The translations under genes and the position numbers were made by a program. DNA of 64,000 bases from Terricaulis sp. GTDB taxonomy: Bacteria; Pseudomonadota; Alphaproteobacteria; Caulobacterales; Aquidulcibacteraceae. Positions 1-64,000 of this stretch are shown here, piece after piece. The notes beneath the pieces were generated by a model. The model was not told the DNA's origin and did no database searches. It saw nothing but the letters and a program-made list of their open reading frames with translations. Each line of letters starts with the position of its first letter. Positions within the stretch are counted from its first letter, which is position 1. The stretch is from the NCBI GenBank assembly GCA_024707365.1, contig JANPZV010000001.1, forward strand, positions 124,001 to 188,000, given 5' to 3'.

Positions 1-200
1 CCCTCGCGCCACCATTGCAGGCGAATGGCGCCCAAGCCCGGCTCGCGCACCGCAGCGGCAACCGAGCCAATCTCATGATTGACAGCGTACACCGCCTCAA
101 GCGCGGCCCGCACCGGCGCGGGCGCAAAGCGACTCGCCATCCAGCGATCCTCGTCGGCGCGGCGCGCCAAAGCCGCCGCCGCCTCAGGCCCGGCCGGCAA
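1..200 (-). CDS. squalene/phytoene synthase family protein (N-terminal part, runs off the window)
   Basis: The frame directly after the secF stop stays open to the window edge. It contains the N-terminal signature of the trans-isoprenyl diphosphate synthase family: a D-E-D-R-W block, then 'LEAVYAVNHEI' and 'LGAIRLQWWRE'. These match the usual 'ALYAFNxE...P.LGEIRLQWWRD' pattern. The first usable codon is TTG at 198-200, immediately after the secF TGA. An ATG inside the conserved block (137) is too late. The same gene often follows secDF in alphaproteobacteria. Whether it is a true isoprenoid enzyme or an NDUFAF6-like complex I assembly factor cannot be told from about 66 residues, and the aspartate-rich active-site motifs lie outside the window. 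Confidence 0.65.
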   Translation of the reverse strand, partial: MPAGPEAAAALARRADEDRWMASRFAPAPVRAALEAVYAVNHEIGSVAAAVREPGLGAIRLQWWRE

Positions 201-1226
201 TCAGCCCGTCGCGGGCGCAGCATCCACGCCCTTGCCCGGTTCTGCGCGATTGCGCTTGACGCCCCAAAGCAAAATCGCGGGCGCAGCGACATAGACCGAA
301 GAATACGTGCCCACCACGATGCCGAAGATCATCGCCAGCGCAAAACCCGAGAGCGCTTCACCGCCAAGATAATAGATCACCACCAGCGCCACCAAGGTCG
401 TCACGCCAGTCATGATCGTGCGCGAGAGGGTTTCGTTGATCGAAAGATCAATCACATCGCCCAGCGGCATTTTCTTATACTTGCGCAGATTTTCCCGCAG
501 CCGGTCAAACACGACGACGGTGTCGTTGATGCCGTAGCCGATGATGGTCAGCAGCGCGGCCACGATCGTCAGCGTGAATTCCAGCCTGAACACGGAAAAC
601 AGCCCAAGCGTCAAAATCACGTCGTGGAAGAGGCCCAGCACCGCGCCAACGCCGAACTGCCATTCAAACCGGAACCAGATGTAAACCAGCATCATCAAAA
701 TCGCGAGGCCAAGCGCCATGAGCCCGCCGGCGAACAATTCTTCTGACACCTGCGCGCTGACCGATTCCGTCCGCTCGATCTGCACCTCCGGCGCTTCGGC
801 CGCGAGGGCTGCGCGCACGCGGGCGATATCGGCATCGGCGCCCGCCTCGGTGATCTCAAACCGCACCAGCGCGTTGGTGGCCGCGCCAAACGCCTGCACC
901 TGCACATCGCCAATGCCGAGCCCGCCGACGATCGAGCGCAGCGCCGCAAGATCGACCGGCTCGTCAGCGCGCACCTCAAGCAGCGTGCCGCCCTTGAAAT
1001 CAACGCCGAGATTGAAGCCTTCGCTTAAAACATGCGCGACGCGATGGCCCACCGGGCCCTCGACCTCATTGTAGATCGCCCAAGGGGTCGCGCGGAAACT
1101 GCCTGTCACCATCGAAGCAAAGCTGGCGAGGATCAGCAGCGTGGAGATCGCGCCCATAAGCGCCGCCACCGCGACGAATTTGAAATTCGTGCGCTCGGGC
1201 AGATAGCGGATGAAAGGAAAACGCAT
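201..1226 (-). CDS. secF: protein translocase subunit SecF
   Basis: 341 residues, normal for SecF. It is an inner-membrane RND-type subunit that works with SecD and YajC to use the proton gradient to help SecYEG export. Visible features are a first membrane segment at about residues 18-42, a periplasmic domain beginning with the family 'GVDFKGGTLLEV' motif, and five further membrane helices in the C-terminal half with 'GYGINDTVVVFDRLREN', the strongly conserved SecF signature. It lies 7 bp after secD on the same strand and is clearly co-transcribed with it. The frame is intact. Confidence 0.97.
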   Translation of the reverse strand: MRFPFIRYLPERTNFKFVAVAALMGAISTLLILASFASMVTGSFRATPWAIYNEVEGPVGHRVAHVLSEGFNLGVDFKGGTLLEVRADEPVDLAALRSIVGGLGIGDVQVQAFGAATNALVRFEITEAGADADIARVRAALAAEAPEVQIERTESVSAQVSEELFAGGLMALGLAILMMLVYIWFRFEWQFGVGAVLGLFHDVILTLGLFSVFRLEFTLTIVAALLTIIGYGINDTVVVFDRLRENLRKYKKMPLGDVIDLSINETLSRTIMTGVTTLVALVVIYYLGGEALSGFALAMIFGIVVGTYSSVYVAAPAILLWGVKRNRAEPGKGVDAAPATG

Positions 1227-1233
1227 ATCGACC

Positions 1234-2826
1234 TCAAATCGGCAGAGTCTTGGGCCGCGTCAGGCGGAACCACCAAGCGATTAAAAGCTGCGAAATCATC
1301 ACCGCGCTGAACACCGAGGTGATGACCCCGATCGACAAGGTCCAGGCAAAGCCGCGCACCGGCCCCGCGCCGAATTGGAACAGGATCAAGGCGGCCAGGA
1401 TGGTTGTCAGGTTGGCGTCGATGATGGCCACCATGGCGCGGCCAAAGCCGGCGTCTATGGCGATCGCAGGCAATCGCCCGGCCTTCTGCTCATCGCGCAT
1501 GCGCTCATAGATCAGCACGTTGGCGTCCACCGCCATCGCCATGGTGAGGATCAGCCCCGCGATGCCCGGCAAGGTGAGCGCCGCGCCAATCATGGACATC
1601 GCCGCCAGCAGCAACACCATGTTCACCGCCAGCGCCAAGCACGCGAACACCCCAAACAGCCCATACGCCAGCACCATCAGCACCAGCACGCAGATCCCCG
1701 AGATAATCCCGGCGATAATGCCGGAATCGATCGCATCTTGGCCAAGCCCCGGCCCCACCGCGCGCTCTTCAATCACCGAAAGCGGCGCAGGCAGCGCCCC
1801 CGCGTTCAGCATGATCGCCAAATCGCTCGCGCTTCTGGCGGTGAAGCTGCCGGAAATCTGGCCTTGGCCGCCGCAGATCGGCTCATTGATGACAGGCGCG
1901 GTGAGCACCTGATTATCGAGCAGAATGGCGAAGCGCTGGTTCGTGAACTGGCGCGTGATCGAGCAAAACTGACGCGCGCCTTGGCTATCGAGCTGGAAGG
2001 AAAGCACCCATTGATTGGTCTGCGGGTCATTGCGGGGCGCGGCGTCCACCAGCCGCTCGCCGGTAAAGCGCGGGCGGCGCTCCACCAATTCGCGCGCATT
2101 GCCGACGCCCGGATAGGGCTCGACGATCATCGCGCCCGCCGGGATGCGCCCGGCGGCTGCATCCGCCTCGTCCATCACGCGCACCATGTGGAATGTCATC
2201 AGCGCGGTTTGGCCGATGCGGCTTTTCAATTCATCCGGATCGCTCAGCCCCGGCGCCTGCACGACGATGCGCGCATCGCCCTGGCGAATGATGGTGACTT
2301 CGCTGGTGCCCGTCGGGTCGATACGGCGGCGGATCACTTCGATCGATTGCTGCGCGGCCTGGCGCGTGAGTTCGCGCAGATAGGTCGGCGCCATGCGCGC
2401 TTCGATCAGCCCGTCTTCGGCCACGGAGAGATTGAGGATGTCGGCTTGCGATGTGGGGGAGCGCACGACATCGCGCAGCGCCCGACGCGCCGCATCGATA
2501 TCGGCCGGCGCCACGCGAATGCGCGCCGCATCGCCCACCACGCCGCGGCCGCTGAAATTGATCCGCGGGTTCGCATCGCGCAGAGCGGCGCCCATCGAGT
2601 CCGCGATGTTTTCCAGCCGCTGGGTCTGCATCACGCCGGCGTCCACCTCGAGCAGCAGGTGCACGCCGCCGCGCAGATCGAGGCCCAAATTCAGCGCGTT
2701 GCTGGGCAAGAACCCCGGCAGCGCGTCACGCTGCTGCGGCGACAAGAAATTCGGCGCTGCGAACGCAAGGCCGAGCAGCGTCACCACCACGACCACAACG
2801 ATGCGCCACCGGGCGAGCTCCAGCAT
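1234..2826 (-). CDS. secD: protein translocase subunit SecD
   Basis: 530 residues, normal for alphaproteobacterial SecD. An N-terminal membrane helix (about 7-25) is followed by 'GLDLRGGVHLLLEVD', the family signature, then the P1-type periplasmic region. The C-terminal membrane domain carries 'AMAVDANVLIYERMRDE', the SecD form of the motif containing the proton-path Asp/Arg. It pairs with SecF for late steps of preprotein translocation. It sits between yajC (27 bp upstream) and secF (7 bp downstream) in one operon. The frame is intact. Confidence 0.97.
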   Translation of the reverse strand: MLELARWRIVVVVVVTLLGLAFAAPNFLSPQQRDALPGFLPSNALNLGLDLRGGVHLLLEVDAGVMQTQRLENIADSMGAALRDANPRINFSGRGVVGDAARIRVAPADIDAARRALRDVVRSPTSQADILNLSVAEDGLIEARMAPTYLRELTRQAAQQSIEVIRRRIDPTGTSEVTIIRQGDARIVVQAPGLSDPDELKSRIGQTALMTFHMVRVMDEADAAAGRIPAGAMIVEPYPGVGNARELVERRPRFTGERLVDAAPRNDPQTNQWVLSFQLDSQGARQFCSITRQFTNQRFAILLDNQVLTAPVINEPICGGQGQISGSFTARSASDLAIMLNAGALPAPLSVIEERAVGPGLGQDAIDSGIIAGIISGICVLVLMVLAYGLFGVFACLALAVNMVLLLAAMSMIGAALTLPGIAGLILTMAMAVDANVLIYERMRDEQKAGRLPAIAIDAGFGRAMVAIIDANLTTILAALILFQFGAGPVRGFAWTLSIGVITSVFSAVMISQLLIAWWFRLTRPKTLPI

Positions 2827-2853
2827 GGCTATGTATCCTGCGCGCGGGCTTTA

Positions 2854-3201
2854 TTAAGCGGGTTTAGAATCGTTGGCGGGCGCCGGATCGGGCTTAGAGC
2901 GCAGCGTCGCCACCGCATGGCGCGCCACGCGCACATCGATGTTCGGCGCCAATTCGATCCTGAGCTCATCTTCGGCCACCGATTTGATCTTGCCGATCAG
3001 CCCGCCCGCGGTTTCCACCACATCGCCCTTCTTGAGCGCGGTCAGCATTTCCATGTGCCGCTTGCGCGCCTGCTGCTGGGGGCGAATGAGCAGGAAATAG
3101 AACACGATCACGATCAGCACCAAAGGCGCGATATTCATGATCATGGCTGTGGTCGGGTCTGGCGCGGCGCCGGCCTGCGCGTAAGCGTCGGAAATGAACA
3201 T
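2854..3201 (-). CDS. yajC: preprotein translocase subunit YajC
   Basis: 115 residues. A short N-terminal stretch is followed by one membrane helix (about 22-42) ending in 'FLLIRPQQQARKRH', the diagnostic YajC sequence. A cytosolic domain follows with 'GDVVETAGGLIGKI' and 'DVRVARHAV'. It associates with SecDF. It is first in the yajC-secD-secF operon; the 144 bp upstream, to the M23 peptidase, is the likely promoter region. Confidence 0.96.
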   Translation of the reverse strand: MFISDAYAQAGAAPDPTTAMIMNIAPLVLIVIVFYFLLIRPQQQARKRHMEMLTALKKGDVVETAGGLIGKIKSVAEDELRIELAPNIDVRVARHAVATLRSKPDPAPANDSKPA

Positions 3202-3345
3202 TGAACCTCTCAGAAGGGGCGTGAAGGCGGCGCTATCGCTGAGCGCGCCCGGAAGGCCCCGAAGCGAAGGCCGGGACTATATCGAGCAGCGCCTCTATTT
3301 CAATTGGCGGAAACTGTTCGCGCGCGCCGTTTCGCCGCAGCCCCC

Positions 3346-4301
3346 TCACCGGCGCCCAAGCAGCGGGGCCGGATCCTGCGCCACCCCGCCGTGCCGCACC
3401 TGAAACAAAAGCCGCGCGCCCCCGCCCTGGCGCGGGCCCAGCTCCGCGATCGGCGCGCCCGCGCGCACCTGCTGGCCCTCCCGCACCAGGGCGCGGCGGT
3501 TGAAGGCGTAGGCCGTCACATAATTATCCGCATGCGCGATCAGCACGATAATGCCGTGATTGGGCACGCTTTCCCCGGCGAACACCACCTGCCCCTCGGC
3601 CGCGGCGCGCACCACCGCCCCCACCGCGCCGGAGATTTCCACGCCATCGAGCCGCCCCCCGCCCGGCAGCGGGCCAAAGCCGGCGGCGATCGCCCCCTCA
3701 AGCGGCCAGGCAAAGCGGCCATCGCCGCGCGGCGGCGGTTGCGCTGCAACATCCGGCGCCGGCTCAGGCGCGGCGCGCGCCATGGCCGGCAGCACCACGC
3801 GCGCGCCCGCGCGCACCGCATAGGGCGGCGCCATTCGGTTGAGCAAACCCAGCGAGCGCGTATCGACATTGTAGCGCTGCGCGATCGCCTCAAAGCTCTC
3901 CCCGCGCGCCACAATGTGAAAGCGCGGCGGCGGCAGCGCCAGCTCGCGCCCCTCGGCCAAGGCATAAGGCGGCTCAAGCCGGTTCTGATCGATCAGCGCG
4001 CGCAGCGGGATCTGATAGCGCGCGGCGATGTCATACAAGGTCTCGCCCGCGCTGACGCGATGGCTTTGCGGCAGCCGCGCCGGATCGAACGGATGCGCCT
4101 GCTCTGGCTGCAACGCATAATCCGATAGCGGCCGCCCTTCGCCCGCCGCCCAATTCGGCGCCGGCGGCGCGCTGCGTTGCGCTTGCGGCGCGCAGGCGCC
4201 GCCGCCGAATGCGCAGCTGCGCCGCCATAGCGAATCGGCGCCGGCGCGCCGCTGGCGCAAGCCGCGGCGCACAGCGCCAGAAGGATCGCCAGCCGCCGCA
4301 T
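3346..4301 (-). CDS. LysM/M23-family murein hydrolase-like lipoprotein (frame broken near 4195)
   Basis: NlpD-like architecture. A lipoprotein signal with lipobox 'LCAAAC' starts at the ATG at 4301. Two LysM modules follow ('HRVSAGETLYDIAARYQIP' and 'HIVARGESFEAIAQRYNV'), then a degenerate M23 (LytM) domain starting 'FAWPLEGAIAAGFG'. The M23 zinc ligands are not evident: the usual H-x-G-x-D and H-x-H motifs are replaced by 'LDGVEISG' and 'LLFQVRHGG'. The protein is therefore probably an amidase activator of the NlpD/EnvC type rather than an active peptidase. The signal peptide and LysM part are in different frames, which join around 4185-4210 in a GC-rich run. Its start overlaps the pcm stop (TGATG). 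It belongs to the surE-pcm-M23 cluster. Confidence 0.85.
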
Positions 4302-4927
4302 CACGCATCGGCCCCCAGGCCCTCGTCCAGCGGCGCGTATTTCACAGCGCCCAGCGCCTCGGCCGCGCCATCGCGCCAGCGCGTCAGCATTTGGCCCTCC
4401 GCATCCCCGATCGGCGCCAGCAGCACCCCGCCCGGCTTCAATTGCGCCAGCAAAGCCGGCGGCGGCGCCGCCACCGCGCCATTGATCACGATCCGATCAT
4501 ACGGCCCATCCTCGGCCCAGCCTTCGCGTCCGTCCGCCACATGCGCGTAAACCCGCATCAGCCGCGCCTGGCCAAAGCGCTGGCGCGCTTCGGCCGCCAG
4601 CGCGCGCCAGCGTTCCAGCGTCGTCACCTTATGCGCCAGCTGCGCCAGCACCGCCGCCTGATAGCCAGAGCCCGCACCGATCTCGAGCACGTGATCGCCC
4701 TCTTGCGCGTCAAGCGCGGCCACAACCCGGCCTACCAGCGCCGGGCGCGTCATGCTTTGCCCATGCGCGAGCGGCAGGGCGATGTCGTCATACGCAAGAT
4801 CACTCAAATGCGCCGGCGCATAATCGGCGCGCGGCGTGCGCTCCATCGCGCCCAGCACGCGCGCATCGGTGACGCCCGCCTGGCGCAATTCAAGGATAAA
4901 GCGCATGAGGCGGGCCGGATCGCTCAT
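4301..4927 (-). CDS. pcm: protein-L-isoaspartate O-methyltransferase
   Basis: 208 residues. It transfers a methyl group from SAM to isoaspartyl residues of damaged proteins. Methyltransferase motif I is clear ('[16 protein letters not shown]', about residues 80-95). The preceding '[19 protein letters not shown]' corresponds to the family 'GqtiSqP' loop, with M-T-R in place of the usual residues. '[21 protein letters not shown]' corresponds to the conserved post-II region. It overlaps surE by 4 bp upstream and the M23 lipoprotein downstream. The surE-pcm pairing is common and links damage repair with stationary-phase survival. Confidence 0.93.
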
Positions 4928-5712
4928 TCAGGCCCCTTGGGCGCGGCCCCGCCCAGCACGCCTTTGAGATCATGGATTGTCTGCCGATGCGTAAGATCAA
5001 CATGCAGCGGCGTCACCGAAATCCGCCCCTCATACACCGCGCGCAAATCCGACCCTTCCGGCGGCTCAGAGCGCTGGCCGCGAAAGCCGAGCCAATAATA
5101 AGAGCCGCCGCGCAAATCCTCGCGCTTATCGGCGTAGACCACCTGATGATCGCGCGCGCCCTGGAACGTCATCTCCACCGCGCGCACCTCATCGGGCGCC
5201 ACGTCAGGAAAATTGACATTCATCACCACGTCTTTGGGCCAGCCATGTTTCAGCAATTGGCCGACAACGCCCGCGCCATAAGTCTCCGCCGTTTCCCAGG
5301 GAATCGCCGCCTCAGCCCCGCGCAAGCCGCGCGCTTGCGAAAGCGCGATCGAGGGAATGCCCAATTGCATGCCCTGCATCGCGCCAGCGATGGTGCCCGA
5401 GAACGTCACGTCCTCGGCCATGTTCTGCCCGCGATTGACGCCCGAAAGCACAAGATCAGGCTTTGCCCCCTCGATCAGATGCTCAACCCCCAGCAGCACG
5501 CAATCGGTCGGCGTGCCGGCAATCGCAAAGCGCTTTTCGCCCGCCGCGCGCACGCGGATCGGCGCTGTCAGCGTCAGCGCGCGCGAAGCGCCTGATTGTT
5601 CCTGCTCGGGCGCGATCACCCACACATCGTCACTGAACGCGCGGGCGATCTTTTCCAGCACCGCAAGGCCGGTTGCATGGACGCCGTCGTCATTGGTGCA
5701 GAGAATGCGCAT
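4924..5712 (-). CDS. surE: 5'/3'-nucleotidase SurE
   Basis: 262 residues. Metal-dependent nucleoside monophosphate phosphatase. The start at 5712 gives the family N terminus '[16 protein letters not shown]', with the two metal-binding aspartates. The open frame extends 33 codons further upstream, but that extension only translates a repeat and is rejected. Other family motifs are '[10 protein letters not shown]', '[13 protein letters not shown]' and 'YSGTI'-like '[11 protein letters not shown]'. It overlaps pcm by 4 bp. An inverted-repeat element separates it from the upstream DUF1761 gene. Confidence 0.96.
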
Positions 5713-5734
5713 GGGCTGACTAGGCAATAGGGAT

Positions 5735-5836
5735 GGGGCAATAGGCAATAGGGAATGGGCAATGGGCAATGGGAGAAAGAACAGGCGCCGCGCGTTCCCC
5801 TGCCGCCCCATTGCCTATTGCCCATTCCCTATTGCC
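5735..5836. repeat. intergenic array of AAT/GGG-rich octamer-like units forming a large inverted repeat
   Basis: The left arm is built from near-repeats of GGCAATAG and GGCAATGG (5735-5773) and the right arm is their reverse complement. A perfect 20-base pairing is seen between 5744-5763 and 5817-5836. The element fills the gap between surE and the DUF1761 gene and could fold as a long hairpin in RNA. Style and position resemble the heptamer array next to purN (25336). It is not coding, although it lies inside an open frame. Confidence 0.75.
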
Positions 5837-5841
5837 TCAAC

Positions 5842-6249
5842 CTATTTCCAGGCCCCCAAAACCGCCCCCGCCGCCGCGTGCGTCAGCAGCAAGTGCAGCG
5901 TATCGAGGCCAAACAATTCCGTGCGCTCGAATGAATAGACCCAGCCATACATCCGCGCCGCCACCGCCAAAAACACCGCAAGCGCGAGCCCAACCCTCAG
6001 CCCGTCAAACCAGCCCGGCTCATCGCGCCATTTAATCACCAGCGCGATCCCGATCGCCTGCAACAGCGGCATCACCACCATGAACGGCATGCGCGCCGCC
6101 CCGCTTTCGGTGTCCGCCGGGCTCCAGCCCATCCATTGGATCCAGAGCTGGTTAAACAGCACCGCATAAAGCAAAAAGCCGATCAGCCAGATCAACGCGG
6201 CCGCCGCGAGCACCGCCAGCAGGTTAAGCCCCATCACCCGCACGATCAT
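5842..6249 (-). CDS. DUF1761-like small membrane protein
   Basis: 135 residues with four predicted membrane segments (about 5-30, 52-70, 82-100 and 116-133). The N-terminal pattern 'IGFLLYAVLFNQLWIQWMGW' and the C-terminal histidine in 'LHLLLTHAAAGAVLG' fit the DUF1761 family of unknown function. The assignment rests on pattern memory only. It lies between DUF2155 and surE on the same strand, about 60 bp from the DUF2155 stop. No function can be given. Confidence 0.65.
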   Translation of the reverse strand: MIVRVMGLNLLAVLAAAALIWLIGFLLYAVLFNQLWIQWMGWSPADTESGAARMPFMVVMPLLQAIGIALVIKWRDEPGWFDGLRVGLALAVFLAVAARMYGWVYSFERTELFGLDTLHLLLTHAAAGAVLGAWK

Positions 6250-6308
6250 TCCTCCGCCGGTTCAAACCGCGACGGCGATGCTAGGCTGAGTCTTGCGATG
6301 CGCCGCCC

Positions 6309-6678
6309 TCACGCGCGGCAATCGATCGCCCAAATATCGTAGCTTGGGTGATCCAGCGCCGAAATGCCGGGGCTTGAGGCGAACAGCCAGCCCGACCAAA
6401 GCGCCTGGCGCTGGCTTTCCTCGCCGCGCGCGCGCGGCGGCGTACTCAAACACCTCCACGAAGATGCGCACCTCAGGCGTTTCTTCGGGCGCGCTCTTGG
6501 AGCAAGTGCGCGCAATCACTTCCAGCGAGCCGATGCGCGCGGGCCGGCCGATCGTCAGCGTATAATCGCTGGCGTGGCCCGTCACTTTGTCGAGCCCGCG
6601 CACCACCGCGCGCTGCGCATAAGCGGGCGCGGCGGCCGCGACGAACAAAGCAAACGCGCAAACAAGCGTGCGGATCAT
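6309..6678 (-). CDS. DUF2155 domain-containing periplasmic protein (frame broken near 6433)
   Basis: A signal peptide (about 1-21, ending A-Y-A-Q) is followed by the DUF2155 pattern 'LDKVTGHASDYTLTIG', 'LEVIARTCSKSAPEETPEV', and in another frame 'SGWLFASSPGISALDHPSY' then 'DIWAIDC'. The family normally ends this way, so the two frames are one gene. The break lies in the alternating GC run at 6428-6438. ATG 6676-6678 overlaps the mlaD stop, as in many alphaproteobacterial NDUFA12-mlaD-DUF2155 clusters. The family is widespread in this class and has no established function. The paired cysteines may form a disulfide. Confidence 0.85.
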
Positions 6679-7148
6679 GGCGCTGCGCTTTCCTCATTCG
6701 ATTGATCGCTCGATTGATTGCCTTGGGCGAAGCTGGCGAACAGCGTCAGAAGATCGATCGATCCGCGCGTGTTTGGAATTTCCGCGCCAGCGGCCAGCGC
6801 ATCAAAGCCCGCCGGCTCGATGCTCACATACGCCCCGCCCAGCAGCCCGTCGCTGGCGATGCTGGCGGTGCTTTCATCCGGCACCTGCACGCCCTGGTTC
6901 ACGTTCAGCACCAGCACCGCGTCAAACGTATTGGGATCAAGCGTCACCGAGCGCACAACCCCCACTTTTACGCCGGAAACACGCACGTCCGAACCGGGCG
7001 CAACGCCGTTCACGCGCTGAAACCGGCCGGTGAGTTCATAGCCGCCGCTCGCGCCGCTCTGCCCCGCTTGGGCGGCCGCGAACGCAAAAAAGCCGACAGC
7101 GACAAGCACCACCGCAGCGCCCAGCAGCGTTTCACCCCAGCGTTCCAT
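6675..7148 (-). CDS. mlaD: MlaD-type lipid transport (MCE) protein
   Basis: 157 residues. One N-terminal membrane anchor (about 7-27) is followed by a single MCE domain: 'GYELTGRFQRVNGVAPGSDV', then 'VRVSGVKVGVVRSVTLD' and 'GLLGGAYVSIEPAG'. This is the substrate-binding part of the Mla ABC system, which moves phospholipids between outer and inner membranes. The permease and ATPase genes are separate, at 50738 and 51514. The start overlaps the NDUFA12 stop (TGATG) and the stop overlaps the DUF2155 start. Confidence 0.92.
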   Translation of the reverse strand: MERWGETLLGAAVVLVAVGFFAFAAAQAGQSGASGGYELTGRFQRVNGVAPGSDVRVSGVKVGVVRSVTLDPNTFDAVLVLNVNQGVQVPDESTASIASDGLLGGAYVSIEPAGFDALAAGAEIPNTRGSIDLLTLFASFAQGNQSSDQSNEESAAP

Positions 7149-7546
7149 CACGCCTCGCCTTCAGGTTTCCAAGCTTCATAATCGCTCGCCGCGGCCGCGC
7201 GCGCGCCGCCGCGCGCCAGCGAGCCCTTGGGCCGATAGGCGAGGCGCGTGCCGGTGAGATTCGGAATGTGCGGCAGCTCCCATTTCTGCCGCTTGAGCGG
7301 CTTCACCGTGGGCGGCTCATCAACAATGTGGTGCATCCAAGGGTGCCAATCGGGCGGCACGCGCGAGGCTTCGGCGAGGCCCTTATAAATCACGTAGCGG
7401 CGCCGGCGGCCCTCAAGGCTGGGGCGGCGCTCCTCGTAATAGCGATTGCCTTGCTCGTCCTCGCCCACGAACGCCCCGCGACGGCCAATATCAAACAGCG
7501 CGCCAAGCGTGGCGCCGTTCCACCAGGTGAAGATGCGAGCGAGCAT
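7148..7546 (-). CDS. NADH:ubiquinone oxidoreductase subunit NDUFA12 family
   Basis: 132 residues. It matches the NDUFA12/B17.2 accessory subunit of respiratory complex I: 'FVGEDEQGNRYYEE' and 'RRYVIYKGLAEASRVPPDWHPWMH', then 'PPTVKPLKRQKWELPHIPN'. In alphaproteobacteria this subunit is bacterial-encoded away from the nuo operon and commonly precedes mlaD, as here. It is the first gene of the minus-strand cluster. Its upstream region is shared with the divergent NrdJ-like gene. Confidence 0.93.
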   Translation of the reverse strand: MLARIFTWWNGATLGALFDIGRRGAFVGEDEQGNRYYEERRPSLEGRRRRYVIYKGLAEASRVPPDWHPWMHHIVDEPPTVKPLKRQKWELPHIPNLTGTRLAYRPKGSLARGGARAAAASDYEAWKPEGEA

Positions 7547-7649
7547 GGGCCTTTTTACGTCTCCTAGACGCCGGATTTGCGGCGCTTACGCCCCAAATCA
7601 GCGGCGCGCACTATGGCGAAGCGTCTCAATGGCGTCCAGTGCAGTTGCG

Positions 7650-7698
7650 AAACAATATCTTGGGATAAGTGGCGGTCGTTTCATACTAGATATTGATC
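7650..7698 (+). promoter_or_regulatory. two NrdR-box-like palindromes upstream of the NrdJ-like gene
   Basis: Two AT-rich near-palindromes stand out in GC-rich DNA: core CAATATCTTG (7653-7662) and core CTAGATATTG (7686-7695). Each matches 9 of 10 positions of the NrdR core CWATATATWG. Their starts are 33 bp apart, about three helical turns, the phased arrangement typical of NrdR operators in front of ribonucleotide reductase genes. They lie 50-95 bp before the ATG at 7747. The second box includes a -10-like TAGATATT. NrdR control is inferred. Confidence 0.55.
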
Positions 7699-7746
7699 CA
7701 ACCCTCTCGAAAGGGGTAAAGTGGCGCCTGCTTTGAGGAGGCGGGC

Positions 7747-10516
7747 ATGGCCCAGGATTTCGAGCACGACGCGCCGCAAGCGGCGGAAGCCCCCGGCATG
7801 GACCGAGGCCATGGCCGCCGCCGCGCTCGACGCAGGCGTCGCCATAGACACCGCCGCGGGCCCCAGCGTGGCCGCCGCCCTCATGCGCGCCGCGCACCGC
7901 ATCGGCGCCTGGGCCCAGGATGAGGCGCTCTCCCGCGAACTCGCCGCGCTTTTGGCCGAAGCCAAGATCATCCTCGATCCGCCCTTGATGCGGGCCGCGC
8001 TCGCCGCCGGGGCCGAATTGCCCTTCACCAGCGCCCTCATCGCCTGGCCGCGCGCCCCGCGTGAGGAATTGGCCGCGCTTTCGCGCGCGCAAACCCTGCT
8101 CGCCGCAGGCGCCAAGCTCGGCATTTCCGGCGCGCCCTCGCCCGCCGCGCTCGACGCGCTCGACGCCGCCGCGCGGCTGGCCGATCCCTCCGGCCGCGAA
8201 GGCCCCGCCATCTGCGTGCGCGCCGAGGCGGACGCAGCGCTCGATCTCACCAGCGATGAAGCCGCCCGCGCCCGCGCGAGTGAAGCCCTTGCCGCCGGCG
8301 CGCGCGCGCTCGATGCGGCGCTGGCTGAACTCGCCATCGAAGCGGTGCGCAACGGGCTCAGCACCGAACATGGCGCGGTGCGCCGCAAAGCCGCCGCCGC
8401 GCGCCTCGTCGGCGCGCCCGATGCGGATATTCTCGCCGCGCTCTCCGGCGCCGTCGCCCATGGCGCCTACAGCGCAGCGCTCGACGCCGGCGCAAGCGCG
8501 CAGCGCACCCGCCTTGTGATCGCAGCCCCAGAGCCAAGCGCGCACGCGCTCACCGGCTTTGCGCCCGGCGCGATCGACCCCACCGGCGCATTCGCCAGCA
8601 TCGAAGAAGCAGACACAATCGGCGCCAGCATCGCCGCCCCGCGCTTCTTCGCCGCCAGCGGCTTTGACTCAAACGCCTTCGCGCACGCCATCCGCACGCT
8701 GGTGCGCGCGCTCGACGCCGCCCACGGCCGCCACGGCGGCGCGCGCCGCCCCATCCTGATCCGCATCGAAGGGCTCGCAGCCCTCATCATGCGCGCAGGC
8801 TTTGCCTATGACAGCCAAGCGGCGCGCAGCCTCGCCGCAGGCCTCGCCGCCCTCGCGCACGCCGCCGCCATCAGCGAAAGCGCCGATCTCGCCGCCGCCA
8901 AAGGCGCCTACCCCGAATGGGCCCGCCATCGCCGCGCCGAAGAAAGCGCCGTCAAAGCCGCGCGCGAAGCGGCAAGCGCCTTCACAGAAGGCCCCGGCGC
9001 ACACGCGCTCGCCATCTATCGCGCGCTGCCTTCGGGCAAGGGCGCGAGCTTGCGCGTGTCGCCCGCCATCGCTTTTGCGGCGGACGAAGCCTCCGCCCGC
9101 CGCGCCGGCTATGACGCGCCCGGCCTTGCGCCCACCCGCGCGCTCACCAGCTTCGGCTTGCGTGACGATGGCGGCTTTGGCCGTCTGCTCAGCGCCGACG
9201 CCCGCGCCGCGCTCACCGCGCTCGGCTATGAGGATGACGCGATCGAAGCGCTCGCGCGCCACGCCGAAGGCCGCCGCACGCTGAAGAACGCGCCCGGCGT
9301 CAATCTTGAGCGGCTGGAAAAGCTCGGCCTTTCTGAAACCACGCTCGAAGCCATTGAAGAAGCCGCCGCCGATGCGTTCAATCTGCGCGCCGCCGTGCAT
9401 CCGCTCGTCATCGGCGAGGATGTCTGCGCCAGCGTGCTGAAGCTGCCGGCTGACGTAGCCGCCGGCAAACGCGGCGATCTCTTGATGACGCTGGGCTTCA
9501 CGCCCGAGGATATCGCCGCCGCCGAAGCCTTCTGCATGGGCGCGGGCCATCTTGACGGCGCGCCGGGGCTCGACCCTGCGCACGCCGATGTGTTCGCGCG
9601 CGGCGCTGCCGCCGAAGCGCACATCGCCATGGCCAAGGCGATCAAGCCGTTTGCGCGCACCGCGCTTGATCTTGCCATCACCGATCTCGCCGCCCGCCCC
9701 GCGCTGCAACAGGCGGCCAAGGAAGCGGGCGTCAGCCTGCTGCGCCTCCGCGCCGAGGCCCCGCCGATCACGCTCACGCTCGGCGATATCGATGATGAGG
9801 AAGAGCCCGCAGCGCCCGCCCCGCGCGCTGCTGCGCCAGCAATCGCGCCCGCGCCGAGCGAGCCGCAAGGGCGCCGCCGCCTGCCCGAGCGCCGCAAGGG
9901 CTATATCCAAAAATCCGTTGTCGGCGGGCACAAAGTCTATCTGCACACCGGCGAATATGATGACGGCGAGCTCGGCGAAATCTTCATCGATCTGCACAAG
10001 GAAAGCGCCGCCTTCCGCTCGCTGATGAACAATTTCGCCATCTCGATTTCCATCGGCCTGCAATATGGCGTGCCGCTGGAAGAATACGTGGACGCCTTCC
10101 TGTTCACGCGCTTTGAGCCCGCGGGCGAGGTGAAGGGCAACGAAACCATTCGCCACGCCACCTCGATCCTCGATTACATCTTCCGCGAACTTGCCGTGAG
10201 CTATCTTGGCCGCACCGACCTTGCGCAAGTCGATCCGTTCGACGCGCGCGGCGATGGCCTCTCCAAGCGCGCCACCGACGCCGAAAGCGCCGCGCGCCTC
10301 ATCTCACGGGGCTTTGCCCGCACCGCGCCGGACAATCTCGTCATGCTGCGCCCGCGCGCCATCGTCGAAAACATCCGCGAAACCCGCGAAGCCAAAATCG
10401 CGCCCGCCGCTGCCGGCTATCGCGCGGATCCATGTGACGCCTGCGGGCATTTCACCGTGGAGCAAAACGGCGTTTGCGCCGCGTGCGGCGCGAAGGGTGA
10501 GGCGAGCGGGGGCTAA
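7747..10516 (+). CDS. NrdJ-like (class II ribonucleotide reductase-derived) protein lacking catalytic residues; frame broken near 7794
   Basis: About 920 residues. The start is ATG 7747, with GAGGAG 7-12 bp upstream. The first 16 codons are in another frame, joined at the C5 run at 7791-7795. The C-terminal part is clearly NrdJ-like: '[18 protein letters not shown]', '[19 protein letters not shown]', '[19 protein letters not shown]', '[19 protein letters not shown]' (TSCPD domain), then a zinc-ribbon-like '[19 protein letters not shown]'. The middle keeps NrdJ-like helix repeats ('[19 protein letters not shown]', 'TLKNAPGVN', '[17 protein letters not shown]', '[15 protein letters not shown]') and, before them, '[19 protein letters not shown]'. 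The sites where NrdJ carries N-P-C-S-E, C-N-L-A-S and C-A-N-P-C-G are replaced by alanine-rich sequence, and the final redox cysteine pair is missing. It is shorter than usual NrdJ (about 1200). Alignments are from memory. It is probably a pseudoenzyme. Confidence 0.8.
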
Positions 10517-10535
10517 CGCTCTCCGCGCGAACCTG

Positions 10536-10793
10536 CTAGCCGCTGCGCTTCGCGTAAAGAACAGCAGTCCGCACGGCTGCCCCTAACGCGGCCACGAAGA
10601 AAACAAAGGCCGGCAACGCCTTGCTTACCGCGAGCGCCCAAACGCCTAAGGCCAGGAATAGCACCGTCCAAAAGGAGCTCAGAAGAAAACGCGCAACGGG
10701 GTTCGCGCTGATCCGGCGCTCCAGATACGCGCCGATCACGATCACCGCGAGGGCCAAGAGCCACACCCACTCGTAGGATTCTACGGGCAACAT
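10536..10793 (-). CDS. small hypothetical membrane protein
   Basis: 85 residues from ATG 10791-10793. Three hydrophobic segments (about 9-23, 37-54 and 58-80) are separated by short basic loops. No family is recognised. The open frame continues far upstream, but that extension runs through palindromic repeats and contains no domain, so the short start is preferred. There is no convincing Shine-Dalgarno sequence. It is convergent with the NrdJ-like gene, with stops 19 bp apart. Confidence 0.5.
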   Translation of the reverse strand: MLPVESYEWVWLLALAVIVIGAYLERRISANPVARFLLSSFWTVLFLALGVWALAVSKALPAFVFFVAALGAAVRTAVLYAKRSG

Positions 10794-10895
10794 GGCGCTA
10801 AGCTTGAAGCCCGCCAGCGCCGGACGCAATGCCCGCTCTCCCAAAACCGGCATCAGGGCCAAGCGCGGGGAGCCAGGGCGACAAGCGCAACACCC

Positions 10896-11006
10896 TTCGT
10901 CATTCCGGGGCAATGCGCAGCATTGAGCCCGGAACCCAGGGGCGGCAGGCGCTGCGCGTTTTGCCCCTGGATTCCGGCCCGCGCTGCGCGCGTCCGGAAT
11001 GACGAA
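10896..11006. repeat. palindromic intergenic repeat with CGTCATTCCGG ends
   Basis: The outer arms TTCGTCATTCCGG (10896-10908) and CCGGAATGACGAA (10994-11006) are perfect reverse complements. Inside is a second pair, CCAGGGGC and GCCCCTGG. The left part contains GGGCAATGCGCAGCA-like sequence, almost identical to the loop of the 60171-60210 element, so the two are members of one dispersed family. Such elements lie between genes in many alphaproteobacteria; their role is unknown. Confidence 0.75.
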
Positions 11007-11195
11007 TATGAGAACAGCGCCGCGCGCTATCCAACACCGCACGCCGCTCCCGCCGCGCAAAATCAACGCCCCCGCCAAAATCAATCCGACCGGCTTGCGC
11101 GCTGGCGCATGATCACCCCATCGCCGTTCACGCGGAGGGAGTTGGCTAAATCCCACACTCGAACAGCGATGCGATCGAGCGAGAAACGCTGCGAC

Positions 11196-11309
11196 TTCAT
11201 CTTCCCCCGCTTGCGGGGGAAGTGGCGAGCGAAGCGAGCCGAAGGGGGACTCCCCCCTCAGTCTCACGCTTCGCGTTCGACAGCTCCCCCGTAAACGGGG
11301 GAGCATGAA
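11196..11309. repeat. paired C5/G5 hairpins within a larger inverted repeat
   Basis: Hairpin 1 is CTTCCCCCGC/TTGCGGGGGAAG at 11201-11222. Hairpin 2 is GCTCCCCC-GTAAAC-GGGGGAGC around 11283-11304. The outer CTTCAT and ATGAAG ends (11196-11201 and 11304-11309) pair with each other, so the whole is one composite palindrome. It also includes GGGGGACTCCCCCC in the middle. No coding content. Confidence 0.6.
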
Positions 11310-11557
11310 GCAGCGCCATGCCGGCGGGGCAGTGAAACCGTCGGGTCCGGGTTTGGATTTTGGCCAAGCCCGCTCGCCGTTGGCTGGATCGTCCACGCGC
11401 TGAACACGCGCCCCGGACATGACGCTGACGCATAAAACGATCGCGGGGATGCGCGAAAAAGCGTGCAACACATCTGCGGATCGCAAGGTCCGCGCCCTTC
11501 TTCAGCGCGCTTGCCGCGCATCCCCACCTCCGCACCCAAGCGAGAGAAGGCGAACCC

Positions 11558-11977
11558 ATGTCTGCACACACAAGCCGCCGCGCCGCCCGCAATGCGCGCG
11601 CACGCGCCGCCAACGCCGATGCGCTGCTCACCCAAGCGCTCGCCGCGCTCAGCGCCGGCGATGCGCTCAGCGCCCAGCGCACGCTGCGCGCGGCCGAGCA
11701 ATTCGCCGCGCTTGAGGCCCGCCTCAGGCGCCGCGCGGCGATGGAGGCCGAGGCCCGCCGCGCCGCCCGCGCAGGCGCCATCGAAGCGCGCGAGGCCGCG
11801 CTCAACGCCCGCGAAGACGCGCTCGAACAGCGCGAAATGGCGCTGCTGGCCGAGTTCAAAAGCCTTGAAGAGACGCGCGCCAGCGTGGAAGCGCTGTATG
11901 CGGAGATGTATTCCAAGGGCGCCGAACATGAAGACGCCGAAATACTGACCCCAATCTCAGCGCCTCCACAGGATTAA
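11558..11977 (+). CDS. hypothetical alanine/arginine-rich coiled-coil protein
   Basis: 139 residues. The sequence is almost entirely helical, with heptad-like Ala/Leu/Glu/Arg spacing from about residue 10 to 120 ('EAREAALNAREDALEQREMA'), and no signal peptide or membrane segment. AGAGAAGG upstream of ATG 11558 is a reasonable Shine-Dalgarno sequence. An opposite-strand frame of similar length exists but lacks such a signal. No family is recognised; a structural or small regulatory role is possible. Confidence 0.55.
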   Translation: MSAHTSRRAARNARARAANADALLTQALAALSAGDALSAQRTLRAAEQFAALEARLRRRAAMEAEARRAARAGAIEAREAALNAREDALEQREMALLAEFKSLEETRASVEALYAEMYSKGAEHEDAEILTPISAPPQD

Positions 11978-12065
11978 CTGTTCCCGAGGCTGAAACACTC
12001 GGTAACAATCCTCGCTTACTGCAACTTCACTGGCGCGTCGGCGAATCCAGGCCTAATCCGGCGCC

Positions 12066-12593
12066 GTGCTGACACAATTGCGCCCCGCTTTGTTCGCGCT
12101 CGCCCTGGCCGCCGGGGTCTGGGCCGGGGTGGCCTCGGCCCAATGGCAGAGCGCCGAAGCGGTGCGGCTCGATCCCGGCTTTGGCGGCGTCTGCGAAGGC
12201 TGCGATCTGTCGGGCCGCATCCTCACCGGGGCGCGGATGCACCGCTCGGTGTTCACCCGCGCCAATTTCGCCAACGCCGTGCTCACCCGCGCGGACGCAA
12301 CCGGGGCGGCGTTTGAAGGGGCCGATTTTTCCGGCGCCGAGCTTAGCCGCGTCCGCTTTGACGGCGCCGATTGCAGCGGCGCGGATTTCTCCGGCGCGGT
12401 GCTCAGCCGCGCCTCCGCGCGCGGGGCCGATTTCAGCCGCGCCGATTTCACCCGCGCGGAGCTCGATCACGTCGATTTCTCCGGCGCCGATCTGCGCGGC
12501 GCGCGCGGGCTCACCCAAGCGCAGCTGAGCCGCGCCTGCGGCGATCGCGCCACCCGCCTGCCGCGCGGGCTGCGGCTGGCGAATTGCGGCTAG
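12066..12593 (+). CDS. secreted pentapeptide-repeat protein
   Basis: 175 residues from a GTG start. A signal peptide (about 1-26, ending V-A-S-A-Q) is followed by 'CEGCDLSG' and about 14 consecutive A(D/N)LXX-type pentapeptides ('[15 protein letters not shown]', '[20 protein letters not shown]'), which fold as a right-handed quadrilateral beta-helix. Cysteines sit near both ends (C43, C46; 'CGDR', 'NCG'), which suggests a disulfide-stabilised periplasmic protein. Its stop TAG shares bases with the convergent aspS stop. Export argues against a DNA-gyrase-mimic role. Confidence 0.8.
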
Positions 12594-14393
12594 CCCTTCG
12601 GCGGCTCGACCACGCGGATGTGCAGCTCTTTGAGCTGTTTGGGCGTGACTTCGCCGGGCGCGTTCATCATCAGATCCTGCGCCTGCTGATTGAACGGAAA
12701 GACGATCACCTCGCGGATGTTGTCCACGCCCGCCAGCAGCATGACGATGCGGTCCACGCCCGGCGCAGAGCCCCCGTGCGGGGGCGCGCCGAAGCGGAAG
12801 GCGTTCAGCATGCCGCCGAACTTCTCTTCCACCACGCTCTGCGGATAGCCGGCGAGATCGAACGCTTTGATCATGATCTCGGGCTTGTGGTTGCGGATCG
12901 CGCCGGAGGAAAGCTCAACGCCGTTGCAGACGATGTCGTATTGAAACGCGGTGATGGCTTCGATCGTCTCACGATCGGCCGGATCGAGCTTGAGGAATTC
13001 CTCATGATCGAAATTCGGCATCGAGAACGGATTGTGCGAGAAATCGATTTTCTTCTCTTCCTCGCTCCACTCATACATCGGGAAATCGACGATCCAGCAG
13101 AACGCGAACTGATCCTTGTCGGCAAGGTTCAGCTCATCGGCCACTTTGTTGCGCGCAAGGCCGGCGAATTTGTAAAACACCTTCGGATCGCCCGCGACGA
13201 AGAAGGCCGCATCGCCCACCTTGAGCCCCAGCTGATCGCGGATCGCATTGGCTTTCTCAGGCCCGATATTCTTCGCAATCGGCCCCGCCCCGCCCTCTTC
13301 GCCATCACGCCAGAAGATGTAGCCAAGCCCCGGCTGGCCTTCGCTTTGCGCCCACGAATTCATCTTGTCGCAGAACGCGCGGCTGCCCCCGCTCGGCGCC
13401 GGCACGGCCCACACCGCATTGCCGGCTTTATCGAGGATCTTGGCGAACAAGCCAAAGCCGCCGCCGCGGAAGTGTTCGCTCACATCGGCAAGCACCAGCG
13501 GATTGCGCAGATCGGGCTTATCGCTGCCGTATTTGGCGATCGATTCCGCATAAGGAATGCGCGGAAACGCGCCGGCTTTGGTCACGCGCTTGCCGTTGGC
13601 GAATTCCTCGAACACGCCCGCCAGCACCGGCTCGATCGCCTGGAACACATCCTCCTGCGTGACGAAGCTCATCTCGAAATCGAGTTGGTAGAACTCACCG
13701 GGGCTGCGATCGGCGCGCGCGTCCTCATCGCGGAAGCACGGCGCGATCTGGAAGTATTTGTCGAACCCGGCCACCATCAAGAGCTGCTTGAATTGCTGCG
13801 GCGCCCTGCGGCAGCGCGTAGAACTTGCCGGGATGCATGCGCGAGGGCACCAGGAAATCGCGCGCGCCTTCGGGCGAGGAGGCCGTCAGGATCGGCGTCT
13901 GAAACTCGGTGAAGCCCTGGTCGATCATCCGCCGCCGCAAGCTGGCGATCACTTGGCTGCGCAACAGGATCGAGCGGTGCAGCTTCTCGCGCCTGAGATC
14001 GAGGAAGCGATATTTGAGCCGGATGTCCTCTGGATAATCCGGCTCGCCAAACACCGGCAGCGGCAGCTCCTCGGCCGCGCCCAGCACCTCGGCGCTACTC
14101 ACGCGCACCTCGATCTCGCCCGTCGCCAGTTCCGGGTTCACCGTCTCGGCCGAGCGGGCGATCACCTTGCCGTCCACCCGCACCACGCTCTCGGCGCGCA
14201 GCCGCTCAAACAGCGGAAACGCGGCCGAGCCCGGATTGGCCACCAATTGCGTCACGCCATGATGATCGCGCAGGTCGATAAACAGCACCCCGCCGAGGTC
14301 GCGCTTTCTGTGCACCCAGCCGGAGAGCCGCACGTCCTGGCCCGCGTCGGCAGGCCGGAGGGCGGCGCAAGTGTGGGTACGATATGCGTGCAT
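12590..14393 (-). CDS. aspS: aspartyl-tRNA synthetase (bacterial type; frame broken near 13803)
   Basis: About 600 residues when both frames are joined. From ATG 14393 ('[19 protein letters not shown]') there is the OB-fold anticodon-binding domain ('[20 protein letters not shown]'), then class II motif 1 and '[20 protein letters not shown]'. After the break come motif 2 ('[18 protein letters not shown]'), the bacterial GAD insertion domain and motif 3 ('[14 protein letters not shown]'). The break is one extra G in the GGG at about 13802-13805, just after 'FYALPQ'. An essential gene cannot be disrupted this way, so a sequence error is likely. It may be a non-discriminating enzyme; this cannot be decided here. 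Confidence 0.95.
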
Positions 14394-14602
14394 TGGTCGG
14401 CTCCGGACGAGTCTCGAAGGGTGGGGAAACTTGCGCGGGACACCGCATGCCGGGCGCTGGCTTGTCAAGGCGGGCGCGGGATTGGGCGCCGCAACCGCAG
14501 GTGGCCCCCTCGGCAATGAAATCAGCCGCCAATCCAACGCCTTCGCTAAGAATTGCGGGTGTTCCCTTGACCCAAGCCCCGGCGCACCCCAACCAACCAC
14601 GC

Positions 14603-15751
14603 ATGCGTCTCATCACCACCACCGCCGATCTGGCCGCGTTCAGCCGCGAGCTGGCCGCCGCCCGCTTCGTGGCGGTGGACACCGAATTCATGCGCGAAAC
14701 CACCTATTGGCCCAAGCTGTGTCTGATCCAGGCCGCCAGCCCCGAGGCCGAGGCGGTGATCGATCCGCTGGCGGCGGGCATTGATCTCGCCCCTTTTCTC
14801 GACCTCATGGGCGATGAGAAGGTGCTCAAAGTGTTCCATGCCGCGCGGCAGGATTTGGAGATCTTCCTCAAACTCGCCGGCGCGCTGCCAAGCCCGGTGT
14901 TCGATACGCAGATCGCGGCGATGGCCTGCGGCTGGGGCGATTCGATTGCGTATGACGCGCTGGTGCAGCAAGTGCTCAAGCGCCGGCTCGATAAGTCCTC
15001 GCGCTTCACCGATTGGAGCCGCCGCCCGCTCTCGGACAACCAGCTCACCTACGCGCTGGCGGACGTCACGCACCTGCGCGATCTCTATCCGAAGATGGAA
15101 GCGAAGCTCACCACTGAGAACCGCCTGCATTGGCTGGATGAAGAGCGCGCAAACCTCACCGATCCAGATATCTACGACACCACGCCCGAGAACGCCTGGA
15201 AGCGGCTCAAGCTGCGCAAAACCACCGCCGATTACGTGCTGGGCCTGCAAGTCGCCGCCGCCTGGCGCGAGCGTCAGGCGCAGCTGCGCGACGTGCCGCG
15301 CGGGCGCATCGTTAAAGATGAAGCGCTCTATGAAATCGCCGAGCATCGCCCCAAAACTCCCGCCGATTTCGAGCGCATGCGCGCCGTGCCGCGCGGCTTT
15401 GGCAATTCGCGCGCGGCGCAGGAGCTGATCCAGGCGCTCGATCACGCCTTCGCCGATCCCAAACGCGCGACCTACAAGCATGAGCGCAGCGCCCCGACCC
15501 CGCCCGGCCTTGGTCCGACGGTGGAGCTGCTCAAAGTGCTGCTGCGCTATGAGGCCGAAGCCAATCACGTGGCCCCAAGGCTCATTGCGTCCGCCGCTGA
15601 TGTTGAAGCCATCGCGGCCAGCGATGACGCCGAGGTGCCCGCGCTCACCGGCTGGCGGCGCGAGGTGTTCGGCGAACGCGCCCTCAAGCTCAAGCACGGC
15701 AAGCTCGCGCTGAAGCTCAAAGGCGGCAAGGTCGCGGTGGAAGAGGTTTAA
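14603..15751 (+). CDS. rnd: ribonuclease D
   Basis: 382 residues. DEDDy 3'-5' exoribonuclease for tRNA 3'-end maturation. Exo I is '[16 protein letters not shown]', Exo II is '[11 protein letters not shown]', and Exo III is '[14 protein letters not shown]' with the Tyr and Asp of the DEDDy set. An HRDC domain follows (about 210-290). The start at 14603 gives the normal N terminus; the longer frame runs into the aspS promoter region. It is divergent from aspS across 209 bp and its stop overlaps the convergent cyclase gene. Confidence 0.94.
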
Positions 15752-17781
15752 GCCCGGCTGGCGGCTTCGGCGCAGGCGGCTTTGAAATCGTAGGGCGCAT
15801 CCGCGGCGCAATCGGGCCACTTGCCGCTCTCGATCCAATAGCGCGTCAGCCCCAGCCGCGCAGCCAGCGCCGGAAAGCGCGCGCTACGAAACAGCGGCGC
15901 CCCGCCGGCGGGAATGAAGATCTGCATCGCGCTTTGCGCACGCGCCATGCCGAAGGCGTCATGGCTATCGGGGCGAATGGGGCGGCCCTGATCGAGCGCA
16001 GCTTCGATCGCATCGAACGCCGCCGCCGCATCGCCCATGCCGGCGCAAAGCGCGATCACCGCAAGCTCAAGCGGGCCTTGGCTTTGCGCTTGCGCCTCAA
16101 GCAAATCCGCGCACGCCTTGGCGCGCTCAGCCTGCGGCGTCAGCAGCAGCGCCACTTGCGTGCGCAGCGCATCCACATCGCGCTCTGTCACCTCCGGGCC
16201 TGGGCGCGCGCTGGGCGCAGCCAGCGCCATCGCCTCGTTCACGCGCCCGGCAAGGCAGAGAATGGTCCAGGCGCGATGCCAGATGAACGCCGAATCCGGC
16301 CAGCGGGCGCGCGCATCGAGGATGATCTCGACAGCATCCTCCACATTCCCGCGCGCGGCGGCCAGATTGGCGCGAAAGCCCTCCACTGCAATACCCAGCG
16401 GATCAAGCCGGCGCGCGTCCTCAAGCGCCGCGCCCGCATCGCGCACGCGGCCAACGCCAAGCAGGAAGCTCGCGCGCGCCAGATGTAGCGAGGAATCATT
16501 GGGCATGCGCCGCAGCGCCTCATCCATGAGCGCGAGCTTTTCGCCGTGCGCGCCAAAGCCGGGCTTGAGCAGCGCCAGCGCCGCGAACGCGGTGGCGCAA
16601 TCGGGATCGATCACCAGCGCCCGGTTGGCCGCATCGAGCGCGGCCCGATGCGCCGGCGCGCCGATCACATCGCGATCGCGCGGCAGCAGAAACGCCCGCA
16701 CGCTGGCGAGCGCGGCCCAGCCGGCGGCGAAATTCGGCGCAAGCTTGATGCAGCGCTCCAGCAGCACGGCGGCCTGCACCTCGCTGACATCGCTGAGATC
16801 AAGCCACACTTGGCGCGCGCGCAGGTAAAGCTCATGCGCGGCAGGATCGATCGGCGCGGCGGCGCGCTCGCTCTGCGTCAGCGAATGTTTGAGCGCGGCG
16901 GCCACTTTGGCGGCGATGGTTTCCTCAAGCGCGAACGCATCGGCGCGCTCGCCGGTATAACGCTCGCTCCAGATCGCCACGCCGCTGGCGGCGTCGATCA
17001 ATTGCGCCGCAACCCGCATGTGCGCGCCCGAGCAGCGCACCGCGCCGTCCAGCACGTGCGTCACGCGCAAGGCGGCGGCGGCTTCGCTTTTGCGCGCGCC
17101 GCGGAATTGGAACGCCGAGGTGCGGCCGATCACTTTGAGCGCCGATTGCCGCAGCAGCGTGACGATCACCTCATCGGCCACGCCCTCGGCGAAATAATCC
17201 ATCGCGGCGTCGCCGCTTTCATTGTCGAACGGCAGCACCGCCAGCACCACCTCGTTGCGTTTGCCGCGCAGCCGGTTGGCGGGGGCCGCTTCGAGCGTGA
17301 ACACCTCGATGCTCTCGCTCATCTTATCGAGCTGCACCTCGCCGAACGGATGCAGCCGCCGCGCCAGCTTGCCGCGCACCGCGCGCTGCACGTCCACCGA
17401 AACCACAACCGCGCCTTGCGGCGCCAGCTGCTGCAGCCGCGCGGCCACGTTCACGCCATGGCCGAGCAGATCGCCGCCCGCCGTCGCCAGCACATCGCCC
17501 ATGTGCAGGCCCACGCGCACGCGTGCGCCTTCATCGCTGGCGCGCAGCGCGGCGGCCGCGTTCACCGCGCCGGCGGCGGAGCAGAACTCAAGCATGAAGC
17601 CATCGCCGGCGGTGTTGAAGATGCGCCCGCCTTCCTGCAGCGCCAGCCCGTCCAGCAGCGCGCGCAGGCGCGCAACAAGGCCCGCGGCCTCGCCCTCGTC
17701 GGCTTCGGAGATGGCCGAAAAGCCCGCGATGTCGATCGACATGATCGCGGCCAAACGGCGGATGCCTGGGTCTTCGCTCAC
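15748..17781 (-). CDS. class III adenylate/guanylate cyclase with TolB-like and TPR regions
   Basis: 677 residues in three parts. (1) A cyclase homology domain at about 8-165: metal-binding Asp in 'MSIDIAGFSAIS', second metal Asp in 'NTAGDGFMLEF', and transition-state residues in 'GHGVNVAARLQQL'. (2) A 'VVLAVLPFDNESGD...YFAEGVADEVIVTL' segment at about 175-300, typical of the TolB-N-like module in soluble bacterial cyclases. (3) TPR-like helical repeats from about 320 to 640. No membrane segment is seen. The position where adenylyl cyclases often carry a specificity lysine is Asn here, so substrate preference is uncertain. It is a likely cAMP-type signalling enzyme with protein-interaction repeats, transcribed alone. 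Confidence 0.88.
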   Translation of the reverse strand: MSEDPGIRRLAAIMSIDIAGFSAISEADEGEAAGLVARLRALLDGLALQEGGRIFNTAGDGFMLEFCSAAGAVNAAAALRASDEGARVRVGLHMGDVLATAGGDLLGHGVNVAARLQQLAPQGAVVVSVDVQRAVRGKLARRLHPFGEVQLDKMSESIEVFTLEAAPANRLRGKRNEVVLAVLPFDNESGDAAMDYFAEGVADEVIVTLLRQSALKVIGRTSAFQFRGARKSEAAAALRVTHVLDGAVRCSGAHMRVAAQLIDAASGVAIWSERYTGERADAFALEETIAAKVAAALKHSLTQSERAAAPIDPAAHELYLRARQVWLDLSDVSEVQAAVLLERCIKLAPNFAAGWAALASVRAFLLPRDRDVIGAPAHRAALDAANRALVIDPDCATAFAALALLKPGFGAHGEKLALMDEALRRMPNDSSLHLARASFLLGVGRVRDAGAALEDARRLDPLGIAVEGFRANLAAARGNVEDAVEIILDARARWPDSAFIWHRAWTILCLAGRVNEAMALAAPSARPGPEVTERDVDALRTQVALLLTPQAERAKACADLLEAQAQSQGPLELAVIALCAGMGDAAAAFDAIEAALDQGRPIRPDSHDAFGMARAQSAMQIFIPAGGAPLFRSARFPALAARLGLTRYWIESGKWPDCAADAPYDFKAACAEAASRA

Positions 17782-17820
17782 GGAGCGCTGCTTAGCACAG
17801 CCGCGCCCGGCGCGTGAGCG

Positions 17821-18060
17821 CTAAGCGTCCTGGAAAAAGGGCTCAACCACCCCGGAATACTTAATGGTCAGCTGCTTGCCGCGCCGATCCACGGTTTTGC
17901 CCACAGCCAGGCGCACCCAGCCTTCGCTGACGCAATATTCCTCCACATTGGTTTTCTCTTCGCCCTTGAAGCGAATGCCGACCCCGCGCGCCAGCACGGC
18001 CTCGTCATAATAGGGGCTGTCAGGGTCCACCGAGAGGCGGTCAGGCGGGGCTTCACTCAT
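17821..18060 (-). CDS. DUF3297 family small protein
   Basis: 79 residues, with the compact family pattern 'PDRLSVDPDSPYYDEAVLARG' split across 'VGIRFKGEEKTNVEEYCVSE' and 'GWVRLAVGKTVDRRGKQLTI'. Function is unknown; it is common in alpha- and gammaproteobacteria. ATG 18058-18060 overlaps the ppx stop, so it is translationally coupled to ppx. Confidence 0.85.
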   Translation of the reverse strand: MSEAPPDRLSVDPDSPYYDEAVLARGVGIRFKGEEKTNVEEYCVSEGWVRLAVGKTVDRRGKQLTIKYSGVVEPFFQDA

Positions 18061-19555
18061 GTCGTCCTCATTTCCGCGGCCAGCCCAAGCGCGCTTGCGG
18101 CGGCGTCCAGGCGGCGCTGTGCGGTTTCCGTGGCCAAATGGCCGAGCGCCTTCTTCACACGAAGCTCAAGCCTTCCGTCAACCGCCGAAAACGCAAAGGC
18201 GGCGAGCAACGCCTCGCTGCGCCCTGAAATATCGGCTCCCAGCCGCAGCGCCGCGCCCAAAGCGGCCGCGCCGGCGCGCTGCTCGTCGCCCAGCAGGCGG
18301 GCGTAGGCTGGCGAGAGGCGCGGCGGGGCCTTGACGTAGCGATGGTGGATCGCGGCGGCCAAGAACGCGCGCTCCTCATGCGACACCGCCACAAGCGGCG
18401 CCCGCAGCACCAGATCAAACATCACCTCGGCGCGCTGATCGGGATGGAGCGGGCCGCCAATATCAGCAAGGCGCGCCGCCGCCCCGCGCAACACCCGATC
18501 CTGCGCCAGCGAGAACACCGGCGTGCGCGCATCAAACACCGGCGCAAGCCATTGCTCCAGCGCCGCGCCAAACGCACGCGCCCGCAACGAGCGGCCCGCG
18601 AACGCCGCCGCCGAAGCGATCAGCGGATGCACGCAAAGCGCCTCTTTGCTCATCCGCTCCAGCAAGACGCCCTCACGCAAGCCAAGCGCGGAGAGGATCA
18701 CCCGGTCAAACTTGCCAAGCAGCATCACTTGCTCAAGCACCGCCGCCGCATAGGGCAGCGAATCCGCGCGCTTGGCCGCCGCATCTTCAAGCCGCTCAAG
18801 CGAGCGCTTGCTCTGCTTGCGCACCACGTCCACGAGCTTGAGCACGTCCGCGCGCGCGATTTCATAGTGATGCAGCACGCCGAGCGGATGATCGCGCAGC
18901 GCCATATCGATGCGGCCCAGCGCGCGCCAGGCGCCGCCAACGGCGTAAAAATTGCCGCCCTTGCGCTTGAGCGCTTTGGCCTTCGCCAACACCTCGGCCG
19001 CATGCTTGGCTACGCGCGCATATTCAAAGCCGTCATCGCGCGCGAGCGCGAGCGGGCCGAGCGCGAAGGTTTCGCCCCCGCCTGGGCCTTCGGCGCTCAT
19101 GGGGATGAGTTCAAGGCTCGCCCCGCCGAGATCGCCAACCACGCCATCGGCCTCCGGCGCGCCGGCGGCGACCCCGAGCGCGGAAAGCCGCGCTTCATCG
19201 GCGCCGCTCAACACGCGCAGCGCAAAGCCGGTTTCATCCTTCACCCGCTCAACGAAGGCCGCGCCGTCGCGCGCCTCCCGCACCGCGGCGGTGGCGACAG
19301 GGAACACATCCTTGACGTCGCGCGCTTCCACCAGCGTGTCAAAACGCTTGAGCGCGCGCAGCGAAGCTTCGACGCCATCTTCAGCAAGAAAGCCGTTCTT
19401 GGGCAGATCGCGGCCAAGGCCGGCCATCACCTTTTCATTGAGGATAGGCGTCATCGCCCGCCCGTCGATCCGGTAGATCACCAGGCGCACGGAGTTTGAG
19501 CCGACATCGATGACGGCCGCTTCCTGGCCGTCCTTCAGGCCCCGCGCCCGCTCAC
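18057..19555 (-). CDS. ppx: Ppx/GppA family exopolyphosphatase (N terminus uncertain, possible frame break near 19540)
   Basis: About 490-500 residues. The actin-like ATPase-fold phosphate loops are visible: 'AVIDVGSNSVRLVIY' (about 19515-19475) and 'GVVGDLGGASLELIPM'. The C-terminal half looks like the HD-related domain of this family. No in-frame ATG precedes the first motif. GTG 19553-19555 would start it if one base is missing in the G-rich run at 19537-19545. It lies 13 bp after ppk1 on the same strand, pairing polyphosphate synthesis with its breakdown (or pppGpp hydrolysis). Confidence 0.88.
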
Positions 19556-19567
19556 GGGCGCACCGCC

Positions 19568-21759
19568 TTAATAGCCGCGCGCGCCGATATGATCGAACGC
19601 CGCAGGCGCATCGCCTTTGATCGCGCGCCCGCGCCCCGAGAGGCTCGGGTTGCGCATGAAGTAATTATGCGCGTTGAAGGGCTCGTCCGGCAGTTTGGAA
19701 ACATCGACCCGTTTAAACACCCCATCCTGGTCCATGTACCAGGATTGCGCCTCATCGTTGAGGTTCGCGACCATGATCTGATCGAGAACTTGCTGGTGTA
19801 CGGTCGGATTTTCAACCGGGCACATGACCTCAACCCGCCGGTCGAGGTTGCGCGGCATCCAATCGGCGGAGGAGAGGAACACTTTGGCCTTCGGGTGCGG
19901 CAATTTCGCCCCGGCGCCGAAGCACACGATTCGCGAGTGCTCGAGGAATCGCCCGACGATGGATTTCACCCGGATGTTTTCGCTCATGCCCGGAACGCCG
20001 GGCCTGAGGCAGCAAATGCCGCGCACGACAAGATCGATCTTCACGCCCTCATTGGACGCACGATAGAGCGCATCGATGATCTCAGGATGCACCAGCGCAT
20101 TGAGCTTGGCCCAGATGTTCGCAGGCCGGCCCGCGCGCGCGTGTTCAATCTCATCATCAATCAGCTGCAGCAGCGTTGATTTCACGTTGATCGGGCTCAT
20201 GGCGATCTTTTCAAGCTCGGCCGGGCGCGCATAGCCCGTGACGAAATTGAAGAGGCGCCCCGCATCGCGGCCCAACGCCGGATCGCAGGTGAACAGCGAA
20301 AGATCCTGATACACGCGCGCGGTGATGGGGTGATAATTGCCGGTGCCGAAATGGGTGTAGGTGCGCAGGCCGTCCGCCTCGCGCCGCACCACAAGGCTCA
20401 CCTTCGCGTGCGTCTTGAACTCGATGAAGCCGTACACCACCGAAGCGCCCGCGCGCTCCAGCATCTCCGCTTGGCGCAGGTTCGCCTCTTCGTCAAAGCG
20501 CGCCTTGATCTCGATGAGGGCGGTGACGTTCTTGCCCGCTTCGGCGGCGGCCACGAGCGCGGCGACGATCGGTGAATCGCGCGAGGTGCGATAGAGCGTT
20601 TGCTTGATCGCCACCACGGCCGGATCGGCGGCCGCCTGACGGACAAATTGCACCACTGAATCGAACGATTCATAGGGGTGGTGCACAAGAATGTCTTTCG
20701 CCCGGATGGCGGCGAAACTATCGCCGCCGAAATCCTTGATGCGCTCAGGAAAGCGCGGCTCATAGCGGGGAAATTTGAGATCCGCGCGCTCGATCGCCAC
20801 AAGCTCATCCAGGCCCGACAGGCCCAGCATGCCATCCACGATGATCACATCGCGCGGATTGGCCTGGATTTCGCTGATGATGAAAGCGCGCAAATCTTCG
20901 GAGCCGACGATTCAAACTTAAGGCGCACGATTTCCCCAAGGCGCCGCTCTTTGAGCCGCACCTGGAATTCGCGCACCAGATCTTCGGCCTCTTCGGCGAT
21001 TTCGATGTCGCTATCGCGCACGATGCGGAAAACGCCATGCGAGACGACCTTGTGGCCGGGGAAAAGCTCGTTGAGGAAAAGCGTGATGGTGTTTTCGAGC
21101 GAAAGGAACCGCCGCGCCCCGCGCTGCGGGCTTGCTTCGGCGCCCGTCACCTCGATAAACCGCGCCACTTGGCTGGGCACTGGGATCAGCGCATTGCGCG
21201 CGCGCTCATCCTGCTTGCGCTTGAGCTTGAGGGCGATGGCGAAGCCAAGATTGGGGATGAACGGAAACGGGTGCGCCGGGTCAACCGCGAGCGGGGTGAG
21301 CAGCGGGAAGATTTCCGCCATGAAAAAGGCTTTGAGCCATTTGCGCTCGGCCTCGGTGAGCTCTTCGACATCGAGCACGCTCACGCCCGCTTCGCGCAAT
21401 TCGCCTCTCAGCAGCCGCCAGTTTTGCTGTTGCCGCGCGATCAGTTCTGACGCCGCCGCATGGATCGCCGAGAGCTGCTCGGCCGGGGTGCGGCCATCCT
21501 GGCTTAGAATGGAAACGCCGGCCTTCACCTGCTCATGCAGGCCCGCCACGCGCACCATGTAAAATTCATCGATATTGGACGCGGAGATGGAGACGAACCG
21601 CAAGCGCTCCAGCAAGGGATGGCCGGCATTCTCCGCCTCTTCGATCACGCGGGTGTTGAACGCGAGCCATGAGAGCTCGCGATTGATGAAGCGGTCCGGG
21701 CTTGTCAAAGTTGGCGTATTCTCCGCCTGCCCGCGCGATTTCTTGCGCGCCTTCGCCAT
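19568..21759 (-). CDS. ppk1: polyphosphate kinase 1 (frame broken near 20907)
   Basis: About 730 residues after joining. It makes polyphosphate from ATP. The N-terminal domain begins '[20 protein letters not shown]', the head domain follows, and the two PLD-like catalytic domains carry '[19 protein letters not shown]' (autophosphorylated His region) and '[20 protein letters not shown]', with 'THFGTGNYH' between. The break, after 'LKFESSA', restores '[12 protein letters not shown]' if one C is added at 20906-20908. It follows hda by a few bases and precedes ppx. Confidence 0.95.
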
Positions 21760-21762
21760 TGA

Positions 21763-22451
21763 TTAACCGTCTCCAGCGGCCCGCCATTGGGCCTCAGCCT
21801 TTTCCAACGCCTTGCGCGCCACGGCGAGGGTCACGGGTTTGGCGGCTTTGGCCAAATCCGCATCCAACGTCGCGGCCCAATCGCGCGCCGCCGCGAAGGT
21901 TCGCGGCAGCCGGCGCGCCAAGTAACGGGCCGCACTATCGCTCAAGAGAATGAATTGTTCGCGACATACGCGGCGTAAAACCACCTCCATCAGCGCCTCA
22001 TCGGGCTCGCCCAGGCGCGCAATGGCGAGATTTTGCAGCCTTGAGCGCAAATCCGGTATGGTTGACGGCCAGTGAACGGGGGCGCCCGCGCCCGTCAGCA
22101 GCAGCGCCCCGCCTTGCGCGCGGGCCAAATCCAGCAGCCGCCACAGCATCGCTTCATCGGCGCCCGCATCCGCATCATCGATCAGCACGCGGCCTTGGGC
22201 TGCGCTGAAAATCGCCGCCGCATCGTCCGGACCGGCGCCCGGCGCGATGCGCCGCGCGCCTGCTTCCAGCGCCCAGGCCAGCGCCAGATGGGTTTTGCCC
22301 GAGCCCTTGGGCCCAACCAGCGCCATCGCGCCCGAAGGCCAGCTGCGCCAATCCTTGATGAGCCGCACCGCATCCTCGTTGGCGCGCGAGACAACATGCG
22401 TCTCGGGGCGCGTTCGCCCATGCGGAATTCAAAAAGGCGCGGCTGGCGCAT
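21763..22451 (-). CDS. hda: DnaA-related regulator of replication (Hda/HdaA type; frame broken near 22408)
   Basis: About 229 residues. From ATG 22451 ('MRQPRLFEFRMGE') a missing C in the C4 run at 22407-22410 restores 'THVVSRANEDAVRLIKDW'. AAA+ features are Walker A 'LVGPKGSGKTHLALAW', Walker B 'RVLIDDAD', and the arginine-rich region 'IPDLRSRLQNL'. The length lacks the DnaA helix-turn-helix domain. Family members stimulate DnaA-ATP hydrolysis with the sliding clamp; the short N terminus would hold the clamp-binding peptide. It starts at the base next to the DUF2066 stop. Confidence 0.85.
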
Positions 22452-23517
22452 CTATCGATTTGCAGCCCGCAGCACTGGGCCCATGCCGGTTTGCTCAAGC
22501 CGCACGCCGCGCCGCTGCAATTCGGCCTGCAATTGGTTCGGATCGCCCACGAACGAGAAGGAGACAAGCGCGCCTTCACGCCCCACCGCCTCGATGCGGA
22601 TTTCGGAGATCAGCGTTTGCGCCGCGCCTTCGAGGCCCTGCTTGATGCGTTCCCATTGCGCCTGATCGGTGTAGAGCGCAGAGGCTGAAAGCCGCCCGCG
22701 CTGGCCCCCGCCAATGGCGATGCGCGATTTCCATTCATTCTGGATGCGCAGATTGGCTTGCTCAGCCAGCGACGCGAACGCGGCGCGATAGGCCGCCGCA
22801 TCGCCGCCATTGATGCGCGCCGTCACCTCGCCGCGATCGCGGCGGTTGGCGCTGTCCACTTCAACTAGGCTCGCGGACGCCGTTTGCCCCAGCACGCGCA
22901 CGGTGGCGTAAAGCGCAGACGCCGCGCCCGCCGCTTGCGCATAAGGCTGAGCCGCCGCCCAATCGGGCGCGCCTTGCAGGCCCTCGGGCGCGAGCGTCAG
23001 CGGCGCAAGCTCATCGCCAAAGCCGCCTTGAGCCCAGACCTGGCCAAATCGCGGCGGTTTCCGGCGCCACGTCCGGCCCCGCCGCCGCAACAGCCAGCAC
23101 CGGCGCGGTGCGCGTATCGACGACGGCGAGATTGTGCCCGCGCAGATAGGTGCGCACGCCGCTCGGATCGAACCGCACCGTGAGGCGGCCGATATAACGG
23201 GTGGAGGAGCGGCGCTCTTCCTCCACGTCCACGCTCAGCACCAGGCGCTCAAGCACCGCTTCATCGATCGCCGGCAGGCTGGTGCGGGAAAGCTCATCGG
23301 GGATGGTGAGCCGCTGCACCAGGCGGTTGAAGGCTTGGCGCTGGGCGGCGGAAAAGCCGGCCTGCTGCGCGGCGGCGGCGTTGGCGGCGGTTTCGTCCAC
23401 CTGGACCCCGCCCACGGCGTAGACATTGTCGCGGACCTGGGCGCTTGCGAGCCCCGGCGCGAACGCGCACAAGGCCAGGGCGAAGGCGGCCAGGGCGGCC
23501 AAGGGCGCAGCTTTCAT
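22452..23517 (-). CDS. DUF2066 domain-containing secreted protein (frame broken near 23053)
   Basis: About 355 residues. ATG 23515-23517 opens a signal peptide (about 1-27). The conserved beginning 'DNVYAVGGVQVDETAANAAA' and 'AFNRLVQRLTIPDE' is followed by 'YIGRLTVRFDPSGVRTYLRG', typical of DUF2066. The two frames meet at the GCCGCCGCG run at 23050-23056. The family is usually found immediately before hda and after or opposite purM in alphaproteobacteria, as here. Function is unknown; a periplasmic location is likely. Confidence 0.85.
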
Positions 23518-23598
23518 CGGGAACCTCGTGACGCGGGATGATACGACCCTAACTGGGGCGGAATCGCCTATCAATGCGGCGACATTCGGAAACAGCAC

Positions 23599-24642
23599 TT
23601 GACCCAAGCTCCCAAACCACCCGCAGGAACCAACGGCCTGACCTATCGGGACGCCGGCGTCGATATCGACGAGGGCGAGCGCCTGGTCGATCTCATCAAG
23701 CCGGCGGCGAAATCCACAGCCCGGCCCGGCGCTGAGGCCGCCTTGGGCGGATTCGCCGCCGTGTTCGACCCAAAAGCCGCTGGATTCAAAGACCCGCTGT
23801 TTTTGGCCACCACCGACGGCGTCGGCACCAAGCTGAAAATCGCCATCGAAAGCGGCCGGCACGAAACGGTGGGGATCGATTTGGTCGCCATGTGCGTGAA
23901 CGATCTTTCGGCCCAGGGCGCTGAGCCGCTGATGTTCCTCGATTATTACGCCACCGGAAAGCTCAACGCCGAGGATGCGGCCAAGGTGGTGCTCGGCATC
24001 GCCGAGGGCTGCCGCCAAGCGGGCGCGGCGCTGGCGGGCGGGGAAACCGCCGAGATGCCGGGCATGTACGCGCACGGCGAATATGACCTCGCCGGCTTCT
24101 CCATCGGCGCGGCCGAGCGCGGGACGCTGCTGCCGCGCGTGGATGAAATGCAGGTTGGCGATGTGATCGTGGGCGTCGGCTCAAGCGGGCCGCACTCGAA
24201 CGGCTATTCGCTGGTGCGGAAGATCGTGGAGCGCTCAGGGCTCGCCTGGGATGCGCCCGCGCCGTTTGAGGCGGGCAAGAGCCTCGCCGAAGCGCTGCTC
24301 GCGCCCACGCGCATCTACGCCAAGGCGCTGAAACCCGTGTTTGAGGCCAAGCTGGTGAAGGGCGCGGCGCATATCACTGGCGGGGGCCTGGTTGAAAACA
24401 CCCCGCGCGCATTGCCCGATCACCTTGCCGCCGATTTTGACTGGAACGCTTGGGCGCGCCCGGCCGTGTTTGAATGGCTGCAAGCAACCGGCGGCGTGCC
24501 CGAAGAAGATATGCGCCGCACTTTCAATCTCGGCATCGGCATGGCGCTGATCGTGGATGCGGGACATGCGGACGCGGTGATCGCGCAATTGAGCGCGGCG
24601 GGCGAAGCTGCGTTCAAGATTGGCGTTCTCAAAAGCGCATGA
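23599..24642 (+). CDS. purM: phosphoribosylformylglycinamidine cyclo-ligase (AIR synthase)
   Basis: 347 residues. Fifth step of purine synthesis, ATP-dependent ring closure to AIR. Family motifs are '[20 protein letters not shown]', '[16 protein letters not shown]', '[20 protein letters not shown]', '[14 protein letters not shown]' and '[14 protein letters not shown]'. The start is TTG 23599, needed to include the conserved N terminus; no nearby ATG or GTG fits. It is divergent from the DUF2066-hda-ppk1-ppx cluster and followed by purN after a palindrome. Confidence 0.95.
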
Positions 24643-24647
24643 AACAC

Positions 24648-24753
24648 CACCCATCCCCGGGGCGCCGCGCAGCGGCGAGCCCGGGGCCCATAAATGCAAA
24701 TGCTTGTGTTTATGGGCCCCGGACTTGCGCGTTGCGCAATCCGGGGATGGGTG
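24648..24753. repeat. nested palindrome between purM and purN
   Basis: The outer arms CACCCATCCCCGG (24648-24660) and CCGGGGATGGGTG (24741-24753) and the inner arms CCGGGGCCCATAAA (24681-24694) and TTTATGGGCCCCGG (24709-24722) are perfect reverse complements. The loop is AT-rich. The element lies within a purine operon, so it may act on mRNA stability or relative expression rather than full termination. Confidence 0.75.
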
Positions 24754-24773
24754 AAAAACCGGTGCGGCGCATC

Positions 24774-25346
24774 ATGAGTAGAAAGCGCGCCGCCGTCCTC
24801 ATCTCCGGCCGGGGCTCGAACCTGCAAGCGCTGCTTGAGGCCAAGCAGGACGCCTATGAGATCGTGCTCGTGATCTCCAACAATCCCGATGCGCCGGGCC
24901 TTGCCATAGCGGGCGCGGCGGGCGTTGAGGCGCTCGCCATCGATCACAAGCCGTTCGGCAAGGACCGCGAAGCCTTTGAGCGCGCGATGGACGCGGCGCT
25001 CAGCGCACGCAAGGTCGATCTCATCGCGCTGGCGGGCTTCATGCGCGTGCTGACGCCGTTTTTCGTGCGCGGCTGGGAAGGCCGGCTCGTCAACATTCAT
25101 CCCTCGCTGCTGCCCAAATATCCCGGCACGCAGACGCATCAGCGTGCGCTGGAAGCAGGCGATTCCGAGCATGGCTGCACAGTGCATCTGGTGGTCGAAG
25201 AGGTGGACGCCGGCGCCATTCTCGGCCAAGCGCGCATGCCGATCCTGCCCGGCGATACGCCCGAGGCGCTGGCCGCGCGGCTGTTGCCGATTGAGCACGA
25301 GCTTTATCCGCGCTGTCTGGCGGCGTTAGCGCAAAGTAGCGAGTAG
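24774..25346 (+). CDS. purN: phosphoribosylglycinamide formyltransferase
   Basis: 190 residues. Uses 10-formyl-THF to formylate GAR. Motifs are 'AAVLISGRGSNLQALLEA', the catalytic region 'LVNIHPSLLPKYPGTQTHQ' with Asn, His and later Asp, and 'GCTVHLVVEEVDAGAI'. ATG 24774 gives the standard N terminus; an upstream in-frame ATG at 24747 lies in the palindrome arm. The last codons and the TAG stop are formed by the first copy of a GTAGCGA heptamer array, so the C terminus ('AQSSE') has been written by the repeat. Confidence 0.95.
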   Translation: MSRKRAAVLISGRGSNLQALLEAKQDAYEIVLVISNNPDAPGLAIAGAAGVEALAIDHKPFGKDREAFERAMDAALSARKVDLIALAGFMRVLTPFFVRGWEGRLVNIHPSLLPKYPGTQTHQRALEAGDSEHGCTVHLVVEEVDAGAILGQARMPILPGDTPEALAARLLPIEHELYPRCLAALAQSSE

Positions 25347-25370
25347 CGAGTAGCGAGTAGCGAGTAGCGA
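25336..25370 (+). repeat. tandem heptamer array (GTAGCGA x5)
   Basis: Five exact copies of GTAGCGA run from 25336 to 25370, starting inside the last codons of purN. A degenerate complementary series (TTCGCTACTCACTATTC..., 25407-25435) lies on the other side of the ndk terminator hairpin, so the whole forms an extended imperfect stem. Short-unit array plus inverted partner is the same design as at 5735-5836. Confidence 0.8.
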
Positions 25371-25406
25371 AAGAAAAAAGGGCGCCTGCGTTTCCGCAAG
25401 CGCCCT
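25371..25406 (-). terminator. intrinsic terminator of ndk
   Basis: Read on the minus strand, a strong GC stem (GGGCGC.TGCG paired with CGCA.GCGCCC, one mismatch, 25380-25405) is followed by TTTTTTCTTT. It lies about 30 bp past the ndk stop. On the plus strand there is no T run, so it is directional for ndk. Confidence 0.8.
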
Positions 25407-25433
25407 ATTCGCTACTCACTATTCACTCTTCGC

Positions 25434-25856
25434 TCAGCCAACGATCTCTTGATCGTTGAAGAAGAACTTGATCTCGCGCTCAGCGTTTTCGAGGCTGTCT
25501 GAGCCGTGCACGGAATTGGCCTCGATCGATTCGGCGAATTGCTTGCGGATCGTGCCGTCAGCGGCGTTGGCCGGATTGGTCGCCCCCATCACGTCGCGAT
25601 ACTTGGTCACCGCGTTCTCGCCTTCGAGCACCTGCACCACAACCGGGCCGGAAATCATGAAGCTGACGAGATCACGGAAGAACGGGCGCTCTTTGTGCAC
25701 GTCATAAAAGCCTTCGGCTTGGCCTTCGGAGAGCCAGATGCGCTTTTGCGCGATGATCCTAAGGCCCGCGCCTTCGATCACGGCATTGATGGCGCCGGTG
25801 AGGTTGCGCTTGGTGGCGTCGGGCTTGATGATCGAGAACGTGCGTTCGGCGGACAT
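25434..25856 (-). CDS. ndk: nucleoside diphosphate kinase
   Basis: 140 residues, the standard size. Exchanges phosphate between NTPs and NDPs. Starts '[18 protein letters not shown]'; the active-site His is in '[17 protein letters not shown]', and '[18 protein letters not shown]' binds nucleotide. Monocistronic, convergent with purN, with its own terminator. Confidence 0.97.
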
Positions 25857-25922
25857 GAGTTTGGCTCCGGGAGGAAATTCGAGCCGGGTCTATAGCCGCG
25901 CCTTTCCGCGCCGCCAAGTGCG

Positions 25923-26204
25923 TCAGAAACACCGAAGCTCGGTCACGCGGCCGTTTGCGTCGGTCAAGATGTTTAATCGATCCTCGCGCAAATCCATGGT
26001 GACAGCGTCATTCGGCCCGATGATGCGCGTGCGCGGGGGCAAGCTGGCGCGATCGATCGCGCCGGCGTCCGCCCCGATCAAATGGCGGAAATTCGCCGAA
26101 CGGCAGAGATCGCCGGCCGGAGGCGGCCCCTCAGGCGAAACCGGCGCAGGCGCGCTGGCGCAGGCGCCCAGCAGCAGCGCCGCCGCGAACAGCCCCGCGC
26201 GCAT
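25923..26204 (-). CDS. I78-family-like inhibitor lipoprotein (copy 1)
   Basis: 93 residues from ATG 26204. Lipoprotein signal with lipobox 'LLLGAC'. The mature part matches the I78 protease-inhibitor pattern: an early Cys ('DLCRSANFRHLIGADAG'), 'LPPRTRIIGPNDAVTMD', 'REDRLNILTDANG' and a final Cys ('ELRCF'). Family members such as the Aspergillus elastase inhibitor block serine proteases; activity here is inferred from the fold pattern only. The start overlaps the stop of a paralogous gene. Confidence 0.75.
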   Translation of the reverse strand: MRAGLFAAALLLGACASAPAPVSPEGPPPAGDLCRSANFRHLIGADAGAIDRASLPPRTRIIGPNDAVTMDLREDRLNILTDANGRVTELRCF

Positions 26205-26530
26205 CAATAGCACGCCAGGGATGAGACCAGCCCATCTGTCCCGCTCATGATGTTGAGCCGATCGGGACGGAAATCCTGGGTGACGATCGAATCCGGCGTC
26301 AAGAGGCGCGCGCCCGAGGGCAGCGTGGATTGATCGATATCGGCCAAGGGCGTGCCGATCAGGTGCTGAAAGCGGGAGGCGTCGCAGGTGTCCTGCTCGG
26401 TCGCTTCCTGCTGATTTTGCGGGAGGGCCTCAGCCGTCTCGGCCGGCGTTTCCGGCGCGGGCTCGGGCGCGGGCTGGCTGCACGCGGCGGCGAACAAGGC
26501 GGCGGTGACAAAGAGGGTCGCGCGGATCAT
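26204..26530 (-). CDS. I78-family-like inhibitor lipoprotein (copy 2)
   Basis: 108 residues from ATG 26530, which overlaps the holC stop (ATGA). Lipobox 'LFAAAC', then a Pro/Glu-rich linker (about 18-45), then the I78-like core: 'DTCDASRFQHLIGTPLADID', 'LPSGARLLTPDSIVTQD', 'RPDRLNIMSGTDG', final 'LACY'. It is clearly paralogous to the next gene. The linker would hold the inhibitor-like domain away from the membrane. Confidence 0.75.
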   Translation of the reverse strand: MIRATLFVTAALFAAACSQPAPEPAPETPAETAEALPQNQQEATEQDTCDASRFQHLIGTPLADIDQSTLPSGARLLTPDSIVTQDFRPDRLNIMSGTDGLVSSLACY

Positions 26531-26976
26531 GCCTGCTTCTCCCATTTTCCCTGTGCGCTCTCGCGCCAGTAGGAGGCGATGATGCCCGCCTCTTTGGCTT
26601 CTTTCCAGCGCCGCCGCGCCGATTCCAAGGCGGCTTCATCGCGGCCATCGAACATGAGGCACGCGCGCTCAAAGCTGGCGAGATCGCCCGCTTCGGCGCC
26701 GTCGATCAAGAACAACGCCTTGGCCCCGTTCGGGTTTCCCTCAGCCGTGGTGAGCCAAACCGGCTGGCGCGCGGCCTCGCCTTCGCCCTCGCGCGCGTGG
26801 GGGAGGAAGCTTTCATCCCGCCAGGTCCACAAGGTTGTATCCAGCGCCTCCAGCCGCTCGGCGCTGCCGCCGCGCACTAAAGCCCGCCAGCCACGCTGCA
26901 AGCATTTTTCCAGAAGCGGCGGCAGCGCCCGCTCAAGCTCCGTGCGCTCGAGATGGTAAAACCAAAGCTCAGCCAT
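26527..26976 (-). CDS. holC: DNA polymerase III chi subunit
   Basis: 149 residues from ATG 26976. The HolC pattern is 'AELWFYHLERTELERALPPL', 'LEKCLQRGWRALVRGGS', 'LDTTLWTWRDESFLPHA', 'PVWLTTAEGNPNGAKALFLI'. Chi links the clamp loader to SSB at the replication fork. It overlaps the upstream 92-residue gene by 8 bp. The pepA-holC order is the usual one, with a small insertion between them here. Confidence 0.9.
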   Translation of the reverse strand: MAELWFYHLERTELERALPPLLEKCLQRGWRALVRGGSAERLEALDTTLWTWRDESFLPHAREGEGEAARQPVWLTTAEGNPNGAKALFLIDGAEAGDLASFERACLMFDGRDEAALESARRRWKEAKEAGIIASYWRESAQGKWEKQA

Positions 26977-27247
26977 CGGCGCCGCCCGCGACATGGCGAA
27001 CCGTTACGTACATAGGCAGCTGCGGATCATCGAGCGCGCGATGGATCAGCGCCATAGCCTCTGATGCAGCGTCAGCCGGAACGGGGATCGAGAAATCCTC
27101 CAGCGCCGCCATGCGCGCATCAAGCGCCGCCAGATCGACCCAGCCTTGCTGCGCCGCCGCGCGCCACACCGTTTCGATGTAGCCGGCGAAGCGCTCCTCT
27201 TCGAGATCGTCAATCGGCCCGCGCAAGAGGATGTCGATGCGGTCCAA
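26969..27247 (-). CDS. hypothetical 92-residue protein between pepA and holC
   Basis: Compact acidic protein without signal or membrane segment. Starts 'MDRIDILLRGPIDDLEEERF', ends 'LPMYVTVRHVAGG'. It overlaps holC by 8 bp and follows pepA by 5 bp, so it is very likely translated in the same operon. No family is recognised. Confidence 0.65.
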   Translation of the reverse strand: MDRIDILLRGPIDDLEEERFAGYIETVWRAAAQQGWVDLAALDARMAALEDFSIPVPADAASEAMALIHRALDDPQLPMYVTVRHVAGGADG

Positions 27248-27252
27248 CGCGC

Positions 27253-28737
27253 CTAATCCTCGAACTTGTTCGCGATCAGCCGGTTGAGCAGGCGCACGCC
27301 ATAGCCGGTGGCCCAGGCGGGCGAGAGCGGATCCTCATAAGGCCCCGGCTTCCAGGCGGTGCCGGCGATGTCGAGGTGGGCCCAGGGCGTGCCGTCCTTG
27401 ACGAAACGCTTGAGAAATTGCGCCGCCACGATGGAGCCGCCGGCGGGCTTGCCGGAAATGTTCTTCATATCCGCGTTGGGCGTATCGATCTGCTTATCGT
27501 AGCCGGCGTCCAGCGGCATGCGCCACACCGGTTCGCCCTCGGCCTGGCCGGCCTGCTGCAGCGCGTGCGCGAGATCATCGTCATTGCAGAACAGGCCGGC
27601 ATTTTCGTGCCCCAGCGCCACGATGATCGCGCCCGTCAGCGTGGCGAGATCGATGATCGTGGAGGGGCTGAACTTATCCTGCGCGTAGGTGAGCGCATCG
27701 CAAAGGATGAGCCGGCCTTCGGCGTCGGTGTTGAGCACCTCGATGGTTTGGCCCGACATGGTGGTGACGATATCGCCCGGCCGCTGCGCGTTCGCGCCCG
27801 GCATGTTTTCCACCAGCGCCACAACCCCAACCACATTGGCCTTGGCCTTGCGCAGCGCCACGGCCTTCATCGCGCCGGCGACGGCGGCGGCGCCGCCCAT
27901 ATCGCCCTTCATTTCATCCATGCCGGCGGGCGGCTTCAGCGAAATGCCGCCCGTATCGAAGGTGACGCCCTTGCCGACAAGGGCGATCGGCTTGGCGTTC
28001 TTGGCGCCTTTCCAGAACATGGTGACAAGCCGCGCCGGGCGGGCGCTGCCTTGGGCCACGCCCAGAAGCGCGCCCATGCCGAGCTTTTCCATCGTCGCCG
28101 GCTCAAGCACCTCAACCTCAACGCCGAGCGTTTCGAGATCGCGCAGCCGCTCTGCGAAGCTTTCGGGATAGAGCAAGTTCGGCGGCTCGCTGACGAGATC
28201 GCGCGCGAAGAACACGCCTTCTGCGATCGCCGCATCCTTATCGGCGCGGGCGCGGGCGGCGGCGGCGCCGTCCATGGCGATATCCACAGAGGCGAGCGTG
28301 GGCTTCTGCTCGGGCTTGAGCTTGGTGCGATAGGTATCGAAGCGATAGCTGGCGAGGCGCGCGCCCAGCGCGGCGTGCGCGCCGGCGTCAGCCTTGGAGA
28401 CGCCCGGCAGCGCATCAGGCTGCAGCACCAGCTTTTCGGCGGAGGTCAGCGTGCGTTTGACGGCGTGGCCGGCCCAGCGCTCCACCGCCAGCCCATCGGC
28501 GCTCTCGAACTTGCCGACGCCTATCACCAGCACGCGGGCAAATTCCAAACCTTCGGGGGCCAGAATATCCGCGACTTGCCCGGCCGCGCCGGTAAAGCGC
28601 ATCGCCGCCATCGCCTTGGTGAGCCGGCCATTGGCGGCTTTATCCAGCGCCTCGCCCGCGGGCGTCAGCGCCGCCCCGTCTCCGGCCATTACCACAACCA
28701 CATCGCCGCTGGCCGCGGCTGAAAATCGGATATCCAT
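27253..28737 (-). CDS. pepA: leucyl aminopeptidase (M17)
   Basis: 494 residues from ATG 28737; the longer frame adds a basic stretch without conservation. Di-metal cytosolic aminopeptidase. Catalytic-domain motifs are 'VGKGVTFDTGGISLKP' (metal Lys and Asp), 'MKGDMGGAAAVAGAM', and the M17 signature 'NTDAEGRLILCDALTYA', plus 'ATLTGAIIVALGHENAGLF'. N-terminal macro-like domain at about 1-165. It is divergent from lptF, as in many proteobacteria. Confidence 0.96.
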   Translation of the reverse strand: MDIRFSAAASGDVVVVMAGDGAALTPAGEALDKAANGRLTKAMAAMRFTGAAGQVADILAPEGLEFARVLVIGVGKFESADGLAVERWAGHAVKRTLTSAEKLVLQPDALPGVSKADAGAHAALGARLASYRFDTYRTKLKPEQKPTLASVDIAMDGAAAARARADKDAAIAEGVFFARDLVSEPPNLLYPESFAERLRDLETLGVEVEVLEPATMEKLGMGALLGVAQGSARPARLVTMFWKGAKNAKPIALVGKGVTFDTGGISLKPPAGMDEMKGDMGGAAAVAGAMKAVALRKAKANVVGVVALVENMPGANAQRPGDIVTTMSGQTIEVLNTDAEGRLILCDALTYAQDKFSPSTIIDLATLTGAIIVALGHENAGLFCNDDDLAHALQQAGQAEGEPVWRMPLDAGYDKQIDTPNADMKNISGKPAGGSIVAAQFLKRFVKDGTPWAHLDIAGTAWKPGPYEDPLSPAWATGYGVRLLNRLIANKFED

Positions 28738-28889
28738 AATTTCCCCTAAGGAAGCCGCCCTCCGCCGGCGCCGGGAGGCGCGCATGCGGCAAGCTTTGCG
28801 CTTAGGTAGCCGTGAGCGGGGCGATTGAAAAGCGCGCCCCAGCCGTTAGGGAACGGTAGGCGCGCGGCGGCGCGCCGCAAAGGAACGGC

Positions 28890-30017
28890 ATGAACACAAT
28901 CTCGGCTTACGTGTTCCGGCAGGCGCTGGGGCCGCTTTTGGCGATCCTGGGGGCGCTCGCGGCCGTTGCGATCCTGACCCAAGGGCTCAACCAGCTCGAC
29001 ATCATCGTCAACAATCGTCGCGCGGGGCTGGCCTTTGCGTGGGTGACGCTGCTGACGCTGCCGCAATTGATTTCGCTGATCCTGCCGATGGCGGTGTTCA
29101 TCGCCGTGGTTTACGCGATCAACCGCATGCACAATGACAGCGAGATCGCTGTCTTGTTCGGCGCGGGCATGTCGCGCGGGCGGATTGCGCGGCCGATCAT
29201 TCAGCTGGCGGTGCTGGCGGCGCTGGCGCATCTGGCGATCAATGTGGTGATCCAGCCCTGGTCTTTCGCCGAACGGCGCGAGACGTTCTACGAATTGCGC
29301 ACCGATCTTGCCTCAAGCCTTGTGCAAGAGGGCTCGTTCACCTTCCCGAACAAGGATCTCACGCTTTATGCGCGTGAGCGCGGCGGCGGCGGTGAATTGC
29401 GCGATCTGCTGATCAATGACGCCCGCCCCGAACATGACATCACCTACACCGCCCGCGCCGGCGTGATCGTGACGATTGACGGTGAGCCGGCGATCGTGAT
29501 GCGCGATGGGCAAGTGCAGCGCCAGGTGCAGGACGGCTCCGTCGATGTGCTCGATTTCGATCGTTACGTGCTGCAATTGGGCGTCGCCAACCTCGATGAC
29601 GATGATTTCTTCTACCTCAAGGCCTCCGACCGCACGCTGCATCAATTGTTCTACCCAGACCGCACCGCCCATTACGACCAGCGCAATGTCAAACAATTCA
29701 TCGCCGAAGCGCATGCGCGGCTTTCTGCGCCGCTGTTGAACATCGCGCTGGCTTTGATCGCGCTGGCGGGGGTGCTGTCGGGCGAGTTCAGCCGGCGCGG
29801 CTATGGGCGGCGCATTGTCATCGCTTCGGTTGTCGCGCTGGTGGTGCGGCTTTCGGCGCTGGCGACGCAATCGATCGCCATGGACGAGCCCGATCTCAAC
29901 GTGCTGCAATATCTTGTGCCAATCGTTGTGATTATCGGCGCGATCGTGGTGATGCGCGGGCGCGCGCCGCGCAAGAAACGGCGCGCGATCGGCCCCTCCG
30001 TGCTGGCGGAGGCGTAA
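28890..30017 (+). CDS. lptF: LPS export ABC transporter permease LptF
   Basis: 375 residues. Three N-terminal membrane helices, a periplasmic jellyroll at about 135-260, and three C-terminal helices. The N terminus 'YVFRQALGPLLAILGALAAV' and 'MHNDSEIAVLFGAGMSRGRI' (coupling helix) are typical. With LptG it forms the membrane channel, powered by LptB, that lifts lipopolysaccharide from the inner membrane. 5 bp before lptG. Confidence 0.95.
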   Translation: MNTISAYVFRQALGPLLAILGALAAVAILTQGLNQLDIIVNNRRAGLAFAWVTLLTLPQLISLILPMAVFIAVVYAINRMHNDSEIAVLFGAGMSRGRIARPIIQLAVLAALAHLAINVVIQPWSFAERRETFYELRTDLASSLVQEGSFTFPNKDLTLYARERGGGGELRDLLINDARPEHDITYTARAGVIVTIDGEPAIVMRDGQVQRQVQDGSVDVLDFDRYVLQLGVANLDDDDFFYLKASDRTLHQLFYPDRTAHYDQRNVKQFIAEAHARLSAPLLNIALALIALAGVLSGEFSRRGYGRRIVIASVVALVVRLSALATQSIAMDEPDLNVLQYLVPIVVIIGAIVVMRGRAPRKKRRAIGPSVLAEA

Positions 30018-30021
30018 GGGC

Positions 30022-31122
30022 ATGGGCTTTTTGTTCTCCCGGCTTGGCTGGTATGTCACTGTGCGCGGGCTATTTGGCATCGCGGTGGCGCTTGTGGGCG
30101 TCGTCGTGTCCATCCTGCTGGTGGACATGGTCGAGCAGATGCGCACCGTGGGCTCGCGGACCGAGCTCAGCATCGGTGAAGCGCTGTGGCTTACCCTGCT
30201 TAAAACCCCGATGCTGATTGAGCAGACGCTGCCGTTCATCGTGCTTGCCGGCGTGATGATGGCGATCGTCGGGCTTAATCGCTCAAGCGAATTGGTGGCC
30301 ATGCGCGCCGCCGGTGTTTCGGCGTGGCGTTTTCTGGCGCCTTCGGCTTTGCTGGGGCTGGTGATCGGATTTGCGGTGATCACGCTGCTCAATCCGCTGG
30401 GCGCCTATTGCTACCGGGTGTTTGAGGGCGAGGTGTCAAACCAGCTCTCCAATCGCAACGCCGAAGCCGGCGCCAATGGCGTCTGGATTCGCCAGGGCGA
30501 TGAGAGCGGCCAGGTGGTCATTCACGCCGAGGGCGTGGATTCGGGCGGGGCGACGCTTTTGGGCGCCACCTTCATCTTCTTTGACGTGCGCGAAGAGGCG
30601 CTGCGCTTTACCCGCCGCATCCGCGCCGAGCGGGCCGAACTCAAGCCTGGCTTTTGGCAGCTAACAGATCTTGTCGAAGCCACCCCCGGCGCGCGCCCTG
30701 CGCCTCAAACGCACTTGGCGATCCCGACCTCGCTTGATCCGTCCGAATTGGTGAACCGCTTTGTGAGCCCGGCCACGCTGTCGTTCTGGGAGCTGCCCGG
30801 CTTCATCGCCGAAGCGCGCCAGGCCGGGTTTGCGCCGACGAGCTATGAGATCAAATGGCAGGCGCTGCTGGCCTATCCGGTGCTGCTGGCGGCGATGGCG
30901 CTGCTGGGGGCGGCCTTCTCGCTGCAATTGCAGCGCTTGGGGAACCTGGCGCGATGGGGCGCGGCGGGCGTCGGGGTGGGCCTCTTCCTCTTCTTCTACA
31001 GCCAGCTCGCCGGGGCCTTCGCCATGACCCAGACCGTGCCGGCCGCCGTGGCGGCCTGGAGCGCGCCGCTGGCGGGGGTGTTCATTGCGCTGTCGCTGGT
31101 GGCGTTTTTAGAGGACGGCTGA
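30022..31122 (+). CDS. lptG: LPS export ABC transporter permease LptG
   Basis: 366 residues with the same fold as LptF. 'RSSELVAMRAAGVSAWRFLA' is the coupling-helix signature. The periplasmic domain spans about 125-260. Helices near the C terminus include 'LAYPVLLAAMALLGAAFSL'. Partner of LptF in the same operon, followed after about 100 bp by lptD. Confidence 0.95.
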   Translation: MGFLFSRLGWYVTVRGLFGIAVALVGVVVSILLVDMVEQMRTVGSRTELSIGEALWLTLLKTPMLIEQTLPFIVLAGVMMAIVGLNRSSELVAMRAAGVSAWRFLAPSALLGLVIGFAVITLLNPLGAYCYRVFEGEVSNQLSNRNAEAGANGVWIRQGDESGQVVIHAEGVDSGGATLLGATFIFFDVREEALRFTRRIRAERAELKPGFWQLTDLVEATPGARPAPQTHLAIPTSLDPSELVNRFVSPATLSFWELPGFIAEARQAGFAPTSYEIKWQALLAYPVLLAAMALLGAAFSLQLQRLGNLARWGAAGVGVGLFLFFYSQLAGAFAMTQTVPAAVAAWSAPLAGVFIALSLVAFLEDG

Positions 31123-31223
31123 GGCGCAAACGTCACGGAGCTCGCCCAAGCAGCGTCCCGCGCTGGACGCCCGGCTGGGGCCCCGGCTAGGAATGGGCGG
31201 GGGAGTCGGACAAAGGAATTAGG

Positions 31224-33479
31224 ATGCTCCGTTCGGGGGGAATGGCTGGACGGACGGCCGAGCGGGCGCCCTGGACATGGGCGGCGCTGGCGGCCGCGCT
31301 CGCGGTGGGCGCAAGCCCTGCGGCGCTCGCCCAGCAGGCCGAGCAGGCGCCGCCCCCGCAAGAAGCGGCGCAAGATAACCGCCAGGTCATGCTCGAAGCC
31401 GATGAGCTGATCGACGATCAGGCCGCCGGCACGATCACCGCGCAAGGCGATGTGCAGGTCCGCTATCAGGGCCGCACCATGCGCGCGGACCAATTGGTCT
31501 ATAATCTCAACACCGGATCGATCCACGCCAGCGGCGATGTGCAGATCGCGCTGGAGGACGGCTCCATCACCTACGCCGATGAGGTGGAGGCCGATGAAGG
31601 GCTCAATGTCGCGGTGGCCAGCGAATTGCGCGCCCGCCTTGGCAATGAAGGCACGCTGGCCGCGCGCGCCGCGCTGCGCCACGGCGAAGGCGAGAGCGAA
31701 CTGCGCAACGTCATCTACACCTCCTGCCCAGTGTGCGAGACCGGCGATCAGCCGCCCACCTGGAGCCTGCGCGCGCGCCGCGCCATCCAGGATCAGCAGA
31801 CGCGCACGATCTCTTATCAAGGCGCGGTGTTCGAGCTGGCGGGCGTGCCGGTGCTTTATCTGCCGTATTTCGCGCACCCCGATCCGAGCGCGGGCCGCAC
31901 TTCGGGTTTTTTGGCGCCTGACTTGGGGCGCAACCGCCGGCTCGGCGTGTTTTACGCGCAGCCTTATTATTGGGCGATGTCGCCCTATGACGATCTCACC
32001 GTCACGCTGCAGGCGCACGAGACGGTCAATCCGCTGCTGGGCCTCGATTATCGCCGCCGCTTCTGGTCGGGCCATGTCAATATCAACAGCACGCTGACAA
32101 GCGAGGCGCTGTTTGACAGCGAGGGCTCGCGCTTCGGCAATGAAGAATGGCGCTCCTCGGTGTTCGCCGATGGCGAGTTTCGCATCAATGATTATTGGCG
32201 CTGGGGCTTTGGCGTTGAGCGCATCACCGATGACGATTACCTGCGCCGCTACGATGTCGAGGGCGCGGGCGAGCGGCGCGGGCCTTATGCCGGCAACGAA
32301 AACCGGCTGATCTCGCAGCTGTTCGCGCTCGGGCAGAGCCGCAACGCCTATTCTTCGATCGCATTTGCGTCGATCCAAGGCCTGCGCGCGGCCGATACGC
32401 CCAATCTTCTGCCCACGATCGCCCCCTTCGCCGAGACCGAGCATGTGTTCGTCGATCCTTGGCTGCGCGGGCAATTGCGCCTCAACGCAAACCTCGCCGT
32501 GCTTGAGCGCGATGACAATATCGCGACCCCGGAATTTGAGGGCGGCACGGGGCGGCTCTCGGTCGGCGGGACGTGGCGCAAGGATATGATCGTCGGCCCC
32601 GGCCTGGTGCTCAGCCCGTTCGCGCAGGCGCGCGCCGATATGTTCAGCGTGGAAACCTCATCGACCGAACGCGAGACGTTCTCACGCACGCTTGGCCTTG
32701 CCGGCGCGGAGGTGAGCTGGCCGTTCATGCGCCCGGGCGAGCGCTTCGACATCGTGCTCGAACCTGTGGTGATGGCCGCCTACGCCACCAGCGACGCGGA
32801 CGATCCGCGCATCGTCAACGAAGACAGCCTCGGCTTTGAACTCGACGATTCAAATCTCTTCCGCCCGAACGCGGCCCCGAACTACGACCTGTGGGAACCG
32901 GGCGGCAGGGTAAGCGCCGGCGTGCGCGCCACAGCGCGCGCCCGCACCGGCCAAAGCGCTTCGCTCATGCTCGGCCGGCGCTGGCGCGACGAGGTGGACC
33001 CCGCCTTCGGCCCGCGCACCAATATGAACGACAACGCCTCCGATTGGGTGGCTGCGGGCCAACTCGATCTTGGCCGGCATTTCTCCACCCAGGCGCGGCT
33101 TCGCCTCAATGACGAAACGCTGGATATCGAACGGGTCGATTGGGGCGTGCGCGGCGCGGTTGGCCGGTTCAGCGGCTCTGCGCGGTATTTCCAGTACGAT
33201 GAGAGCTTCGTCACCGATCCCAACACCCCGACCGAGGAAATCAGCGCCAATATCGGCGTCGAATTGCTGCGGGGCTGGCGGATGCAAGCCGGGCTGACCC
33301 GCGACCTAGATTCAGACATAAATCTGCGTCAGGACATCCGGGCGATCTACGAGGACGATTGCACCTTCCTCGAGATTTCCTACACCCGCCGGGAACGGCG
33401 CACGAGCACCCAGGGGCCGGACGAAGGCATTCAGATCCGGATCGGCTTGCGTTCGCTGGGGGTCTTTGGCGGAAGCTAA
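31224..33479 (+). CDS. lptD: LPS-assembly outer membrane protein LptD
   Basis: 751 residues. Signal peptide ends at about residue 37 (A-L-A-Q). An OstA/LptA-like periplasmic domain follows ('MLEADELIDDQAAGTITAQG', 'LVYNLNTGSIHASGDVQI'), then a large C-terminal beta-barrel. An N-terminal cysteine pair ('TSCPVCETGDQPPTWSLRA', about 167-171) and a C-terminal Cys ('EDDCTFLEISY', about 713) are placed for the inter-domain disulfide known in LptD. AGGAATTAGG precedes ATG 31224. Followed by surA, whose product assists LptD folding. Confidence 0.95.
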   Translation: MLRSGGMAGRTAERAPWTWAALAAALAVGASPAALAQQAEQAPPPQEAAQDNRQVMLEADELIDDQAAGTITAQGDVQVRYQGRTMRADQLVYNLNTGSIHASGDVQIALEDGSITYADEVEADEGLNVAVASELRARLGNEGTLAARAALRHGEGESELRNVIYTSCPVCETGDQPPTWSLRARRAIQDQQTRTISYQGAVFELAGVPVLYLPYFAHPDPSAGRTSGFLAPDLGRNRRLGVFYAQPYYWAMSPYDDLTVTLQAHETVNPLLGLDYRRRFWSGHVNINSTLTSEALFDSEGSRFGNEEWRSSVFADGEFRINDYWRWGFGVERITDDDYLRRYDVEGAGERRGPYAGNENRLISQLFALGQSRNAYSSIAFASIQGLRAADTPNLLPTIAPFAETEHVFVDPWLRGQLRLNANLAVLERDDNIATPEFEGGTGRLSVGGTWRKDMIVGPGLVLSPFAQARADMFSVETSSTERETFSRTLGLAGAEVSWPFMRPGERFDIVLEPVVMAAYATSDADDPRIVNEDSLGFELDDSNLFRPNAAPNYDLWEPGGRVSAGVRATARARTGQSASLMLGRRWRDEVDPAFGPRTNMNDNASDWVAAGQLDLGRHFSTQARLRLNDETLDIERVDWGVRGAVGRFSGSARYFQYDESFVTDPNTPTEEISANIGVELLRGWRMQAGLTRDLDSDINLRQDIRAIYEDDCTFLEISYTRRERRTSTQGPDEGIQIRIGLRSLGVFGGS

Positions 33480-33498
33480 GGCGGAGTTGAGAGAGAAA

Positions 33499-34736
33499 AT
33501 GAACATAAAACAGGCATGTGCGGCGGCCCTCGCAGTCGCGGCCCTGGCCGGCGCGCCGGCGCCCGCTTCCGCCCAATTGGCCGAGGGCGTGGCCGCGATC
33601 GTCAATGATTCCGTGATCTCGACCTATGACGTGCGCGTGCGCGCCAACATGCTGCTGGTGTCGGCCGGCATCCAATCGACGCCGGAAATGCTCGAACGCG
33701 CCCGCGCCCAGGCGCTTGATGAGCTGATCGACGAGCGCCTGCAGATTCAGGAATATCGCTCGCGCGCTGATACCCCGGTTAATCCGGATTCGATCGATCG
33801 CCGCATCGGCGACATCGCCCGCTCCAACAATTTGACCTCTGAGCAATTTGTGGAATCGCTGGCCGCCGCGGGCGTGCCGGTGTCCACCTTGCGCCAACAG
33901 ATTGAAGCCGACATCGCCTGGCAAGCGCTGATGAACGGCCTCTACGGCTCGCGCCTGCGCATTTCCGAGATCGAAGTGCGCGAGACCCAAGAGCGCCTCG
34001 CCGCCAGCGCCACGCGCCCGCAATATCTGATCTCCGAAATTTTCCTGCCGGCCTCCAATGAGGGCGAATTTCAGAACATGATGCAGGGCGGCATGCGCCT
34101 CATCCAGGAAATGCAGAACGGCGCGCCGTTCCCGCTGGTGGCGCGCCAATTCTCCGCCTCGCCCACCGCCGCCGCCGGCGGCGATGTCGGCTGGATCGCC
34201 GCGAGCGAGCTTGCGCCAGAATTGCAGCCCATCGCCGAACGGCTGCAGCCCGGACAAGTTTCCCTGCCGGTGCGCACGCCGAACGGGGTTTACATCATCG
34301 CCTTGCGCGAACGCCGCGAGGGCCTCTCCGAAGGCGCGCCTCGACGGTGATCTCGCTGCGCCAAGTCACCGCGCCTGCGGCGCGCCTGGCGCAATTGCAG
34401 CGCGCGCAATCGCGCATCAATGGCTGCGGGGCGCTGGAGCGCGAAGCCAATACGTTCGGCGGCAGCGTCGTCGATCTTGGCCGCGCGGTGGAAAGCGATC
34501 TTTCGGCCGATGTGCGCAGCCGCATTGACGGCGTCGCCAACGGCCGCGCCTCAACCGCGGTTGTGAACGGCGATACGGCGAACATCTTCGTTGTCTGCCA
34601 GCGTGAAGCGGGCGGCGCGGCCGTGCCCAGCCGCGAGGAAATCGAAGCGCGCCTGCGTGAGCGGGAAATGTCGATGCTCTCGGATCGCTACCTGCGCAAC
34701 CTGCGCCGCGAAGCCACCATCATCACGCGGCAATAA
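33499..34736 (+). CDS. surA: periplasmic chaperone/peptidyl-prolyl isomerase SurA (frame broken near 34337)
   Basis: About 410 residues from ATG 33499. Signal peptide (about 1-26), N-terminal SurA domain ('AAIVNDSVISTYDVRVRANM', 'ALDELIDERLQIQEY'), parvulin domain ('ISEIFLPASNEGEFQNMM', 'ASPTAAAGGDVGWIAASELA', 'PVRTPNGVYIIAL'), and a C-terminal part in the next frame ('GRAVESDLSADVRSRI'). Frames join in 'ggcgcgcctcg' (34332-34342). It sits between lptD and pdxA in the classic order. It guides outer membrane proteins, including LptD, through the periplasm. Confidence 0.92.
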
Positions 34737-34737
34737 C

Positions 34738-35748
34738 ATGAGCCCGCTTGCCGTCTCGATGGGCGATCCCGCCGGGATCGGCCTCGAACTGGCGGCGCAG
34801 GTTTGGGCTCGGCGCGAGAACGCGCCGGATTTCTTCCTGATAGGCGACGCCGACGCGTTCGCGCGCGCATCGCGCCGGCTGGGCCTGCCCGAACCGAACA
34901 TGCAGCGCGCGCGCAGCATCTCCGAACTTGCGTTTGCGCCCGATGCGCTCACCGTGCTCGACGCCCCGCTCGCCATCGAGGAAACGCCGGGCGCGCCCGA
35001 TCCGGTGAACGCCAGCGCCGTCATCACCGCAATTGAGCGCGGGGTGGAGGCGGTGCGCGCGGGCGCGGCCAGCGCGCTCGTGACGCTGCCGATCGCCAAA
35101 TCCGTGCTGCACGACGCCGCTTTCGCCTTTCCCGGCCACACTGAGTTTATCGCCCACCTCACCGAAGCAGATGTCTGGGATCAGACACGCGGGCCCGTGA
35201 TGATGCTCGCCGGCCCGTCGCTGCGCGTTGCGCTCACCAGCATCCATGTGCCGCTGGCCGAGGCCGTGCGCACGCTGAGCCGGGAGCGCATCGTGCATGT
35301 AACGCGCATCGTGGGCGAGGCGCTCAAGCGCGATTTTGGCGTTGCTTCGCCGCGCATCACGCTTTGCGGGCTTAATCCGCATGCGGGCGAGCATGGCCAT
35401 ATCGGCCGCGAGGAAATCGAGCTCATCAATCCCGCCGCCGCCATGCTGCGCGCCGAAGGCTGGGATGTTTCCGACGCGCGCTCCGCCGATGTGCTGTTTC
35501 ATGAAGAGGCGCGCGCCGGCTATGACGCGGTGATCGCGCTTTATCACGATCAGGGTCTCATCCCGATCAAGACGCTGCATTTCTGGGACGGGGTGAACAT
35601 CACGCTGGGCCTGCCGATCGTGCGCACCTCGCCCGATCACGGCACAGGCTTTGACATTGCGGGCAAAGGCCTCGCCCGCGCCGACAGTTTCCGCGCCGCA
35701 CTGGCGCAAGCGGCGGCGATGGCTGCACGCCGCGCGTCGCGGGCATGA
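34738..35748 (+). CDS. pdxA: 4-hydroxythreonine-4-phosphate dehydrogenase
   Basis: 336 residues from ATG 34738, one base after the surA stop. NAD-dependent step of pyridoxal phosphate synthesis. Motifs are 'MGDPAGIGLELAAQVWA', 'PGHTEFIAHLTEAD' (metal His), 'CGLNPHAGEHGHIGREE', 'ALYHDQGLIPIKTLHF' and 'VRTSPDHGTGFDIAG'. Its stop overlaps the rsmA start (ATGA). Confidence 0.96.
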   Translation: MSPLAVSMGDPAGIGLELAAQVWARRENAPDFFLIGDADAFARASRRLGLPEPNMQRARSISELAFAPDALTVLDAPLAIEETPGAPDPVNASAVITAIERGVEAVRAGAASALVTLPIAKSVLHDAAFAFPGHTEFIAHLTEADVWDQTRGPVMMLAGPSLRVALTSIHVPLAEAVRTLSRERIVHVTRIVGEALKRDFGVASPRITLCGLNPHAGEHGHIGREEIELINPAAAMLRAEGWDVSDARSADVLFHEEARAGYDAVIALYHDQGLIPIKTLHFWDGVNITLGLPIVRTSPDHGTGFDIAGKGLARADSFRAALAQAAAMAARRASRA

Positions 35749-36603
35749 ACGCCGACGATCTGCCGACGCTGCGCGAAGAGCTGGAAGCGCACGGCCTTTG
35801 GGCCAACAAGGCGCTGGGCCAACACTTCCTGCTCGATCTCAACATCACCCGCCGCATCGCGCGCGTGGCCGGCGATCTTGCCGGCAAGCGCGTGATCGAA
35901 ATCGGCCCCGGCCCCGGCGGGCTGACGCGCGCTTTGCTGGAGGCGGGCGCCGATCTCATTGTGATTGAGAAAGACGCGCGCTTTCTGCCGCTGCTTGAGC
36001 CGCTGGTGGAATGGAGCGAAGGCCGCTTGCGCATCGTGCATGGCGATGCGCTGGAGGCGGATGAGGCGGCGCTGCTTTCTTGGACCGCCGGCGAGGGCGC
36101 CGGCGGTCCAAGAGCCAGCGCACGTCATTTCCAACCTGCCCTATAATGTCGGCACGCCGCTTTTGGTGAAATGGCTCAAAGCCGCACCGTGGCGCGGGCC
36201 GATGACGCTGATGTTTCAGAAAGAGGTGGCCCAGCGCATCGTCGCCAAGCCGGGCTCGGACGCATATGGCCGTCTCGCCGTGCTGGCGCAGGCGCGCTGC
36301 GAATGCCGGCTTGCCTTCACCGTGCCGCCGCGCGCGTTCACGCCGCCGCCGAAGATCGCCTCGGCGATCGTGCATCTTACGGATTTGGCCGCGCCCTATC
36401 CGCATCTCGGCGCCATCGAACGCGTCACCGCCGCCGCGTTCGGCCAACGCCGCAAGATGCTGCGCGTGGCGCTGAAGGCGCTGACGCCGGATGCGGAGGC
36501 TTTGCTGGCCGCAGCGGAGATCACGCCGACCGCGCGCGCGGAAGAAATCGATCAAGCCGGCTTCCGCCGCTTGGCTGATGCTTGGCGCGCGCTATCGGCC
36601 TGA
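35745..36603 (+). CDS. rsmA: 16S rRNA dimethyladenosine transferase (frame broken near 36100)
   Basis: About 285 residues after joining. 'HGLWANKALGQHFLLDLNI', SAM motif I 'VIEIGPGPGGLTRALLEAG', acidic motif 'LIVIEKDARFLPLL', catalytic motif IV 'VISNLPYNVGTPLLVKWL' in the second frame, and 'FTVPPRAFTPPPKIASAIVH'. It dimethylates two adenines in helix 45. The frame change coincides with a perfect 13-bp hairpin (36081-36110) in the middle of the gene. It is convergent with the toxin gene, with stops overlapping. Confidence 0.93.
36081..36110 (+). repeat. perfect 13-bp hairpin inside rsmA
   Basis: TGGACCGCCGGCG, loop AGGG, CGCCGGCGGTCCA. It lies where the two rsmA frames must be joined. It may be a genuine coding hairpin that caused a read error, or an artefactual fold-back duplication. 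Confidence 0.75.
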
Positions 36604-36942
36604 GGCCAAGCGTTTCAGCATCGCGCGCTGATGATCCTGTCCGCCGAAAAACACAGCCAGCACGCGCACAAGCCGCGCGTCGTCATCGACCGTGAAATAA
36701 AAGATCGCGCGATCTTTCGTGACATGGCGCAGGCCGGGCATGAGGTGAGGCAAGAGCGTGCCTTGATGTGGCGTTTTTCCGAGCGCGCGCAAATCAGCCT
36801 TGATGCGCGCCGCACGTTGGGACGCGCGCTCCACCGCCGCCTCCAAGTCGTCATCGAAATGTAGATAGCTTTCGACCAGAAAATCGAACAGCGCGTCGAG
36901 GTCGTCATTCGCCTGACTAAGGCGCGCGACCCTATAGCTCAC
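36592..36942 (-). CDS. RelE/ParE-type toxin
   Basis: 116 residues from GTG 36942. ParE-like pattern: 'YRVARLSQANDDLDALFDFL' (helical hairpin) and the C-terminal strands 'PGLRHVTKDRAIFYFTVDDD' then 'LVRVLAVFFGGQDHQ'. ParE proteins poison DNA gyrase and RelE proteins cleave mRNA; which applies cannot be decided. It overlaps the antitoxin gene by 11 bp, so the two are translationally coupled. Confidence 0.85.
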   Translation of the reverse strand: MSYRVARLSQANDDLDALFDFLVESYLHFDDDLEAAVERASQRAARIKADLRALGKTPHQGTLLPHLMPGLRHVTKDRAIFYFTVDDDARLVRVLAVFFGGQDHQRAMLKRLASGR

Positions 36943-37216
36943 GCGTTTTGCCCAGATAGTGCGCGCGCTTGCGCTCGATCAGTGCGTCAATCTCCGCGTC
37001 GCTCTCTTCCATCGAGATGAACGGCCCCTTTGCGCGTTCTTCAAGCAGCGCCTTGAGCGCGGCGATCTCGGCGTCCTTGGCTTCGGTTTCGAGGCGCAAC
37101 ATTTCGAGGCCCTGCTGCAGCACGGCGCTCAGGCTCGGGTAACGGCCATCATCGACCAGCTTGCGCGCATAGGCTTCCTGCGCGTCCGTGAGCGAAATAG
37201 AGGTTTTCACCGTCAT
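36932..37216 (-). CDS. ParD-like ribbon-helix-helix antitoxin
   Basis: 94 residues from ATG 37216. 'VKTSISLTDAQEAYARKLVD' and 'GRYPSLSAVLQQGLEMLRLE' are the ribbon and two helices of a ParD/CopG-type DNA-binding domain. The acidic C-terminal half should bind and neutralise the toxin. Precedes the toxin gene, as usual. Probably autorepresses from the 52-bp gap after gmk. Confidence 0.85.
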   Translation of the reverse strand: MTVKTSISLTDAQEAYARKLVDDGRYPSLSAVLQQGLEMLRLETEAKDAEIAALKALLEERAKGPFISMEESDAEIDALIERKRAHYLGKTREL

Positions 37217-37268
37217 GGTGCGACTGGGTAGCACCACCCGGCCGTTTTGTCGAGGTCGGCCCCGCGCC

Positions 37269-37907
37269 TCAGATCCCGCTTTTCAGCCGCTCCACATGCA
37301 GTTTGAGCCAAAGCTGGCGGTTTCGCTTTAGGCGCTCGGCGGCGAGGATTTGCTTCACTTGCGTCAGCGTCTGCTCGAGCAGCGTGTTGACGAGCACGTA
37401 ATCGTATTCTTCCCAATGGCTGATCTCGTTGAGCGAGCGGGCCATGCGGCTTTGGATCACCTCTTCGCTATCCTCGGCGCGGGCGCGCAGGCGGCGCTCA
37501 AGCTCGGCCATCGAGGGCGGCAGAATGAAGATGCCGACAACATCCTGCGGCTCAGCCGCACGCAGCGCGCGCGCGCCCTGCCAATCGACGTCGAACAAGA
37601 CGTCCTTGCCCTGAATCAGCATCGCCTCCACCGGCGCGCGCGGGGTGCCGTAATGATTGCCGAACACCATGGCGTGTTCGAGAAACTCGCCGCGATCGGC
37701 CATCTGCTCGAATTGCTCTTTCGGCAGGAATTTATATTCGCGCCCATCCACCTCGCTGGGGCGCGGCGGGCGCGTGGTGGCCGAAACCGAGAGCGATACG
37801 TTGTCATCGGCCTCAAGCAGCTTTTTCGCCAACGTGGATTTGCCCGCGCCCGAGGGGCTGGAGAGCACGAACATCAAGCCGCGCCGCGCGACGTTATCAT
37901 TCAACAT
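37269..37907 (-). CDS. gmk: guanylate kinase
   Basis: 212 residues. P-loop 'VLSSPSGAGKSTLAKKLL', GMP-binding 'SVSATTRPPRPSEVDGREY', 'FLEHAMVFGNHYGTPRAPVE' and 'DVLFDVDWQGARAL', lid 'RMARSLNEISHWEEYDYVLV'. Converts GMP to GDP. Overlaps yicC by 11 bp, a widespread pairing. Confidence 0.96.
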   Translation of the reverse strand: MLNDNVARRGLMFVLSSPSGAGKSTLAKKLLEADDNVSLSVSATTRPPRPSEVDGREYKFLPKEQFEQMADRGEFLEHAMVFGNHYGTPRAPVEAMLIQGKDVLFDVDWQGARALRAAEPQDVVGIFILPPSMAELERRLRARAEDSEEVIQSRMARSLNEISHWEEYDYVLVNTLLEQTLTQVKQILAAERLKRNRQLWLKLHVERLKSGI

Positions 37908-38787
37908 TGGCGGCTTGCTCCTTGATCTGATCGATCACGGTTTTGAGATCGAGCCCGATGCGGGTGAGCTCAAGTTCTGAGGATTTTGAGCAGAGCGTGT
38001 TGGCTTCGCGCGTCAGCTCTTGGCTTAAAAAATCGAGCCGGCGGCCAGCGGGCTCCGGCTTGGAAATCAGCGCGCGCAGCTCAAGCGCGTGCGCGGCGAG
38101 CCGCTCCAATTCTTCGGCCACGTCGGCGCGCGCGGCGGCGAGCGCCGCTTCCTGCGCCAGCCGCGCCGGATCGAGCTTGATCTCGGGCGCGAGCGCTTCA
38201 AGCCGCTGGCGGATGCGCTCAAGCAAAGCGGCGGGCGCTGTGGCGGCGCTGGCGCGCGCGGCGGCGATGAGCGCATCGAGCCGATCAGCCGCTTCGGTGA
38301 GGATGGCGGCGAGGCTGCGCCCTTCGGCGCGGCGTGCGGCGTCGAGCCCGGCGAGCGCTTGGTGGAAGCCAGCAATGAGCGCCGCTTCCAGCGCGGCGCG
38401 GGCTTGTTCGCTCATCTCCGCGCCATCTTCGGCGAGGATCACGCCGCGCGCTTGCAGGATCCCATCCCAGCGCGGCTTCTTGACTCGTTTATCTTTGACG
38501 AACGCAGCGCCCGCTTCGATCAGCTTGCGCGCGAGATCGAGATCGACGCGCACATTGGCCGCGCCCTCCGCGGCGCGCGCCAGTTGCAGATTGGCTTGCA
38601 GCGAGCCGCGCTTGAACTTGGCGTTCGCCGCGGCGCGCGCGGGCTGCTCCAATCCATCAAACCCTGGCGGGGTGCGCAGCTTCAGATCGAGCCCGCGCCC
38701 ATTGACGCTTTTCAGCTCCCAGGTCCAATTCTGGCCTTCGTGTTCACCCTCGGCGCGGGCGAAGCCGGTCATGCCCGATATGCTCAT
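37897..38787 (-). CDS. yicC: YicC family endoribonuclease-like protein
   Basis: 296 residues. N terminus 'ISGMTGFARAEGEHEGQNWT', 'ELKSVNGRGLDLKLRTPPGF'; C terminus 'GRRLDFLSQELTREANTLCS' and 'LELTRIGLDLKTVIDQIKEQ', both strongly conserved. Family members have been linked to RNA decay. Between mltG's follower gene and gmk. Confidence 0.94.
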   Translation of the reverse strand: MSISGMTGFARAEGEHEGQNWTWELKSVNGRGLDLKLRTPPGFDGLEQPARAAANAKFKRGSLQANLQLARAAEGAANVRVDLDLARKLIEAGAAFVKDKRVKKPRWDGILQARGVILAEDGAEMSEQARAALEAALIAGFHQALAGLDAARRAEGRSLAAILTEAADRLDALIAAARASAATAPAALLERIRQRLEALAPEIKLDPARLAQEAALAAARADVAEELERLAAHALELRALISKPEPAGRRLDFLSQELTREANTLCSKSSELELTRIGLDLKTVIDQIKEQAANVE

Positions 38788-38832
38788 GGGGGCTGCTTAC
38801 AGCGGAATCAGGGACAACGCACCCTTCACGTT

Positions 38833-39153
38833 TCAGTCGAGATAACGCGTCTGAGGCGCAACCCACGCCGCCGGCCAAACGCCTGAATCCAGAATTTCCG
38901 CCAGATCCGTCACGGTGAGCTCGTCCGGAATGTTCAATTGCGGCTTGCGCATCCGCCCATGCCGATCGAGCACCAGAGGCCAGCGCATCCCAAAGCGCGT
39001 ATCGAGTTCTTCGATAACCCACTCAAGGTGTTCGGTGTCTGTTTGCGCAGCGATGGCGGTCAAATTCGTGTTGGGCCCGAACACGAAATGATCCAGCTCG
39101 AAATGCTTGCCCACGCTCAGAAGCACCGCGTCATAAGCGCGGGGCCTCGCCAT
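38833..39153 (-). CDS. hypothetical 106-residue protein after mltG
   Basis: Soluble protein, 'ARPRAYDAVLLSVGKHFELD' to 'GVWPAAWVAPQTRYLD'. The ATG overlaps the mltG stop by one base (TAATG), so co-translation is likely. No family is recognised; there is no signal or membrane segment. Confidence 0.65.
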   Translation of the reverse strand: MARPRAYDAVLLSVGKHFELDHFVFGPNTNLTAIAAQTDTEHLEWVIEELDTRFGMRWPLVLDRHGRMRKPQLNIPDELTVTDLAEILDSGVWPAAWVAPQTRYLD

Positions 39154-40199
39154 TACCGTCCGCCGCGCTGCTGGGCTAGGCGCTCGGCCTCGATCTCGCG
39201 CCAGCGGCGCACGTTGGCCTGATGCTCGGCCAGCGTATTGGCGAAGATGTGCCCGCCCGAGCCGTCGGCAACGAAGAACAGCGCTTCGGTTGTCGCCGGA
39301 TTGGCGGTGGCTTCGAGCGCGGCGCGGCCGGGATTGGCGATCGGCGTCGGCGGCAGGCCGTCGATACGATAGGTGTTGTAGCCGGTGTCGAGCTCGATCT
39401 CGCTTTGGCGAATGGTGCGGCGCTGGCCTTGGGCGTTCACGAGGCGCCCGTCATTGCAGCGATCGGGAAGCGCAGGCACACGCCATAGATGATGGTGGGA
39501 TCGGTTTCGAGCCGCATCGGCCGGCGCAGGCGGTTGACGAACACGCCCGCCACCATCGCGCGCTCTTCGCCGATGCCGGTTTCGCGCTCCACCAGCGAAG
39601 CAAGGTTCACCAGCTCCGCCGGCGTGCTGATCGGCAGATTCGGCGCGCGGTTTTCCCAGATTTCAGCCACGGCGCGATCATGCGCATCGCGCATGATCTG
39701 CAGCAGCGCCGCCCGGCTCATGCCGCGCTGCACGTGATAGGTATCCGGCAGGATCGAGCCTTCGGGCGGTGTCTCCGGCAGATCGCCGGTGAGCACGTCG
39801 CTTTCCTCAATGATGCGCATCACCGCGCGGATGGTGATGCCTTCGGGAAAGGTGATGGAATGCATCAGCGCTTGCCCGCTTGTCATCATTTCCACCACGC
39901 GGCGCACCGAGGCGCCGGCAGGGATGGCGTACTCGCCCGCCTGGATCGGGCCTTGCGCGTAGATGCGATTGGCGATGCGGAACAGAAGCGCATCGGTGAT
40001 GACGCCCTCACGCTCCATGGTGTCAGCGATGGCCGCGCCGGTTGCGCCGCGTTCGACCATGAAGGCGCGATCGGAGGCGAGCGGGCCCGGACGTTCGATG
40101 GCGCTGTAGAAGAAGGCCGCCGCGAACAGCGCCGCAAAGCCCACGAGCACGATGAGCCAGAACAGCGGGTTGCCGCCGCGCCGGCGTGCGCGCGCCATC
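39153..40199 (-). CDS. mltG: endolytic murein transglycosylase MltG (frame broken near 39478)
   Basis: About 348 residues after joining. A membrane helix (about 12-33), then the YceG pattern: 'FPEGITIRAVMRIIEESD', 'EGSILPDTYHVQRGMSRAAL', 'LASLVERETGIGEERAMVAG' (catalytic Glu), 'VNRLRRPMRLETDPTIIYG'. The rest is in the next frame: 'TGYNTYRIDGLPPTPIANPG' and 'LFFVADGSGGHIFANTLAEH'. It cuts nascent glycan strands at the inner membrane. ATG overlaps the fabF stop (TGATG). Confidence 0.93.
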
Positions 40200-41478
40200 A
40201 GCTCACCGCTGTGAGGATAACGGCCGCATTGGTGCCGCCGAAGCCGAACGAATTGGACATCGCCGTGGTCACGGGCCGTTTCTTGGCCTTGAGCGGCGTC
40301 AAATCTATGGCGGATCTCGACTGAAGGATTTTCAAGGTTCAGCGTCGGCGGAACCACGCCGTCACGGATCGCCAGCGCGCAGAAGATGGTTTCCACCGCG
40401 CCCGCCGCGCCGAGCAAATGCCCGATCGCCGATTTGGTGGAGGAGAGCGAAAGCCCCTCCGCCGATTGGCCGAACAGCCGCTCGATCGCGCGCAGCTCGA
40501 TCTCATCACCCAGGGGCGTGGAGGTGCCGTGCGTGTTCACATAGTCGATATCGGTCACGGCCATGCCGGCGTCTTTCAACGCCGCTTGCATGGCGCGGTA
40601 GCCGCCATCGCCATCCTCGGAAGGGGCGGTGATATGGTAGGCGTCGCCCGAGAGGCCGTAGCCTTTGACCTCGGCGTAAATCTTCGCGCCGCGCGCTTTG
40701 GCGTGTTCGTACTCTTCGAGCACAACGCAGCCCGCGCCTTCGCCCATGACGAAGCCGTCGCGATCCTTATCGTAGGGCCGGGAGGCTTTTTCAGGCGTGT
40801 CGTTGAAGCCGGAAGAAACAGCGCGCAGCGCGCAGAAGCCGGCAAGGCCAAGCCTGCAGATCGCAGCTTCGGTGCCGCCGGCCACCATCACATCCGCATC
40901 GCCATGCACGATCAGCCGCGCCGCATCGCCCACGGCGTGCGCGCCGGTGGCGCAAGCGGTGACGACGGAATGGTTCGGCCCGCGGAAGCCGTGCTTGATC
41001 GACACTTGGCCCGAAGCCAGATTGATCAGCGCGCTTGGAATGAAGAAAGGCGAAAGCCGGCGCGGGCCTTTTTCTTCCAGCAACAGCGCATTGTTGGCGA
41101 TCGCATTGATGCCGCCAATGCCCGAGCCGATCAGAACGCCGCTGCGATTCTTCTGCTCATCGGTTTCGGCCACATAGCCGCTATCGGCCACCGCTTCGTC
41201 AGCGGCGGCGATGCCGTAGAGGATGAAATCATCAACGCGCGTCTGCTCTTTCGGGGAAAGAGTCTTATCGGGATCGAAGGCGTGCGGATCGCCCGCACCG
41301 CCCCCGCGCCCATCGACGCGCGGCACAAGGCAGCCAATCCGGCTCGGCAAATCGTCCACTTTAAAGTGTTCGATTTTGTTCGCGCCGGATTTGCCAGCGA
41401 TCAGCCGCTCCACGTCGCCGGCGCATTGCCGGCGAGCGGGGAAACAAGCCCAATGCCTGTGATGACGACGCGCCTCAT
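40199..41478 (-). CDS. fabF: beta-ketoacyl-ACP synthase II (two frame breaks, near 40308 and 41410)
   Basis: About 425 residues. ATG 41478 starts 'RRVVITGIGLVSPLAGNAPA'; a one-base loss at 41408-41412 leads to 'RLIAGKSGANKIEHF'. Catalytic Cys in 'HSVVTACATGAHAVGDAARL', His in 'YVNTHGTSTPLGD' and 'SSTKSAIGHLLGAAGA'. The C-terminal 'TAMSNSFGFGGTNAAVILTA' is reached after a second break at 40303-40312. Extends fatty acyl-ACP chains. Between acpP (20 bp) and mltG. Confidence 0.95.
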
Positions 41479-41497
41479 CGGCGGGGCGCGCAGGGCG

Positions 41498-41734
41498 TTA
41501 GCCCTGCTTCTCCGAGATGAACTTCACCGCGTCGCCGACAGTTTGAATATGCTCGGCCGCGTCGTCCGGGATCTCGATGCCGAACTCTTCTTCAAACGCC
41601 ATCACGAGCTCGACGTTATCGAGGCTGTCCGCGCCAAGATCGTCGATGAAGGAGGCTTTCTCAGTCACCTTCTCCGCCGGGGCTTCGAGATGCTTGATCA
41701 CGATCGCCTTAACGCGCTCAAAAACTTCCGACAT
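41498..41734 (-). CDS. acpP: acyl carrier protein
   Basis: 78 residues. Phosphopantetheine serine in '[20 protein letters not shown]', followed by '[20 protein letters not shown]'. Carries growing fatty acids for FabD, FabG and FabF, encoded on either side. The 167 bp to fabG upstream includes a CCGCCCCC/GGGGGCGG stem (about 41768-41796), perhaps part of separate acpP control. Confidence 0.97.
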
Positions 41735-41901
41735 GCACGCCTCGCCAGTGCTGAGAACATAGATATTTGCTCACCCGCCCCCGGTAAGTTCCGTGGGGGC
41801 GGTGGTATGAGCGGGGTTTTGGACAGCCTCTCGGCCACACGCAAGCTTTTTTTCGCTTTGAGGGGCGCCCATAAGGCAGCACGCCCCCCAGTTTTCAGCC
41901 T

Positions 41902-42643
41902 TTAGATCATAACCATGCCGCCATTCACGTGCAGGGTTTGGCCAGTCATGTAGCCACTCTCCTCTGAGGCGAGATAGACGGCCGCGGCGGCGATATCGCC
42001 CGGCTCGCCCAGGCGAGCGGCGGGGATGCGGGCCAGGGTGGCGCTTCTTTGCTGCTCGTTGAGCACGTCGGTCATGGGCGAGGAGATAAAGCCGGGGGCG
42101 ATGCAATTGGCCGTCACGTTGCGGCTGGCCACCTCTTGGGCCAGCGCCTTGGTGAAGCCGATCATGCCGGCCTTGGAGGCGGCGTAGTTCGCCTGCCCCG
42201 GATTGCCCATCACGCCCGAGATCGAGGTGATGCCGATGATGCGGCCCCAGCGGTTTTTCATCATGTTGCGCAACGCCGCGCGCGAGGCGGAAATAGCTTT
42301 CCAGATTGATCTTGATGACGTTCTGGAAATCCTCATCCTTCATGCGCAGCAGCAAGCCATCCTTGGTGATGCCCGCATTGGCGATGAGAATATCGAGCCG
42401 CCCGCCCAGCGCCGCTTCGGCTTGGCCCACCAATGCATCCACCGCTGCGCTATCTGAGAGATTGCACGGCAGGATCTGGTGATCGGCGCCGGCGAGTTCT
42501 GCGCGCACCGCCTCGAGCGCTTCCACGCGCGTGCCCGAAAGCGCCACTTTCGCCCCCTGCGCGGCCAACGCCTTGGCGATGCCGCCGCCAATGCCGCCTG
42601 ACGCGCCCGTCACGAGCGCGGTTTTGCCTGTGAGATCGAACAT
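41902..42643 (-). CDS. fabG: 3-oxoacyl-ACP reductase (frame broken near 42280)
   Basis: About 247 residues. 'LTGKTALVTGASGGIGGGIA' (cofactor glycine loop), 'LDILIANAGITKDGLLLRMK', then in the second frame 'SGVMGNPGQANYAASKAGMI' with catalytic Tyr and Lys, and 'GQTLHVNGGMVMI' at the end. NADPH reduction in fatty acid elongation. The break is in the GC run at 42273-42286. Confidence 0.95.
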
Positions 42644-42860
42644 CGCTGGTCCCTCTAATTTTGGCCCCGCTTAGGCCGGGCGGGCCGCGCCTGCAAGTTT
42701 TGCGGTTTAATCGGTCACGGTGTAGCGCGCGCCGCCGCCGGCGGAGATATGCATGCGCTCGGCGGCTCAATCGCCTCTATGCCGCGCACAGCGCGGCCGC
42801 AAGCGGCGCGCTGGCGGATATGATGCAACCGTTTATTGTACGGCGCACGGGAGGGGTTCG

Positions 42861-43515
42861 ATGCGCGCGCTGCAATGTATTTTCATGATCCTGGCGCTTG
42901 GGGCCTGCCGCACCACCAAAGGTGGAGCCCTACACGCCGCACGCCGTACAAGCGCCGCAGGGGCAAGCTTACATCCACGTCAACAGCGGCATGGTTTTCC
43001 CGGTGGGGGTTGGCCCATTCACCCGCGTGGGCGTGACCCGCTATTCGGAGAACGCCTATGACGAGAGCGTTGGCTATAGCACCCTTGTTGCAGCGCCAGG
43101 CTCTGAAATCGCAGCCACGGTTTATGTCTATCCCGCGCCGCAATTGCGCAGCTACGGCTCCCCGCCGGACGTGATCGCCAGCGCGCGCGCCTATTTGTGC
43201 GCCTCCGATTTCAGCCGGGCGCGCGTCGACATTGAACGCGCCCACCCAGGCGCCACGCTCATCAGCAGCAGCGAGGCCGTGCTTTACAATGCGGGCGTGA
43301 TGCACAACGGCTTTCAGGCGCACTACAGCTTCACCGCGCCCCGCTTTGCGATGCGCGACGCCGTGCCTGTGCGCTCAGAGCTTTATGTGTTTTGCGCGAG
43401 CGAACGGTGGCTGCTGAAATATCGCTTCACGTATCCGGCCGATTATGACGCCGCGCCGCAAATTGACGCTTTCCTGCGCGGCCTGCGCTGGACCATCCCT
43501 TCGGCGCTCAATTGA
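42861..43515 (+). CDS. hypothetical lipoprotein (frame broken near 42915)
   Basis: About 218 residues. ATG 42861 gives 'MRALQCIFMILALGAC' with lipobox LGAC and a good upstream GGGAGGGG. The mature protein continues in another frame, 'PPKVEPYTPHAVQAPQGQAY', to 'LRGLRWTIPSALN'. Frames meet at 'accaccaaaggtgg' (42909-42920). No family is recognised. It is inserted between fabG and fabD on the opposite strand, so it is transcribed alone and convergent with fabD. Confidence 0.7.
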
Positions 43516-43518
43516 GCT

Positions 43519-44472
43519 TTAGAGCGTCTTTGCGAACGCTTCCAAATCGGCAGGCTCATTCAGCGCGAAGGTGTCCTTGCCGACGCCGCGCTTGACCATG
43601 CCCGAAAGCTGCTTGCCCGCGCCGACCTCGATGAAGCGCTCAACGCCGCCACCTTCTTGTTCTTTGGGCCGCGCCATCCACTCAACGCTCTCACGCCAAC
43701 GCACGCGGCCGGTGACTTGCTCCACCAGCAGCTTGCGCACGCTCGCCGGCTCGGAAACGGGGCGCGCGGTGACGTTGGCGATGAGCGCGGGCGAAAATGG
43801 CGCGATGCTCGCGCCCGCCAAGGCTTCGGCCATCGCCTCGGCGGCGGGCTGCATCAGCGGCGAATGAAACGGCGCGGAGACGTTGAGCGCGATCGCGCGC
43901 ACGCCTTTTTCTTTCGCGTAAGCCAGCGCCGCATCGATGCCGGCCTTGGCGCCCGAGATCACCACATTGCCCACATTGTTATCGTTGGCGACGACGACAA
44001 CGCCGGCGCTCTCGCCGGCCTTGGCCACCTCTTCCGCCACCGCGACATCGACCTTGCCGATCAGCGCCGCCATCGCGCCTTCGCCAACCGGCACGGCCGC
44101 CTGCATGGCGTTGCCGCGAATGCGCAGGAGCTTAGCCGCATCGCTGATGGAGAGCGCGCCCGCCGCCGCAAGCGCGGAATATTCGCCGAGCGAATGGCCG
44201 GCGACGAACGCGGCCTTGGCCGGCGCCACGCCAAACTCGCGCTCCAGCGCCTTCATGGCCGCAAGGCTCACAGCCATCAGCGCGGGCTGGGCGTTGGCGG
44301 TGAGGGTGAGCTCATCCTCAGGCCCCTCAAAAATGAGGCGCGAAAGTTTCTCGCCCAGCGCCTCATCGACCTCCTCAAACACCTCGCGCGCGGCGGCGAA
44401 GGCTTGAGAGAGCGAAAGGCCCATGCCGGGGGTTTGGCTGCCCTGACCAGGGAAAATGAAAGCAATACTCAT
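43519..44472 (-). CDS. fabD: malonyl-CoA:ACP transacylase
   Basis: 317 residues. 'AFIFPGQGSQTPGMG' at the N terminus, catalytic Ser in 'AAFVAGHSLGEYSALAAAG', catalytic His in 'LNVSAPFHSPLMQPAAEAM', and 'FIEVGAGKQLSGMVKR' near the end. Loads malonyl groups onto ACP. The frame is intact. Confidence 0.96.
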   Translation of the reverse strand: MSIAFIFPGQGSQTPGMGLSLSQAFAAAREVFEEVDEALGEKLSRLIFEGPEDELTLTANAQPALMAVSLAAMKALEREFGVAPAKAAFVAGHSLGEYSALAAAGALSISDAAKLLRIRGNAMQAAVPVGEGAMAALIGKVDVAVAEEVAKAGESAGVVVVANDNNVGNVVISGAKAGIDAALAYAKEKGVRAIALNVSAPFHSPLMQPAAEAMAEALAGASIAPFSPALIANVTARPVSEPASVRKLLVEQVTGRVRWRESVEWMARPKEQEGGGVERFIEVGAGKQLSGMVKRGVGKDTFALNEPADLEAFAKTL

Positions 44473-44661
44473 GGTGCGGCGGGTTAACGCGGCCGCCCGC
44501 CCCCGGCAAGCCCAGGCCGCGTTTCGCGCCTGAGGCGAATTTTCAGCATGCGCTACGCCCCGCCGCTGGGGAAACGGTTCGCCAACCTATACACGTCATG
44601 ATTGCATCCATATCCGGGGTTCTGGCGGGAATCCCCCTTTGTTGGTTGAAGGGGAACAGCA

Positions 44662-44916
<255 letters not shown>

Positions 44917-44942
44917 GCCTTGGCAGGCCGGAGCCGGCCCGC

Positions 44943-46566
44943 ATGACAAGCCCTCATCTGACGGCGCCGGCTTCCGGCGCCTGGCGCGATTTTGCGCGCG
45001 CCGGCGCCATTCTCATTCTTCTGCTGCTGCAATGCGCGGCGCTGGATCGGGGCTATTCTTACATCCATGCGGTGTCCGGCCCGGATGCGGCCTTGTGGGC
45101 GGAAGCCAACACGCTGCTGAAATGGCTCGTGTACGGCGCAGTGTTTGGCGGCGTCGCGTTTGCGTTGAGCGCGCTGGCGAGCGGGCGCAATTTCGCAAAG
45201 CTGTGGCGCGAAAGCGTTGAGCGCCACCTCTGGGGCCGATGGCTCGCGGCGGAGGCGGCGTGCTTTGCCGCGCTCTACGCCATGCTGCCGCTGTTTCAGC
45301 GCGGCGCGGAGAGCCCGCCTTGGCTTGCCTTCGCGGTTTTGTTGGCGCTCGGCGCATTGATGTTCGCATGCGCCGCGCTGGCGCTGGCGCCGCTGCGCTT
45401 TTGGCGTGCGTTCGCATCGCAACGGGCGAGCGCGTATTGGGTTTCGGCCGGCATCGGGCTTTTAACCTTCGCGGCGCTGCCGCTTTCACAAAATTCGTGG
45501 ACCGCGCTTTCCTCGGCCACGCTGCATCTTTCCTACTGGTTTTTGCAGCTTTATGAGCCGGCCGCGCGCATGGAGGCGGATCGCTTCCTGCTTGGCGCCG
45601 GCGATTTCGCCGTCTTGGTGCGCGCCGCGTGCTCCGGCTATGAGGGCATCGCGCTCGTGCTCGGGATGATGGGCGCTTATATTTACGCATTCCGCGCGCA
45701 TTTGCGCTTTCCGCATGTGTTGCTGCTGCTGCCGATCGGCGTTGCGGCGATCTGGATTTTCAACGCGCTGCGCATCGCGCTGCTGGTCAGCATCGGCGCA
45801 CGCATTTCGCCACAATTGGCGCTGGATGGATTTCACGCGCAGGCCGGCTGGGTGCTTTTTCCTTGCGGTGACGATTTCGCTGATGGCTGTCGCGCATCAG
45901 GTGCGCTTCTTCCGCAGCGATGCGCCGGCGCGCGACGCGGCGCCCGATCCTGCGCTCAAACGCGCCGCGGCGCTGCTGGCGCCGTTTGCGGCCTTGATGG
46001 CCGCGCGCATCGGCGGGGCGATCACGCAGGATCTGTGGATCGGCGCGATGCTGATCGTGCTGCCTGTGCTGGCTATTTTTCTCTATCGCGCCGAGATCAA
46101 ACGCGAACTGGGCCGCATTAACGCCGAGCCATGGCTTGTGGGCCTCCTCGTCGGGGCGCTGTGGATCGCCACCGAGCCGGCGGTCGAGAGCACGCTCGGC
46201 GCCTTCCTGGCCGCACAGCCCGCGGGCGCGGACATCGCCTGGCTGGCTTTGCGCCTCATCGGCTTTGTGCTGATCGTGCCGATTGCTGAGGAATTGCTGT
46301 TTCGCGGCTATCTGCACCGGGCGCTGATCAGTCGCCGGTTTGAGACGGTGGCGCCGGGGGCGTTCACCTGGGCCGCGTTTTTGGTCACCACGCTGATTTT
46401 CGGCGCCATGCACGGGCGCTGGCTGGCCGGGGCGCTGGCGGGCGCGGCGTTTGCGTTCACGCTTTACCGCAGCAACACGCTGGCGGGTCCGATCGCGGCG
46501 CACGTGGCGGCCAACGGCCTGATCGCGGCTTGGGCGGTATGGTTTGCCCGCTGGGAATTTCTCTAG
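44943..46566 (+). CDS. exosortase E-like/CPBP-protease fusion (frame broken near 45858)
   Basis: About 540 residues with many membrane helices. The N-terminal exosortase part has catalytic Cys in 'VRAACSGYEGIALVLGMMG', Arg in 'WIFNALRIALLVSIGA' and His in 'DGFHAQAGWVLF'. The C-terminal CPBP (CAAX-protease-like) part has 'PIAEELLFRGYLHRALISR' (EExxxR) and 'LIFGAMHGRWLAGALAGAA' (F..xxxH). The two are in different frames that meet at the T5 run at 45856-45860. The fusion is known for the XrtE/VPEID-CTERM system. ATG 44943 is chosen; TTG 44913 is possible. It cuts and re-anchors the neighbouring substrate at the membrane (inferred). Confidence 0.85.
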
Positions 46567-46707
46567 CGCCCTTGCTTCCGGGCCGGAAATGACGTTTATG
46601 CGCCGCTTCGTGGCCGGCGGCCCTGGGGCAATTCTTGCGCCTGGGGTCCATCGTTTTGCGGGTTCTTCCCCCGCGAGGCGCCGCCGGTCCGCCAGGAAGA
46701 GGAAAAC

Positions 46708-47112
46708 ATGGCATTTTACGAACACGTGCTGATTGCGCGGCCTGAAATCTCGCCGCAGCAAGTCGAAACCCTGATCGAAGACATCAAGAAAACGATCCAG
46801 GATCAGGGCGGGATTGTCGGCAAGACCGAATATTGGGGCTTGCGCAACCTCACCTATCGCATCCGCAAGAACCGCAAGGGCCATTACGCGCTCGTCAATA
46901 TCGACGCGCCGGCCGCCGCCGTTCACGAGCTTGAGCGCCTGCTCAAGATCAATGAAGATGTGATGCGCTACAAAACCATCCGCGTTGAAGAGCTCGACGA
47001 GGAGCCCTCCCCGATCCTGGCCCGCCGGGACCGTGAAGAGCGCCGCCGCGCGCGCCGTGAAGGCGGCCGTGACGGTGAGGATGGCGGTGATTTTGAAGGC
47101 GGGGAGGACTAA
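46708..47112 (+). CDS. rpsF: 30S ribosomal protein S6
   Basis: 134 residues. '[20 protein letters not shown]', '[20 protein letters not shown]' and '[20 protein letters not shown]' are the S6 fold. The acidic/basic C-terminal extension is common in this class. AGGAAGAGG precedes the ATG. First gene of the rpsF-rpsR-rplI operon; the 140-bp leader could contain an S6:S18 autoregulatory site, not resolved here. Confidence 0.97.
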
Positions 47113-47115
47113 GCC

Positions 47116-47385
47116 ATGGCTGCCAAAGGCGCTCCCAAATTCAATATTTCCAACATTCCGGCCCGCCGCCCGTTCGGGCGCCGGCGCAAGGTGTGCCCGT
47201 TCTCCGGCTCTGCTGCGCCGAAGATCGATTATAAGGACGTGAAGCTGCTCCAGCGCTATATCAGCGAAAAGGGCAAGATCGTCCCGGCGCGCATCACCGC
47301 CGTTTCCGCCAAGAAGCAACGCGAACTCGCGCGCGCCATCAAGCTGGCCCGTGAACTCGCGCTGCTGCCGTTCGCCGTTCAGTAA
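47116..47385 (+). CDS. rpsR: 30S ribosomal protein S18
   Basis: 89 residues. '[20 protein letters not shown]' and '[20 protein letters not shown]' followed by '[20 protein letters not shown]' are diagnostic. Forms a heterodimer with S6 in the platform of the 30S subunit. 3 bp after rpsF. Confidence 0.97.
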
Positions 47386-47399
47386 GGGAGGCTGGTCAC

Positions 47400-47981
47400 A
47401 TGCAAGTCATCCTGCTTGAGCGCGTCGAAAATCTCGGCGTCATTGGCGATGAAGTGAAGGTGCGCGACGGTTTCGCCCGCAACTTCCTGCTGCCGCAGAA
47501 GAAGGCGCTGCGCGCCACCGATGCGAACCGCAAAGCGTTCGAGGCGCGCCGCGCCGAGATCGAAGCGAAAAACGCTGAAACCAAGGCCGCCGCCGCGAAA
47601 GCCGGCGACAAGATTGACGGCGCCTCCTACGTGCTGATCCGTCAGGCCGGCGAAGCGGGCCAGCTTTATGGTTCGGTTTCCTCGCGCGATATCGCCGATG
47701 AAGTCGTCAAGGGCGGCGCCAAGATCGAACGCAGCGCCGTGGTGCTGGACAAGCCGATCAAGACGGTCGGCGTCTATGACGTGCGCGTGCGCCTGCACGC
47801 GGAGGTCTCCGCCACCATCAAGGTGAACGTGGCCCGTTCGGCTGATGAAGCCGAGCGCCAGGCCAAGGGCGAAAACGTGATCACTTCGGCCGCCGAAGCC
47901 GATCGCGCGGAAGCTGAGGCGCAAGCCGCAGAACTCGCCGCCGCCTCGATCACCAACGATCCGGCCGCGCGCGCCGAATAA
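47400..47981 (+). CDS. rplI: 50S ribosomal protein L9
   Basis: 193 residues. 'QVILLERVENLGVIGDEVKV' and 'RDGFARNFLLPQKKALRATD' form the N-terminal rRNA-binding domain; a long helix joins it to the C-terminal domain ('IKTVGVYDVRVRLHAEVSAT'). An Ala/Glu-rich tail of about 45 residues makes it longer than E. coli L9, as often in alphaproteobacteria. Confidence 0.97.
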   Translation: MQVILLERVENLGVIGDEVKVRDGFARNFLLPQKKALRATDANRKAFEARRAEIEAKNAETKAAAAKAGDKIDGASYVLIRQAGEAGQLYGSVSSRDIADEVVKGGAKIERSAVVLDKPIKTVGVYDVRVRLHAEVSATIKVNVARSADEAERQAKGENVITSAAEADRAEAEAQAAELAAASITNDPAARAE

Positions 47982-48214
47982 GCGCCTGCGTCTATGGTTC
48001 AAGGCAAGCCGTCGCCCGCAAGGGCGGCGGCTTTGTCGTTTACGGCGCCGGCGCTCCGCTATGGCGCATGATTTCATCCGCACAGCGCACGGCTTGGCGA
48101 TGTGACTCGTCGTTGCGAGGCAACAACAAAATTGCGCGCGCGACTCGGGAAAAGCGGCGTCAAGGTTTCGGGCCGTCAACAATTCGCCCAGCGAATCGGC
48201 TCATCCTGGCGGGG

Positions 48215-49690
48215 ATGAGCAATCAACCCGCCCTCCCCCTTGGCGCCCCCGCAGCAGCCGCGCCGGCGCCGGCCCCGCGCAGCGCGCCGCACAATCTCGA
48301 AGCCGAGCAAGCCTTGCTGGGCGCGATCCTGTTCGACAACGAGACCTTCAACCGCATCACGCCCGATCTGCGCGATCATCATTTCTACGATCCGGTGCAC
48401 GGCCGCATTTTCGCGGCCTGCGCGGACATGATCAACGCCGGCCAATTGGCCGATGGGCTCACGCTGAAAGAGCGCTTCGCGCGCGATGGCGGCATCAAGG
48501 AAATCGGCGGCGCGGTATATCTGATGCAGCTGATGGATCGGGCAGCGCCGCTTTCGGCGCAGGCGCAGGCCTATGCGGGGCTGATCCTTGATCTCGCCAT
48601 GCGGCGCCAGCTGATCCATGTGGGCTCGACCATTACCGAGCTCGCGCAAAATCCGCCCGACGGCGCGCAAGCCAAAGAGATTATCGAAGAGGCCGAGCGC
48701 TCGCTCTTCAGCCTCGCCGAAAGCGGCTCGACCAATAAGGGCTTTCAGGATTTCAAAACCGCGATCACCGCTTCGATCGAAGTGGCCACCGCCGCGAAAA
48801 ATCGCGGCTCTGACGTTTCGGGCATCTCCACCGGCTTCCGCGATGTGGATCACCTGCTGGGCGGCCTGCACGGCTCGGATCTTCTGATCCTCGCGGGCCG
48901 GCCTTCGATGGGCAAAACCGCCTTCGCGCTCAATCTCGCCATGAACGTGGCGCGGATTAAGCAGAAGGCGACGGAAAGCGATCCGAACGCGGAGCATTTC
49001 GGCGGCACGGTTGGCTTTTTCTCGCTCGAAATGTCGGGCGAGCAATTGGCGACGCGGATTTTATCCGACTTCGCGGAAATTGAATCGCACCGCATCCGCC
49101 AGGGCAAAATCAGCGGCGATGAATATGCGCGCCTCGCCGACAGCGCGGCGATGCTGCACACGCTGCCGCTGCACGTCGATGAAACCGGCGGCATTTCCAT
49201 CGGCATGCTGCACAACCGCGCGCGGCGATTGAAGCGCACGCATGGGCTTGATCTCATCGTGGTGGATTACCTGCAGCTTGTGACCTCCTCCTCCAAGAAG
49301 AGCGACGGGCGCGTGCAGGAGGTTTCCGAAGTCACCCAGGGGCTCAAGGCCATGGCCAAGGATCTGCAGGTGCCGGTGCTGGCGCTGTCGCAGCTCTCGC
49401 GCCAGGTGGAGAGCCGGGAAGATAAAAGGCCGCAGCTTTCGGATCTGCGTGAATCCGGCTCCATCGAGCAGGATGCCGACATTGTGATGTTCGTCTATCG
49501 CGAGGAATATTATCTTTCCCGCGCCGAGCCGGAAAAAGGCACCGAAGCGCACTTAAACTGGCAGGTGAAGAAAGACGCCGTTGCGAACCGGGCCGAGCTG
49601 ATTATAGGCAAGAACCGTCACGGCCCTATCGAAACGGTGCATCTCAATTTCCACGGCCAATACACCCGCTTCTCCTCCATCGCGCGCTGA
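48215..49690 (+). CDS. dnaB: replicative DNA helicase
   Basis: 491 residues from ATG 48215. N-terminal DnaB domain from 'RSAPHNLEAEQALLGAILFD'; RecA-like domain with Walker A 'LLILAGRPSMGKTAFALNLA', 'FFSLEMSGEQLATRIL', Walker B 'HGLDLIVVDYLQLV', and 'QLSDLRESGSIEQDADIVMF'. Unwinds DNA at the fork. The frame extends 49 codons further upstream without conserved sequence. Follows rplI after 233 bp, the usual order. Confidence 0.96.
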   Translation: MSNQPALPLGAPAAAAPAPAPRSAPHNLEAEQALLGAILFDNETFNRITPDLRDHHFYDPVHGRIFAACADMINAGQLADGLTLKERFARDGGIKEIGGAVYLMQLMDRAAPLSAQAQAYAGLILDLAMRRQLIHVGSTITELAQNPPDGAQAKEIIEEAERSLFSLAESGSTNKGFQDFKTAITASIEVATAAKNRGSDVSGISTGFRDVDHLLGGLHGSDLLILAGRPSMGKTAFALNLAMNVARIKQKATESDPNAEHFGGTVGFFSLEMSGEQLATRILSDFAEIESHRIRQGKISGDEYARLADSAAMLHTLPLHVDETGGISIGMLHNRARRLKRTHGLDLIVVDYLQLVTSSSKKSDGRVQEVSEVTQGLKAMAKDLQVPVLALSQLSRQVESREDKRPQLSDLRESGSIEQDADIVMFVYREEYYLSRAEPEKGTEAHLNWQVKKDAVANRAELIIGKNRHGPIETVHLNFHGQYTRFSSIAR

Positions 49691-49691
49691 G

Positions 49692-50741
49692 CCTCGGCCG
49701 GCGCGGCTGACGGTCGATCTTGCCGCCATTCAGGAGAATTGGCGCTTCTTCAAACGCGCCGCGCCGAATGCGGCCGCCGCTGCTGTGCTCAAGGCCGAAG
49801 CCTACGGGCTGGGCGCCGCGCGCGCCGCTACGGCGCTGGCGCAAGCGGGCGCGCGCGTGTTTTTCACCGCGACCTTGGGTGAAGCGCTGAGCGTGCGCCA
49901 AGCGCTGGGCGATGGGCCGCAGATCCTGGTTTTGAATGGCCCGAGCGAAAACGACGTCGCGCTGTTCACGCCAGCGCGGATTGCGCCGGTGCTCAATTCG
50001 CTGGCGCAGATCAAGCTTTGGGACGGGCGCGGGCCGGCGGCGCTGCATATCGATACGGGCATGAACCGGCTGGGCATCGGCCCCGAAGAATTGGCGCAGG
50101 CTGCAAGCTTGCTGAAAGGTTCAAGCCTTGTCTCGGTGATGAGCCACCTCGCCTGCGGCGGCGATCTTGGCCACGCCTTCAACGAAACCCAGCGCGTGCG
50201 TTTTGTCGATGCGGCCAGCTTGTTTCCCAACGCTCCGCTTAGCCTCGCGGCCACCGCCGGCGCGCTGATGGGGCCGAGCTTTCATTTCGATCTCATCCGC
50301 CCCGGCATCGGGCTCTATGGCTCGGGCGGGCTCGACGCCGGCAACCCGACGCTTGCGGCGGCGGCGAAGATCGAAGCGCCGATCCTGCAAGTGCGCGATG
50401 CGGCGGCGGGCGAGACATTCGGCTATGGCGCGGCCTTCACCGCGCCCAGGCCAATGCGCACCGCGACCGTGGCGATTGGCTACGCGGACGGGTTCTTGCG
50501 CGCGCTCGGGCAGCGCGGTTATGGCTTCTTCGCGGGCGCAAAACGCCCGATCCTCGGGCGCATCTCCATGGATTTGACGATTGTGGACGTGACAGGCTGC
50601 GCCGAAGCGCAACCGGGCGCGATGGTGGAATTTCTCGGGCCGAACGCGCCGCTCGATGAGGTGGCGCAATTGGCCGGCACCGCGCCGTATGAAATTCTGA
50701 CCACGTTCGCCGGCACGGTGCGGCGCGGAGGCGCGGCATGA
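49692..50741 (+). CDS. alr: alanine racemase (start codon not identified)
   Basis: About 350 residues. PLP lysine in 'AAVLKAEAYGLGAARAATAL', 'ALHIDTGMNRLGI', 'FDLIRPGIGLYG', 'GYGAAFTAPRPMRTATVAIG', and the region 'RISMDLTIVDVTG'. Conserved N-terminal sequence 'RPARLTVDLAAIQENWRFFK' begins at about 49695, but there is no ATG, GTG or TTG in frame between the dnaB stop and that point. A base may be missing near 49690, which would let the gene start within the dnaB stop overlap; GTG 49785 is too late. Supplies D-alanine for peptidoglycan. Confidence 0.9.
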   Translation, partial: PRPARLTVDLAAIQENWRFFKRAAPNAAAAAVLKAEAYGLGAARAATALAQAGARVFFTATLGEALSVRQALGDGPQILVLNGPSENDVALFTPARIAPVLNSLAQIKLWDGRGPAALHIDTGMNRLGIGPEELAQAASLLKGSSLVSVMSHLACGGDLGHAFNETQRVRFVDAASLFPNAPLSLAATAGALMGPSFHFDLIRPGIGLYGSGGLDAGNPTLAAAAKIEAPILQVRDAAAGETFGYGAAFTAPRPMRTATVAIGYADGFLRALGQRGYGFFAGAKRPILGRISMDLTIVDVTGCAEAQPGAMVEFLGPNAPLDEVAQLAGTAPYEILTTFAGTVRRGGAA

Positions 50742-51509
50742 ACCCGTTTGCAGCAATCGGGCGCGGCACGCTTTCGCTGCTGGCCGAGGTGGGACGCTTT
50801 GCGGCGTTCGCGGGGCGCGCCGCCGCCGCCTGCTTTGCGCCGCCGTTTTTCCTTGGGCAGTTTCTGCGGCAATGTTTGCAGATCGGCTATTTTTTCGCTG
50901 CCGGTGATCGGGCTGACCGCCGTGTTCATCGGCGCGGCGCTCGCACTCAATATTTATGTGGGCGGGGCGCGCTTTAACGCCGAGCAATTTGTGCCCAACA
51001 TCGTGGTGCTGGGCATTACGCGCGAGCTTGGGCCTGTGCTGGCCGGGCTCATGCTCGCAGGCCGCGTGAGCGCGGGCATCGCCGCCGAGATCGGCACCAT
51101 GCGCGTGACAGAGCAGATCGATGCGATGTCGACGCTTTCGACAGATCCGTTCCGCTTCCTGATCGCGCCGCGCGTGCTCGCGGCGGTGCTGACGCTGCCG
51201 GTGCTGGTGCTGGGGGCGGATATTATCGGGGTGATGGGCGGCTACCTCGTCGCCACCGGCAGCCTTGGCTTCAACGGCGTGGTTTATCTGCGCAACACGT
51301 TTGAATTCGTGGAAAGCCAAGACGTGATCCTCGGCCTCGTGAAAGCCGCCGTGTTTGGCTTCATCATCGCGGTGATGGGCGCCTATCAGGGCTACAATTC
51401 CTCGGGCGGGGCGCTTGGTGTGGGGCGCGCGGCCACCAATGCGGTGGTGGGCGCGATCGTTTTGATCCTGGCGGTGAATTATCTCATCACCGCATTCTTC
51501 GTGGAGTGA
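50738..51509 (+). CDS. mlaE: MlaE-type lipid transport permease (frame broken near 50893)
   Basis: About 257 residues. ATG 50738 overlaps the alr stop. N-terminal amphipathic part 'LSLLAEVGRFAAFAGRAA', then, after the T6 run at 50890-50895, 'LPVIGLTAVFIGAALALNIY'. The MlaE signature is 'VVLGITRELGPVLAGLMLAG' with 'EIGTMRVTEQIDAMSTLSTD'. Five membrane helices. Partner of MlaF (next) and MlaD (6675). Usually placed here between alr and radA in alphaproteobacteria. Confidence 0.92.
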
Positions 51510-51513
51510 GGCG

Positions 51514-52277
51514 ATGGGCGCGCACCTCCAACTTGTCGGCCTCAAGAAAAAAACTGCGCGGGCGGTTTGTGCTTGATGGCGTTGATCTCGATATCCCGGC
51601 CGGCCGTTCGCTGGTGCTGATCGGCGGCTCGGGCCAAGGCAAATCCGTCACGCTGAAATGCACGCTCGGGCTGATGCAGCCTGACGCTGGGCAAGTGCTG
51701 GTGGATGGAGAGGACATCACCGCGCTGAAACGCAGCGAGCGCGAAGCGGCGATGCGCAAGTTCGGCATGCTGTTCCAGGGCGGGGCGCTGTTTGACTCGC
51801 TCACGGTTTGGGAAAACATCGCCTTCCGGCTGATCTACGCCGATGGCGTGAGCCGCAACGAAGCGCGTGAGCGTCGCGATCGAAACCATGAAGCGCGTGC
51901 GCCTCGCGCCTGAGTTTGCCGATGTGCGCCCGGTTGAGCTTTCCGGCGGCATGCAAAAGCGCGCAGGGCTGGCGCGCGCCATCGTCGCCAAGCCGGATAT
52001 TTTGTTTTTCGACGAACCCACCACCGGGCTCGATCCGATCACCGCCGATGCGATCAATGATCTGATCGTTGAGATGGTGAAGGAGCTTGGCTGCACCGCG
52101 CTTTCCATCACCCACGACATGCCCAGCGCGCGCAAGATTTCCGATGAAATCGCCATGCTGCATCACGGCAAAATCGTGTGGCGCGGGGCGACGGCGAGCC
52201 TCGATTCCAGCGGCAATGCGATGGTGGATCAGTTCGTCAACGGCCGCGCCGAGGGGCCGATCCAGGCGGTGGTGTGA
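51514..52277 (+). CDS. mlaF: MlaF-type ABC transporter ATPase (two frame breaks, near 51550 and 51873)
   Basis: About 254 residues. ATG 51514; one extra A in the A7 run at 51547-51553 must be removed to give 'VGLKKKLRGRFVLDGVDLDI'. Walker A 'LIGGSGQGKSVTLKCTLGLM', Q-loop 'MLFQGGALFDSLTVWENIAF', and, after a second break at 51868-51876, signature 'VELSGGMQKRAGLARAI', Walker B 'ILFFDEPTTGLDP', H-loop 'SITHDM'. Powers phospholipid movement. Confidence 0.92.
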
Positions 52278-52765
52278 GCCGCCCGCCTTCACGCCCCCCG
52301 CACTATATCGATGCGGAAACCTATGGCTGGAGCACCGATCTCTGCGCTTGCAATCTGATCGATACGCTGGCCAGCTTCGCGCACACGGGGCTTGCGTTCA
52401 AGGGCGATGCGAACGGGCGGCTTTGGGCGGCGCAGAATGCGCGCACCGATGCGCAATTGGCGTTCACGAGCGATGCCGGCGAAGGCGTGATTGCGCTCAG
52501 CGTCGATGAAAGCGGCTGGGTGCGGGCTGAGCTCTATCTCGGCGGCGCGTTCGTGCTGCGGGCTTGGATCGAGGAGCCATACGAGGAAAAAGAATTCTGG
52601 CCCGATGGGAGCGATGGCGCCATCCCGCCTAATGGCGATGCGCCGGGGCGCATTTCTAAGCGCGGACGCTGGCTGCAAATCCGCTGCGCGGACTTTCCGG
52701 GCGTGGCCGATAAGGGCAATGGGTTTTGGGATGTGGAGGCGGTGGAGGACTTTCCCTCCCCTTAA
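52274..52765 (+). CDS. hypothetical 163-residue protein after mlaF
   Basis: Starts at GTG 52274 overlapping the mlaF stop. Begins 'SRPPSRPPHYIDAETYGWST' and ends 'GFWDVEAVEDFPSP'. Soluble, rich in Trp and acidic residues, no signal or membrane segment. No family is recognised. The TAA stop lies at the exact centre of the terminator palindrome. Coupled translation suggests it belongs with mlaEF, but a role in lipid transport is only a guess. Confidence 0.65.
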   Translation: MSRPPSRPPHYIDAETYGWSTDLCACNLIDTLASFAHTGLAFKGDANGRLWAAQNARTDAQLAFTSDAGEGVIALSVDESGWVRAELYLGGAFVLRAWIEEPYEEKEFWPDGSDGAIPPNGDAPGRISKRGRWLQIRCADFPGVADKGNGFWDVEAVEDFPSP

Positions 52766-52773
52766 GGGGAGGG
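52754..52773. terminator. palindromic terminator containing a stop codon
   Basis: CCCTCCCC-TTAA-GGGGAGGG is a perfect self-complementary 20-mer. It sits between the convergent 163-residue gene and the nudix gene and could serve both. No long T run follows on either strand, so it may act through pausing or as a 3'-end stabiliser. Confidence 0.6.
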
Positions 52774-52780
52774 ATTCGCT

Positions 52781-53182
52781 TCACAGCAATTCCAATGCGT
52801 CTTTGACAATCTGGTTATGATCGAACGCCAGCTTCTGCGTGCGCCAATCCGCCACAAATGCGGCGCTTGAGGCGTCATCACCGGCGCTTGGCGCGCCTTG
52901 GGTTTCGATCAGAAAAGCCACCGCGACGGTGTGCCCGCGCGGATCGCGGCTCGGCTCTGAATACACGCCAATCAGGCTGATCAGCCGTCCATCAAGGCCA
53001 GTTTCTTCCTTCAGCTCGCGCAGCGCCGCGGCTTCCACGGTTTCGCCGACATCAACAAAGCCCCCAGGAAGCGCGTATTGGCCTTCAAATGGCGGATGCC
53101 CGCGTTCGATCAGCAACAGCCTGCCCGCCTCGTCAAACACGACGCAATCGACGGTGAGCGCGGGGCCTGCGGGGCGGCTCAC
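52781..53182 (-). CDS. NUDIX hydrolase
   Basis: 133 residues from GTG 53182. Complete Nudix box in 'GGFVDVGETVEAAALRELKE' continuing E-T-G-L, after 'PPFEGQYALPGGFV'. The arrangement with 'IERGHPPFEGQYALPGG' resembles ADP-ribose pyrophosphatase/8-oxo-dGTPase types, but substrate cannot be assigned. Start overlaps the glutathione peroxidase stop. Confidence 0.9.
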   Translation of the reverse strand: MSRPAGPALTVDCVVFDEAGRLLLIERGHPPFEGQYALPGGFVDVGETVEAAALRELKEETGLDGRLISLIGVYSEPSRDPRGHTVAVAFLIETQGAPSAGDDASSAAFVADWRTQKLAFDHNQIVKDALELL

Positions 53183-53658
53183 AGCAGCTTCTCGATACGG
53201 CGCTTAAGTTTCTCGGGCTTGGCGAGCGGGGAAAACCGCGCACGCACTTTGCCTTCGCGGTCGATCAGGAATTTGGTGAAATTCCATTCCACATCCTTGC
53301 CGCCGAGAAAGTTCGATTTCTGCGCTGTGAGATAGGCGTAGAGCGGGGCTTGGCCATCGCCCTTCACGTCAATCTTGGCGAACAGCGGGAAGGTAACGTC
53401 ATAGGTGAGCGAGCAGAAATTCTTGATCTCCGCCGCATCGCCCGGCTCCTGGTTTTTGAACTGGTTGCAGGGAAAGCCCAGCACCTCGACGCCCTTGGCC
53501 GCGTAGCCCCGATGCAGCGCCTCCAGCCCCTCATATTGCCAGGTGAAGCCGCACTTGCTGGCGACATTGACGATCAGCAGCACCTTGCCGCGAAATTCGC
53601 TCAAGCTGCGCTCGCGTCCTTCAATGTCGCGCACGGTGAAATCATAGATGCTGGCCAT
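53179..53658 (-). CDS. glutathione peroxidase family protein
   Basis: 159 residues from ATG 53658. 'LLIVNVASKCGFTWQYEGLE' with the peroxidatic Cys (not selenocysteine), 'VLGFPCNQFKNQEPGDAAEI' with Gln, and 'VEWNFTKFLIDREG' with the Trp-Asn-Phe-Thr-Lys-Phe-Leu motif. Such Cys forms normally use thioredoxin as reductant. The frame extends about 160 codons upstream across the radA promoter and is rejected. Divergent from radA. Confidence 0.94.
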   Translation of the reverse strand: MASIYDFTVRDIEGRERSLSEFRGKVLLIVNVASKCGFTWQYEGLEALHRGYAAKGVEVLGFPCNQFKNQEPGDAAEIKNFCSLTYDVTFPLFAKIDVKGDGQAPLYAYLTAQKSNFLGGKDVEWNFTKFLIDREGKVRARFSPLAKPEKLKRRIEKLL

Positions 53659-53734
53659 CGCGCCCTCCCTTACGGGGCATGTAGCGCTGAGCCGCCGCCG
53701 CGCGCTAGGCTCTCGCCCGGATTCGGAAGCAATC

Positions 53735-55101
53735 ATGGCCAAAACGCAAAACGTGTTCACCTGCCAAGCCTGCGGCGCGATCTGGCCCAAATGGGCCGGA
53801 AAGTGCGAAGCGTGCGGGGAATGGAATACGCTGGTGGAGGAAAGCGCCCGCCCTGTCGTGCCCGGCGCGCTGGCTGCGCCCACCGGCAAGAAGGGCAAGG
53901 CGCTGGCGTTTGTGGAGCTGGCCGGAGATTCCGAGCCGCCGCAGCGGCTGGCAAGCGGCATTTCCGAATTTGACCGCGTGTGCGGCGGGGGCTTGTGCCC
54001 GCTTCGGCCATCCTGATCGGCGGCGATCCGGGCGTCGGCAAATCCACATTGCTGCTGCAAGCGGCGGCGGCGCTGGCGCGGCGCGGCATGAGCGTGGCCT
54101 ATGTGACGGGCGAAGAAGCCGAAGCCCAAGTGCAAGAGCGCGCGCGGCGGCTCGGCGCGGCCAGCGCGCCGGTGCAGCTCGCGGCGGAAACGGATCTGCG
54201 CAAAATTCTTGAAGGGCTCAAAGCGCTACGGCCCGACGTGGTGATCGTGGATTCGATCCAGACCGTGTGGGCCGATGGCGTTGAGGCCGCGCCCGGCACG
54301 GTGGCGCAAGTGCGCGCCTGCGCGCATGAACTCGTGCGTTTCGCCAAGAAAAGCGGCGCTGTGCTGATCCTTGTCGGGCATGTGACCAAAGACGGCCAGA
54401 TCGCCGGCCCGCGCGTGGTGGAGCATCTGGTCGATGCGGTGATCTATTTCGAGGGCGAGCGCGGCATGCCGTTTCGCATTCTGCGCGCGGTGAAAAACCG
54501 CTTCGGCCCCACCGATGAAATCGGCGTGTTTGAGATGGTGGAGCAAGGCTTGGTGGAAACGCCAAACCCCTCCGCGCTTTTCCTGGGTGAAAGCGGCGAG
54601 CGCGCGAGCGGAGCGGCTGTGTTCGCCGGCGTGGAGGGCTCGCGGCCGGTGCTGGTGGAAATCCAGGCGCTTGCCGCGCAAAGCGCCTATGGCACGCCGC
54701 GCCGCGCCGTTGTGGGCTGGGATAGCGCGCGCCTCGCCATGATCCTCGCCGTGCTGGAAACCCGCTGCGGGCTCTCGTTCGCAGGAAGGGATGTGTATCT
54801 CTCGGTCGCGGGCGGCTTGCGCATCACTGAGCCTGCGGCCGATCTCGCTGTCGCGGCCGCGCTGATCTCATCGCTCACGGACACGCCCTTGCCCAAGGGC
54901 TGCGTGGCGTTTGGCGAGGTGGCGCTTTCGGGCGAAGTGCGGCCCGCAGGCCGAAGCGACCTGCGGTTGAAAGAAGCGGCCAAGCTCGGCTTTGAGAGCG
55001 CGTTTGCGCCCGCGCAGAAGAAGGGCGCGGGCACGGCCGTGAAGGTGCGGGCGATTTCGCATATCAGCGCGCTGGCGGCGGCGCTGGGCGCGGGCGAATA
55101 G
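53735..55101 (+). CDS. radA: DNA repair protein RadA (frame broken near 53994)
   Basis: About 455 residues. Zinc finger 'FTCQACGAIWPKWAGKCEAC', then 'RLASGISEFDRVCGGGLVPA' restored by one G at 53993, Walker A 'ILIGGDPGVGKSTLLLQAA', 'VDSIQTVW' Walker B, KNRFG motif 'VKNRFGPTDEIGVFEM', and a C-terminal Lon-protease-like domain ('LSVAGGLRITEPAADLAVAA'). Helps branch migration in recombination. Confidence 0.94.
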
Positions 55102-55186
55102 GCTTTTCAGCAGGCGGCGCTGCGTTTATCGATTGGCGCGGGTCTGACGCCCAGAATCGGGCGTACTTTTGGGGGAAGAGGCGATC

Positions 55187-55794
55187 ATGGATCTTGGCCT
55201 GACCTGGTTCGATTTCGCGGCGTTCGCGGTGCTGGCGCTTTCGGGCGTGATGGCGTTTGCGCGGGGGCTGATCCGGGAAGTGTTCTCCATCATCGCCTTT
55301 ATCGGCGGCGTGCTGGCGGCGATCTTCTTTTACCCGATGCTGGCGCTGGTGATTGAGCGCTTCACCCCGCTTTCGGGGCTGCTCGCCATGTTCGCGGCGG
55401 GGTTGGCGATTTTCCTTTTGGTTTTCATCATCATCACCGTGGCTGTCTCGACGCTGGCCAAATCGGTGCATCAATCCACCGAGATCGGCAGCTTTGACCG
55501 CGCCGGGGGCCTTGCCTTCGGGGTGCTGCGCGGGGTGATCGCGGTGGCGGTGTTTTTCGTGATGCCGTTGCGGTACCAGGAGGGGATCGAGCCGGGCGCC
55601 CGCCCCGATCCGATCCGCGAAGATATTCAAAACGCCCGCACCTACCCTATGTATGAGAGCGTGGCGAAGCTGCTTGAGGCGGTTCTGCCTGTAGCCCGCG
55701 AGCGGGCCGGTGATTTATACCAAAGGCAGCGGGGCGAGTCGGCCCTATCCCGCCGGCAGAGCCTGCGGAACCGGCGCCAGAGGCGCCAAACTGA
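55187..55794 (+). CDS. cvpA: CvpA family membrane protein (frame broken near 55722)
   Basis: About 202 residues. 'DLGLTWFDFAAFAVLALSG', 'FARGLIREVFSIIAFIGGVL' and 'DRAGGLAFGVLRGVIAVAVF' are typical, with four membrane helices. Adding an A in the run at 55722-55724 gives a Pro/Ala-rich tail ending at TGA 55794, just before purF. Without it the frame runs into purF, which creates a false fusion. cvpA-purF adjacency is universal in proteobacteria. Confidence 0.9.
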
Positions 55795-55801
55795 GGCTAA
55801 A

Positions 55802-57323
55802 ATGACCGCCGAGCGCCCCTCCCTCCGTTTTCTCCCGGCGCCGGCAGAGTCTCCAGATAAATGGGAAAATGACGATAAGCCCCGCGAGGAATGCGGGGTG
55901 TTCGGCGTGTTCGGCCAGGAGGATGCGGCGGTGCTCACCGCGCTTGGCCTGCATGGGCTGCAGCATCGCGGCCAGGAAGGCTGCGGCATCGTTTCCTATG
56001 ACGGCGCACGCTTTCACCATGAGCGGCACTTGGGCCTCGTGGGCGAAAACTTCTCCGACGCTGAGGTGCCCAAGCGCCTGCCGGGCACGATGGCGATCGG
56101 GCACACGCGCTACGCCACCCAGGGCGGGACCATTCTTCGCAATGTGCAGCCCCTATTTGCCGATCTGGCGCTGGGCGGCTTTGCGGTGGCGCACAATGGC
56201 AACCTCACCAATGCGCGGGATCTGCGCGAACGCCTCGTCGAAGACGGGGCGATTTTTCAATCCACCTCCGACACCGAATGCATCCTACAGCTGATCGCGC
56301 GCTCGCGCCGGGCCAAGGTGCTCGATCGCCTTGTTGAGGCGATCCAGGATATTGAGGGCCTATGCGCTGGTGTGCCTCACCAACAATATGATGATCGGGG
56401 CGCGCGATCCTGTCGGCATCCGCCCGCTCGTGCTGGGCGATCGCGATGGGGCGCCGATCCTGGCCTCCGAAACCTGCGCGCTTGATATGATCGGCGCGAA
56501 ATTCGTGCGGACGATTGAGCCGGGCGAAGTCGTGCTCGTGACGCGCGAGAAGAATGGCGAGATCAAAATCGAGAGCCATTTCCCGTTCCCGCGCCAGAAG
56601 GCGCGGCCGTGCCTGTTTGAGTTCGTGTATTTCGCGCGGCCCGACAGCGTGGTGGATGGCCGCTCAGTCTATGAAATCCGCAAGCGCATGGGCATGCAGC
56701 TGGCGCGCGAAACCGCGGTTGAGGCGGACGTCATCATCCCCGTGCCAGATTCGGGCGTGCCGGCGGCGATGGGATTTTCGCAGGAAAGCGGCATCCCGTA
56801 TGAGCTCGGCATTATCCGCAGCCATTATGCGGGCCGCACCTTCATCCAGCCCAAGCAGGAAATCCGCGCGCTTGGCGTTCGTTTGAAGCACGCGGCTAAT
56901 CGCGCCGTGATCAAGGGCAATCGGGTGGTGCTGGTTGACGATTCCATCGTGCGCGGCACCACCTCGCAAAAGATCGTGCAGATGATGCTGGACGCCGGCG
57001 CGCGCGAGGTGCATTTCCGCAGCGCCTCGCCGCCGATCAAATTCCCCGATTTCTACGGCATCGACATGCCCTCGCTGGATCAGCTGATGGCCGCGCAGAT
57101 GACGCTGGAAGAAATGCGCAAAACGCTGAGCGTGACGACGCTGGGCTTTCTCTCGGTCGAAGGGCTTTACAAGGCGATGGGCGAGGAGCTGCGCGACGCC
57201 GCACACCCGCAATTCACCGATCATTGCTTCACCGGCGAATATCCAACGAAACTGACTGACCTCGCCGCCGATCGCGCCGTGAAGGATTTCCAGCTCTCGC
57301 TGCTGGCCGAAGCTGCGGAATAA
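55802..57323 (+). CDS. purF: amidophosphoribosyltransferase (frame broken near 56358)
   Basis: About 507 residues. A propeptide of about 31 residues precedes the catalytic Cys of the class II glutaminase ('[18 protein letters not shown]'). '[18 protein letters not shown]', '[20 protein letters not shown]'; after the break '[20 protein letters not shown]'; PRPP site '[20 protein letters not shown]'. First step of purine synthesis. The break, at 56354-56360, probably lost 'GC' context before TAT. The purM and purN genes are 31 kb away. Confidence 0.95.
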
Positions 57324-57324
57324 T

Positions 57325-57392
57325 ATGGCGCGCGGGCGTCCTCGCCCGCGTGTCGGCGCCTAGAACGCGGGCGAGGACGCCCGCGCGCCATA
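57325..57392. repeat. perfect 28-bp inverted repeat between purF and the FkbM gene
   Basis: Arms 57325-57352 and 57365-57392 are exact reverse complements (beginning TATGGCGCGCGGGCGTCCTC), with a 12-base loop GTCGGCGCCTAG. It fills the whole gap between two convergent genes. It could end transcription from both sides or be a mobile REP-like unit. Confidence 0.85.
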
Positions 57393-57393
57393 G

Positions 57394-58200
57394 TCAGCGC
57401 GGCGCCCGGACTTCCACCGCGAAATTTTTCGGGCGCTTTTTCCAGAGCACCTTGCGGGCGATGGCTTCGTGCGTCGCCGGCTCCTGCGTGGCGGACATCA
57501 CCACATCGCCCACCGCGCTCAAGGCTTCGATGAAAGCCCAGGTGGCCTCCATCGTCGCGCGGCGCGAGCCGAGGAAGCCGGCGCTTTTGCGCACATCCTT
57601 CCAGAAGCTGCGCGGATGCAGCGAAAGATGCACCGGCGCGCGGCGCGTTTTGGCGAAACCCACCAGCGCGTTCATCACGCGATACTCATGCCCCTCAATA
57701 TCGACCTTGAGGATCGCGCGGCCATCGCCGGCGGCTTGCGAAAGCTGATCGAACGTCACGGTTTTGACCTTGATCGCTTCGCCTTGGCCGATCGAGGAGG
57801 TTTCCGAATTGCCGAGGCCATCGCCCACATAGAGCGTGAGTTCGCCCGGCGCGTTATCGATCGCCGCGTTCCACACCTCCACGTTCGGCGCGTTGGCGGC
57901 GACGTTCTCCGAAAGCTCGCCATGCGCCACCGGATCAGGCTCAAGCGCGATCACTTTGGCCACCTTGGGCGAAGCGTAAAGCGCCACCGGCCCAATCCAG
58001 GCGCCGACATCCACCAGCACCGCGCCAGGCTCTGCCGTGACGGCGTCGAGGAAGCGGAAGGTTTCATCCTCCCAGCGGCCATTGGCGGCGGCGGCCCAAA
58101 ATTCCGCGCTCGAGGGCCGGGCGGCGGCGACGGTGTAGGCCCGTCCCGAAAGGCTGACGCGCATGCGGCCATCGGGCAGTTTTTCGGCGCTATCGCTCAT
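57394..58200 (-). CDS. FkbM family SAM-dependent methyltransferase
   Basis: 268 residues. SAM motif I 'VLVDVGAWIGPVALYASPK', 'VIALEPDPVAHGELSENVA', and the FkbM hallmark 'AILKVDIEGHEYRVM'. Members O-methylate sugars, polyketides or lipids; substrate here is unknown. Convergent with purF, divergent from the SDR gene. Confidence 0.9.
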   Translation of the reverse strand: MSDSAEKLPDGRMRVSLSGRAYTVAAARPSSAEFWAAAANGRWEDETFRFLDAVTAEPGAVLVDVGAWIGPVALYASPKVAKVIALEPDPVAHGELSENVAANAPNVEVWNAAIDNAPGELTLYVGDGLGNSETSSIGQGEAIKVKTVTFDQLSQAAGDGRAILKVDIEGHEYRVMNALVGFAKTRRAPVHLSLHPRSFWKDVRKSAGFLGSRRATMEATWAFIEALSAVGDVVMSATQEPATHEAIARKVLWKKRPKNFAVEVRAPR

Positions 58201-58273
58201 GCCCGCTTAGAAGCACACTTTGCCACGCGCGGCGAGGCTTTAGGGCGGGCCCGGAAGCGGCTAGAAGCCGCCC

Positions 58274-58984
58274 ATGGCTCAAGACAAACCCATCGCCCTT
58301 ATCACCGGCGCCTCGCGCGGGATCGGCCGCGCCGTGGCGCTGGAGGCCGCACGGGCGGGCTTTCATGTGATCGCCGTGGCGCGGGCGCAGCGGGCGCTGG
58401 AAAAGCTGGACGACGAGATCAAGGCGCTGGGCGGGGCGGCCACGCTGATCCCGCTCGATCTGCGCGATGGCGCGGCGATCGATGCGCTGGGGCCGGCGCT
58501 CTATGAGCGCTTCGGGCGGCTCGATGCGCTGGCGGGCTGCGCGGGCGTGCTGGTGGCGCTGACGCCGGCGCAGCAGGCCACGCCCTCGCTGATGGACGAG
58601 GTGATGATGGTGAATTTCGCCGCCAATCAGCGCCTGATCCGCACGCTGCATCCCTTGCTGCGCGCAAGCGAAGCGGGCCGCGCGGTGTTTCTCACCTCCG
58701 GCGCTTCGCGCAATCCGAAAGCGTATTGGGGGCCGTATGCGGCGTCCAAGGCCGCGCTCGATGCGTTCGTGACGAGCTACGCGGCGGAGCTGAACAATGT
58801 GACGCCGGTGAAAGCCAACCTCTTCAACCCCGGCCCCACGCGCACGGCGATGCGCGCCAAGGCGTTCCCCGGTGAAGACCCGATGACGCTGCCCGCGCCC
58901 GAAGAGGTCGCGCCGCAGATCGTGGCGATGATGCGCGCCGAGTATCAGGAGAATGGCGCGTGGGTGCAGTTTCAGCGCCCGTAA
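58274..58984 (+). CDS. SDR family NAD(P)-dependent oxidoreductase
   Basis: 236 residues. Cofactor loop 'ALITGASRGIGRAVALEAAR', catalytic Ser in 'AVFLTSGASRNPKAYWG', Tyr and Lys in 'YAASKAALDAFVTSYA'. A YciK-type short-chain reductase is commonly found near purF in alphaproteobacteria, which fits. Substrate unknown. Overlaps the flavoprotein gene by 25 bp. Confidence 0.92.
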   Translation: MAQDKPIALITGASRGIGRAVALEAARAGFHVIAVARAQRALEKLDDEIKALGGAATLIPLDLRDGAAIDALGPALYERFGRLDALAGCAGVLVALTPAQQATPSLMDEVMMVNFAANQRLIRTLHPLLRASEAGRAVFLTSGASRNPKAYWGPYAASKAALDAFVTSYAAELNNVTPVKANLFNPGPTRTAMRAKAFPGEDPMTLPAPEEVAPQIVAMMRAEYQENGAWVQFQRP

Positions 58985-60166
58985 GGTTTGACGCGATCGT
59001 CATCGGCGCGGGCGCGGCGGGGCTTTATGCGGCGCTGCACGCGGGCCGGCGCGGGCGGCGCGTGCTGGTGCTTGAGCACAATGCCGAGCCGGGCGCGAAA
59101 ATCCTGATCAGCGGCGGCGGGCGCTGCAATTTCACCAATGTGCATGGCGCTGATCCCGCGCGCTATCTTTGCGCCAACCCGCGCTTTCCGCGCTCGGCGC
59201 TGACGCGGCATGGGCCCGATGCGTTTATCGCGCTGGTGCAAAAGCACGGCATCGCCTTTTACGAAAAAGACGCTGGGGCAGCTCTTTTGCGAAGGCGCGC
59301 GGGCCGCGCACAAAATCGTGCGCATGCTGCTGGATGAGTGCGAGGCGGCGGGCGTTGCGCTTGAGCTGAATTGCCGCGTAGGCGCAGTGCGCCGCGGCGA
59401 ACGCTTCGTGCTGGAAACCAATCGCGGCGCGTTTGAAAGCGAAACGCTATGCGTGGCCACGGGCGGGCTCCCCATTCCCAAGCTGGGCGCGAGCGGGTTT
59501 GCGTTCGAGATCGCCAAACAATTTGCCGTTCCGGTGACGCCGACGCGGCCAGGGCTTGTGCCGCTCACCTTCAGCGAAGCGGATCTCAAATGGATGCGCA
59601 CGCTTTCGGGCGTTTCGGCCGAGGTGATCGCGCGCGCGGGCAAGGCGGCGTTTCGGGAGGCGGCGCTCTTCACCCATCGCGGCCTCTCTGGGCCAGCCAT
59701 CCTGCAAGCATCCTCCTATTGGGCGCGCGGGCAGAGCATCGAGATCAATTGGCTGCCGGATGCGGAAGACGGCGTGCTGGCAAAGCGCAAGCGCGAACGC
59801 CCCAAGGCGCAACTGAAAACCGTGCTGGCCGAGTTTCTGCCGGAGCGGCTGGCCGAGACGCTGCTGGCGCATACCGCCGGCGAGGCGCAGCAAGAAATTG
59901 GCGCTTCCAAAGACGCCGCGCTGATCGACCTCACGCGCGCGCTGAAAGCCTTCGCGCTCACGCCGGCCGGCGATGAGGGCTATGCGAAAGCCGAAGTGAT
60001 GGTGGGCGGCGTCGATACCGATGCGCTCTCGCAGAAAAGCATGGAGGCGCGCGCAGCGCCGGGGCTTTTCTTCGTGGGCGAGGCGACGGACGTGACCGGC
60101 TGGCTGGGCGGCTACAATTTCCAATGGGCCTGGGCCAGCGGCTGGGCCGCCGGGCAAGCGCTTTGA
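58960..60166 (+). CDS. HI0933/YhiN-type NAD(P)/FAD-dependent oxidoreductase (frame broken near 59265)
   Basis: About 402 residues. Starts at GTG 58960 inside the SDR gene. FAD-binding 'FDAIVIGAGAAGLYAALHAG', 'GAKILISGGGRCNFTNVHG' (family signature), then, after the A5 run at 59263-59267, 'TLGQLFCEGARAAHKIVRML', 'TLCVATGGLPIPKLGASGF' and 'FFVGEATDVTGWLGGYNFQW'. Function of the family is unclear; it resembles tricarballylate/fumarate-type flavoproteins. Confidence 0.9.
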
Positions 60167-60170
60167 AAAT

Positions 60171-60210
60171 CGTCATTCCGGGCCAATGCGCAGCACCGCC
60201 CGGAATGACG
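60171..60210. repeat. CGTCATTCCGGGC palindrome between convergent genes
   Basis: Arms CGTCATTCCGGGC (60171-60183) and GCCCGGAATGACG (60198-60210) are perfect complements. The loop CAATGCGCAGCACC matches the corresponding part of the element at 10896, showing a shared family. Lies 5 bp past the flavoprotein stop and 7 bp from the caspase stop, so it may double as a bidirectional terminator. Confidence 0.8.
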
Positions 60211-60216
60211 AGACGC

Positions 60217-62863
60217 TTATCGGCCCAGCGCGATCACCATGTCATCGACCTTCACCCCGCCGCGTTCGACCACGAGACGCTGGTAGTTGCGCTCCCCATC
60301 CATCGAGCGGGCGCCGATGTTTTGCTCGGCGGCAAAGCGCCGCCAGAGATAGGAATGCAGCTCCCCGGCGGTGATGATCCCATCGCTGTTTTCATCAGCC
60401 TCCCCGTGCAGGCCCGTGCGCAGGAAGTGCGAGAGGTAGCCGCCGGCCTGGAATTTGCCGGCCACCGCGCTGGTCAGATCCTCATCGGATGAGAACAGCC
60501 CCATGATGCGCGGATTGGTGACGACATCGCGCGCGAAGCCGCCTGAGAAGCAGGCGTCGAGCGCGATGATCGAGAGCCGTGAGCGCAAGCCCGCGAACAT
60601 GCGCCCCACCTCGTCATCGGTGAGATAGCCATCGCGCAGGACGAGGAATTCCTCGCGCCCGTCGAGTTCATTGCTATTGGCGCCGGCGGGCTGTTGGCCG
60701 CCGTGGCCTGAGTAGAAGAAAAAGAACAGATCGTTCGGCCCAAGCTGGCTGGCGATCCGCTGGAACGCGGCGCGCATTGGCCATCGTGGCTTGCGCATCG
60801 GTCAGCACCACGCTGCCCTCCGCAAGCGAGCCGCTGGCGCGCAACGCCGTGTAGAGATTTTGCGCGTCCTCGGCGGTGTAGGCGAGGTTGCTGGAGAAAC
60901 CGGCATAGTCGGAAATGCCAACCGACAGCAGGAACACGCGCCCGCCCTGTCCGCTCGCCGCCGCTTGGCGCTGACCCGCAGGCGCTGTCGCTTGCGCCGA
61001 ACCGCCGAGGCTGAAATTCACCCGATAAGCGCCGCCTTGGCCTGATGAATACGAGGTGATGGCGACGAGATAATCGCCATCTTCCGGCAGCCCGCCCGCG
61101 AGCCTCGAATTGGTGGAGCCGGCGACGCCGTCATCATCTTCGATCATCTCGCCCGAAGGGGTGAGCAGCACGAGATACGTGTCGAACGCGCTGGAAGTGA
61201 CCTCAAGATTGAGGTTCTGCCCGCGCCGGCCGCTGAAACTGTAGAGATCATAGAGCCGGCCATCATCGAAGGCATTATCGCCGCGCGCCAATTGTCCGCT
61301 CGCGGCTTGGCCGCTGCGCAACGCCAGCGCGCCTGTGCCGCCGCTGCTTGCGGCAGGGGGCGCATCAGGGCGAACCGCCGCGCCAAGATCGGTGATGACG
61401 AGCTGATAGGCGCCGCTTTCGCCGGGCTGATAAGACGTGGCGTGCACGCCATACTCGCCGGTTTCGGTGAGCGTCATTTCGATGCGGCTATTGGTGCCCA
61501 TGCCTTCGCCGTCATCGTTATCGGTCTGCTCGCCGCTTGGCGTGCGGAGCAGAAGGTAAGGATCAAATTCCGACGAACGGAGCTCAATCGCGATGCGCTG
61601 GCCGGCTTGGCCCAGGAAGCGGTAGGAATCGACAAACTCCCCGCTGCGCAGCGTGCCATCGCCCTGCTGCAAGCGCCCGGTCGCGGGCCGGCCGACAGTG
61701 ATGATTTGCCCGGCGCTGGCTTGCGCGGCGTTGCTGCTGGAGCCCTGGCCGACGCTGAGGCTGTAATTGCCCGTCGCGCCGGTGGCGAACGAGGTGGCTT
61801 GGATCCGGTACTCGCCCGATTGCGGCAGCGTAACGACGATGCGGCTGTTGCGCAGCGGCTCATTGCTTTGCATGTCGTCGTCATTGTCGATCTGGAAATT
61901 GCCGGGGCCAGTGATCGAGAGGAACGGATCGAACGCGCCCGAATTCATGCGCACTTCGATGGTTTGGTTGGCTTGGCCTTGGAAGGTGTAGGCGTCCGCG
62001 AACTGGCCGGAGCTGCGCGTGGGATCGCCGCGTTGCAGCGCGCCATTGATGGTCTGCCCAACACGCACCGAGCCCGTCGCCGCCGCGCTGGAGGCCGCCG
62101 TGCGCGGATCGAACTCAGCCACGCGCAGCCGGTAGGCGCCGTTGGCGCCGGCGTCATAACTGGTTGCGATCACTTGATACTGGCCGTTCGCCGGCAGCGT
62201 GATGTCGAGCATCGCGTTGAGGCGGCCGCCGCTGTCATCGTCCTCGGCGGTGAAATTGCCGGGGCCGCGCACGCGCACCAGCGAATCCAGCTGCGTGCTT
62301 TCCATCGTCACGCGCAGCGTTTGACCGGCGCGGCCGGTGAAGGTGTAGGTATCCTCAAATTGGCCGCCCGATGCGCGGCGATCGCCGCTGGCGAGCGCGC
62401 CGCTATAGATTTGGCCCAATTGCAGCGCCCCGCCGCTGGCTTCGCGCGGCGCCTCGGTTGCGGCGATCTCGCTGACGCGCAGCATGTAATTGCCGGTGAC
62501 GTCCGCGCCGAAGGTGGTGGCGGCGATGCGATATTCGCCGCTGGCCGGGAGCGTCACCTCAAGGCGCGCATTGAGATTGCCGCCGGAATCATCGTCCTGC
62601 GCGGTAAAATTGCCGGGTCCGGTGATGCGCACCAGCGAATCCATCGAACTTGACGTCATCTCGATGCGCAGCGCCTGGCCGGCTTGGCCGCGCAGGGTGT
62701 AGACATCCTGATATTGCCCGCCCGAGGCGCGCTGATCGCTTGACGCCAATTGTCCGTTAATGGTGCCGCCTGGGGCGATGGTTTGCGCCGACGCAGCGCC
62801 AGCCGCGCAGAGGCCGGCAAATCCAACAAACAGGGCGCGCACGCCCTTCAGCCACGCACCCAT
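60217..62863 (-). CDS. secreted caspase-like protease with five repeated beta domains and an EF-hand (frame broken near 60780)
   Basis: About 881 residues. Start ATG at about 62863; signal peptide about 1-27. Five repeats of about 105-115 residues follow, each shaped like a pre-peptidase C-terminal (PPC) domain: '...G.L..GD.R...G...D.Y.F.G.AGQ...', then 'D..L.I.GPGNF' and an acidic loop such as 'TAQDDDSGGNLNA'. Next is a C14 caspase domain: 'RVFLLSVGISDYAGFSSNL', catalytic His 'FFFFYSGHGGQ', catalytic Cys 'LSIIALDACFSGGFARD'. A canonical EF-hand loop 'DENSDGIITAGE' lies downstream of the catalytic Cys. Frames join at 60775-60785 ('TMAN' to 'RAAFQRIASQL'). Probably periplasmic or extracellular and calcium-responsive. 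Confidence 0.87.
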
Positions 62864-62969
62864 GCCACCGCCCTCATCAACCGCAGAATCTGACGAGCGC
62901 GTAAGATGCGCCAACCCTCTCGCGCCCGCAAGCACCCGGTTCTAGGGGATGTTCGCGCAGAAATTGCGC

Positions 62970-64000
62970 TCAGCCTTCGTCCGCGAACGGGTTCTTGCCC
63001 TGTTTGACGATCAGCCGGATCGGCGCGGCGTGCAAAGAGAACGCTTCGCGCAGGCCGTTGACGAGATAGCGCTTATAGCTCTCAGGCATTTCATCGGCGC
63101 GCGAGGAGATCAGCACGAAGGTCGGCGGGCGGGCTTTGATCTGGGTGAGGTAGCGCGGCTTGATCCGCTTGCCGCGCACCGCCGGCGGCGGATGGCGGGC
63201 GATCTGATCATAGAGCCAATTGTTGAGATCCTTGGTTTTGACCCGCGCGGTCCAATCCTCATAGGCATCATCCACCGCCTTCATCAGCCGGTCGAGCCCA
63301 ACCCCCGCGAGCGCGGCGATGGTGACAAGCGGGGCGCCGCGCGCTTGGGGCAGGCTTTCGCGCGCAACGAGCTTCAGCTCTTCAAACGCCGCGCGCGTAT
63401 CTTCCACCTGATCCCATTTCGACAGCGCGAACACCAGCGCCCGCCCTTCGCGCACGCAAAGATCGGCGATGGAAAGATCCTGCTTCTCGAACGCCTCGCG
63501 CGCATCCATCACCAGCACGCAGACATCGGCGAAGCGGATCGCGTGCAGGGAATCGCCGACTGAAAGCCGCTCGAGCTTTTGCTGCACCTTGGCTTTCTTG
63601 CGCATGCCGGCCGTATCGACCAGGCGATAGCGCTTGCCGCCAAATTGCCAATCGACGGCGATGGCGTCGCGCGTGATGCCCGCTTCGGGGCCGACGAGCA
63701 GGCGATCCTGGCCGATAAGCGCGTTCACCAGCGTGGATTTTCCGGCATTGGGCCGGCCGATGATGGCGATATTGATCGGGCGCTCGCGCTTGGCCGCTTC
63801 ATCCTCTGGCTGTTGCACGAAGGCGCCGGCGATGGCGGCGTACAATTCGCCCATGCCCTCGCCATGTTCGGCCGAAAGCCCGATCGGCTCGCCAAGGCCG
63901 AGCGCATAAGCTTCGTTGAGGCCATCCTTGCCCGCGCGGCCTTCGGCCTTGTTGGCTGCAAGCAGCACGGGCTTATCGGCGCGGCGCAGCAAAGCCGCGA
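62970..64000 (-). CDS. der: ribosome-associated GTPase Der/EngA (C-terminal part, runs off the window)
   Basis: Most of the protein is present. End of the first G domain ('PVLLAANKAEGRAGKDGLNE', the N-K-x-E form of G4), then the second G domain: G1 'NIAIIGRPNAGKSTLVNALI', G3 'YRLVDTAGMRKKAKVQQKLE', G4 'ALSKWDQVED'; then the KH-like C-terminal domain ('PRYLTQIKARPPTFVLISSR', 'YLVNGLREAFSLHAAPIRLI'). The frame stays open to base 64000. Essential for 50S assembly. Confidence 0.95.
   Translation of the reverse strand, partial: AALLRRADKPVLLAANKAEGRAGKDGLNEAYALGLGEPIGLSAEHGEGMGELYAAIAGAFVQQPEDEAAKRERPINIAIIGRPNAGKSTLVNALIGQDRLLVGPEAGITRDAIAVDWQFGGKRYRLVDTAGMRKKAKVQQKLERLSVGDSLHAIRFADVCVLVMDAREAFEKQDLSIADLCVREGRALVFALSKWDQVEDTRAAFEELKLVARESLPQARGAPLVTIAALAGVGLDRLMKAVDDAYEDWTARVKTKDLNNWLYDQIARHPPPAVRGKRIKPRYLTQIKARPPTFVLISSRADEMPESYKRYLVNGLREAFSLHAAPIRLIVKQGKNPFADEG

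Follow-up and report, generated by a model that had tools for sequence, protein, structure and literature searches.

What is kept when a ribonucleotide reductase (RNR) loses its chemistry and the cell retains its gene? The question is raised by a locus in a genome of Terricaulis sp. (G000, 89.7% complete), of which a stretch of 64,000 nucleotides, the window, was analyzed. The original prediction, made from the sequence letters, took the gene at this locus for a full-length relative of the class II enzyme NrdJ lacking the radical catalytic centre, and suggested that it might pair with, store, inhibit or allosterically tune a genuine NrdJ of the same cell, or have a new role in sensing nucleotides. 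Here we ask whether catalysis is indeed lost, whether the protein is maintained by selection, where it stands relative to NrdJ and which function it may still carry.

Results

The gene, the elements around its start and the neighbours relevant to its history are laid out in the window as follows.

7747..10516, + strand: NrdJ-derived pseudoenzyme gene, likely start ATG 7747
7735..7741, + strand: Shine-Dalgarno GAGGAGG, preceding ATG 7747
7790..7794, + strand: C-run, junction of the start frame with the long frame, probable assembly indel
7148..7546, - strand: NDUFA12 (PF05071), divergent neighbour common to NrdJ and CRD-only loci
12066..12593, + strand: pentapeptide-repeat gene (PF00805), with relatives downstream of pseudoenzyme and NrdJ loci
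12590..13780, - strand: class II tRNA synthetase, part of AspS (PF00152 and PF02938), downstream edge of the conserved cluster

A 931-codon open frame extends over 7721-10516 (+), and the probable start of the pseudoenzyme, the ATG at 7747-7749, is in a frame that differs from it. As relatives of the pseudoenzyme, including P0001, are unbroken across the region matching the C-run, and as the class I NrdA gene of the same genome (G000:C1:133531-134951, L066) is likewise split, into two overlapping frames of 406 and 362 aa, the break is probably an assembly indel, a simpler account than a true frameshift. The split NrdA gene is in its own right a sign of indel errors in this assembly. The long gene with one homopolymer shift and a good Shine-Dalgarno sequence that had been described is what we see at 7721-10516.

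A frame break close to the start could also be the mark of a decaying pseudogene, an explanation to which we give hardly any weight, as the second broken gene suggests an assembly error and as both the number of homologues and their substitution pattern speak against decay. At least 173 homologues were found at E<=1e-3 (7987 candidates scored), and their length is near-constant: 117 of the 120 homologues listed measure 914-950 aa, the shorter ones being P0106, P0114 and P0116. Identity among those listed is 63-79%, except for the partial P0106 at 98%. Where sources carry names, most belong to Hyphomonadaceae, Terricaulis, Vitreimonas, Viadribacter or Caulobacteraceae, from which we take the order to be Caulobacterales; P0051, a metagenome homologue, bears the label Candidatus Binatia. 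Searches with a Caulobacteraceae member and with a Caulobacter segnis member returned at least 208 and at least 269 proteins, respectively, and the database names among the matches include "ribonucleotide reductase", "ribonucleotide reductase-related protein" and "TSCPD domain-containing protein". Whole-gene dN/dS by the Nei-Gojobori method, calculated over the 210 pairs formed by 21 loci from the window's genus, was 0.09-0.39 with a median of 0.24, and 0.24-0.33 for the window's gene against its six closest relatives, values that are not near 1. Conservation, dN/dS and the predicted fold described below agree with the proposal of a selected, full-length pseudoenzyme.

Along the protein, the following segments were matched to NrdJ or to domain models.

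8267..8449, + strand: conserved helical segment, residues ~183-243, matching the NrdJ stretch DPxxNxALxRAxxAARRxGxPDxxIxxAL
8624..8944, + strand: RNR barrel remnant, residues 302-408, by PF02867 (35.5 bits) and alignment to NrdJ
9221..9598, + strand: helix-repeat region 3' of the barrel, residues ~501-626, by alignment to NrdJ
9872..10513, + strand: CRD (TSCPD core and zinc ribbon), residues 718-931, by alignment to NrdJ
9923..10195, + strand: TSCPD domain, residues 735-825, by PF12637 (35.2 bits)
10433..10486, + strand: zinc-ribbon Cys C905, C908, C919 and C922; the redox Cys pair of NrdJ is missing

Compared with NrdJ profiles by hhalign, the pseudoenzyme aligns end-to-end (probability 100, E 6e-181, 866 columns), and structure prediction gives an RNR alpha fold with the barrel at high confidence, suggesting that the alpha-subunit fold is kept. 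The C-terminal similarity to NrdJ and the barrel trace noted at the outset are real: besides the PF02867 match, PF12637 scores well above its threshold of 22.8 bits, and NF005736 matches with 384 bits, which is below its equivalog cut-off of 1737. The NCBIfam class II RNR models as a group match the pseudoenzyme far under their cut-offs; L058, a catalytic NrdJ from the same order, just clears NF005736 with 1747.5 bits, a value that stands for L058 only. Residues invariant in NrdJ are retained across families at 37-58% in the helix-repeat region and at 93-98% in the CRD core. A search by sequence found no solved CRD structure. The helical segment weakly resembles TACO1/YebC_N in 13/18 NrdJ and 11/27 pseudoenzymes at E<=0.1, a match not seen at that threshold in the window's own protein.

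The loss of catalysis was examined in an alignment of 46 pseudoenzymes with 19 NrdJ of the order. The thiyl-radical Cys of NPCSE and the Glu of the same motif are each present in all 19 NrdJ (in one of which S replaces the N) and in none of the 46 pseudoenzymes, and the same is true of the active-site redox pair, the HACFI Cys and the CNLAS Cys, neither column of which holds a Cys in any pseudoenzyme. NPCxE or CNL[AG]S was likewise found in none of the 322 proteins listed by three homologue searches, and the NrdJ regions of the first redox Cys and of the finger-loop Cys have no aligned partner in the pseudoenzymes. Within the last 60 residues all 46 pseudoenzymes have four Cys and all 19 NrdJ have six; the C-terminal redox pair is what is missing, and the four that remain are in zinc-ribbon spacing. 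The loss of the catalytic Cys, Glu and redox Cys thus stands, whereas the claim that only alanine-rich sequence occupies the catalytic and redox sites fails at the tail, which keeps its zinc-spaced Cys.

Over 27 diverse members, invariant residues sit almost exclusively within the CRD, and the sole invariant Cys are the four of zinc type (C882, C885, C896 and C899, as numbered in the protein read from 7790). Full-length homology, the predicted RNR fold and the name ribonucleotide reductase used by some sources could be taken to mean that the protein is still a reductase with displaced catalytic residues. We consider this very unlikely, since no other Cys is invariant, both redox systems are lost and NrdAB is present.

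Another use of the fold would be a new catalytic or ligand-binding role for the barrel, with cobalamin or a nucleotide for instance, the CRD being merely a structural tail. For the 12 closest pairs, a set to which the window's gene does not belong, dN/dS was 0.09-0.21 for the whole gene, 0.07-0.24 for the N-terminal part, 0.08-0.26 for the barrel remnant, 0.07-0.27 for the helix region and 0.03-0.16 for the CRD, all of which are rough values as whole-gene dS is high (0.57-1.25). Purifying selection extends to the barrel half (0.07-0.26), so that more than the CRD may be selected, and the barrel fold predicted at high confidence is consistent with a role of its own. Nevertheless, few NrdJ-invariant core residues survive across families, the two Cys regions of NrdJ are unaligned, the invariant residues lie almost entirely in the CRD and CRD-only forms exist, so that a new barrel role appears rather improbable.

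The setting of the gene is that of nrdJ itself. NDUFA12 is divergent and upstream at 40/43 pseudoenzyme loci and 11/19 NrdJ loci with enough flank, and a pentapeptide gene follows on the same strand at 29/46 and 17/20 loci, respectively. In NrdJ loci outside the order and within the same class, NDUFA12 is divergently upstream in 16 of the 20 examined, which were drawn from 94 long-frame genomes. This shared setting indicates that the pseudoenzyme is the positional orthologue of NrdJ and not an extra copy beside it. Window positions 6265-7546 and 12066-13780 belong to an old cluster around nrdJ or the pseudoenzyme in this order, with NDUFA12, MlaD and DUF2155 upstream and the pentapeptide gene and AspS downstream.

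Across the order, the CRD profile matches 209 of 219 genomes, and a catalytic NrdJ query matches 48 (E<=3.7e-188, identity >=61%), all of them within the 209. In ten further genomes the best match of the NrdJ query is weak (E 7e-25 to 6e-22, 33-35% identity, frames of 582-773 aa), and these are taken as class I NrdA. The tally for the 219 is therefore 47 genomes with catalysis and the TSCPD core, 161 with a CRD match and no catalytic NrdJ (part of them read by sequence, the remainder counted from the CRD and NrdJ searches alone), one (G362) with catalysis and a CRD tail only, and ten with neither form. The ten are G051, G055, G059, G278, G287, G295 and G339 of genus g18 and G038, G217 and G236 of genus g10, indicating that the gene is dispensable in some lineages. 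A single CRD match was found in 203/209 genomes; two are among the matches listed in G221, G255, G314, G319, G340 and G377, and are perhaps pieces of one domain. By family, f1-f3 gave no strong catalytic match, f5 gave one in 37/37 genomes and f4 is mixed. At the level of the class, 100/153 genomes (G000 included) match the CRD: 94 in frames of NrdJ-like length (1141-1364 aa), the window in one of 939 aa and the remaining five in frames of 278-667 aa.

The RNR genes found in G000, which is 89.7% complete, are those of class I, NrdA on contig C1 and NrdB on contig C6, and the searches detected no catalytic NrdJ, so that another RNR is available, as expected if the gene at this locus is a pseudoenzyme. 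NrdB is present in 58/61 relatives and in 48/48 of those with completeness >=90% and contamination <=5%. These results bear on the proposed pairing with, storage of or inhibition of a catalytic NrdJ in trans, for which Pseudomonas aeruginosa NrdJb, a CRD encoded separately that works with NrdJa, offers a precedent (PMC5704485). With no catalytic NrdJ found in G000, nor matched in the 161 genomes (of 219 in the order) counted above for their CRD match, we assign this possibility virtually no weight.

The main rival to a scaffold function, though in our view an unlikely one, is that the protein regulates class I NrdAB in response to nucleotides: the dead alpha fold would bind NrdA or dNTPs and assembly through the CRD would switch activity. 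NrdAB is the only RNR found in G000, the RNR alpha fold is predicted to be intact, and the dATP- or dGTP-induced oligomers of NrdJd (see Discussion) depend on the CRD. Moreover, an ATP-cone was not seen at E<=0.01 in the NrdA frames or in NrdB of G000, where the sole ATP-cone match is a 140-aa open frame of the size of NrdR. However, NrdB also occurs in genomes with catalytic NrdJ and in genomes without the pseudoenzyme gene, for example G038, G051, G055 and G059, and G067 and G142 retain CRD-only proteins that have no RNR fold. Nor does an NrdR box stand out upstream: the best score reaches >=13/16 at 1/46 pseudoenzyme and 1/18 NrdJ loci, and the mean best scores are 10.1 and 10.2, compared with 9.3 and 9.8 for shuffled sequence.

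Parts of the protein are found apart from one another. The five class-level genomes with short CRD frames had no catalytic NrdJ, the only matches to it (E 4e-14 to 3e-12) being taken as class I NrdA. Each of the five encodes NrdB and has an NDUFA12 match on the opposite strand next to the CRD frame. In two of them, both small alphaproteobacterial genomes, G067 (1.4 Mb) and G142 (1.2 Mb), the TSCPD protein alone remains, in frames of 282 and 278 aa. Three loci illustrate the separation.

L139:4232-5077 and L140:3891-4724: free TSCPD/CRD proteins of ~280 aa in the two small genomes, beside NDUFA12
L144:5508-8213 (G362): catalytic NrdJ with a six-Cys tail

Scored on 86 residues invariant in 14 NrdJ (5 of the 19 dropped out), the window protein keeps 79 core residues, G067 72 and G142 67; the shorter chains of G081, G191 and G143 keep 45, 46 and 43. 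The zinc ribbon is absent from G142, G081, G191 and G143. Conversely, no TSCPD match was found in the catalytic NrdJ of G362. As losses have occurred both ways, TSCPD without catalysis and catalysis without TSCPD, the TSCPD domain probably has a function apart from catalysis.

The number of origins was addressed with two trees. One, built on 176 columns of the CRD core with a single outgroup row left, requires four state changes for the pseudoenzymes and splits them, and a single clade is not rejected (AU p 0.42). A tree of the helix region and CRD places all 46 pseudoenzymes on one side (100/100), a grouping that could also stem from shared loss of constraint. Judging from the short forms outside the order, additional losses may have occurred independently.

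Discussion

We propose, with a probability of about 0.55, that the gene is an NrdJ relative in the ancestral nrdJ place that has lost catalysis and is retained as a scaffold serving a non-catalytic task of its CRD, which we predict to be self-assembly driven by effectors or the binding of a partner. At the level of sequence this builds on the residue loss, the conservation under purifying selection, the synteny, the near-unchanged CRD core, the finding of NrdAB as the only RNR in the genome and the lineages in which the TSCPD core and catalysis occur one without the other. dNTP synthesis would have passed to NrdAB; after this takeover the barrel would have been free to lose its catalysis, with the CRD still required for its other function. 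The surviving function, by analogy with NrdJd, may be assembly or partner binding and not electron transfer, as the residues for the latter are missing.

Retention of a catalytically dead RNR alpha chain for other work has a parallel in the inactive R1 homologues of betaherpesviruses, which, unlike the pseudoenzyme, are viral, derived from class I and not known to carry a CRD. One of the closest known systems is alphaproteobacterial NrdJ itself (NF005736/PRK07562; Rhodobacter sphaeroides structures 7b9p and 7b9q), with which the pseudoenzyme shares end-to-end homology, the locus, the predicted fold and a near-identical CRD core; it differs in having no thiyl Cys, Glu or redox Cys and in being ~270 residues shorter than L058. 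For S. nassauensis NrdJd, PMC5704485 reports that the CRD carries electron transfer, that tetramers or hexamers with dATP or dGTP form only when the CRD is present and that a CRD given in trans did not restore activity with TCEP. These oligomerisation data come from another subclass than alphaproteobacterial NrdJ. Both CRDs are C-terminal domains ending in a Cys zinc site, ahead of which the alphaproteobacterial CRD has a TSCPD-type core; the pseudoenzyme has four Cys and not six, and with its redox pair gone electron transfer by that route is not expected. As with NrdJb of the split P. aeruginosa enzyme (NrdJa and NrdJb; PMC5704485), the CRD of the pseudoenzyme is not on the same chain as an active catalytic part, yet no NrdJa partner was found in G000 and the dead barrel is still joined to the CRD.

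A broader proposal, which we hold at about even odds, is that the TSCPD core found in alphaproteobacterial NrdJ is a module with an ancient function of its own, independent of RNR, and that class II RNR is one of its carriers. After the takeover by NrdAB the enzyme would have been taken apart and the module left in place beside NDUFA12, in reduced genomes as no more than a free CRD.

The order includes Caulobacter, and C. crescentus CCNA_01966 is given as a B12-dependent RNR or NrdJ in PMC5869019 and PMC6538847. Judged by family membership, CCNA_01966 is likely a pseudoenzyme. No strong catalytic NrdJ match occurs in any f3 genome sampled, f3 being Caulobacteraceae as follows from the names of homologues, and the C. 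segnis homologues P0155 and P0233 have neither NPCxE nor CNL[AG]S and four tail Cys. A C. vibrioides control genome matches NF005736 below the cut-off, a weak result as the catalytic L058 clears it narrowly.

Of the 219 genomes sampled from this order, 161 apparently carry a radical enzyme of DNA synthesis that has become a non-enzyme maintained by selection, while members of the pseudoenzyme family are treated as a B12-dependent reductase in database names and in a published metabolic scheme. With the TSCPD core and catalysis separated in nature, what a widespread RNR domain does can be tested in a genetic model organism.
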